Of a stretch of 36,272 nucleotides of DNA, positions 1 to 36,272 are shown in pieces. How positions within the stretch are numbered: position 1 is the first letter of the stretch; each line of letters starts with the position of its first letter. The position numbers and the translations under genes were made by a program. The notes below the pieces were generated by a model. That model worked only from the letters and a program-made list of their open reading frames with translations. It made no database searches and had not been told where the DNA came from. Source of the DNA: an uncultured Synechococcus sp. Lineage in GTDB: Bacteria > Cyanobacteriota > Cyanobacteriia > PCC-6307 > Cyanobiaceae. The stretch lies in assembly GCA_913057985.1 (NCBI GenBank), contig CAJXPL010000027.1:1-36272 (forward strand), given 5' to 3'.

Positions 1-1
1 C

Positions 2-295
2 CCCTCCAAACTTCTGGGTATTCTCGCCAGCGGCCGCCCTCTTGTAGCCAGTTCACCGGAGGGCAGTGAATTGGCGTTGCTGGCTGGCCAGGCCGGGCGC
101 TGTGTACCACCAGGTGATGCCGCAGCCTTTGCGGATGCGCTTCAGGAGTTGATCGAAAACGCCGAGCTGCGCGCCCAATGCGGCCGTTTGGCTCGTCAGC
201 TGGCGGAGGAGCACTTCGGCCAAGACGCCGTGTTGAAGCGCTTTGAGCAGCAGCTGCTTGATGAACATCTCAGGCGTCAGCTGAGAACCCGTTGA
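2..295 (+). CDS. Glycosyltransferase family 4, C-terminal fragment (5' end outside window)
   Basis: The frame is open from base 2 to a TGA at 293-295, so only the last 97 codons or so are visible. The fragment begins PSKLLGILASGRPLV and continues with a GSELA stretch and a CVPPGD turn. These are typical of the C-terminal Rossmann lobe of WcaI/WbuB-like GT4 enzymes, where the PxK and GxE elements line the nucleotide-sugar pocket. It ends in an amphipathic helix, as such proteins do. Such enzymes add a sugar to a lipid-linked oligosaccharide in capsule, O-antigen or exopolysaccharide synthesis. The broken capD gene downstream fits a former surface-glycan locus. The donor sugar cannot be inferred. 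Confidence 0.75.
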   Translation, partial: PSKLLGILASGRPLVASSPEGSELALLAGQAGRCVPPGDAAAFADALQELIENAELRAQCGRLARQLAEEHFGQDAVLKRFEQQLLDEHLRRQLRTR

Positions 296-354
296 TCACT
301 GCTGGATCAAACAGATCCTCGCGCAGTTGGCCGCCTCGCCCGCCGATTGTGCTC

Positions 355-870
355 TCAGGTGTTCAAACGCTTCAGAGCGAGTACGCAACGCTGTTCGATC
401 AGTGCGATGATGAACTGCACTAGCGGTTGACCCGAATACAGCGCTTGCGTTTGTAAACCGCGAGCACAGCTTGGCAGTTGTTTGGCGATCCCCGCAAGGC
501 GCTTTTTCGTCTGTGCTCCAGACAACCCTCCTGCTTTGGCCAATTGCTCCCAGTGGCGCGCCTGCACCTCGGAGAAGTGGACTTTGCTGCCCACTTGCAT
601 GGCCATTTTGTCGGTGAGCGTGGGATACACCGCTGTGCAAAGCAGGACGTAAAGCGGAGCCAGGATTCCTCGCTGCTGTTGATAAAGAATCGAGAAATTC
701 TTGGCGTGGGCGTCGTGATTACCAATCAAGGCATTGAAGATCACGGCATCCAAAAGACGGATCACTTCCGGAGCGCTGGGCCTGGTTGCTCAGCGCAACA
801 GTGAGAAGCAGGCCTGCAAATCAGGTCCACCCTCATTACCGCTGTGCTCCAGCCCGTGCGCAGATGCGCT
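355..870 (-). pseudogene. HipA-like kinase toxin remnant
   Basis: The reading frame encodes the C-terminal kinase lobe of a HipA toxin, including the motif LIGNHDAHAKNFS with the catalytic Asp. Homology continues upstream of the first usable start (GTG at 765): a NEGGPDLQACFSLLR stretch lies in the same frame, separated by a TGA at 790-792, with another TGA at 871-873. No N-terminal lobe (about 250 residues) is recognisable. Intact HipA is about 400-440 aa. The second metal-binding Asp, normally in LAPLYDLL, reads LAPLYVLL here, so the remaining part should be dead as a kinase. No hipB antitoxin is seen. It lies tail to tail with the glycosyltransferase fragment. HipA phosphorylates glutamyl-tRNA synthetase in known systems. 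Confidence 0.75.
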
Positions 871-1010
871 TCATCACCGAGCCGATCGGCAATCAGCCCT
901 GCATCGAGCTCTGGGGCAGCGAGCGCTCCTTGATTGATCGTCAGGCAAACGCATGCACGATCTGCTGCTCAGCGCTCTCGTCCTGCTGTGCTCAGCCCCC
1001 TGCTGCATCT

Positions 1011-1044
1011 GAGCTCGCCCAATGCGTATTGATTGGGCGAGCTC
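1011..1044. repeat. Perfect 13-bp inverted repeat with 8-nt loop
   Basis: The arms gagctcgcccaat (1011-1023) and attgggcgagctc (1032-1044) are exact reverse complements around gcgtattg. The element lies 31 bp past the Nudix stop codon in a stretch (871-1075) where I see no gene. It could fold as a terminator-like stem for the minus-strand Nudix gene, but there is no U-run after it. Other options are a mobile-element end or a protein-binding palindrome. Confidence 0.6.
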
Positions 1045-1075
1045 TCCACCGAAGCCCTTGGGGTGCTGGGTGGGA

Positions 1076-1570
1076 TCAGCGCTGTTCCTCCAGGTAGCGC
1101 CGCAGGTGCGCTGGAAGCACGTGCTCCAGCGCCTGCCCGCGAGCCATCCAGGCCGTCGCCACGATTTCCAGCTGATCAGGATTGAGCGGTGGCGGTTGAT
1201 CAGTTGGCTCGCCAGCAGCCGGCCATGGCAGGGAAAAGATCGTCACCGTGTTGCGTCCTCCCGCTTGGTGCTCGGTGAGCGTCCAGGGCTTCTGCAGCCA
1301 GCTGCTTGGCACGGTCAGCCCCAGCTCCTCCTGCAGTTCTCGAACGGCTGCTTGGGCTGCCGTTTCGCCAAGCCGCAACCCGCCGCCCGGTAGGCTATAG
1401 CCGTGCCGGTAGCTGGTCTGCACGAGCAGCAGTTGCTCATGCCACCAGATCGCCACCAGTGCCCCATGCGTGTGCGGGCGTCGCACCAGACGGTAGAGCT
1501 CATAAGCCCAGGCAGCCACACGCATCAGCCCCAGGCGCCGCACCCAGCGTTTGAGCGAGCTGCTACACAT
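1076..1570 (-). CDS. Nudix (MutT-family) hydrolase
   Basis: A 164-aa protein with a perfect Nudix box at about residues 63-85: G, five residues, E, then RELQEELGL after seven residues. This is the Mg2+-binding loop-helix that cleaves nucleoside diphosphates linked to another moiety. It is preceded by SYRHGYSLPGGGLRLGE, typical of the family. The start chosen is the ATG at 1568-1570, because longer reading (to 1738) runs antisense into the next gene. An alternative ATG lies at 1523-1525. The N-terminus is rich in Arg and hydrophobic residues (KRWVRRLGLMRVAAWAYELYRLVRR) and may be an amphipathic membrane-contacting helix. It is divergent from the SDR-like gene at 1575 with almost no space between them. 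The substrate cannot be told from sequence. Confidence 0.85.
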   Translation of the reverse strand: MCSSSLKRWVRRLGLMRVAAWAYELYRLVRRPHTHGALVAIWWHEQLLLVQTSYRHGYSLPGGGLRLGETAAQAAVRELQEELGLTVPSSWLQKPWTLTEHQAGGRNTVTIFSLPWPAAGEPTDQPPPLNPDQLEIVATAWMARGQALEHVLPAHLRRYLEEQR

Positions 1571-1574
1571 CGCG

Positions 1575-2528
1575 ATGGCTCCACTCCGCTCGGATTCCCT
1601 CATCCTCACTGGCGCCGCCTCGATCGCCACACGGCCGTTGCTGAACGCCCTCCTGCGTCGCCGCTTTGCTGCCGTGCAGCTGTGCGCCGAGCTGCCGGAG
1701 CTCGCCGATCTCCAGACCCATCTCTCGGCCTGGTGCACAGCCCAGGGCTTGCCAACCGCGCTTCGGTGGCTTGCCGAAGAGCCCGAGAGCAGCTTCGTGG
1801 CGCCGATGTTGCCCCTCGGCTGGCTGATTCACGGCAACACCTCCCGCGCCGAAGCCCTGCTGCAGCGCAACGTGTGTACCGCCGTGCGCCGCAACATCCG
1901 CGCCACCGCCCAGCGCCTGGAGACGCTGCTCGATTGCGGTGTCCACCTTGTGTTGCTCAGCAGCCACCAGGCGGCGCACCGATCCGGCATCGCCGGCTCC
2001 ACTCTCGCCGCCGCCGAAGCCCTGGTTGAGGCCTGGAGTGCGAGCCATCCCGCTGCCTGCGTGCAGGTGTGGCGGCTCCCGGCTGCCTTCGATGCCGAGC
2101 AAGTGTTGGCCCCCGAACCCCCCGAGCTCAACGCAGCCTGGCAGCGCGAAGGCCAGGCCGAAGCGTTTGTGGATGCCCTGGTCGCTGCCCAGCCGAGCGT
2201 CTGGTGCGGCGGGAGCTGGAGGGGGTGTGGGGGTGATGAGAAGGAATTTGAAGCTGGAGAGACAGCCGGATGCTCTTTCTTGTGTTCGAAGTATGCGTCT
2301 ATACCCATATGCCGCTACCGCGTGATGCTGGCCATGGCTTCGGTTTGGGGGTTGTTGTCGGCGTTTGCCCCTGCTCCATGGATATGTGCATTGACTTCCT
2401 GGTTGCCCGACTTGCCATTCTGTGCAGTCTGTTCAGAATTCACGCGGGCCCAAGGCTCCGCTTCTGTTCCGCGCCACCGCTCGCGAGTTGTTCCGGCTGT
2501 AGCCCGTGAGGTCGCCGTGGCGCCTTGA
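1575..2528 (+). CDS. Degenerate SDR-like (NAD-epimerase-fold) protein, inactive-looking
   Basis: The first 215 residues or so follow the layout of an extended short-chain dehydrogenase related to CapD. There is a beta-strand plus LILTGAASIATRPLL where a TGxxGxxG motif should be, then NVCTAVRRNIRATAQ, a LVLLSS strand, and GSTLAAAEALVEA where CapD relatives have GASKRLAELVV. The dinucleotide-binding glycines and the catalytic Lys are thus missing. This is a family-level alignment done by eye. From about 2217 on the translation becomes low-complexity and unlike a protein, so the true C-terminus is probably near there and the last 100 codons are readthrough, perhaps after a frameshift. The start is the ATG at 1575 (an in-frame ATG at 1551 overlaps the Nudix start). 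It lies just upstream of the broken capD. Confidence 0.5.
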   Translation: MAPLRSDSLILTGAASIATRPLLNALLRRRFAAVQLCAELPELADLQTHLSAWCTAQGLPTALRWLAEEPESSFVAPMLPLGWLIHGNTSRAEALLQRNVCTAVRRNIRATAQRLETLLDCGVHLVLLSSHQAAHRSGIAGSTLAAAEALVEAWSASHPAACVQVWRLPAAFDAEQVLAPEPPELNAAWQREGQAEAFVDALVAAQPSVWCGGSWRGCGGDEKEFEAGETAGCSFLCSKYASIPICRYRVMLAMASVWGLLSAFAPAPWICALTSWLPDLPFCAVCSEFTRAQGSASVPRHRSRVVPAVAREVAVAP

Positions 2529-2656
2529 GTGGTCCGCTGAAGGCGGCCCAGGTGTGGTTCCGGCGGAACGAGCTGGCGGCCGCGAGTGCAAGCTCCGTCG
2601 ACTTCTCTCGACTGGCTTCGGTGACACGTTCGACGCAGCCGAGCGACAAGAATCAG
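2217..2656. other. Degraded stretch with no supportable gene
   Basis: Between the recognisable end of the SDR-like protein and the first recognisable capD codons, all six frames give short or compositionally odd translations with no motif I recognise. Some frames are nominally open (for example + to 2528 and + from 2525), but they look like readthrough. The stretch probably holds remnants of the 3' end of the SDR-like gene and the 5' end of capD. Confidence 0.4.
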
Positions 2657-4196
2657 TTCAGCTTCTGGCTGCGACTGGCCCATCCGCTCCATCCCAGCTT
2701 TCAGGCTGCCAGCCTGTGGTTGCTGCCAGCGGTGTTGCTGGTTGGCCTGCCGCTGCTTGCCCTCACCGGGCAAGACAAAGCCCTCACGCGCTACGTGGGT
2801 GCGTGATCTGCTCCTGTCGCTGCGTTCGGTAACGCCGGAGCCCAGCTCGCCGCGGCACTGCGCCTGGCTGACAACCACCAGATCGCCGACTGTCTCGATC
2901 CCAGGAGCTGCGTGAGATCCAGGATCAGCTTGATCAGGTGCTGCTGGCAATCCCGTCAATGCCTCGCAGCGAACGGCGCCGCATCGTCGCTGAGTTGCAG
3001 CGCCAGGCGATCCCGGTGTTGCAAATTCCCTCGGTCGATGACCTCACCTCCGGTCGGGCTCGCATTGATGCACTCCGCCCCGTCGCCATTGAAGACCTGC
3101 TTGGCCGTGATCCCGTGCCGCCCGTGCCGGAGCTTCTTGGTCCTGGTCTGCGGGATGCAGTGGTGTGCGTACCGGTGCCGGTGGCTCGATCGGCTCTGAG
3201 CTCTGCCGCCAGATCCTGCAACTGAGCCCAAGCATCTTGATACTGCTCGAAAGCAGTGAACCTTCGCTCTATGCAGCTGAGCAGGAACTGCGCCAGCAAC
3301 TGCCTGCCTCGGTGGAGTTGGTACCAGTGCTCGGCAGCGCCGCTGATCCGGCGCTGGTGCAACGGCTGTTTGCAGACCATGGCGTGCAGACCGTGTTTCA
3401 TGCCGCCGCCTACAAGCACGTTCCCTTGGTGGAATCGAACCCGCTGGCGGGCCTCGCCAACAACGTGAATTCCACGCGGGTGGTTTGCCAAGCCGCCGTC
3501 GCAGCCGGAGTCAGCGAACTGGTGCTGATCTCCACCGACAAAGCGGTGCGTCCCACCAATGTGATGGGTGCCAGCAAACGCCTGGCTGAGCTGGTGGTGC
3601 AGGCCTTAGCGCTGGAGCTTTCTCATGGCGCCGAGGGTGCTGCCCAGCCCCGCACCCGTGTGGCGATGGTGCGTTTTGGCAATGTGTTGGGATCGTCGGG
3701 CTCGGTGGTGCCGCTGTTCAGTAAACAGATTGCCGCAGGTGGCCCAATCACCCTCACCCACCCGGAGATCATCCGCTGCTTCATGACGATCCCTGAGGCG
3801 GCTCAACTTGTGCTCCAGGCCGCCACCCTTGCTTAGGGGGGTGATGTGTTTTTGTTGGATATGGGTGAGCCGGTGAGGATCAAAAGCCTGGCCGAACAGA
3901 TGCTGCGCCTGAGCGGACTGTCACTTCGCGATGCTCAGAACCCAAACGGAGATATTGAAATTGTTTGTACTGGTCTTAGGCCGGGTGAAAAGTTGTATGA
4001 GGAGTTGTTGATCCAAGCTGAATCGCAGCCCACGAAACACTCTTTGATTTTTAGAGCGACTGAGCACTCACTGCATCCACAAGACCTTTGGCCTCGATTG
4101 GATCAACTGGAGGAGGCACTCAAGATTCAAAATCCAGGGAAGGCTCTTGACATTCTTTCTGAGCTCGTTCCTGAGTGGAAAAAAGCCCAGAATTAA
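2657..4196 (+). pseudogene. CapD/WbpM-type nucleotide-sugar epimerase/dehydratase, multiply disrupted
   Basis: Pieces in three frames reconstruct one membrane-anchored polysaccharide-biosynthesis SDR. In order: TM segments (SFWLRLAHPLHP, LWLLPAVLLVGLPLLAL; 2657-2806); a short DLLLSLRS piece; a second Rossmann piece NAGAQLAAALRLA; a QLDQVLLAIPSMPR linker domain (frame 1 from 2938); then the catalytic domain AGGSIGSELCRQ with KHVPLVE, STDKAVRPTNVMGASKRLAE and IRCFMTIPEA (frame 3 from about 3172). Damage includes at least two internal deletions that removed parts of the TM region and first Rossmann domain, a one-base loss in the VTGAGGS codons near 3170, and an in-frame TAG at 3834-3836 between LQAATLA and GGDVFLLDMGEP. 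Intact relatives are about 600-680 aa and make 4-keto sugars for capsule or O-antigen. Confidence 0.85.
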
Positions 4197-4231
4197 CGCT
4201 CTGCAGGACGGGTTATGTTTTTGAGTGACGA

Positions 4232-4634
<403 letters not shown>

Positions 4635-4680
4635 AGAAGGCGCCTGTTGCCTAAGGTCGTTTCTGGCTTGATCGACCCGC

Positions 4681-5081
4681 TTGACCCACCCGCAGACCCA
4701 GACACCGCTCTACGGCGAGCGTGCCATCGCTGAGGCGGAACTGATCTGTTTCGACAACCCTCCGCCCGGTCGGCCCTATGGGTGTCAATTGAATTGCCGG
4801 AATTCACCTGCCAGTGCCCCTTCTCGGGCTATCCGGATTTCGCCGTGCTGCGGCTGATTTATCAGCCCGGCCCAAGGGTGGTGGAGCTCAAGGCGATCAA
4901 GCTGTATGTCAACAGCTACCGCGAACAGTCGATCTCCCATGAAGAGGTGACCAACCGCATCCTGGATGACCTCGTCGCGGCAACGGATCCCGTCTGGATG
5001 CAGCTGGAAGCCGATTTCAACCCCCGCGGCAATGTCCACACCGTGGTGCGGGTCAGTCACGGCAGCCGTCAGCCCTGCTGA
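4681..5081 (+). pseudogene. queF: queF copy 1, frameshifted 7-cyano-7-deazaguanine reductase
   Basis: From a TTG at 4681 the frame reads THPQTQTPLYGERAIAEAE and so on to GRPY. One base then appears to be missing at about 4780 (expected GAG GTG, found GGGTG), and the rest (VSIELPEFTCQCPFSGYPDF to SRQPC) continues in another frame from 4782 to 5081. The 3' part keeps the catalytic Cys-Pro, the proton-donor Asp and the substrate motif ELKAIKLY, so the loss may be fairly recent. The intact copy is at 11273-11662 and the same TTG start context exists in both. QueF reduces preQ0 to preQ1 in queuosine synthesis. Internal translation from GTG 4782 would give a 99-aa protein without the N-terminal strand. 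Confidence 0.85.
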
Positions 5082-5138
5082 AGGAATGAAGAGGTCCTCT
5101 TACACTGTCAAGGAGGTAAGGCGAAAGGAGGTTGGCTG

Positions 5139-5363
5139 GTGGAGTTGGCGACGTTGACTGCCAAAGGGCAGGTCACCATCCCCAAGGCTGTGCGGGAGGC
5201 TTTAGGAATGAAGCGTGGTGACCTCGTGAGTTGGGAGCTTGACAAGGAGTCAGTAAGGCTGAGAGTTGTACCGGCTATCGACCACGTTTACCTGAAGGGT
5301 GTGCAAGCTGGGCTGACGGAATGGGGCAGTGAGGCCGATGAAGAAGCCTTTGCTGGCTTGTGA
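5139..5363 (+). CDS. mazE: AbrB/MazE-family antitoxin
   Basis: A 74-aa protein with the SpoVT-AbrB swapped-hairpin signature at residues 2-45 (TLTAKGQVTIPKAVREALG followed by KRGDLVSWELD). This domain dimerises and binds the operon promoter. The acidic tail (TEWGSEADEEAF) is the likely toxin-neutralising segment. The start is GTG at 5139, supported by a strong AAAGGAGG about 7-14 bp upstream. It overlaps the toxin gene by four bases (GTGA at 5360-5363), so the pair is translationally coupled, antitoxin first, as usual. It follows broken queF copy 1 on the same strand. Confidence 0.85.
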   Translation: MELATLTAKGQVTIPKAVREALGMKRGDLVSWELDKESVRLRVVPAIDHVYLKGVQAGLTEWGSEADEEAFAGL

Positions 5364-5710
5364 GGATCGCCCAGTCGTTTGAGCTCGTCCGTGTTCCTTT
5401 TCCGTTCACCGACCGGCAAGCCACCAAGCGCAGACCAGCTTTGGTGATCTCGCGGCCAATGTTTCAGCAACACAGTGGGCATTTGTTGCTGGCGATGGTG
5501 ACCAGTGCAAAACACAGTCAATGGCCCTCTGATTGGCCCATCGAGGATCTTCAGACCGCAGGATTGCCTCAGGCTTGTGTTGTGCGCTTCAAGCTTTTCA
5601 GCCTCGATCAGAGCTTGTTGCTTGGTTCTCTTGGGCAGTTGTCGACACGAGATCAGCGCGGTGTCTTGAGCCGCTTGGACGCTGTGGCAGCGCTTCGTCC
5701 ACCTGACTGA
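5360..5710 (+). CDS. mazF: MazF/PemK-type endoribonuclease toxin
   Basis: A 116-aa protein with the PemK/MazF barrel pattern: ELVRVPFPFTD at the N-terminus, KRRPALVIS (the family RPALVxS strand with the catalytic Arg region), and a C-terminal GSLGQLSTRDQRGVLSRLDAV helix. MazF toxins cut single-stranded mRNA at short motifs. The gene is full length with no visible lesion, in contrast to almost all toxins nearby. Its start GTG overlaps the mazE stop. Its stop lies only about 8 bp from the probable natural end of the convergent hepT gene. Confidence 0.8.
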   Translation: MRIAQSFELVRVPFPFTDRQATKRRPALVISRPMFQQHSGHLLLAMVTSAKHSQWPSDWPIEDLQTAGLPQACVVRFKLFSLDQSLLLGSLGQLSTRDQRGVLSRLDAVAALRPPD

Positions 5711-6221
5711 TCGTGTAGTCACTCCTTTGGGGGGTGTTGGCCCTGGTCTCCCTGGCGATCGATGTCGGCCAGCGTTGAAAGCCTGTAATGTCTGCGTCCA
5801 GCTTCGGCCAGGTGTGCTGAAGCTGCTCAATCAGGCGTTGGATGGGTTCCAGCCGCAGCTCATCGGCATAGAGATTGCGCACGAGGTGCCGGAATCGCAG
5901 GTACTCCTGTAGCTCCACTTGTGTGGCGTCGTTCAGCACCGCTGGCCGGGTGTCGGTGGCCATCGCCATGCGTTCCAACAGCCTCCGGTGCCAGCCTTCA
6001 CCTTGAGCTGGTGTGCCTCCGTTCACGACACGGCTGATCAGCAGCAGCATGCGCTCGACGCCGGTGTAGAAGCTGTGCAGACGCAGGGCAGAGGCTTCAA
6101 CAGCATCGGCTGAATGCTCCAATCGCTGGCCGAGATCGCTCAAGCCAGAGACCAACTTGTGCAGGCGAGAGCATTCGCGGCTCAGGTCATCGCGCAGTTC
6201 CAATAGATCGGCGGCTTGCAT
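5598..6221 (-). CDS. HepT-like HEPN toxin (module 1), C-terminus probably frameshifted
   Basis: The all-helical N-terminal 155 residues or so match HepT-like HEPN ribonucleases: a long LSRECSRLHKLVSGL helix, then ELQEYLRFRHLVRNLYADEL with the Arg/His/Tyr cluster expected at the HEPN active site and adenylylation site, then EQLQHTWPKLDADITGF. After ITGF the open frame continues for 50 unlikely residues antisense to mazF. A shift near 5778 instead gives STLADIDRQG and a stop at 5719-5721, which neatly abuts the mazF stop. I infer a recent single-base indel, so the native protein probably spans 5719-6221 (about 167 aa). It follows its mntA partner by 23 bp. Toxicity may survive, since the core is whole. 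Confidence 0.7.
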   Translation of the reverse strand: MQAADLLELRDDLSRECSRLHKLVSGLSDLGQRLEHSADAVEASALRLHSFYTGVERMLLLISRVVNGGTPAQGEGWHRRLLERMAMATDTRPAVLNDATQVELQEYLRFRHLVRNLYADELRLEPIQRLIEQLQHTWPKLDADITGFQRWPTSIARETRANTPQRSDYTISQVDEALPQRPSGSRHRADLVSTTAQENQATSSDRG

Positions 6222-6244
6222 GAGGGCATTGGTGGGGTGTGGTT

Positions 6245-6592
6245 CTACAAGGTTTGGCTTTTGCGCAGCAGCCGTTGGACCAGATCATCGCTGAGATCTT
6301 CCCGTCGTTTCAGGTCCACTGGCAAGGGTCCGGCGCCTTCTGCGAGGGCGATGGCATCCAGCAACGCCGCCGGCGGCAGTCCGTCCACCAGCAGGTCGAG
6401 ATCGGAATGGCTGCGGAAGCGATCATCGAGAACGGAACCGAACAGATGTACGGCGCGAATCTGCGACCATCTCTTGCGCATCGCTGCAGCCGCCTTGGCG
6501 CCCTGAGCAAAGCCTTCTTGGCGTCTATTCTCCAGTTGCTCGCGATCCGCCGCGAAGCGTTGCCTCCAATACTCCTGGGCGTGAAGGGTCAT
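6245..6592 (-). CDS. MntA-like minimal nucleotidyltransferase antitoxin (module 1)
   Basis: A 115-aa protein with a complete GSx10DxD active site: VHLFGSVLDDRFRSHSDLDL at about residues 48-67. MntA proteins neutralise HepT by adding AMP units to a tyrosine next to the HEPN active site. The N-terminal 40 residues are a charged helix (YWRQRFAADREQLENRRQEG). It precedes hepT module 1 in the same operon (23-bp gap) and follows HEPN module 2 by 12 bp. This is one of two modules here whose nucleotidyltransferase keeps all motif residues, and the only one whose HEPN partner keeps its core. Confidence 0.8.
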   Translation of the reverse strand: MTLHAQEYWRQRFAADREQLENRRQEGFAQGAKAAAAMRKRWSQIRAVHLFGSVLDDRFRSHSDLDLLVDGLPPAALLDAIALAEGAGPLPVDLKRREDLSDDLVQRLLRKSQTL

Positions 6593-6604
6593 GGTTCAGT
6601 CTGA

Positions 6605-6865
6605 TCAATCACCCGTGCCTTGATCCAGAGCCTTGAGCATGGTCAACATTTCACGTGCCGTGGCCAGGGCCTGATCGGCTTCTGCCAGATCAAAGAGCTC
6701 CGTTGGCGGGGTTGCATCCATGGGAGTGCGGGATTGAATCGCCATTCGACTGAGGCTGCGTAAGGGGAGGGCCTCAAGTGCTCGCGTGTCTAAACCGTTC
6801 TGCTTCAGCCGACCCACCAGATCGTTTTCGGCCTGACGCAACCAGGCATTAGGGCGAGCATTCAT
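6605..6865 (-). CDS. HEPN-domain protein (module 2), internally deleted
   Basis: The 86-aa ORF starts NARPNAWLRQAENDL and jumps straight to VGRLKQNGLDTRALEALPLRS. The homologue in module 5 has about 50 further residues between these points, including the FASEAAEKGLKGA helix and the PPHTHVLNDL segment that form the HEPN core. The remaining C-terminal part (SRMAIQSRTPMDATPPTELFD) aligns well with module 5. An in-frame deletion of roughly 150 bp explains this. The product should lack HEPN fold and nuclease function. It overlaps its nucleotidyltransferase partner by 4 bp (ATGA). Confidence 0.7.
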   Translation of the reverse strand: MNARPNAWLRQAENDLVGRLKQNGLDTRALEALPLRSLSRMAIQSRTPMDATPPTELFDLAEADQALATAREMLTMLKALDQGTGD

Positions 6866-7170
6866 GGTCCAGCCTCCAGCAGAGGCTGGGCATCCCGGGC
6901 GACATGCCGCAAGATCACCGAGGGATGGTTGGGCAAGTTGTGCCAGGCCTCCTGGTCGAGGCCGATCACGTCTTGGGCGAGTCCACCATCGAGCAGGTGA
7001 TCAGCCCATCGATCAGCTTCCCCTTGGGAGTCGGCAACCACCAGCAGATCGGTTTCCGAGAGGCCGTCCCAATCCCCACGGGCCCGTGAGCCAAACAGGT
7101 AGATCTGTTGCTTCAGTTCCGTGAGCCACTGGGCATGACGGCGCTGACGCAGGTCTTGAAAACTCGTCAT
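6862..7170 (-). CDS. Minimal nucleotidyltransferase (module 2), active-site variant with deletion
   Basis: A 102-aa protein with the core [20 protein letters not shown]. The first Asp of the DxD metal motif is Glu (ETD). Relative to the module-5 homologue, about 14 residues (the [12 protein letters not shown] helix) are missing just before the core strand. The C-terminal half ([27 protein letters not shown]) is well conserved with module 5. It starts inside the stop codon of HEPN module 3 (7167-7170 overlap) and ends inside the start of HEPN module 2. Catalysis is doubtful; toxin binding may remain. Confidence 0.7.
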   Translation of the reverse strand: MTSFQDLRQRRHAQWLTELKQQIYLFGSRARGDWDGLSETDLLVVADSQGEADRWADHLLDGGLAQDVIGLDQEAWHNLPNHPSVILRHVARDAQPLLEAGP

Positions 7171-7382
7171 GGGCTTGTGTTGGCTCCCGCTTCGATGGCC
7201 TGGCGGAGCTGGTCCGCCAACAGCTGGATTTCCTCCACAATTGTGGCCCGACTGGCGGGCAGTTTGAAGTCGCCGTCCTGGTAGCGCGCTTCCACCGCAA
7301 ACGGTTGCAGGTCCAGGAGCAGGTCTTTCAGCTCGAGATTGGCCTCGCCGGCGAGCAGCTGAGCGTCCTCAGAGGGTGGCAT
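7167..7382 (-). CDS. HEPN-domain protein (module 3), internally deleted
   Basis: A 71-aa ORF from ATG 7380-7382: it begins PPSEDAQLLAGEA and then joins NLELKDLLLDLQPFAVEARYQ, a typical C-terminal HEPN segment with the ARY motif before the last helix. The central two helices found in HEPN proteins of about 125-135 aa are absent, presumably through in-frame deletion. Its start overlaps the original 3' end of the module-3 nucleotidyltransferase by 14 bp and its stop overlaps the module-2 nucleotidyltransferase start by 4 bp. It is therefore embedded in one long translationally coupled operon. A toxic function is unlikely. Confidence 0.6.
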   Translation of the reverse strand: MPPSEDAQLLAGEANLELKDLLLDLQPFAVEARYQDGDFKLPASRATIVEEIQLLADQLRQAIEAGANTSP

Positions 7383-7821
7383 AGAGCACCACCCCATGGC
7401 GGGCCACGTCTTTCATCACATGCCAGCGGGAGCACGCCAACCTTGCGGCATCGGCTTGTCCCTACAGCACCAGATCGACACCACAGCCCAAGGGGCCGAT
7501 GGCGTTGCGGTAGGTGCGCCAGCGCTTCGTGCGCTGCTGGTTGGTCAGCTTCTGCTCGTTGCAGATCACAGCCAGATCAAGATCAGAATCGTTTCGTGCC
7601 GTGCCCTGAGCCCGTGAGGCGAACATCACCAACGCCATGACACCCTCACAAGCGATCAAGCGTTGGAGGCCTGCGAGGAGGGTGTCCCGGTCTAGACCCT
7701 CCCCAAGTTGATCGGGCAGCTGCAATGCCCTGAATGTTGTCCAGGGCATTGCAGTCGAAAGAGTGCCGAGTGGCATGGGTTGAACCATGGCGTCATTCTG
7801 TCTCTTTTGCCCCCGCGCCAT
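7369..7821 (-). pseudogene. Minimal nucleotidyltransferase (module 3), nonsense mutation
   Basis: The frame from ATG 7819-7821 gives a nucleotidyltransferase core MFASRAQGTARNDSDLDLAV. The usual GS pair that holds the incoming ATP phosphates is AS. The frame meets TAG at 7462-7464 after GCGVDLVL, and homologous sequence continues for 30 more codons (GQADAARLA, WHVMKDVARHGVVLYATL) to a TGA at 7369-7371. This points to a single Tyr-to-stop change. The first 35 residues (MARGQKRQNDAMVQ and on) do not look like the family, and the real start may be a later ATG such as 7746. It overlaps the stop of the upstream conserved gene by one base. Confidence 0.65.
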
Positions 7822-8255
7822 CAGTCAAAGAAGCGCTTGCCGTCCACCCGTTTGATCGCATTGCGCCGTGCGTTGCGGCGGCTGTACTCGCTCACGGTTG
7901 GATTGGCCGCCGTGGGATCCACATGGGCCACCTGTTCCCAGAGATCCCGGGGTGCCCAGCGCACCGTATGGGCGACCCGGTCGTGCTTGATCACGTGGCA
8001 CCAGTGGCTGTTGCCGCATTTGGGGCAGTACAGCTCTTCGAGCCATTCGTTGCTCAACACCAGCACCGGGTAGGCGTTGATGATCAGTTGCGCTTTTTTG
8101 GCAGCCATGCCCCGCTGCTGCAGCTGTTCCGGCTGCAGCAGATGCAGGTAGTACTTCTTGCCGTTGCCCTGGATCTGTTGATCCGGATGGGCCGGACAGA
8201 ACAACTCCCGCTTCTTGGGGCGCCGGTTGCGGCGTGCACCTGTTGATGCCCTCAT
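7821..8255 (-). CDS. Conserved cyanobacterial protein with Cys/His metal-binding pattern, function unknown
   Basis: A 144-aa basic protein (start ATG 8253-8255; an alternative ATG lies at 8279). Visible features are KKRELFCPAHPDQQI, a GKKYYLHLL stretch, IINAYPVLVLSNEWLEEL, then LYCPKCGNSHWCHV. Together they give a CxxH / CxxC-type zinc-ribbon-like arrangement. The C-terminus is Arg/Lys rich with a SEYSRRNARRNAIKR segment suited to nucleic-acid binding. From memory, similar proteins occur widely in cyanobacteria without assigned function. Here it is the first gene of the minus-strand run that continues into three MNT-HEPN modules (TGATG overlap). It is divergent from the amidase gene with 82 bp between. 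Confidence 0.7.
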   Translation of the reverse strand: MRASTGARRNRRPKKRELFCPAHPDQQIQGNGKKYYLHLLQPEQLQQRGMAAKKAQLIINAYPVLVLSNEWLEELYCPKCGNSHWCHVIKHDRVAHTVRWAPRDLWEQVAHVDPTAANPTVSEYSRRNARRNAIKRVDGKRFFD

Positions 8256-8337
8256 CAGCAAGACGGGGAACGCAAACATTCCATTGTCCCACTGCCGATC
8301 TGGATCGCCATCCTGGAGGCAGCTGCCGAGCCTGCCC

Positions 8338-9189
8338 ATGGCCGCTGTGATTTACCTCCACTGGACGGCGACCGGCTACAACTGGATTCGGCCCGGCCAC
8401 TACCACTCGATCATTGGCAGTGACGGCCGCGTCCACCGGCTGCATGCCTACAGCGTGGATCTGCCGGCCCACACCTACGGCCGCAACCGCAGCAGCGTCG
8501 CCCTCTCCTGCGCCTGCATGGGTGGCATCCCCGATCCCTGGACCCAGCCGCCCACCACGGCTCAGCTCAACAGCCTCTGCGCAGAAACCGCATCCATCGC
8601 TCGAGATTGGGGGTGGCGTGAGGCCGACATCACCATCCAATCGGTGATGACCCATGCCGAGGCTGCCTCCAACCGCGATGGCCGCTGGATGCACGACAAC
8701 TACGGCCCCGTGATCTGGGGCGGCATGGGGGAACGCTGGGATCTTCTTCAGCTGGAGAAGGGTGGCCCCAACGATGGGGGAGACCAGTTGCGCGAGCGCA
8801 TTCGTGCGCTGCTGCGCGGGGATCCGCCACCTTCTCTTGCACAGCCTCTTGAACAGCGGTTGGTCTTCAAGGGGGAGACCACGATTCAGGCCCGTAGCGC
8901 TGATCTGCGCGTCCAGATCGATGGGCAGGGCCGCTCCTGGGCTCTGGTGGCTGAACTGCTCGAGCGCTACGAGATTCCCCACGTATGGGATGCCAGCCGC
9001 CGTCGCATCCTGATCGGTGCCCTGGATGTGACGCCCACCTATCGCGATGACGCCGTGCAGGCTTCAGTCGGCTGGCCCTTGGTGGAACTCTCCTTGCAGA
9101 CGGGCAGTGCGCCGGTGATACTCAGCGGCATTCTCCGCCCGGGGGGCGACGGGGATCGGGCCTGGTGCCGGGTGCTGGAATTCGCCTAG
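8338..9189 (+). CDS. N-acetylmuramoyl-L-alanine amidase (PGRP/amidase-2 fold)
   Basis: A 283-aa protein, ATG at 8338 (the longer ORF from 8215 overlaps the divergent gene). It opens MAAVIYLHWTAT, with the first zinc His, followed by HYHSIIGSDGRVHRL. A second zinc His is in VMTHAEAA and an Asp follows in HDNYGPV, as in zinc amidases of the T7-lysozyme/PGRP type that cut the bond between MurNAc and the stem peptide. Residues from about 175 form a separate C-terminal domain (IQARSADLRVQIDGQGRSW to RILIGALDVTP) resembling a cyanobacterial accessory fold. No signal peptide is evident, so cytoplasmic recycling, phage-like release or a non-classical route are all open. Confidence 0.8.
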   Translation: MAAVIYLHWTATGYNWIRPGHYHSIIGSDGRVHRLHAYSVDLPAHTYGRNRSSVALSCACMGGIPDPWTQPPTTAQLNSLCAETASIARDWGWREADITIQSVMTHAEAASNRDGRWMHDNYGPVIWGGMGERWDLLQLEKGGPNDGGDQLRERIRALLRGDPPPSLAQPLEQRLVFKGETTIQARSADLRVQIDGQGRSWALVAELLERYEIPHVWDASRRRILIGALDVTPTYRDDAVQASVGWPLVELSLQTGSAPVILSGILRPGGDGDRAWCRVLEFA

Positions 9190-9318
9190 GAGTTTGGGAT
9201 TTCGGTGGCCTTTGATCCGTTGGTGCTGGCTGAGCGCCGGGGCGGTTGAGGCCGATCTCTTGTGTTGCTCCGGCTTGGTGATTGGTGTGGCGTCGCGCAG
9301 CCAGTTCAGAATGATTCG

Positions 9319-9724
9319 ATGAATCGTTCGTTGGATTGGTTGCATCAAGCCCAGGCAGACTTGGCCCAGGCCAGCCTCAGCGCTGAGGCCGGCCACCATG
9401 AATGGGCCTGCTTTGCCTCCCATCAAGCTGTTGACAAGGCGTTGAAGGCCCTGCATCTTCAGCGGGGCAGCAAAGCTGGGGGCACGGCTTGGGGCGCTCC
9501 TATCGAGAGCTGCCGCCAGCAGTGATTGAGCAGTTGGCCGCAGCGGTGACGGACCTGGAAGACCGCTTGCGGGTGCTCGATGCCCTGTACATCCCCACGC
9601 GCTATCCAGATAGCCTGCCGGAAGGTGCCCCCACCGACCACTTCGGACGCCTGCAAAGTTCAGACGCCATCAGCCTGCCCGTGCGCTCGTTGAAGCAATC
9701 CGTCTGGCGCTGGCCAGCCCCTGA
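9319..9724 (+). pseudogene. HEPN-domain toxin (module 4), two frameshifts
   Basis: ATG 9319 gives NRSLDWLHQAQADLAQA and CFASHQAVDKALKALHLQRG, the classic HEPN helix pair. The frame is lost at about 9475 (GSKAGG where GSKAWGHGLG is expected; one base missing). The continuation RSYRELPPAVIEQL to YIPTRYPDSLPEG lies in another frame, with the HEPN ARYP-like element. A second missing base near 9676 turns the expected SHARALVEAIRLALASP plus TGA (9722-9724) into an artificial fusion with the next gene. Restoring both bases gives a normal protein of about 135 aa. It is the only module here in HEPN-first order and on the plus strand. Confidence 0.75.
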
Positions 9725-9728
9725 GCAG

Positions 9729-10031
9729 GTGCTCACGGACGTTCAGGCTTGGGCGCAGCAGCAGCAACAGCGCGTTCCAAGCTTGCAGCGGCTGGGTGTG
9801 TTCGGCAGTTATGGGCGCGGCACCGCTGCCTTCGGCAGCGACCTCGATTTGATCTTGGTGGATGCTGAGGCAAGTGGAGGCCAAGTCGAGCGCCTGCAGC
9901 AATGGCCGTTGGCTGAGCTCCCTCTCAGTTGTGATGCCCTGGTGCTCACGCCTGCTGAGCTGGAGCAACGCTTGAACGACGGTTCTCGCATGGCGATGGA
10001 GCTCAAGAGCGACTTGCGCTGGCTGCTCTGA
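9729..10031 (+). CDS. Minimal nucleotidyltransferase (module 4), motif intact
   Basis: A 100-aa protein from GTG 9729, just after the native HEPN stop (9722-9724), with an AGCAGGT-containing upstream stretch. The core LGVFGSYGRGTAAFGSDLDL carries a complete GSx10DxD motif at about residues 27-42. The C-terminal part (CDALVLTPAELEQRL) supplies the third acidic position. The open frame actually extends upstream to 9489, but that part is the frameshifted HEPN gene, not an N-terminal domain. Expected role: adenylylation and neutralisation of the HEPN partner, which is broken here. Confidence 0.75.
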   Translation: MLTDVQAWAQQQQQRVPSLQRLGVFGSYGRGTAAFGSDLDLILVDAEASGGQVERLQQWPLAELPLSCDALVLTPAELEQRLNDGSRMAMELKSDLRWLL

Positions 10032-10038
10032 AGCTTCC

Positions 10039-10801
10039 ATGGCCTACTGGCTCAGCAAACTCCTCCCCCTGGCTCTGTTGCCGCTCGGTCTCAGCTTGAT
10101 CCTGCTGTTGGTGGGCTTGATCGGCCGTTGGCGCTGGCCCGTGATCACTGCGGGCCTGATGCTCTGGTTTTTTTCACTGGGTCTGGTGAGCCAGAGCCTC
10201 TGGCGGTGGCTGGAGGTTCCCTGGCAACGCCGCATGGTGATGGATGCTCCTCAGGCCGATGCCATCGTCGTGCTCAGCGGCGGCCGCCATCCCGCTACCG
10301 GTTCTGCGCGCTTCCGCGAGTGGCACGATCCTGATCGCTTCCTCGCTGGCGTCGACTTGTTCCGCGCCGGCAAGGCACCACGCTTGCTGTTCACCGGCGG
10401 TGCCAGCCCGTTCAGTCCCGGGCAGCACCCAGAGGGGCAGCACTACCTCCAGGAAGCCGCATTGCTCGGCGTGCCTGAAGCTGCCATGGCCAGCACGCCG
10501 CCGGTGGTGAATACGGCAGAGGAAGCCAGAGGAAGCCAGGGCTATTCGTCGGCTGCTGCCGGCCAGCCAATCCCGTGTGCTGCTGGTCACCAGCGCCTTT
10601 CACATGCGCCGCTTCCAGCGACTGTTTGAGCGCCAGTGATTGCAGGTGCTGCCGTTCCCGGTGGACTTTCAGGCCCGTGGCCGCTGGGCCGGACCGCTTT
10701 GGCGCGACCCCACCCAGTGGCTGCCCAGTGCCAGGGCCCTCGACCACAGTTCCCGCGCCCTGCGGGAACTGTTGGGGCGACTGGTCTATCGGGCCTGGTG
10801 A
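10039..10801 (+). pseudogene. YdcF/SanA-like DUF218 membrane protein, frameshift plus nonsense
   Basis: The N-terminus has two TM helices (KLLPLALLPLGLSLILLLVGLI and VITAGLMLWFFSLGLV), followed by the DUF218 core ADAIVVLSGG, RLLFTGGASPF and VVNTAEEAR. A 10-bp direct duplication (10520-10539) then shifts the frame. Skipping it restores AIRRLLPASQSRVLLVTSAF and HMRRFQRLFERQ, where an in-frame TGA at 10630-10632 interrupts before LQVLPFPVDFQARG, continuing to a final TGA at 10799-10801. Intact relatives are about 250 aa envelope proteins of poorly known function. It starts 7 bp after the module-4 nucleotidyltransferase stop. Confidence 0.85.
10520..10539 (+). repeat. 10-bp tandem duplication disrupting ydcF-like gene
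   Basis: The unit aggaagccag occurs twice back to back (10520-10529 and 10530-10539). Removing one copy restores the DUF218 reading frame (NTAEEARAIRRLL), so this looks like a replication-slippage duplication that inactivated the gene. Confidence 0.8.
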
Positions 10802-10810
10802 GCTAGGGCC

Positions 10811-11213
<403 letters not shown>

Positions 11214-11272
11214 AGAACGCTGCCGAAGCTTGACTTCTTAAGGTCACCCCTCAGAACTGGCCCCTCCAGCCC

Positions 11273-11662
11273 TTGACCCAGACTCCCCTTTACGGCGAGC
11301 GCGCCATCGCTGTCGCCGAGCTGATCTGCTTTGACAACCCCCGGCCTGGCCGCCCCTATGAGGTGTCGATCGAGCTGCCGGAATTCACCTGCAAGTGCCC
11401 CTTCTCCGGCTACCCCGATTTCGCGGTGCTGCGCCTGATTTACCAACCCGGGCCCCGGGTGGTGGAGCTCAAGGCGATCAAGCTGTATGTGAACAGCTAC
11501 CGCGACCAGTCGATCTCCCATGAAGAGGTGACCAATCGCATCCTTGATGATCTGGTGGCGGCCACCGATCCGGTGTGGATGCAGCTGGAAGCTGACTTCA
11601 ACCCCCGCGGCAATGTGCACACCGTTGTGCGCGTGAGTCACGGCACCCGTCAGCCCTGCTGA
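11273..11662 (+). CDS. queF: NADPH-dependent 7-cyano-7-deazaguanine reductase (preQ0 reductase)
   Basis: A 129-aa unimodular QueF of the T-fold superfamily. Key parts are ELPEFTCKCPFSGYPDF, with the Cys that forms the thioimide with preQ0 and the Asp proton donor, VVELKAIKLY (QueF signature), then SHEEVTNRILDDL and DFNPRGN. It converts preQ0 to preQ1 for queuosine in tRNA anticodons. The frame contains no ATG or GTG between the stop at 11231-11233 and the conserved TPLYGERAI region, so the start is taken as TTG 11273. The broken copy 1 has TTG at the matching place. Its last 13 bases overlap the end of the convergent HEPN module-5 gene. Confidence 0.9.
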   Translation: MTQTPLYGERAIAVAELICFDNPRPGRPYEVSIELPEFTCKCPFSGYPDFAVLRLIYQPGPRVVELKAIKLYVNSYRDQSISHEEVTNRILDDLVAATDPVWMQLEADFNPRGNVHTVVRVSHGTRQPC

Positions 11663-12049
11663 TCGAGGGCCTCAAGGATGTCGAGCACTTCAGCCGCTGT
11701 TGCCAGCGCCTGTTCGGCATCCGCCGGGTCAAACAGGTCGGATGGTGGCGTTGCGTCCAGGGGGTAGCGCGACTGGATCGCCATCCGACTGCGCCCCCTT
11801 AAAGGAAGCGTTTTGAGTTGAGCGGTGTTGAGGCCGTTATCACCCAAGCGTTGCACCAGATCGTTGAGCACATGGGTGTGGGGTGGTTCCGATTCCAAGC
11901 TCCAGCAAGGCGGCTCCTTTCAGCCCCTTTTCAGCGGCTTCTGAGGCGAAATAGCAACTCTGGGCCAGAAAACCGTTGTCTTTGGTCAATTGAGCCAGCG
12001 CGAGATCGTTGTGGGCTTGACGCAACCAGGCATCCGGACGGGAATTCAT
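11650..12049 (-). pseudogene. HEPN-domain toxin (module 5), frameshifted
   Basis: ATG 12047-12049 reads [19 protein letters not shown] and SCYFASEAAEKGLKGAALLE, the HEPN core helices. The frame then breaks at about 11890 (LGIGTTPHPC). The correct continuation EPPHTHVLNDLVQRLGDNGL to the stop at 11650 lies one frame over. A one-base insertion explains this. The reconstructed protein of about 132 aa is the full-length version of the deleted HEPN in module 2. Its ATG overlaps the partner stop by 4 bp, and its 3' end overlaps queF by 13 bp on the opposite strand. Confidence 0.75.
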
Positions 12050-12399
12050 TGCGGCTCCTCCAGAAGCGGTTGCGCATCACGGGCCACGCCCCGCCAGATG
12101 GCCGAAGGATGGACCGGCAGTTCCATCCAGGCCTCATGATCCAACCCGATCACGTCCTGGGCCAGGCCTCGCTCCAACAGCAGGTTCACCCAAAGCTCCG
12201 CATCGGATTTGCTGGTTCCCACCACCAGTAAATCGGTATGCGACAGCCCATCCCAGTCGCCCCGTGCCCGCGAACCAAACAGGTAGATCTGCTCCGGGTG
12301 GGGCCTGTGTTCTTCGCTCAGTAATTCGTGGAGCTGCCGTTTCAGCTCGGCCAGCCAAGCCCCATGGCGTTGTTGGCGCAGCTGGCGGAAGCTCGTCAT
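12046..12399 (-). CDS. Minimal nucleotidyltransferase (module 5), active-site variant
   Basis: A 117-aa protein: a basic N-terminal helix ([20 protein letters not shown]), the core [20 protein letters not shown], then [12 protein letters not shown] and the conserved tail [27 protein letters not shown]. The first Asp of DxD is His (HTD), which should abolish or impair metal-dependent nucleotidyl transfer. The gene is otherwise complete. Its ATG lies inside the stop codon of ccs1 (ATGA), so its translation is coupled to cytochrome biogenesis genes. That is an unusual host operon for a toxin-antitoxin module. Confidence 0.75.
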
Positions 12400-13730
12400 G
12401 CCACGGTCGATTCAGAGCCACTCTGCGTAGAACTGCTGGTGCCCACCACCCGATCCAGCAGCTCCGGCAATTCGGTGGAGAACGCGGCGAGGTTGCGGTT
12501 GCAGAGGCCACCCACGCTGAGCGTGCCATCGGCGGCGATGGCCCAGAGCTGGCGGGTGGCCACCAGGCTCAATCCACCGCCCACCAGTAGCACTGCGAAG
12601 CCCAGATACACCAGGGGCACCCCTGGATCCCGTTTGAGCAATAGTCCGCTGGCCGGCAGCACCGCATCCACCCGCATCGGCAAGCCCTTTACCTCCGCGG
12701 CGGGACCACCCGGTCGCAGTCGGGCCAGTTGCTGGCCGTCGGCATCAAACACTGTGGCAGGTCCTTGTTCGCTCTCCAGGCTCAGAAACACCGGTTCGGT
12801 TCCATCGGGGCGTGTCGGTAGCACCAGGCCCCAGATCTGATCACCCAGCTCCGGATAGGTCTGTAGCGGCAGCTCCAGCACGGGGCTACGCCCGATCTGC
12901 AGGCTGATCGTCGCCAGTGACCAATCCGCCTGATAAATCGTGATGCCGCGGTATCGCAGCGGGTGATTGACGCTGATTTCGGCATCCAAGCGTTGGTTGG
13001 GTCCCTGCAACTGCAGAGCGGAGCGGAACTGTTCCGTGCGGCCCGCCGGGTCCCGATCGATCGCGAAGCGGTTCAGGGTGATCGTCAGTTGGCTGGTGCC
13101 ATCGCGATCCAGGAGATCGAGGCTGCGGCCGGGGGCCAGGAAGCGCTCCAGGCGGTTCCCCGCCAGCGCCCCCCAGGCCGCCCCCAGCATCAGCAGCACC
13201 AGTCCGGTGTGCACCAGCAGCGGCCCCACCCGGCCGATGGCGCCGCGTCGGGCCGCCAGCCGCTGTGGCTTGCGTTGCACCTCCCATCCGCCGGCCCGCA
13301 GCACCTTTTCCAATTGCGTCAGCCCCTGGCTGGGGTCAGCAAAGTGCCGGCTTTCGGCGATGGCCAGTTTGCTCAATTGGCGCGGGGTGCGGTAGTCGAT
13401 CCAGCGCCGGGCCGCCACCAAGGCCGGCCACTGTCGCCGCCAGCTGCAGAGGATCAGGGCGAGCCCCAGCCAGGCCAGCAGGGCGAGGAACCAGCCGCTG
13501 GAATACACGTGATCGAGCTGCAACTGCAGCACCTGCTCGCCGTGGAGCAGCCCCAGCCAGGGGGTGTCGCCGTAGGCATCGATGTAGCTGGCCGGGGGAT
13601 CCCCCTGGGGGATGCCGGTGCCCACGGCACTGGCCAGGGCAATCAGCAGCAGCAGCATGATCGCCAGCCGCAGATCGCTGAGCCAGGCCGCCAGGCGTTT
13701 CAGCAGCCCTATCCCCCTCGCCATCGCCAT
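12396..13730 (-). CDS. ccs1: Cytochrome c biogenesis protein Ccs1/CcsB (ResB family)
   Basis: A 444-aa thylakoid membrane protein of the system II haem-delivery complex (with CcsA) for cytochrome f and c6. The ResB layout is visible: TM1 ([22 protein letters not shown]), TM2 ([18 protein letters not shown]), TM3 ([24 protein letters not shown], with the conserved His near HTGL), a long lumenal domain ([33 protein letters not shown]), and a last TM ([20 protein letters not shown]). The start ATG 13728-13730 overlaps the ccdA stop (TGATG). A second ATG lies two codons on. It shares its stop with the start of the module-5 nucleotidyltransferase. Confidence 0.93.
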
Positions 13731-14443
13731 CAGCTCCAGCGGGCCAGCAGGGTGAGCAGGCCGCTGGTGAGGAGCACCACACCACTGGCTGGCGGCACCC
13801 AGCGGCTGATGCCCCGCAGGGCAAGCAGTTTGGGAATGGCGGCCGCAAAGGTGCCAGCGAGCAGCAGGGGCAGCACTTGGCCGATCCCGAAGCTGCTCAG
13901 CAGGGCCACCCCCACCAGGGGACGCCCGCTCTGGGCAATCCAGCCCAGCAGCACCGCCAGCACCGGCGTGGTGCAGGGGGACGCCGCCAGCCCGAAGGCC
14001 AGTCCCGCCGCCACCGGTGCCAGCGGGGCCGGCACCTTCTGGCGCCATTGCTCCGGATCCGGACCGCTGGGCAGGGGGATTCGCAGCACCCCCAGCAGGT
14101 TCAGCCCCATCGCCACCGCCAGGATCGCCACCAACGTGGGGATCAGTGCCGGCACCTGGCCGTAGATCCGGCCGAGCAGCCCGCTGACGCTGCCCAGCAC
14201 CACCAGGGCACCGACGATGCCGCCGCAGAAGGCCAGGCTGCGCTGCCAGGCCGGCTGGCCATCCTCAAAGCCCGCCAGGTAGGCCAGCGTCACCGGCAGC
14301 AATGACAGGGAACAGGGGCCGAGGCTGGTGAGGGCACCGCCGCCGAACACCAGCGCCAGGGTCAGCGGACCCGGCTCTGCCAGGGCGCGCCGCAGCAGCT
14401 GTTCGCTGCTCTGGGCGAGATCGGAGAGCAGCAGCAGGTCCAC
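13730..14443 (-). CDS. ccdA: Thiol-disulfide transporter CcdA
   Basis: A 237-aa polytopic membrane protein of the DsbD/CcdA family that carries reducing power across the thylakoid/plasma membrane to keep apocytochrome c cysteines reduced. The two redox cysteines sit in [21 protein letters not shown] and [17 protein letters not shown], the symmetrical PC motifs of the family, and six hydrophobic segments are evident. The start is GTG 14441-14443. It is directly upstream of and overlapping ccs1, its partner in system II cytochrome maturation. Confidence 0.93.
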
Positions 14444-14497
14444 AGGTGCCCTTAAGTGCCCAAAGCCTATCCAGCCAAGCCGTTGGCCCGGCCCGGC

Positions 14498-14875
14498 TCA
14501 ATAGGCGGTGTAGCCCTTTTCTTCCATCAGGTGGGAGCCGGTGGCGGTGTTGATCTGCCGTTTCAGCGCAGCCCGCTGGTCATTGCAGCGGTACACCGAG
14601 CGGGCCAGCTCAATAAAGCGGGCGTCAAAGCAGCTGCTCGCTTCCTGTTCACGAATGGCATCTTCGATGGTCCAGAGCCGCTGGTTGATCTCAGAGAGAG
14701 CTTCGACGAGCTTCGTTGGCAGTTCCATCCCACAGCTTTCCAAGACACTCTCCAGCAGCGTGAGCTCCCGTTGCACATTGACCAGGGCTTCTCCGCTGAA
14801 TCGGTTGGCCTTGATCTGCAGGATGGTGATCTTGTCGACCAACTCCCCAACCGAAACGGGAATCTGCACCTCCAT
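14498..14875 (-). CDS. DUF6165 family protein
   Basis: A 125-aa soluble, largely helical protein starting MEVQIPVSVGELVDKITILQ, the opening I associate with DUF6165, a family of unknown function found in bacteria and often near glycan or envelope genes. It continues with helices rich in Glu/Leu and ends RQINTATGSHLMEEKGYTAY. The ATG overlaps the ftsW stop (TGATG), so it is likely co-expressed with ftsW. A 54-bp gap follows before ccdA. No catalytic motif is visible. Confidence 0.7.
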   Translation of the reverse strand: MEVQIPVSVGELVDKITILQIKANRFSGEALVNVQRELTLLESVLESCGMELPTKLVEALSEINQRLWTIEDAIREQEASSCFDARFIELARSVYRCNDQRAALKRQINTATGSHLMEEKGYTAY

Positions 14876-16131
14876 CAGCGTTGGCGCACGGGGCGCGGCT
14901 GCCTGTTGGATCGTCCCCCGATCAAGCCGGTGGATTCCAGTGAACAGCGGATCAGCAGACCCAGGATCACCAGGCTCGACATCAGCGAGTTGCCGCCATA
15001 GCTGATCAAGGGCAGTGGCAGACCGGTGGTGGGCATCGCCCCAGAGGCCACCGCAATGTTCAGGATCGACTGGCCCACCAGGGTCGTCGTGCAGCCGATG
15101 GCCACGAGCCGGGCCTGGTTGCTTCGGCAGCGCAGGGCCACCCGCAGCCCCACCCAGGCCACCAGCATCAGGAACAGCAGCAGCAGCACTGAACCCACGA
15201 ATCCAAATTCCTCGGCGAACACCGCGTAGATGAAGTCAGTGCTCTGGATCGGCAGGTATTGGAGCTTCTGGGTGGAGAGGCCATAGCCCTGCCCCATCCA
15301 ACCGCCCGATCCGATCGCCAGCAGGCTCTGCACCAGCTGGTAACCGTCCCCCATCGGGTCGTTCCAGGGATCCAGAAACGACACCACCCGGATCCGCTGG
15401 TATTCATTGATCAGGATGCTGGCGGTGCCCAGCAGCGATCCGGCCAGGGCAGTTCCCAGCAGACTTCGCCAGCGCAGACCGGCCGCGAGGGCCACCATCC
15501 AGAGGGTCAGGCCCATCAGGGCTGCTGTGGAGAGGTTGGGCTGCTTGAGGATCAGCAGCAGCAGTCCGCCGAAGCTGCCGAGCCACAGCAGTTTTTGGTC
15601 CAGGCTCATCCGGCTCCAGGGGGCGAACAGATTGGCGGCCTGCAGCACCACAAAGGGTTTCACCAGCTCCGAGGGCTGCATCTGCAGCGGACCCAGCACC
15701 AGCCAGCGGCTGGCGCCGTTCACCGTGGTGCCCATCACAAGAGTGGCGGCGATCAGCAGGCAGCCCATCCACAACCCTGGGCCTGACCAGCGCAGCCAGC
15801 GCCGCAGGTTGGTGGAGATCGTGATGCTCAGCAGCCCCCAGCTGGCCACCAGCCAGATCGCCTGCCGTTTGAGATAGAAACCGCCATCGCCCATCTCCCG
15901 CAGGGCCACCCACCAACTGGCGGAGGCCAGCACCACCAGCCCTGCCACACTCCAGAATCCCGCCAGCCCCATCAGCAGGCGAGCTTCTGCAGGCCAGAGC
16001 TGCCATGGCAAGGGAAGCAGCCGCTGGACCAGAGCTGACGTCTGAGCCTCTTGTTCACCCCGTCGTCTCGGAGCGCGTTGTAGGGCTGTCGATCGACCCA
16101 AACGTTTGCTCAAACAGCGTGAATGCTCCAT
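14875..16131 (-). CDS. ftsW: SEDS peptidoglycan glycosyltransferase FtsW
   Basis: A 418-aa protein with about ten TM segments after a basic cytoplasmic N-terminus (RLGRSTALQRAPRRRGEQ). SEDS markers are GASRWLVLGPLQMQPSELVKP, VVSFLDPWNDPMGDGYQLVQSL, LPIQSTDFIYAVFAEEFGFVG and GLPLPLISYGGNSL near the C-terminus. It polymerises lipid II into glycan at the division septum together with FtsI. Start: ATG 16129-16131; the frame stays open to 16230 but those residues are not family-like. Many cyanobacterial homologues are annotated FtsW. RodA is the alternative, but the septal assignment is more usual for this form. Confidence 0.88.
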   Translation of the reverse strand: MEHSRCLSKRLGRSTALQRAPRRRGEQEAQTSALVQRLLPLPWQLWPAEARLLMGLAGFWSVAGLVVLASASWWVALREMGDGGFYLKRQAIWLVASWGLLSITISTNLRRWLRWSGPGLWMGCLLIAATLVMGTTVNGASRWLVLGPLQMQPSELVKPFVVLQAANLFAPWSRMSLDQKLLWLGSFGGLLLLILKQPNLSTAALMGLTLWMVALAAGLRWRSLLGTALAGSLLGTASILINEYQRIRVVSFLDPWNDPMGDGYQLVQSLLAIGSGGWMGQGYGLSTQKLQYLPIQSTDFIYAVFAEEFGFVGSVLLLLFLMLVAWVGLRVALRCRSNQARLVAIGCTTTLVGQSILNIAVASGAMPTTGLPLPLISYGGNSLMSSLVILGLLIRCSLESTGLIGGRSNRQPRPVRQR

Positions 16132-16222
16132 TGAGCCGTGAAATGGTTGCCTTGCCAAGACACGGTTCGACCAGAAATATGGTCTGGGAATCTTCGCAGA
16201 ACAAGGTGAGCAGCTGCTTTGC

Positions 16223-16447
16223 TCACGCAACCTTCAACCGCACGTGCTCCACCTCCCACTGCACATGGGCCCCCCAGGACTGCTGGCGCACCCAGCAACG
16301 CCCCCCCCGGCAGTGCAGCACCTGGAAAGGCGGCAGATCGGAGGGTTGGTTGTCGAGCCGCACGAAGCTGCCCGGCCGCAACAGCGGCACAACCTTGGCG
16401 GGTTTGGGGCGGTGGGTCGACACGTCCTTCGACGCGGATTGAAGCAA
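16223..16447 (-). CDS. Small conserved-looking protein, function unknown
   Basis: A short ORF on the minus strand (up to 74 aa; first possible start is TTG 16445-16447, with a GTG 8 codons later). The central part reads LRPGSFVRLD, PPFQVLHCRGGRCWVRQQSW and GAHVQWEVEHVRL, a compact beta-rich pattern that resembles small Synechococcus proteins of unknown function from memory. Composition is protein-like, whereas the overlapping plus-strand frames are not. It lies between ftsW (91 bp downstream) and divergent tlyA. No motif for a reaction is visible. Confidence 0.5.
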   Translation of the reverse strand: MLQSASKDVSTHRPKPAKVVPLLRPGSFVRLDNQPSDLPPFQVLHCRGGRCWVRQQSWGAHVQWEVEHVRLKVA

Positions 16448-16520
16448 ATCCTCCTGGCAGAACCTGCTCCGGCCTCTCGATCGCCGGTTTTCTTTGGGAT
16501 TGCTCTGCTTTTATGTCGCA

Positions 16521-17327
16521 ATGGCGTCCAAACAGCGTCTTGATCTGGAACTCCTGACCCGTGGCCTGGTCAGTTCGCGGCAACAGGCGCAGCAGCTGAT
16601 TCGTGCTGGCAAGGTGCGTGATGGCGCCGGCACCCTGTTGGACAAGCCCGGAACGGAGGTGACGCCGGAGCGGGAGCTGCGGGTGGAGCAGCCCCCCCGC
16701 TTTGTCTCTCGTGGGGGCGAAAAACTGCTGGCGGGTTTGAAGGCTTTCCCTGTGCCGGTGGAGGGTCGCGTCTGCCTGGATGGCGGCATCTCCACCGGCG
16801 GCTTTACCGATTGCCTGCTGCAGCACGGCGCCACCCGTGTGTATGGCGTTGATGTGGGTTACGGCCAGACGGCCTGGAGTTTGCGCACCGATGACCGCGT
16901 GGTGCTGCGGGAACGCACCAACCTCCGCCATCTGCAGCCCGATCAGCTCTATGGCGCCAGCGACGCCTGGCCGAGCCTGGCGGTGACCGATGTGTCGTTC
17001 ATTTCCCTGCGCTTGATTCTTCCTGCCTTGCGACGGTTGTTGCGGGGTCCGCACACCGAAGCGCTTGTGCTGGTGAAGCCGCAGTTTGAAGTGGGCAAGA
17101 GCCGGGTCGGCAAGGGAGGCGTGGTGCGTGATCCGGCGGCCCATCGTGATGCCATTGAATCCGTGATTGCCGCAGCAGCAGAGTCGGCTTGGCAGCCCCA
17201 AGGCTTGGTGGCCTCGCCGATCACCGGGCCTGCTGGCAACCACGAGTACGTGCTCTGGTTGGGGGAGGGGGATTCCGCTGACCTGCCGGATCTCGATGCT
17301 TTGGTGGCCTGGACCCTCAACAGTTGA
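16521..17327 (+). CDS. tlyA: TlyA-type rRNA 2'-O-methyltransferase
   Basis: A 268-aa protein with an N-terminal S4 RNA-binding domain (residues about 3-65, LLTRGLVSSRQQAQQLIRAG) and an FtsJ-like SAM domain: VCLDGGISTGGFTDCLL as motif I and VYGVDVGYGQ after it. The K-D-K-E catalytic tetrad can be placed in SRGGEKLL, VTDVSFIS, LVKPQFEVG and NHEYVLWL. TlyA methylates cytidines in 16S and/or 23S rRNA in other bacteria; the older hemolysin name is misleading. ATG 16521 is chosen because S4 homology starts at once; an upstream start at 16494 adds only nine unlikely residues. Confidence 0.92.
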   Translation: MASKQRLDLELLTRGLVSSRQQAQQLIRAGKVRDGAGTLLDKPGTEVTPERELRVEQPPRFVSRGGEKLLAGLKAFPVPVEGRVCLDGGISTGGFTDCLLQHGATRVYGVDVGYGQTAWSLRTDDRVVLRERTNLRHLQPDQLYGASDAWPSLAVTDVSFISLRLILPALRRLLRGPHTEALVLVKPQFEVGKSRVGKGGVVRDPAAHRDAIESVIAAAAESAWQPQGLVASPITGPAGNHEYVLWLGEGDSADLPDLDALVAWTLNS

Positions 17328-17332
17328 GGGCC

Positions 17333-17362
17333 AATAAAAAAGCCCGGTCTTGGACCGGGCTT
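17333..17362 (-). terminator. Rho-independent terminator of the apc cluster
   Basis: On the minus strand the stem AAGCCCGGTC / GACCGGGCTT (10 bp, 3-4 nt loop) is followed by TTTTTATTGG, a clear intrinsic terminator 23 bp after the apcC stop. It also lies just after the convergent tlyA stop, but the U-run is good only in the apcC direction. Confidence 0.9.
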
Positions 17363-17384
17363 GAAATGTGACTGGGAGCGGAGT

Positions 17385-17585
17385 TCAGTTGCCGACGTTG
17401 ACTTGCTGACCCCCGGTGCAGAGTTCCACCTTGATGATGCGGCCTCCCTGCTTCTGGATGCGCTGTTGTTCAGCGAACCAGCTGTCGTAAGGCACCCACT
17501 TGGTGAAGAAGGTGTTCTGCAATTCGCGCTGCGTCCGCACCTTTTCAGGACTGGGGATGCAAGCGGTGACTTTGAACAACCGCAT
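17385..17585 (-). CDS. apcC: Allophycocyanin core linker (LC 7.8)
   Basis: A 66-aa CpcD-like small linker starting MRLFKVTACIPSPEKVRTQR and ending GGQQVNVGN, the standard size and ends for ApcC. It caps the allophycocyanin trimers inside the phycobilisome core and tunes energy transfer. It is last in the apcE-apcA-apcB-apcC order, 5 bp after apcB, and is followed by a strong terminator. Confidence 0.96.
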   Translation of the reverse strand: MRLFKVTACIPSPEKVRTQRELQNTFFTKWVPYDSWFAEQQRIQKQGGRIIKVELCTGGQQVNVGN

Positions 17586-17590
17586 GGGGC

Positions 17591-18079
17591 TCAGTTGCCG
17601 AGGCCGGAGCAGATGTAGTCGAAGTAGACACCCATTTCCTTGCCGGCATCAGGGCCGACGAGTCCGGCGGTGACTTCCTTCATTGCTTGGATGGCCTGAA
17701 CGGTGGCTCCGATGGGAACACCCAGGGAGTTGTAGGTCTCCTTGAGGCCGTTCAGAACACGCTCGTCGAGGATTGAGGTGTCGCCAGCAAGCATGGCGTA
17801 GGTGGAATACCGCAGGTAGTAATCCAGATCGCGGATGCAGGCGGCGTAGCGGCGGGTGGTGTACATGTTGCCGCCGGGACGGGTGATGTCCGAGTACAGC
17901 AGAGCCTTGGCCACGGCATCGCGGATGATGGCCGAAGCATTGGCGCTGATGGTGGCGGCAGCGCGCACGCGGAGTTCACCGCTTGCGAAATACGACTCGA
18001 GGCTGCTCATCGAAGCCGTGTCCAGGTAGAGGCCCTGGACGTCCGACTTGTTGATGACGTTGGTGATGGCGTCTTGCAT
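17591..18079 (-). CDS. apcB: Allophycocyanin beta subunit
   Basis: A 162-aa globin-fold phycobiliprotein. The chromophore Cys81 is in [15 protein letters not shown], and the conserved, normally N-methylated Asn71 precedes it in [10 protein letters not shown]. It pairs with ApcA to form the core trimers that emit near 660 nm. Length and sequence are typical. It is 39 bp downstream of apcA and 5 bp upstream of apcC. Confidence 0.97.
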
Positions 18080-18118
18080 GGATCCGTGAGGAGACGAGAG
18101 GGAAATTCAGCGAGCGGT

Positions 18119-18604
18119 TCAGGCGAGGGCGCCAACCACGTAATCGAAGTAGGTGCCGGCTTCCTCTGCGTCGGCTCCGGTGAGAAGACCCATGGCGACG
18201 ATCTTCATCTCGCGCACGGCTTCTGCCATGGCTTCCAGGGGAGTGCCCAGGGAGCGGTAGAGCTCTTTCGCGCCGATCACACCGATCTCTTCGATCGGGG
18301 TGACGTCACCGGCAACGATGCCGTAGGTGACGAGGCGGAGATAGTAGTCCATGTCACGAAGACATGTGGCGGTCATCTCTTCGCCGTAGGCGTTGCCGCC
18401 GGGGGAGATGACGTCGGGACGCTTCTGGAACAGCTGACCACCAGCCTGCTTGACGATGCGCTCGCGGCTCTCGCACAAGACCTGGGCCACGCGCAGACGG
18501 CGTTGACCGCCGGTGACGAAGGCTTTGATCTGGTCGAGTTCGCCAGGGCTGAGGTAGCGGGCTTCGGCGTCCGCGTTGATGATCGAGTTGGAGACGATGC
18601 TCAT
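18119..18604 (-). CDS. apcA: Allophycocyanin alpha subunit
   Basis: A 161-aa phycobiliprotein starting [20 protein letters not shown], with the phycocyanobilin Cys81 in [16 protein letters not shown]. It forms the alpha half of the core trimers. The start is ATG 18602-18604; the frame is open further upstream but homology begins here. It is preceded by a 406-bp space from apcE holding two inverted repeats (see separate entry), which suggests its own promoter and a structured leader. Confidence 0.97.
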
Positions 18605-19010
18605 GCAGTTCTGCCTCGAAACAAGCGGCCGCCCGTAGGAGACCGGTATCCGGTGAATAAGGGGTGATCCCGAGGGATCGCGTCTCAGACTAAAGGCTGA
18701 GACAGGGGGTCGAAGCATCGGGAGTGAGACTTGTTCACAACGGTCAACACGGATCGTTGTGGTCTCGCTCCGTTGGAATCGGCTGATGCATTCTGCGCTG
18801 GCGACGGCCTGGGATTTTTGCCCGGGTAACAGTTCTTCACGGCATCGGCCATGCCTGGAAAACCGTTGCCATGACTGCGATTTACGCCATGGTCCGAGAG
18901 GCTCCCAAGACGCGCAAAATGATCCCGACGAAGCGGCACTTCACCGGGATCCAATGAAAACAACCGCTGTGAATTGGGGCGTTTGTTTGTCAGGAAATTT
19001 GCCGTTTGGC
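18605..19010 (-). promoter_or_regulatory. apcE-apcA intergenic region with nested inverted repeats
   Basis: This 406-bp space has no gene. Closest to apcA is a 7-bp stem gtctcag/ctgagac (18682-18703). Further up is a nested structure: outer arms ggagtgagac/gtctcgctcc (18721-18730, 18762-18771; one mismatch or wobble) and perfect inner arms cacaacg/cgttgtg (18736-18742, 18755-18761). None is followed by a U-run, so they do not look like terminators. I infer the apcA promoter and a structured 5' leader. No -10/-35 can be assigned with confidence. Confidence 0.5.
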
Positions 19011-21962
19011 TCAGATCGCGTCGCCCGTGGGGGGATTCAGGCCGGCATTGCCGCGGTAGAGCGAGGCCGTGCGCTGGATGGTGGCCTGGGTCACCCCGGA
19101 TGCCGTCGCCATCCCGTCGATGCGAGGCACCGTCGAGCTGATCCGTTCCGCCAGCAGTTCAGTCACAGCTGCGCCATGACCCGCTTGAGCGCGGGTGATC
19201 AGGAAACGGCTGGTTTCCGCTGGGGTGGTGGCCCGTCCCAGCAGGGCCAGACCTGCTGCGGAGGCGGCCCGAAGCGGTGCCATCGTGGCGATTCGGTTCT
19301 GGAACGCTTCGCTCAGCGCTACTTCAGCAATGAACTCGGTCAGGTCAATGTCCTGATTGCGCAGCCGTGATTCCGCGCTGATCAGACGCTCATTCCCTGT
19401 GGGGACACGGTTGAGAAGCTGCTTGTAAGTTGCATTCACAGCAGTCTGGAGCTCATCTTCGCTGCACGGCTGTTTCAGCTCCAGCGTCGCGGGTAGTCCA
19501 CCCCGCAAGCGGAATCCTTCAGCGCCTTCTGAGACAAGAGCTATGCCTATGCGTGGGAGTGCTTGCCCGCTCCGCGCGTTGGAAGAAATCAGCTCAACGC
19601 TCCATGACCGGCCACCAATGCTGGTTGGCGTTGAGTTGCTGGCTCGCCGCATCGGGAAGCCAGTCCTGTTGGACGCAAGACGTTGTTGACGCACTACCGA
19701 CAGCCAACTGGGCGCACCGGCGTTTCCGCTCGTCGTTGTCGTGAAGTCTTGGGTGGCTGTCTTTTGCGTGTCGGGCAGGTTGCGTGGCGTCACATCGCCA
19801 CTACTGCGGAATGCCTCGGACCGCTGTGTCTCTGGACGGCTGCTGAGGGTGAGGTCAGCGGCAGCCTCAAGCTTGAGAGCACGTGACCAGCCTGGAGTTC
19901 GGCGTGCAGTCACATCACCAGGTGTGATGAAACGTTCGTAGGGGACTGTGTCGGCCCCAAAAGCTTCGCTGTAGTCCTTGCTGTCGATTAGTGCGTCCAC
20001 CACGCCGTAGAAGCCATGTCTTGCGGCTGTATCGAAGAGCGCATCGATTTCCCAGCGGCCGAAGGTGGGTCGGCCCAGCAAACGCCGATGCATCACTTCG
20101 ATCGCCTTCACGATGTAGAGACCGCTCCAGTAGCGGCGTCGGAAAGCATCGGATTTGGCGACTGCCCGAACAAAATCCTTGAGGGAGATGTCTCCGTTTT
20201 CGAGGCGGGCTTCATCAGAGCTCATCCGCTCTCCCGCATAGCCGCCGTTGCCGAGCACTTGCACGTAAACAGCCTTGATGACGGCTTGGGTGCTGGCCTC
20301 AGTCGTACGGACGCTGGGCTGACCACCTCGCCCTGGATTCACAGTGCCACCCGTGGCGATCTGCTGAAGTCGCACCACACGCGGACCACCCTTGCGGGGG
20401 CGGCTCTTGCGGAAACTGTCGCTGTCCAGTTGGCCAGGGCTGTTGAGGCCGTTGCTCACGAGCAATCGGCGACTGTCGTAGCCGTAGGGGGCTGGTCGGG
20501 TGGCGACTGAGGCGATTCCGCTGGGGAAGATGGCGCCGAATTTGTTCGCCACCGGATCATTGCCACCGCCGTAGACGTGCTGGTCGGCAAAGGGCTGGCG
20601 GTAGGAGGCGTAGAGGGTGACGTATTGCGGTGCGCCATCGAACGGGGCGCTGAAGTTGAACAGCTTGCGGTTGGAGCCCCAGCCGGCACTTTCCTGAGCT
20701 TCCGTGCCGAGATCGCGCAGGTAGGGAACGGTTTCCTCTCCGAAGGCCTGGGCGTATTCCGAGGAATTCACCAGCACATCCACCAGGCCGTTGAGGCCCT
20801 GGTCGCTGAGGATCGCGAAGGACTTGCGGAATTCCTCGAGGGAGCTGATGCCCCGGCCGAGGAAGTGGCGGTAAGCCAGTTCCACCACACGGCTGTTGAC
20901 GAAACCGTCGTGGAACTGCTGGCGGTATTCCTTGCTGCGGCCGAGGGCGCGAACGAATTCGCGCATTGAGATCTGGCCTTGAGCCACCTGGCTGGCTTTG
21001 TCTGCACAGGGGGTCTGGGAGTACCCCTTGGCGATGTCGCGCTCAAACACCTGGCGGTAGGCGGCGCGGATGATTTCTGCTTTTTCGGCTCCGGACAGAC
21101 CGGGACGCATTTCAAACAGCTGGCGTCCCTCTGAAGCCAGGGCATAGATCGCCGGCAACTGCAGGCCCTGCTGAACCGGGCTGCCTTGACGCTGTTTGGT
21201 GCTGGGGGTGGGGATGGCCAGCTCCTGCAACAGCACGTTGAAGCAGTCGATGGTCATCTGACGGGCTTCAGGACGATCCCGCAGCAGTTCCGCTGAAGCA
21301 GCCCGCATCTCCTGAAGAGCCACGTTGGTCGCCGCCAGAGAGCAGTTCTCCAGAAGGATGTCCCGCAGGCCGCGGGTGTTCACCGCAAGGATGCTGGGGT
21401 CTCCCGCCACCAGGGCATAGCCCACATAGCGCAGGAACCAACCCATGTCGCGGACCGACTTGCGCATGAAGGCCGGGCCGTACTTGGCCACGCTGATGGC
21501 GTTGAAACCGGTGGGGAGCACAACCCGCACGTCGGCATCGCCGCCAGCTCCTTCCAGCAGGCGGGTGAGGAAGTTGCCCCGCCTGGTGCTGTTGCTGTCG
21601 CCGGTGAAGGTGCGTACCGACTGTTCAAACGCGGCTTGGTCCGAGGCCAGAGGAACCCCATCCTTGCCGCTGGGGCGTCCGGTTTCGCCCGTTGTCAGGG
21701 GTGCTTCAAGGAAGGAGAGAGGCGTACCTCCCACAAAAATTCTGTTGGCGGCGCGGGCCACGATGGCCTCGGCGTTGGCCGCAATGATCCGGGACGCTTC
21801 GATCCGGTCCTGACCGGTTCGGAAGAAGGTCACAAGACTGTCCAGTTCCCCGTTGTCCGGGAAACGGTCCTGCTGCTCTGCCTGACGGACGCTGGAGAGC
21901 GGCAGCGTGTCGAACAGTTGGGGAGACACGCGCGGGCTGCCGCTGCTGGCGGTCACTGTCAT
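19011..21962 (-). CDS. apcE: Phycobilisome core-membrane linker (LCM)
   Basis: A 983-aa anchor protein that organises the allophycocyanin core on the thylakoid and is the terminal emitter to photosystem II. The N-terminal phycobiliprotein domain (about 1-235) carries the PB-loop insertion (about 77-150) and the chromophore Cys at about 207 in LLENCSLAATNVALQEMR. Three linker (REP) repeats follow at about 285-425 (AEIIRAAYRQVFERDI, MREFVRALGRSKEYR), 555-680 and 830-945, separated by long flexible arms. Three repeats predict a tricylindrical core. The start is ATG 21960-21962, where the family sequence MTVTASSGSPRVSPQ begins; the open frame extends 71 codons upstream into the divergent gene. 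Confidence 0.96.
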   Translation of the reverse strand: MTVTASSGSPRVSPQLFDTLPLSSVRQAEQQDRFPDNGELDSLVTFFRTGQDRIEASRIIAANAEAIVARAANRIFVGGTPLSFLEAPLTTGETGRPSGKDGVPLASDQAAFEQSVRTFTGDSNSTRRGNFLTRLLEGAGGDADVRVVLPTGFNAISVAKYGPAFMRKSVRDMGWFLRYVGYALVAGDPSILAVNTRGLRDILLENCSLAATNVALQEMRAASAELLRDRPEARQMTIDCFNVLLQELAIPTPSTKQRQGSPVQQGLQLPAIYALASEGRQLFEMRPGLSGAEKAEIIRAAYRQVFERDIAKGYSQTPCADKASQVAQGQISMREFVRALGRSKEYRQQFHDGFVNSRVVELAYRHFLGRGISSLEEFRKSFAILSDQGLNGLVDVLVNSSEYAQAFGEETVPYLRDLGTEAQESAGWGSNRKLFNFSAPFDGAPQYVTLYASYRQPFADQHVYGGGNDPVANKFGAIFPSGIASVATRPAPYGYDSRRLLVSNGLNSPGQLDSDSFRKSRPRKGGPRVVRLQQIATGGTVNPGRGGQPSVRTTEASTQAVIKAVYVQVLGNGGYAGERMSSDEARLENGDISLKDFVRAVAKSDAFRRRYWSGLYIVKAIEVMHRRLLGRPTFGRWEIDALFDTAARHGFYGVVDALIDSKDYSEAFGADTVPYERFITPGDVTARRTPGWSRALKLEAAADLTLSSRPETQRSEAFRSSGDVTPRNLPDTQKTATQDFTTTTSGNAGAPSWLSVVRQQRLASNRTGFPMRRASNSTPTSIGGRSWSVELISSNARSGQALPRIGIALVSEGAEGFRLRGGLPATLELKQPCSEDELQTAVNATYKQLLNRVPTGNERLISAESRLRNQDIDLTEFIAEVALSEAFQNRIATMAPLRAASAAGLALLGRATTPAETSRFLITRAQAGHGAAVTELLAERISSTVPRIDGMATASGVTQATIQRTASLYRGNAGLNPPTGDAI

Positions 21963-22108
21963 CGACGAAAGCAAGCCGGATCGCGCCACGTTACGGCTGC
22001 CGGGATGGCGCTCCGTGGCCCCATGAACAAATGTTTGCAGGCCTTGTTGTGCTGGAGGGGCTCGCTGGGTCTGGCGTGAAAAGCTCGCAGGCGCTGTATC
22101 TGCGCTGC

Positions 22109-23278
22109 ATGACCCACCCCAATCCCAGTGATGCTGCGACCCCTGTGGTGAGTGCGTTCTATGACCGCTTCCCATTTCCGGGGGATCCGCTGCAGGACGG
22201 ACCGCCTCCTGGATACAACTGGCGTTGGTGTCACCGCAGCGTTCTGGCCGCGGTCCACGGATTGATCCCTGCGGGCCTGGAGCAGCCGCGGATTCTTGAC
22301 GCCGGCTGCGGGACCGGCGTCAGCACCGACTACCTCTGCCATCTCAACCCCGGCGCGGATGTGCTCGGGGTGGACATCAGCGATGGGGCTTTGGCGGTGG
22401 CCCGGGAACGCTGTCTTCGCTCTGGGGCCGCCGAGCAGGTGAGCTCCCTGCGTCAGGAGCAGCGCAGTCTTCTTGATCTGGCGGATGAAGGCCCCTTCGA
22501 CTACATCAATTCCGTGGGGGTGTTGCACCACCTAAACCAACCGGAAGCGGGGCTTCACGCCTTGAGCGGGTTGTTGGCCCCCCAGGGCTTGCTTCATCTC
22601 TTTCTTTATGCCGATGCGGGGCGCTGGGAAATTCACCGGACCCAGAAAGCACTCAACCTCTTGCAGGCCGGTACCGGGGCTGAAGGGCTGCGCTTGGGCC
22701 GTGAGCTGTTCGAGACCCTGCCCGACACCAATCGCCTCGCCCGTCATCACCGCGAACGCTGGGCCGTGGACTGTGCCGCCGACGCCAACTTTGCGGACAT
22801 GTATCTGCATCCGCAGGAGACCAGTTACAACCTTGAGCGTCTCTTTGCGTTCATCGAAACGGCGGGTCTGCATTTCGCCGGCTTCTCCAACCCCGAGATC
22901 TGGGATCCGGCCCGTCTGTTGAAGGGAGAGCTGTTGGAGCGGGCCCAGGCCTTGCCCCCGCGCCAGCAATGGGAGCTTGTGGAGCAGCTGGATCCCGACA
23001 TCAGCCATTTCGAGTTCTTCCTCTCCGCCCAGCCGATCGCAGCGTCGGTGCTGACCGATGAGGACTTGCTGCAGTCCCATGGGTTGCGCCAGCCCTGTCT
23101 GTGGGGCGAGCCGGATCCGATCCTGGGCACCAACATGGAACCGCTGCAGCTTTCGGCGGATGAACGGGCCCTGCTGCAGGCCCTGCAGGAGCAGCCTGAG
23201 GCCCCGCTGGGGAGCCTGGCTCAGCCCATGGTCATTCGTTCCCTGGTGGATCGGCGGCTGGTGCTGCTGAAGGGTTAA
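22109..23278 (+). CDS. Class I SAM-dependent methyltransferase
   Basis: A 389-aa protein with SAM motif I ILDAGCGTGVSTDYL (about residues 60-74), an acidic VLGVDIS strand, and INSVGVLHHL as the motif IV region. It begins with an AFYDRFPFPGDPL segment seen in a group of class I methyltransferases that act on small molecules or peptides. The C-terminal 150 residues form an extra domain of unknown role (DISHFEFFLSAQPIAASVLT). The substrate is unknown. It is divergent from apcE (146 bp) and ends 10 bp before atp1 on the same strand, so it may feed transcription into the ATP synthase operon. Confidence 0.85.
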   Translation: MTHPNPSDAATPVVSAFYDRFPFPGDPLQDGPPPGYNWRWCHRSVLAAVHGLIPAGLEQPRILDAGCGTGVSTDYLCHLNPGADVLGVDISDGALAVARERCLRSGAAEQVSSLRQEQRSLLDLADEGPFDYINSVGVLHHLNQPEAGLHALSGLLAPQGLLHLFLYADAGRWEIHRTQKALNLLQAGTGAEGLRLGRELFETLPDTNRLARHHRERWAVDCAADANFADMYLHPQETSYNLERLFAFIETAGLHFAGFSNPEIWDPARLLKGELLERAQALPPRQQWELVEQLDPDISHFEFFLSAQPIAASVLTDEDLLQSHGLRQPCLWGEPDPILGTNMEPLQLSADERALLQALQEQPEAPLGSLAQPMVIRSLVDRRLVLLKG

Positions 23279-23288
23279 GGAAATACGC

Positions 23289-23660
23289 GTGATAGATTCC
23301 GCGCGCCATTTCAGGCAGCGCTTGGAGGATTTTTACCGTCTTCAGCGTCGTCTGCTGTTGGCCACCGTTCTGGTGTCTCTGGTCACGGTTCCGATCGTGG
23401 CCCTCACCATGAATCTCTCGGTGGCCGGCAGTGTTCTTGTGGGATCCTGCGCCGGACTTCTGTACGTGCGCTTGCTTGCCCGCAGTGTGGCCCGGCTCAG
23501 TGACCAGTCCCGTGGACTGGGACGTTTTCAGCTCATCGTTCCCACCCTGCTTGTGGTTGGTTCGGCGAAGCTGCCTCAACTCGATCTGTTGCCGGCCTTC
23601 CTGGGATTCCTTCTCTACAAGCCCGCCCTGATTCTTCAGCACGTCTTCGACGACCGCTGA
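23289..23660 (+). CDS. atp1: ATP synthase protein I
   Basis: A 123-aa membrane protein with four hydrophobic segments (LLLATVLVSLVTVPIVALTM, VAGSVLVGSCAGLLYVRLLA, LIVPTLLVVGSAKL, LPAFLGFLLYKPALI) typical of AtpI/Atp1, which helps assemble the c-ring. It starts with GTG 23289, preceded by TTAAGGAAAT as ribosome site. First gene of the cyanobacterial ATP synthase operon, 24 bp before atpB. Confidence 0.88.
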   Translation: MIDSARHFRQRLEDFYRLQRRLLLATVLVSLVTVPIVALTMNLSVAGSVLVGSCAGLLYVRLLARSVARLSDQSRGLGRFQLIVPTLLVVGSAKLPQLDLLPAFLGFLLYKPALILQHVFDDR

Positions 23661-23684
23661 ATCTGAGCACTTTTCTCTGCACCC

Positions 23685-24410
23685 ATGGCTTTGTTGCCCT
23701 TACCACTCCCGTTCGCTGAACTGGAAGTGGGTCACCACCTGTACTGGCAGATCGGCGATCTGTATCTGCACGGCCAGGTGTTCCTGAGCTCCTGGATCCT
23801 GATCGGCATCCTTCTGGCTGTGGTGCTTGTTGGCACCCGCGGCATGAAGCGCGACCCGATCGGTCTGCAGAACCTGCTCGAATTCCTCTGGAACTTCATC
23901 CGCGATATCGCCCGCGACAACATCGGCGAGAAGTACTACCGCGACTGGCTGCCCTTCATCGGCACCCTGTTCCTGTTCATCTTTGTGAGCAACTGGGGCG
24001 GTGCCCTGATCCCCTGGAAGATCTTCGAACTCCCTGAGGGTGAGCTGGGCGCTCCCACCGCAGACATCAACACCACCGTGGCGATGGCTCTGCTGGTGTC
24101 CCTGGCGTACTTCTACGCGGGCTTGAGCCGCAAGGGTCTCCGCTTCTTCGAGCTGTACGTGGAGCCGACCCCGATCATGCTCCCGTTCAAGATCATCGAG
24201 GAATTCACCAAGCCTCTCTCCCTCTCCTTCCGTCTGTTCGGAAACATCCTTGCCGACGAATTGGCTGTAGGGGTTCTGGTGTACCTGGTGCCCCTGATCG
24301 TGCCCCTGCCCGTGATGCTGCTGGGCCTGTTCACCAGTGCCATCCAGGCTCTGATTTTCGCGACCCTGGCGTCCTTCTACATCGGTGAAGGTCTCCACGA
24401 GGCCCACTAA
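23685..24410 (+). CDS. atpB: ATP synthase subunit a
   Basis: A 241-aa Fo channel subunit (atpI in older cyanobacterial naming). The essential Arg lies in the helix [20 protein letters not shown], with conserved polar residues near it that form the two proton half-channels. Other landmarks are [25 protein letters not shown] and the C-terminal [16 protein letters not shown]. Full length, normal start [10 protein letters not shown]. Followed by a 169-bp leader before atpE. Confidence 0.97.
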
Positions 24411-24426
24411 ACCGCCTCGCCTCTTT

Positions 24427-24828
<402 letters not shown>

Positions 24829-24834
24829 TCAGTG

Positions 24835-24857
24835 CAGGGGGATCACTGATCCCCCTG
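24835..24857 (+). other. Strong hairpin just after atpE
   Basis: cagggggat and atccccctg form a perfect 9-bp stem with loop cactg, 6 bp beyond the atpE stop. There is no U-run (ctgaactcc follows), so it is better seen as an mRNA 3'-stabilising or partial-termination element that could raise c-subunit output than as a full terminator. Confidence 0.65.
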
Positions 24858-24897
24858 CTGAACTCCTTGTTTCGATCCCTTTCCAGCGCACCTTTCC

Positions 24898-25362
24898 ATG
24901 ACCTGGCTTCTGCTCGCTGAAGCAGGTGTTCCGGAGGGAGGTCTTTTTGACCTCGATGCCACCCTTCCGCTGATGGCGGTTCAGGTGGTTCTCCTCACCT
25001 TCCTTCTCAATGTTCTCTTCTTCCGTCCGGTCGGCAAGGTCGTGGAAGATCGTGAGGGCTACATCTCCACCAGTCGTGCTGATGCCAAGCAGAAGCTCGC
25101 CCAGGTTGAACGCCTGGAAGCTGATCTGGCTGAACAACTGAAAGGTGCCCGCCAGGCCGCTCAGGCCGTGATCGTCGAGGCGGAACAAGAAGTCGACCGG
25201 CTCTACCGCGAAGCGCTGGCCCAGGCGGAAGCTGAAGCCAACCGCACCAAAGAGGAAAGCCGTCGGGCCATCGAGGCCGAGCGTGAATCCGCCCGCACCC
25301 AGCTCAAGGGTCAGGTGGATCAGCTGAGCACCACGATCATCAACCGTTTGCTGGCCGCGTGA
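24898..25362 (+). CDS. atpF2: ATP synthase subunit b'
   Basis: A 154-aa peripheral-stalk subunit specific to photosynthetic ATP synthases (atpG in older cyanobacterial naming). One N-terminal TM helix ([18 protein letters not shown]) is followed by a long charged coiled coil rich in Ala, Glu and Gln. It pairs with subunit b to form the stator. Its TGA overlaps the ATG of atpF (TGATG), so the two are coupled for 1:1 synthesis. Confidence 0.94.
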
Positions 25363-25844
25363 TGTCTCTCAATTTCAATCCGCTCGAAACCAATCTGGTC
25401 AACCTGGTCATTGTGATCAGTCTCCTGATTTGGTTCCTGCGCGGTTTCCTGGGAGGAATCCTGGAACGCCGCCGCGCCGCCATTCTTCAGGAGTTGCAGG
25501 ACGCTGAGTCCCGCCTGAAAACCGCCAGCGAAAACCTGAGCAAGGCCCAGTCCGAGTTGGCTGCTGCTCAGCAGAAAGCCGAGAAGATTCGTGCTGATGG
25601 CAAGGCCCGCGCCGAAGGCATTCGTGCCGAAGGCGAGAAGCGCACCATCTCTGTGATGGCAGCCATCAAGGCAGGTGCCGATGCTGATGCAGAGGCCGAT
25701 GCTGCCCGGATCAAGGACAGCCTGCGTCGTGAGGCCGCCCTGGCCGCGATCGACAAGGCCCTTGCCGAACTGCCGGGTCGTCTTGATGCCAGTGCTCAGG
25801 CCAAGTTGATCGATTCCACCATCAAAAATCTGGAGAACGCCTGA
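25362..25844 (+). CDS. atpF: ATP synthase subunit b
   Basis: A 160-aa stator subunit with an N-terminal TM helix (LVNLVIVISLLIWFLRGFLGG), then a right-handed coiled coil (ERRRAAILQELQDAESRLK and following). ATG 25362 is used; an in-frame GTG one codon earlier lies inside the b' stop and is less likely. It overlaps atpH by TGATG at its end. Confidence 0.95.
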   Translation: MSLNFNPLETNLVNLVIVISLLIWFLRGFLGGILERRRAAILQELQDAESRLKTASENLSKAQSELAAAQQKAEKIRADGKARAEGIRAEGEKRTISVMAAIKAGADADAEADAARIKDSLRREAALAAIDKALAELPGRLDASAQAKLIDSTIKNLENA

Positions 25845-26392
25845 TGCCTCTCCTCAACTCTCTGGCCACCCCCTACGCCGAAGCACTGCTTCAGGTCACT
25901 GAAGCCCGTGGTGAGTCTGAAACCGTTGCAGATCAATGCAAGCAACTTCTTGCAATTTGGAACGATTCCGAGGACTTCCGCGACGCCATGGTGTCTCCGG
26001 TTCTTGAGCCGGATGCCAAGAAGAAAGCTCTCACCGCGCTTGTGGGTGAGGATGTCACCCCTTCAGTGTTCAACCTGCTGAAGGTGCTGGCTGACCGCCA
26101 ACGTCTCATCGCTTTTGATGCGGTGATGCTTCGTTATCTCGAGCTCTACCGCGAGCAGCAGGGCATCACCCTGGCCCAGGTCCGCTCAGCCCAGGCTCTC
26201 AGCGAAGAGCAGCAAGCGGCCCTCTCCAAGAAGGTGCAGGCCATGGCCGGCACCAACAAGGTCGACATCGACCTCAGTGTGGATCCGTCCCTAATCGGCG
26301 GTTTCGTCGTGAGTCTCGGATCTCAGGTGATCGACGCCAGCCTGTCTGGCCAGGTTCGTCGCCTTGGTCTGGCACTCGCCAAGGCGAGCTGA
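25844..26392 (+). CDS. atpH: ATP synthase subunit delta
   Basis: A 182-aa subunit (atpD in older cyanobacterial naming) that joins the top of F1 to the b/b' stalk. It opens with PLLNSLATPYAEALLQVTEA, the family N-terminal helix pair that binds alpha, and ends with DPSLIGGFVVSLGSQVIDASLSGQVRRL, the delta/OSCP signature. It starts within the atpF stop and is 57 bp before atpA. Confidence 0.96.
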   Translation: MPLLNSLATPYAEALLQVTEARGESETVADQCKQLLAIWNDSEDFRDAMVSPVLEPDAKKKALTALVGEDVTPSVFNLLKVLADRQRLIAFDAVMLRYLELYREQQGITLAQVRSAQALSEEQQAALSKKVQAMAGTNKVDIDLSVDPSLIGGFVVSLGSQVIDASLSGQVRRLGLALAKAS

Positions 26393-27970
<1,578 letters not shown>

Positions 27971-27983
27971 AGGAGCTGCCGAC

Positions 27984-28934
27984 ATGGCGAATCTCAAGGA
28001 AATCCGAGACCGAATTAAGTCGGTCAAAAACACCCGCAAGATCACCGAGGCCATGCGCCTGGTGGCTGCGGCCAAGGTGCGCCGCGCCCAGGAGCAAGTG
28101 CTCCGCAGCCGTCCCTTCGCGGATCGGCTGGCCCGGATCCTGGAAAACCTCCAGTCCCGCATGGGTTTCGAAGATGCGGCATCTCCCCTGATGCAGCAGC
28201 GCAATGTGGAGACCATCACCCTGGTGGCGGTCACCGGCGATCGCGGCCTGTGTGGTGGCTACAACGCCAACATCATCAAGCGCACGGAACAGCGTTTTGC
28301 TGAGCTGAAGGGCAAAGGCTTCGACGTGAAGCTGCTGCTGATCGGCACCAAAGCCATCGGCTACTTCACCCGTCGGGACTACCCGATCCAGGCCACCTTC
28401 TCCGGTCTGGAACAGGTGCCCACCGCCGATGAGGCCAACACGATCTCCACGGATCTGCTGGCTGAGTTCCTGGCCGAAAGCACCGACCGCGTCGAACTGA
28501 TCTTCACCAAGTTCATCAACCTGGTGAGCTGCAAGCCCGTGGTTCAGACCCTTCTGCCCTTGGATCCTCAGGACATCGCTGATCCCGAGGATGAGATCTT
28601 CCGTCTCACCACCAAGGACGGTCTTCTGACGGTGGAGCCTGGTGCAGGCCCTGCCAACACCGAGCCGAAGATTCCTTCGGACATCGTGTTTGAGCAGACC
28701 CCTGAACAGTTGCTGAATGCACTGCTTCCGCTGTATCTGCAGAACCAGATGCTGCGTTCCCTGCAGGAATCGGCCGCCTCCGAGCTGGCCAGCCGGATGA
28801 CGGCCATGAACAACGCCAGTGACAACGCCAAGGAATTGGCCAAGAGCCTCACCCTTGACTACAACAAGGCCCGTCAGGCTGCGATTACCCAGGAGATCCT
28901 GGAAGTTGCAGGCGGTGCGGCCGCTGTTGGCTAA
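27984..28934 (+). CDS. atpG: ATP synthase subunit gamma
   Basis: A 316-aa rotor shaft (atpC in older cyanobacterial naming). It begins [24 protein letters not shown] and ends in the coiled-coil helix with [31 protein letters not shown]. Residues about 195-230 ([20 protein letters not shown] and on) are the insertion found in cyanobacterial and chloroplast gamma, which limits ATP hydrolysis in the dark; the chloroplast regulatory Cys pair is absent. Beta and epsilon are encoded elsewhere, as is usual in cyanobacteria. Confidence 0.97.
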
Positions 28935-28975
28935 CCATTTCGGCTGATCTTTTCGGTCGATCGATCATTCGAATG

Positions 28976-29000
28976 CCGGTCCTTCGGGGCCGGTTTTTTT
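28976..29000 (+). terminator. Rho-independent terminator of the atp operon
   Basis: CCGGTCC-TTCG-GGGCCGG (7-bp stem with one G-U pair and a UUCG loop) is followed directly by seven T residues. It lies 42 bp after the gamma stop codon. Confidence 0.92.
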
Positions 29001-29037
29001 GTGCCGTGTTAACGGTGAATCGGAGCGGTTTGAGGGT

Positions 29038-29736
29038 GTGGGCGTGCTTCAGCTTCATCAGCTCTTCCCCACCGTCGTGGCAACGACGCAACTTCCTCTC
29101 GACCCTCTGCAGCAGGCGGCCTGCATGCAGGCTCTGCTGGAGCTTCGCGGCGAGGCCGAGGGCAACCCCAGCGAGGGTTGTGCCTGGACGGGGGACCTGC
29201 ATGGGGTGTGGCAGCTGCATCAACAGCAGCCCTTTCAGGCGCTGGCTCAGCTGGTAGCCGATCAGGCCTGGGGCTATCTCAATTCGCTTGGGTTTGAGCG
29301 AAGCCAACTGGCCCTGCATCTGCAGCGTTGCTGGCCGGTGATCAGTGATTGGGATCAAGTGGGTGGTCGCCACCACCACCCCAATGCCCATCTCAGTGCT
29401 GTTCTGTACCTCACAGGTAACGGCTCGGGAGAAGAAGGCATGTTGCGGCTGCATGCGTCCCATCAACCCAATGAGTTGGTGGCGGGTTTGGCGGTGGGTT
29501 ACGGCGGCCCGATTGCTGAAGGCCAACCGTTCAATCAGGCCCACTGGGATCTGGCCCCACGCCCCGGTTTACTGGTGCTGTTTCCGTCGAGCCTGCACCA
29601 CAGCGTTCTGCCCAACGACGCCCCAGACGAGCTGCGCTGTTCGATCAGCTTTGATTTCGCCCTCACTGCGCCTGCCGAGGGGGATCCTCCGGAATACCTG
29701 GCGCCCCACCCATCGCAGTGGACTTCAGTGGAATGA
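29038..29736 (+). CDS. Putative 2OG-Fe(II) oxygenase
   Basis: A protein of about 232 aa (GTG 29038 or 29044; the frame is open to 28999) that opens VLQLHQLFPTVV. The metal site is suggested by VGGRHHHPNAHLSAVLYLTG and the distal FPSSLHHSVLPND, with RCSISFDFAL supplying the 2-oxoglutarate-binding Arg/Ser. This pattern fits the family of putative 2OG-Fe(II) oxygenases known from cyanobacteria and their phages. It lies just after the atp terminator, whose T-run ends 38 bp upstream. The substrate is unknown. Confidence 0.75.
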   Translation: MGVLQLHQLFPTVVATTQLPLDPLQQAACMQALLELRGEAEGNPSEGCAWTGDLHGVWQLHQQQPFQALAQLVADQAWGYLNSLGFERSQLALHLQRCWPVISDWDQVGGRHHHPNAHLSAVLYLTGNGSGEEGMLRLHASHQPNELVAGLAVGYGGPIAEGQPFNQAHWDLAPRPGLLVLFPSSLHHSVLPNDAPDELRCSISFDFALTAPAEGDPPEYLAPHPSQWTSVE

Positions 29737-30151
29737 GATGAATGGAGTTGTTTAAAGTTCCATTGGATTATCAATTGGAAAATACCAGCCCTGATTTTTG
29801 TATTGCATCGCTTCGGGAAAATCTGGACGATGATGGCCCTGAGTAATGGAGAACCTCTGAGTTGCTGTCTGGTTTGTAATCAACTACACGCCTCGTCCAT
29901 TGATTCGGATGCTGTAAATTTATATTATTATATGATGCAATTTGTTTGATTAAAGAATGATTCTTGTTTTTGCGGGAAATAATCTTCGTTATGTGCGCCT
30001 AAGTGTTGTCATTGATATGCGGTTTATTTCGTTGATTTTTCTCGAAATGTGCGGTCTTTCTTTTATCCCTAGTCGTTTCTGCGCTTTACGGTGTTGATGA
30101 TGATGAATCTTTCATCCAAAGTGTATGCAAGAGGTGGTTGACGGTTGATGC
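29737..30151. other. AT-rich intergenic stretch
   Basis: About 415 bp without a supportable gene. Base composition changes abruptly to AT-rich (runs such as aatttatattattatatgat near 29918-29938). Those -10-like AT runs could serve as promoters for the island gene at 30152, but none can be assigned with confidence. No tRNA or repeat is seen. Confidence 0.5.
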
Positions 30152-31303
30152 ATGGCGGGGTCTGTTATGGTGTGTTCACTTATGCCGAATTGTGTGACGC
30201 TGCAATTCACTAGTAGAATTGAAGTTTCATGTTTTAAGTCAGGCCAGCTTCTGTTGGGGTGGAAGCCGATAAGTGAATTTGAGAATGGGCTGATTGATCT
30301 TGCAAGTATTGGCTCTTGCTCACGAGGATATAAATGTTATTCAATTAATACTCTTTATGCCAATATTGACTGTGATGTCATAGCAGTACGGAGAATTTTT
30401 GATAAGTTGCCAGATAAGCCGTTGTGGGAAATCTGTTGCCCTAAGAACATTCCGCTTAATGTAAGGCCAATGGATTTTGCTCCTCTTGGTCAGCAAAAGC
30501 TAAGAATAATTTACTTCTTGAATTGCTTCGTGTCTCAATACTGGGAAATAGTCTTTAAAAGGCATTTTTGCGATCTATGTGTTTCAGGTGTGTTTTGTGG
30601 TTCTTATGATTCTTTGGTTAAAATAGTTGTAAATGGTACTCCAGAACATTTGTCAAGGGTTGTTCAACTTGCCGAAGGCTTTCTTGGCGAAGAATCTTGT
30701 GGGAGCTCGAAAGAAAATGGGGTTCTAAAAAGAAATTATGAAATCTTGTGGAGTCAAGAGAATTGTTTTGAGTATCCCGGCATTAGATCTTTTCATGAGA
30801 CATCAATGGCGCTGGAAGGGGCTGATTACGTTATATATTCTCATTGCAAAGGTTTGTCGCATCTTGAGTCTGAATCGCTTACCACCCTAGAGAGTGCTAT
30901 GTCATCAATTATGATCCTCAGAAATGTTTATGTTAATGCAGATATTTTGAATACAATTGTTTCATTAAATAAAATCGGACCTGGCCTAGGAGGCAGTGGT
31001 TGGATGTGGTTTAACTTTTACATGTGTAGGGCTTCCTATGCTAAAACTCTTCATGTACCTGTTAGGACTGAGCGCAGGCATTATTACGAGAGCTGGTTAG
31101 GTGATTTCCCAAGCGATTTTGAAACAAATCCTGTTCATGTTCCATTTAGACTGAGTGACGGATTGAGTCTTGTTGACTTGCCAAGACCTGCCATAGGTTC
31201 TAGTTGGGACCCGCGGGACATTTTCAATCATGTTCACAAAGAAAAACTTCAGATCAATTCAGGCCTTGATCAAAGTTTTGAAGTTCTAAGGGCAATCATG
31301 TGA
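30152..31303 (+). CDS. Unknown protein in AT-rich island, possibly glycan-related
   Basis: A 383-aa ORF with AT-rich codons unlike all its neighbours, so probably acquired. I do not recognise the N-terminal 200 residues. The C-terminal half has YVIYSHCKGLSHLESESL, then GLGGSGWMWFNFYMCRASYA and RRHYYESWLGDFP. This resembles, from memory, a set of putative glycosyltransferase-like proteins with a xxHxKG element and a (S/G)xxFWWA...YxxxWLG end. The link is weak. Cys is unusually frequent (about 14). The start is uncertain: ATG 30152, 30167 and 30182 are all possible. It stands alone between about 415 bp and 246 bp of AT-rich spacer. Confidence 0.6.
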   Translation: MAGSVMVCSLMPNCVTLQFTSRIEVSCFKSGQLLLGWKPISEFENGLIDLASIGSCSRGYKCYSINTLYANIDCDVIAVRRIFDKLPDKPLWEICCPKNIPLNVRPMDFAPLGQQKLRIIYFLNCFVSQYWEIVFKRHFCDLCVSGVFCGSYDSLVKIVVNGTPEHLSRVVQLAEGFLGEESCGSSKENGVLKRNYEILWSQENCFEYPGIRSFHETSMALEGADYVIYSHCKGLSHLESESLTTLESAMSSIMILRNVYVNADILNTIVSLNKIGPGLGGSGWMWFNFYMCRASYAKTLHVPVRTERRHYYESWLGDFPSDFETNPVHVPFRLSDGLSLVDLPRPAIGSSWDPRDIFNHVHKEKLQINSGLDQSFEVLRAIM

Positions 31304-31549
31304 TTTCGTCACTTGAATCTTTGCGAATCCACTTTAATTTTATATGTCTTTTTCGATGAAGTTACGGTTTTTGGTTGACCCCGATATTTGGCCAGTTTGT
31401 CTTGGCTGTTAATATTAGATGGACTCTCTTGTTGGCGGTTGGGGTTGTTTTCATGGGCTAAATTGCTATTGAAGCGTTACGGGGGGATGACTTAATTCTG
31501 GGGAGGTCTGTTCTTTATGATTGCTTCTAATTCATTGACTCACCACGGC
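31304..31549. other. AT-rich spacer at island end
   Basis: 246 bp between the island gene and the ferredoxin gene. AT-rich up to about 31540, then composition returns to the host level. It probably holds the ferredoxin promoter, but no boxes stand out. Confidence 0.35.
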
Positions 31550-31879
31550 ATGTCCGACGTGGCCACCTACACCGTCCGCGCCGAGTTTGAAGGCACCACC
31601 CACAGCTTCAGCTGCCGTGCCGATCAGACCGTGCTCAACGCGGCGGAAGCCGCCGGTGTCACCCTGCCCAGTTCCTGTTGTTCCGGTGTCTGCACCACCT
31701 GTGCCGCGCTGATCAGCGAAGGGTCGGTGGATCAGCCTGATGCCATGGGTGTGAAGGCGGATCTGCAGCAACAGGGTTACGCCTTGCTCTGTGTGGCCTT
31801 CCCCCGCGCCGATCTCAGCTTGAAAGCCGGCCAGGAGGATGCCTTGTACGAGGCGCAGTTCGGGCAATACCAGAAGTGA
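31550..31879 (+). CDS. [2Fe-2S] plant-type ferredoxin
   Basis: A 109-aa ferredoxin with cluster ligands in PSSCCSGVCTTCAALI (Cx4Cx2C) and the fourth Cys in YALLCVAFPRADL. It is an electron carrier in the cytoplasm. The tail KAGQEDALYEAQFGQYQK matches the C-terminally extended ferredoxins common in picocyanobacteria rather than the main photosynthetic PetF. ATG 31550 is chosen, since SDVATYTVRAEFEG is the natural first strand; the upstream start at 31517 lies in the AT-rich flank. Its stop overlaps the next gene by four bases. Confidence 0.92.
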   Translation: MSDVATYTVRAEFEGTTHSFSCRADQTVLNAAEAAGVTLPSSCCSGVCTTCAALISEGSVDQPDAMGVKADLQQQGYALLCVAFPRADLSLKAGQEDALYEAQFGQYQK

Positions 31880-32130
31880 ACCTGCGTCGCCTGGACCGTC
31901 AGCTGCTCTGGCCCGAGGCGGTGCCAGCAGAACGGTTGGGTGGATGGATTCGTCAGCAGCTGCAGCCTGAAGGCCAACTCTTGCGTTGGGCGATCACGGC
32001 GGTGAACAGCGATGCCGCCGGTCAGCGTTGGCTGCAGGTGGAGGCTGTTGTTGAGATTGGTGCTTCTGAGCAGGAGGCTGTTGTGCAGGTGGGTGCGGCT
32101 GTTGAGCAGGAAGCCGTGGTTCAGCCATGA
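31876..32130 (+). CDS. Small hypothetical protein with repeated acidic tail
   Basis: An 84-aa ORF from GTG 31876 (GTGA overlap with ferredoxin) to a TGA overlapping the DUF3326 ATG (ATGA at 32127-32130). The coupling on both sides argues that it is real. Residues 1-55 (LRRLDRQLLWPEAVPAERLG, LLRWAITAVNSDAAGQRWLQVEAVV) look like a small alpha/beta domain. The tail contains imperfect repeats of the form EQEAVVQ(V/P). I know no function; linkage to a ferredoxin suggests a redox partner, as inference only. Confidence 0.65.
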   Translation: MNLRRLDRQLLWPEAVPAERLGGWIRQQLQPEGQLLRWAITAVNSDAAGQRWLQVEAVVEIGASEQEAVVQVGAAVEQEAVVQP

Positions 32131-33188
32131 GTGCGACGGCGCTGCCGGTGCTGATGCTGGTGCCGACGGGCATCGGTTGTGCCATCGGCGGCTACGCCGG
32201 CGACGCAATGCCCAGTGCGCGGGTGCTGGCCGCGGCGAGTGGATGCCTTATCACCCACCCGAATGTGATGAACGGGGCCGCCCTCTACTGGAGCGACCCC
32301 CGCATTCACTATGTGGAGGGCTACGGCCTGGATCGCTTTGCCGTCGGTGCCTGGGACCTGCGGCCGGTGCTGCGCCAGCGGATCGGGCTGTTGCTCGATG
32401 CCGGCATTGAGCCGGAGCTGGCGCAACGGCAGATTCAGGTGGCGGAGGGTTGTCGCGCCACGTTGGGGCTGGAGATCGGACCGGTGCTGACGACGGATGC
32501 GCCCCTCGGGGTCCACCTGGAACAGGGGGCCAGTGGCGCCAGCTGGGGAACCCTGGATCGTCATGATGCCTTGCTGCGGGCGGGCGAGCGGCTGCAGGCG
32601 GCCGGGGCCACCGCCATCGCCGTGGTGGCCCGCTTCCCGGAGGATCCGCAAAGTGATGCCTTGGCGGCCTACCGCGCTGGTAGCGGCGTTGATGCCCTGG
32701 CTGGGGCCGAGGCGGTGATCAGTCATCTGCTGGTGCAACACCTGCAGATTCCCTGTGCCCATGCGCCGGCCTTGGATCCGTTGCCCCTGGATCCACAGTT
32801 GGATCCGCGCGCTGCTGGAGAGGAGCTGGGCTACACCTTTCTGGCCTGCGTCCTGGTGGGTCTGAGCCGGGCGCCGGATCTGGTGGCGGCCGGCCAAGGC
32901 GTGGTGGGGAGCGATCGGTTGAGGGCCGATCAACTGGGTGCGGTGGTGGTGCCGAACGGTGCCCTCGGCGGCGAGTCCGTTCTGGCCTGCCTGGAGCGCG
33001 GGGTGCCGGTGATCAGCGTGGTCAACCCCTCGCTGCTGTCGGTGACGGCGGACGCCCTCGGGATCGGCAGTGGGGTGCATGCTGCGGCCAGTTATGCCGA
33101 AGCTGCCGGTCTGGTGCTGGCCCTGCGCGAGGGAGTGGCGCCGGCATCGCTGGGCCGGCCGTTGCCAGGGTTGGAGAGGCTCAACTAA
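32127..33188 (+). CDS. DUF3326 family protein
   Basis: A 353-aa protein matching the DUF3326 family of cyanobacteria and plastids: it opens LMLVPTGIGCAIGGYAGDAMP, then HPNVMNGAALYW and YVEGYGLDRFAVG, and near the end VVVPNGALGGESVLACLERGVPVISV. The glycine-rich loops suggest a nucleotide- or substrate-binding fold of unknown function. Coupled to the upstream ORF by ATGA; 13 bp before the YchJ gene. Confidence 0.88.
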   Translation: MSATALPVLMLVPTGIGCAIGGYAGDAMPSARVLAAASGCLITHPNVMNGAALYWSDPRIHYVEGYGLDRFAVGAWDLRPVLRQRIGLLLDAGIEPELAQRQIQVAEGCRATLGLEIGPVLTTDAPLGVHLEQGASGASWGTLDRHDALLRAGERLQAAGATAIAVVARFPEDPQSDALAAYRAGSGVDALAGAEAVISHLLVQHLQIPCAHAPALDPLPLDPQLDPRAAGEELGYTFLACVLVGLSRAPDLVAAGQGVVGSDRLRADQLGAVVVPNGALGGESVLACLERGVPVISVVNPSLLSVTADALGIGSGVHAAASYAEAAGLVLALREGVAPASLGRPLPGLERLN

Positions 33189-33201
33189 TGGTGCCGAATT
33201 G

Positions 33202-33633
33202 ATGCCTAAGGGATTCGCGGCGTCGGCGGATCAGGACCCGTGCCCCTGTGGTGGTGGGTTGTATGGCCGTTGCTGCGGCCCTTTGCACCGGGGAGAGCAA
33301 CGTGCGCTCACCGCGGAGCAGCTGATGCGATCCCGCTACTCCGCTTTCGCCCGGGGGGAGGTGGACTACCTGATCGCCACCCATCCCGAGCCCCATCAGC
33401 AGGCCTCCCAGCGCCGGCGGGAGCTGCAGCGCAGTTGCCGCCAGACCCGGTGGCTGGGGCTGGAGATCATCGCCGTCAGCGGCGGCGGCGGGGACCTGGA
33501 GGGCACCGTGCAGTTCGAGGCCCGTTACCAAGGCGGTGTGCTGCGGGAAACCTCCCTGTTCCAGCGCCGGGATGGGCAGCCTGAAGGTGATTGGCTCTAC
33601 ATCCGGGCCGTCGATCTGGATGCTGAGAGCTAG
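33202..33633 (+). CDS. YchJ family (UPF0225) SEC-C motif protein
   Basis: A 143-aa protein with an N-terminal SEC-C-like zinc motif DPCPCGGGLYGRCCGPLH and the YchJ signature LTAEQLMRSRYSAFARGEVDYLIATHP, followed by an NTF2-like region (VQFEARYQGGVLRETSLFQR). Function unknown. ATG 33202 is selected because the zinc motif follows at once. Its TAG and the TAG of convergent ald share the palindrome CTAG at 33630-33633. Confidence 0.9.
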   Translation: MPKGFAASADQDPCPCGGGLYGRCCGPLHRGEQRALTAEQLMRSRYSAFARGEVDYLIATHPEPHQQASQRRRELQRSCRQTRWLGLEIIAVSGGGGDLEGTVQFEARYQGGVLRETSLFQRRDGQPEGDWLYIRAVDLDAES

Positions 33634-34769
33634 CGCAGGCAGGCCATCGGGTGCCGCGGCGGCAGGCCGAGGGCCTTGGCGACGCCGGGATGGCAGACCG
33701 AGCCCTGCACCGTGTTCAGGCCTGACAACAGTTCCGGCCGTTCTGTGACCGCCTCCTCCAGGCCCCGGCCAGCGATGCCAAGGATGTAGGGCAGCGTGAC
33801 GCTCACCAGCGCTTCGGTGGAGGTGAACGGCACCGCACCGGGCATGTTGCCGACCGCGTAGTGCTGCACACCGTGGATGCTCACGGTGGGATCGGTGTGG
33901 GTGGTTTCGCGGCTGGTGGCGATGCAGCCCCCCTGGTCGATCGCCACATCCACGATCACCGAACCGGGCCGCATCTGCTTCACCATCTGCTCGTCCACCA
34001 GGGTGGGGGCGCGCCCACCGGGGGTAAGCACGGCTCCGATCACCAGATCCGCTGTCGGCACCAACCGTTCCAGAAGCCCGCGGCTGCTCACCACACTCAT
34101 CAAGCGACCGCGCCGGTCGGCCTCCAGGCTGCGCAACCGCTTGGGTGAGCGGTCGAGCAGCAACACCTCGGCATCCATGGCGGCGGCCGTTCGTGCGGCA
34201 TTCCATCCCACGGTGCCGGCGCCAAGCACCACCACCCGGGCCGGTTGCACGCCGGTGCAGCCCCCCATCAAAACGCCCCGGCCGCCGTGTGGTTTCTCCA
34301 GCAGGTGAGCTCCAACCTGGGCCGCCAAGCGCCCCGCGATTTCGCTCATCGGTGCCAGCAACGGCAGGCTGCCGTTCTCCAGCTGCACGGTTTCGTAGGC
34401 GATGGCAGCGGTGCCTGCCTCCAGCAGGGCCTCGCCAACGCTGGGATAGGCGGCCAGGTGCAGGTAGGTGAACAGCACCATGTCCTTCCGCAGATAAACA
34501 AATTCCTCCGCCTGCGGTTCCTTCACCTTCACCACCAAATGGGCGCCCCAGGCCTCGTCGCGGCTCACCATTTGGGCACCGGCGGCGGCGAAGGCGTCGT
34601 CACCGATTCCCGCTCCAGCCCCGGCTCCGGTTTCGATGCGCACCTCCAAGCCTTGGCTCACCAGTTCCCGCACCGCATCGGGAGTCAGCGCCACGCGCTG
34701 CTCATCGAGCTTGATCTCCTTCGGCACACCGATGCTGGCCATCGGGGCCGAGAGAACGGAGGCTGCCAT
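33630..34769 (-). CDS. ald: Alanine dehydrogenase
   Basis: A 379-aa NAD-dependent enzyme interconverting L-alanine with pyruvate and ammonium. It opens ASIGVPKEIKLDEQRVALTPD, with the substrate Lys region KVKEPQ, catalytic His in YLHLAAYP, the NAD fold VVVLGAGTVGWNAARTAAAM, and catalytic Asp in VDVAIDQGG. Full length. Start ATG 34767-34769; an ATG nine codons on (34740-34742) sits exactly at the core and is an alternative. It is 73 bp downstream of nadE on the same strand. Confidence 0.95.
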   Translation of the reverse strand: MAASVLSAPMASIGVPKEIKLDEQRVALTPDAVRELVSQGLEVRIETGAGAGAGIGDDAFAAAGAQMVSRDEAWGAHLVVKVKEPQAEEFVYLRKDMVLFTYLHLAAYPSVGEALLEAGTAAIAYETVQLENGSLPLLAPMSEIAGRLAAQVGAHLLEKPHGGRGVLMGGCTGVQPARVVVLGAGTVGWNAARTAAAMDAEVLLLDRSPKRLRSLEADRRGRLMSVVSSRGLLERLVPTADLVIGAVLTPGGRAPTLVDEQMVKQMRPGSVIVDVAIDQGGCIATSRETTHTDPTVSIHGVQHYAVGNMPGAVPFTSTEALVSVTLPYILGIAGRGLEEAVTERPELLSGLNTVQGSVCHPGVAKALGLPPRHPMACLR

Positions 34770-34842
34770 GGCGGCTTCAAGGAGATCCCTTCAATCTGGC
34801 TCCGCTGCGCGCAACCCGCCACATCACCAGGGTGGGATGGCT

Positions 34843-36272
34843 TTAGGCCGCTGCAATGGGCAACCGCCAGCCGCTGCCGAAGGCCTGGGGGCTCACCTTG
34901 AGCAACGGTGCCGCCTGGCGTCGCTTGAACTCGGCCCGTTTCAGCAGCCGTTCCACCCGCTCCACTAGGGCGGGATCATGGCCGGCCGCCACCAGGGTTG
35001 GTCCAGACTGGCGCTCCTGGATCAGCGCTTTGAGCAGGGCGTCCAGAGCGTCGTAGTCGGGCAGGGAGTCGCTGTCTTTCTGGTTGGGCCTTAGCTCGGC
35101 GCTGGGGGGTTTGCGTCGAATCGCCTCCCCCACCAGCTCCCCGTGGGTCGGGAGTCCCAGCGCCTGGCGGCAGCCCCGGGCTGCGTCGCTGTCGAGCCAG
35201 TCGCACAGGGCAAACACGCTGGTTTTGTAGAGATCGCCAATCACCGCAAGCCCGCCGTTCATGTCGCCATAGAGGGTGCAGTACCCCACGGCCAGCTCGG
35301 ATTTGTTGCCGGTGGTGAGCAGCAGTTGGCCCTGCTGGTTGGCCACGGCCATCAGCAGGGTGCCGCGAATGCGTGATTGCAGATTTTCCGCCGTCAAGCC
35401 CTGGGGCGTTGCCCCGAGCGGTGCGGTGAGGGCCTGGTCGTAGCCCTCCATCAGGCCGGCGATCGGCACTGTGTTGGTCTGCAGTCCCAACCGTTTGGCC
35501 AAGGCCAAGGCGTCGTCGATGGATCCAGCCGAGCTCCAGGGGGAGGGCATCAACAGCGCTGAGACCGCCTCGTTCCCAAGGGCTGCGCTGGCGATCACGG
35601 CCACCAGCGCTGAGTCGATGCCGCCGCTCAACCCCAGCAATGCCTTGTTGAACCCGCATTTCCGGGCGTAGTCACGCACCCCAAGCACGAGGGCGCGGAA
35701 CAGCCGCTCCAGGGGATCCATGGGTTGAATCTGGCCGTGGGACTGCACAGGGGTGGGATGACCGCTGTCCCAGACCGCCAGGTGCTCCTCACAGACGGGG
35801 AGCTCCAGCTGCACGGCGCCATCGGCTTCCACCACAAAACTGGCCCCGTCGAACACCAGCTCGTCGTTGCCCCCTACTTGATTGAGGTAGATCAGTGGGC
35901 AATTGAGGCGTTGCGCCGCCGCCGCCGCCAGCTGTTGGCGCAAGGCTGGCTTGGAGGCATCGAAGGGGGAAGCCGCCAGATTGATCACCAGATCCGGCTG
36001 TTCGGGGATCAGTTGATCGATGGGATCCGGTCCGTCCAGGCGCTCGCGCTGCAGGCCGTCATCCACCCAGAGGTCTTCGCAGATGGTGAGGCCCAGTCGC
36101 TTCCCGTTGGGCAGGCTGAGCAGGCAGGGGCCATCACCGGGGCGGAAGTAGCGCCGCTCATCAAAGACGTCGTAACTGGGCAGCAGTTGTTTCTGGGCAA
36201 TCGGCCGCCAGCCCAGGCGATTCACCAGCACCACACCGTTGTGCAGCCGTGGACTGCGGGCATCTGATGCGG
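34843..36272 (-). CDS. nadE: Glutamine-dependent NAD+ synthetase (5' end outside window)
   Basis: The visible part (476 residues) covers most of the nitrilase-type glutaminase domain, with the nucleophile Cys in GLTICEDLW, and all of the synthetase domain, with the PP-loop LLGLSGGIDSALVAV and the TTGNKSELAVGYCTLYGD motif. It amidates nicotinate adenine dinucleotide to NAD+, using ammonia channelled from glutamine. The frame remains open to the window edge (reading ASDARSPRLHNGVVLV), so the start lies beyond 36272. The C-terminus ends GSGWRLPIAAA. Confidence 0.95.
   Translation of the reverse strand, partial: ASDARSPRLHNGVVLVNRLGWRPIAQKQLLPSYDVFDERRYFRPGDGPCLLSLPNGKRLGLTICEDLWVDDGLQRERLDGPDPIDQLIPEQPDLVINLAASPFDASKPALRQQLAAAAAQRLNCPLIYLNQVGGNDELVFDGASFVVEADGAVQLELPVCEEHLAVWDSGHPTPVQSHGQIQPMDPLERLFRALVLGVRDYARKCGFNKALLGLSGGIDSALVAVIASAALGNEAVSALLMPSPWSSAGSIDDALALAKRLGLQTNTVPIAGLMEGYDQALTAPLGATPQGLTAENLQSRIRGTLLMAVANQQGQLLLTTGNKSELAVGYCTLYGDMNGGLAVIGDLYKTSVFALCDWLDSDAARGCRQALGLPTHGELVGEAIRRKPPSAELRPNQKDSDSLPDYDALDALLKALIQERQSGPTLVAAGHDPALVERVERLLKRAEFKRRQAAPLLKVSPQAFGSGWRLPIAAA

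Follow-up and report, generated by a model that had tools for sequence, protein, structure and literature searches.

The AT-rich DNA inserted between two core genes of an uncultured, probably marine Synechococcus sp. contains a single intact gene, ORF383, and it is likely that its 383-aa product is a GT-A glycosyltransferase that transfers a single sugar to a glycan of the cell surface, and that the gene was imported within a recombined tract of ~4.3 kb. An orphan between core genes thereby becomes a testable candidate enzyme, and if ORF383 does edit the surface glycan, it bears on the phage resistance of an abundant ocean phototroph; lipopolysaccharide is described as a receptor for some cyanophages (PMC4390846).

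The window (the whole stretch of DNA that was analyzed, 36,272 nucleotides) is contig C27 of a draft genome of 2.43 Mb (61 contigs, 99.58% complete, contamination 0.06). The features of the locus are as follows, the ends of the insertion having been judged by eye against the empty sites of relatives.

~29745..31525, no strand: AT-rich insertion, with the 2OG oxygenase gene on its left and the ferredoxin gene on its right
28999..29736, + strand: 2OG-Fe(II) oxygenase gene, left neighbor (PF13759, E 1.3e-18), with its last ~100 bp in the mosaic tract
30152..31303, + strand: ORF383, probable GT-A glycosyltransferase (open reading frame, homology, profile matches)
31550..31879, + strand: 2Fe-2S ferredoxin gene, right neighbor (PF00111, E 4.4e-16), start set by comparison with relatives
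29640..33950, no strand: mosaic tract, from informative sites; flanks resemble genome G009 inside and genomes G013, G004 and G024 outside

The GC content is 39.7% in 29746-31525 versus 62.9% across the remaining window, and ORF383 itself has 39.9% GC (34.5% at third positions), versus 60-70% and 68-82%, respectively, in five neighboring genes; the initial annotation, which had described a shift in base and codon use and a single gene in an AT-rich island, is thus borne out. Chance would not be expected to produce an open stretch as long as the one here (384 codons, the longest); 2000 sequences simulated with a first-order Markov model of the region gave none above 227. The edges had been described as free of tRNA and repeats, and so they are: the whole window holds no tRNA and no pair of repeats of note flanks the island. 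A search of 29600-31700 against Rfam gave zero matches at E up to 1, and no phage genes occur within the insert. The abrupt change in composition, in a draft of 61 contigs, would also fit a misassembly that joined foreign DNA to the contig; this explanation is extremely improbable, as the gene order of relatives continues with the neighboring genes on both sides and the contamination is low.

Comparison with relatives shows that the AT-rich stretch is an insertion between neighboring genes. The ferredoxin of the right flank was detected in 29 of 34 genus genomes, and in 22 of the 28 other genus loci a stretch of 44-56 bp separates the end of the oxygenase match from the ferredoxin match (L035 counts among the 22 by a short oxygenase match alone, the gap in minus-strand loci being computed from match coordinates); in the window the same gap is ~1.8 kb. 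Clear orthologs in most relatives, which the initial annotation had named as evidence against its reading, were not found, the insert DNA being present in one of the 34 genus genomes. At the protein level six of these genomes gave any match to ORF383 at E up to 1, namely its own genome and five weak matches (E 0.03 to 0.3). Three of the five fall in an open frame of 601-618 aa, which was rejected as a relative: the two copies inspected lack the motifs of ORF383 and appear by eye to be flavodiiron/flavin-reductase-like. Apart from the 22 loci with the short gap, the 28 comprise one with a weak oxygenase remnant and five without an oxygenase match, in one of which the contig begins 250 bp upstream. 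The spot upstream of the ferredoxin is variable in other ways too; the oxygenase is degenerate in L040 and was not found in L039 (where the sequence is too short), L041, L042, L046 or L049.

The foreign tract reaches beyond the island: ~2.4 kb to its right and ~100 bp to its left also resemble another lineage. Informative sites were defined as positions where G013, G004 and G024 agree against G009. Letters of the G009 type occupy 5 of 140 such sites before 29640 and 12 of 17 between 29640 and the oxygenase stop codon. To the right of the island the counts are 329 of 395 (31531 to 33950) and 4 of 159 (past 33950); Fisher tests of the two switches give 1.1e-10 and 1.6e-77, with cut points picked from the same data. 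The left edge of the tract is defined by the 17 sites, five of them non-G009, and the sites nearest the island are contrary, as the three that immediately precede the oxygenase stop codon and the four that directly follow the island all carry the non-G009 letter. Identity profiles follow the same course: per kilobase, identity to G013 is 93-96% between 24 kb and the island and 97-98% past 34 kb, and at 31.5-34.0 kb it is 73-79%, with G009 at 86-90%; G004 and G024 give profiles like that of G013. Such dips alone are weak proof, because a second one (85-87%) occurs at 22-24 kb. The site-by-site switches therefore place the island within a recombined tract of ~4.3 kb from a G009-like lineage. The G009-like right flank (31546-33950) covers the ferredoxin gene and the 3' part of an alanine dehydrogenase-like gene.

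G009 itself (58% complete) has an empty site with a gap of 51 bp, so the insertion would have arisen in another member of the G009-like lineage. The AT-rich DNA would first have been inserted there, and the ~4.3 kb tract with its gene would then have been exchanged into the present chromosome by homologous recombination. Delivery of the island by homologous recombination can explain why integrase, tRNA and repeats are missing at the locus. The mosaic tract would thus represent a route for a foreign gene into a marine cyanobacterium without the marks of a mobile element, that is, allelic exchange around an insertion made elsewhere.

ORF383 belongs to no family in searches of Pfam (E up to 10), NCBIfam or PHROGs, and a sequence search of the PDB gave nothing significant. 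To this extent the original statement that the product has no close family holds; it fails for remote homology, which identified relatives in Prochlorococcus, on an E. coli plasmid and in viruses, so that ORF383 can no longer be called a protein without recognizable relatives. A search of 400 genomes of the taxonomic family gave one clear relative (E 1.6e-20), in Prochlorococcus sp. AG-402-K21 (L020:7740-8924). Matches in 11 further genomes of the family (besides its own and G204) at E 0.008 to 0.1 were set aside as noise, because the two-row profile retains just two genomes, the same two and no others among the 400 family and 386 phylum genomes. Genome contigs gave no relative when searched with ORF383 alone and one when searched with the alignment. 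The two-row profile also revealed a further relative in G732 (L050:1462-2637), two of 266 genomes of that Prochlorococcus genus giving a match. A plasmid search found a hypothetical protein of 207 aa on E. coli plasmid pEC81-2 (WP_241466692.1, E 6e-4); among 5426 complete E. coli genomes, two contain its DNA. ORF383 and these three homologs (the four cellular rows) have in common the motifs E-[YF]-x-G, Y-x-H-x-K-G, G-[WF]-x-W-x-N-F and Y-Y-E-x-[WL]-[LI]-G, which are located in ORF383 as follows.

30152..30490, + strand: N-terminal region, codons 1-113, weakly aligned with the two Prochlorococcus homologs and absent from the E. coli protein
30491..31114, + strand: core, codons 114-321, aligned with the viral family profile (114-321; 114-318 in a second alignment)
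30770..30781, + strand: E-Y-P-G, residues 207-210; E and G in 4/4 cellular rows, E invariant in the viral family
30836..30859, + strand: Y-S-H-C-K-G-L-S, residues 229-236; Y-x-H-x-K-G in 4/4 cellular rows
30998..31018, + strand: G-W-M-W-F-N-F, residues 283-289; the subfamily's counterpart of the viral H-F-x-G-N-F-W-W
31082..31102, + strand: Y-Y-E-S-W-L-G, residues 311-317; Y-Y-E and G in 4/4 cellular rows, E invariant in the viral family

YSHCKG and YYESWLG, singled out in the initial annotation as a possible glycan-enzyme signature, are both among the motifs common to the homologs, and a glycan enzyme is likely. The many cysteines noted at the same time are real in number (16) and form no signature common to the homologs, which have 4, 5 and 4: no cysteine of ORF383 is matched by Cys throughout the homologs, and just two are matched in a single homolog apiece. 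A Cys-rich protein that binds a metal or a cluster was rejected, the cysteines not being common to the homologs.

The two Prochlorococcus proteins resemble ORF383 in having all four core motifs, a similar length and an N-terminal region, at 26-28% identity, but their genes are located in surface-glycan clusters, whereas ORF383 is alone between core genes. The AG-402-K21 gene sits between a GT11 gene and a GT2 gene (Pfam) in a cluster that by eye also includes rmlC-, rmlD- and rmlB-like genes, an initiating sugar transferase and an ABC transporter, and the neighborhood in G732 is, by eye, of a similar surface-glycan type; ORF383 adjoins housekeeping genes, away from any glycan cluster. The E. 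coli protein also has all four core motifs (27.9% identity over residues 201-319), but it differs from ORF383 in lacking the N-terminal region and in its setting, a stretch rich in IS elements that also encodes a nucleotide sugar dehydrogenase. This glycan-type stretch, with the distant homolog of ORF383, is at L051:6643-10889 (NZ_CP088132.1) and also in NZ_CP195954.1.

The core of ORF383 is, as judged by profile comparison, homologous to a large virus-borne family. Phage collections gave no relative of ORF383 by sequence, and searches of viral contigs with ORF383 or with the cellular alignments gave no confirmed relative. A first motif pattern matched 63 viral stretches, and a profile search of 136 loci that followed it yielded no relative, with one chance-like match at E 0.64. 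When viral contigs were scanned for the motif H-F-x-G-N-F-W-W, at least 120 stretches were obtained. Of those listed, 109 have an H-x-K-G earlier in the reading frame, which in at least one case (L139) is far off and so spurious. The right spacing is found in 104 rows, which were thinned to 57; alignment A6 contains 47 rows and A7 57. The A6 profile, prepared from viral sequences alone with zero cellular rows, matched two of 251 family genomes: ORF383 alone in the present genome (E 2.4e-7), and AG-402-K21 (E 2.2e-16). Profile-profile comparison of the viral family with the four cellular rows gave E 1.7e-18, and hhalign with ORF383 alone gave E 2.6e-8. Both results stand well clear of their controls, ORF383 scoring 31.5 bits versus at most 4.7 in 2000 shuffles, and hhalign 60.4 versus at most 24.7 in 150 shuffles. 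A second scan, for H-F-[SAC]-G-N-F-W, produced 230 viral stretches, of which 221 were confirmed as relatives.

Twelve columns are invariant in the 57 rows of A7, none of them Asp; the ten that belong to H-x-K-G and H-F-x-G-N-F-W-W are invariant by construction, because the rows were chosen by those motifs, and the invariant columns outside the search and selection keys are two Glu columns. ORF383 keeps eight of the 12, including H-x-K-G and both Glu columns (E207, H231, K233, G234, E313), and the changed positions are the His, the Gly and two Trp of H-F-x-G-N-F-W-W. In place of the strict motif ORF383 reads G-W-M-W-F-N-F-Y-M, with F, N and F kept, and it is therefore classed as a related, separate subfamily and not as a member of the family. 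The core matches the viral profile at ~17% identity in the profile alignment, but ORF383 is unlike the viral proteins in lacking the strict H-F-x-G-N-F-W-W and in having an N-terminal region. In L139 and L228, H-x-K-S replaces H-x-K-G before H-F-S-G-N-F-W-W.

Six viral members (6 of the 47 A6 rows) gave no match to PHROGs at E 0.001, and the same six gave chance-level matches only, far below cut-offs, to Pfam and NCBIfam; the family is thus common in viruses and matches no model of these three collections in the members scanned. A Pfam scan of nine of the 12 viral ORFs longer than 330 aa (left out were one duplicate, L202 and L228) found fusion to Pfam glycosyltransferase domains in five (L139, L172, L173, L199, L222), to a methyltransferase in three (L161, L190, L255) and to DUF3431 in one (L142). 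Cyanophage S-SRM01 has a member (QPX48307.1, 191.6 bits) that is annotated as a hypothetical protein; genes for a sulfotransferase and a glycosyltransferase are found a few genes away.

That the family is common in viral contigs and has a member in S-SRM01 raises the possibility that ORF383 is a leftover cyanophage gene whose product would act on virion sugars or on phage DNA instead of on the cell surface. This is very unlikely: the insert contains no phage gene, phage and viral collections gave no close relative by sequence, and the nearest homologs are cellular and located in glycan clusters. Somewhat less remote, though still unlikely, is a relic, that is, a glycosyltransferase gene that was imported by recombination, does not work and is kept by chance. 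Its restriction to one of 34 genus genomes, the four changed columns that are invariant in the viral family, the 16 cysteines versus 4-5 in the homologs and the lack of an adjoining gene of its kind are all consistent with decay, but the 384-codon frame is intact and ORF383 retains every motif common to the other three cellular rows.

The fold was approached through the viral relatives, as the model of ORF383 itself (from a two-row alignment) has a pLDDT of 38 and is unusable. A viral member predicted with 57 rows gave pLDDT 94.4 and pTM 0.91, and is confidently predicted to have a GT-A fold. Its best match by VIA-align among those listed is heparosan synthase 2 (Z 13.1, 2.7 Å, 164 residues), followed by ArnC (Z 12.0) and mannosylglycerate synthase (Z 11.8). 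GlmU and IspD score Z 11.3-11.6 in the same comparison, and in a Foldseek search of the PDB with the viral model IspD and a cytidylyltransferase lead (E 2.9e-4 and 6.2e-4); on these matches ORF383 might instead be a related enzyme that uses nucleotides and folds similarly, for example a nucleotidyltransferase. We regard this as improbable, since the top Z values belong to glycosyltransferases and the fusion partners of the viral proteins are glycosyltransferase and methyltransferase domains. Moreover, the viral structures closest to the viral model are called glycosyltransferase, uncharacterized, or nameless, so that those with an informative name point to a glycosyltransferase.

As a glycosyltransferase, ORF383 would share the GT-A fold of its viral relative. 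No D-x-D was found by eye in its residues 114-321. This metal-binding motif is usual but not universal in GT-A enzymes, and its lack leaves a GT-A fold possible, because metal-independent GT-A enzymes exist. In the viral model the His of H-x-K-G is at the end of strand 86-91, and it is at that strand end that D-x-D is usually found in GT-A enzymes. H-x-K-G would thus occupy the usual place of D-x-D, and His and Lys, not a metal, would therefore hold the phosphates of the donor, making ORF383 probably metal-independent. The conserved Glu of Y-Y-E or that of E-Y-P-G would act as catalytic base, and the sugar would be added to lipopolysaccharide or exopolysaccharide during its build-up in the cytoplasm. 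The donor would be a deoxysugar, most likely L-rhamnose. An rmlD gene is present on contig C4 between two RgpF-type genes, and to judge from its genes the host is probably able to make dTDP-L-rhamnose; rhamnosyl specificity of ORF383 itself is perhaps to be expected, and is the weakest step in the proposal.

Domain 2 of A064R from chlorovirus PBCV-1 is described as an inverting, cation-independent alpha-L-rhamnosyltransferase that shows no homology to rhamnosyltransferases annotated as such; a methyltransferase domain follows it (PMC9614988). Its independence of cations resembles the mechanism suggested for ORF383, and the methyltransferase that comes next has a parallel in the three viral members fused to one. 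Among the viral structure matches is a protein of 638 aa, equal in length to A064R, which is a lead only, because the match is nameless and the likeness is one of length. RgpF (PF05045) can be aligned collinearly with the viral family and has H-S-K-K-S at the place of H-x-K-G. Profile-profile comparison of the two gave E 0.0051 (probability 7%), and a rerun gave E 0.0015 with a score of 29.8, which none of 150 column shuffles equaled (best 26.7), suggesting at most a weak, remote tie of the viral family to RgpF. ORF383 itself gave no Pfam match to PF05045 at E up to 10, and comparison of its cellular group with RgpF was not significant (E 0.12 and 0.2). A broader and rather doubtful proposal is that ORF383 represents a cellular branch of an extensive, uncataloged superfamily of H-x-K metal-independent rhamnosyltransferases, which would join A064R domain 2, proteins of phages and giant viruses, surface-glycan enzymes of cyanobacteria and enterobacteria and, remotely, RgpF, and whose single genes would travel between Synechococcus lineages by homologous recombination, changing the surface to which phages bind.

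The junction itself offers a further observation. The sequence TGAGAGAAT (29734-29743, and at the equivalent position in L022-L049) overlaps the stop codon of the oxygenase gene and lies 32-55 bp before the ferredoxin match. The pattern TGA[GC]AG[AGT]AT occurs in 25 of the 28 genus loci (21 exact), and also in L041 and L049, in which the oxygenase was not found; the version in the window is TGAGATGAAT, which is separated from the ferredoxin by the insert. The TGAGATGAAT site is perhaps a lost -10 element of a putative ferredoxin promoter.
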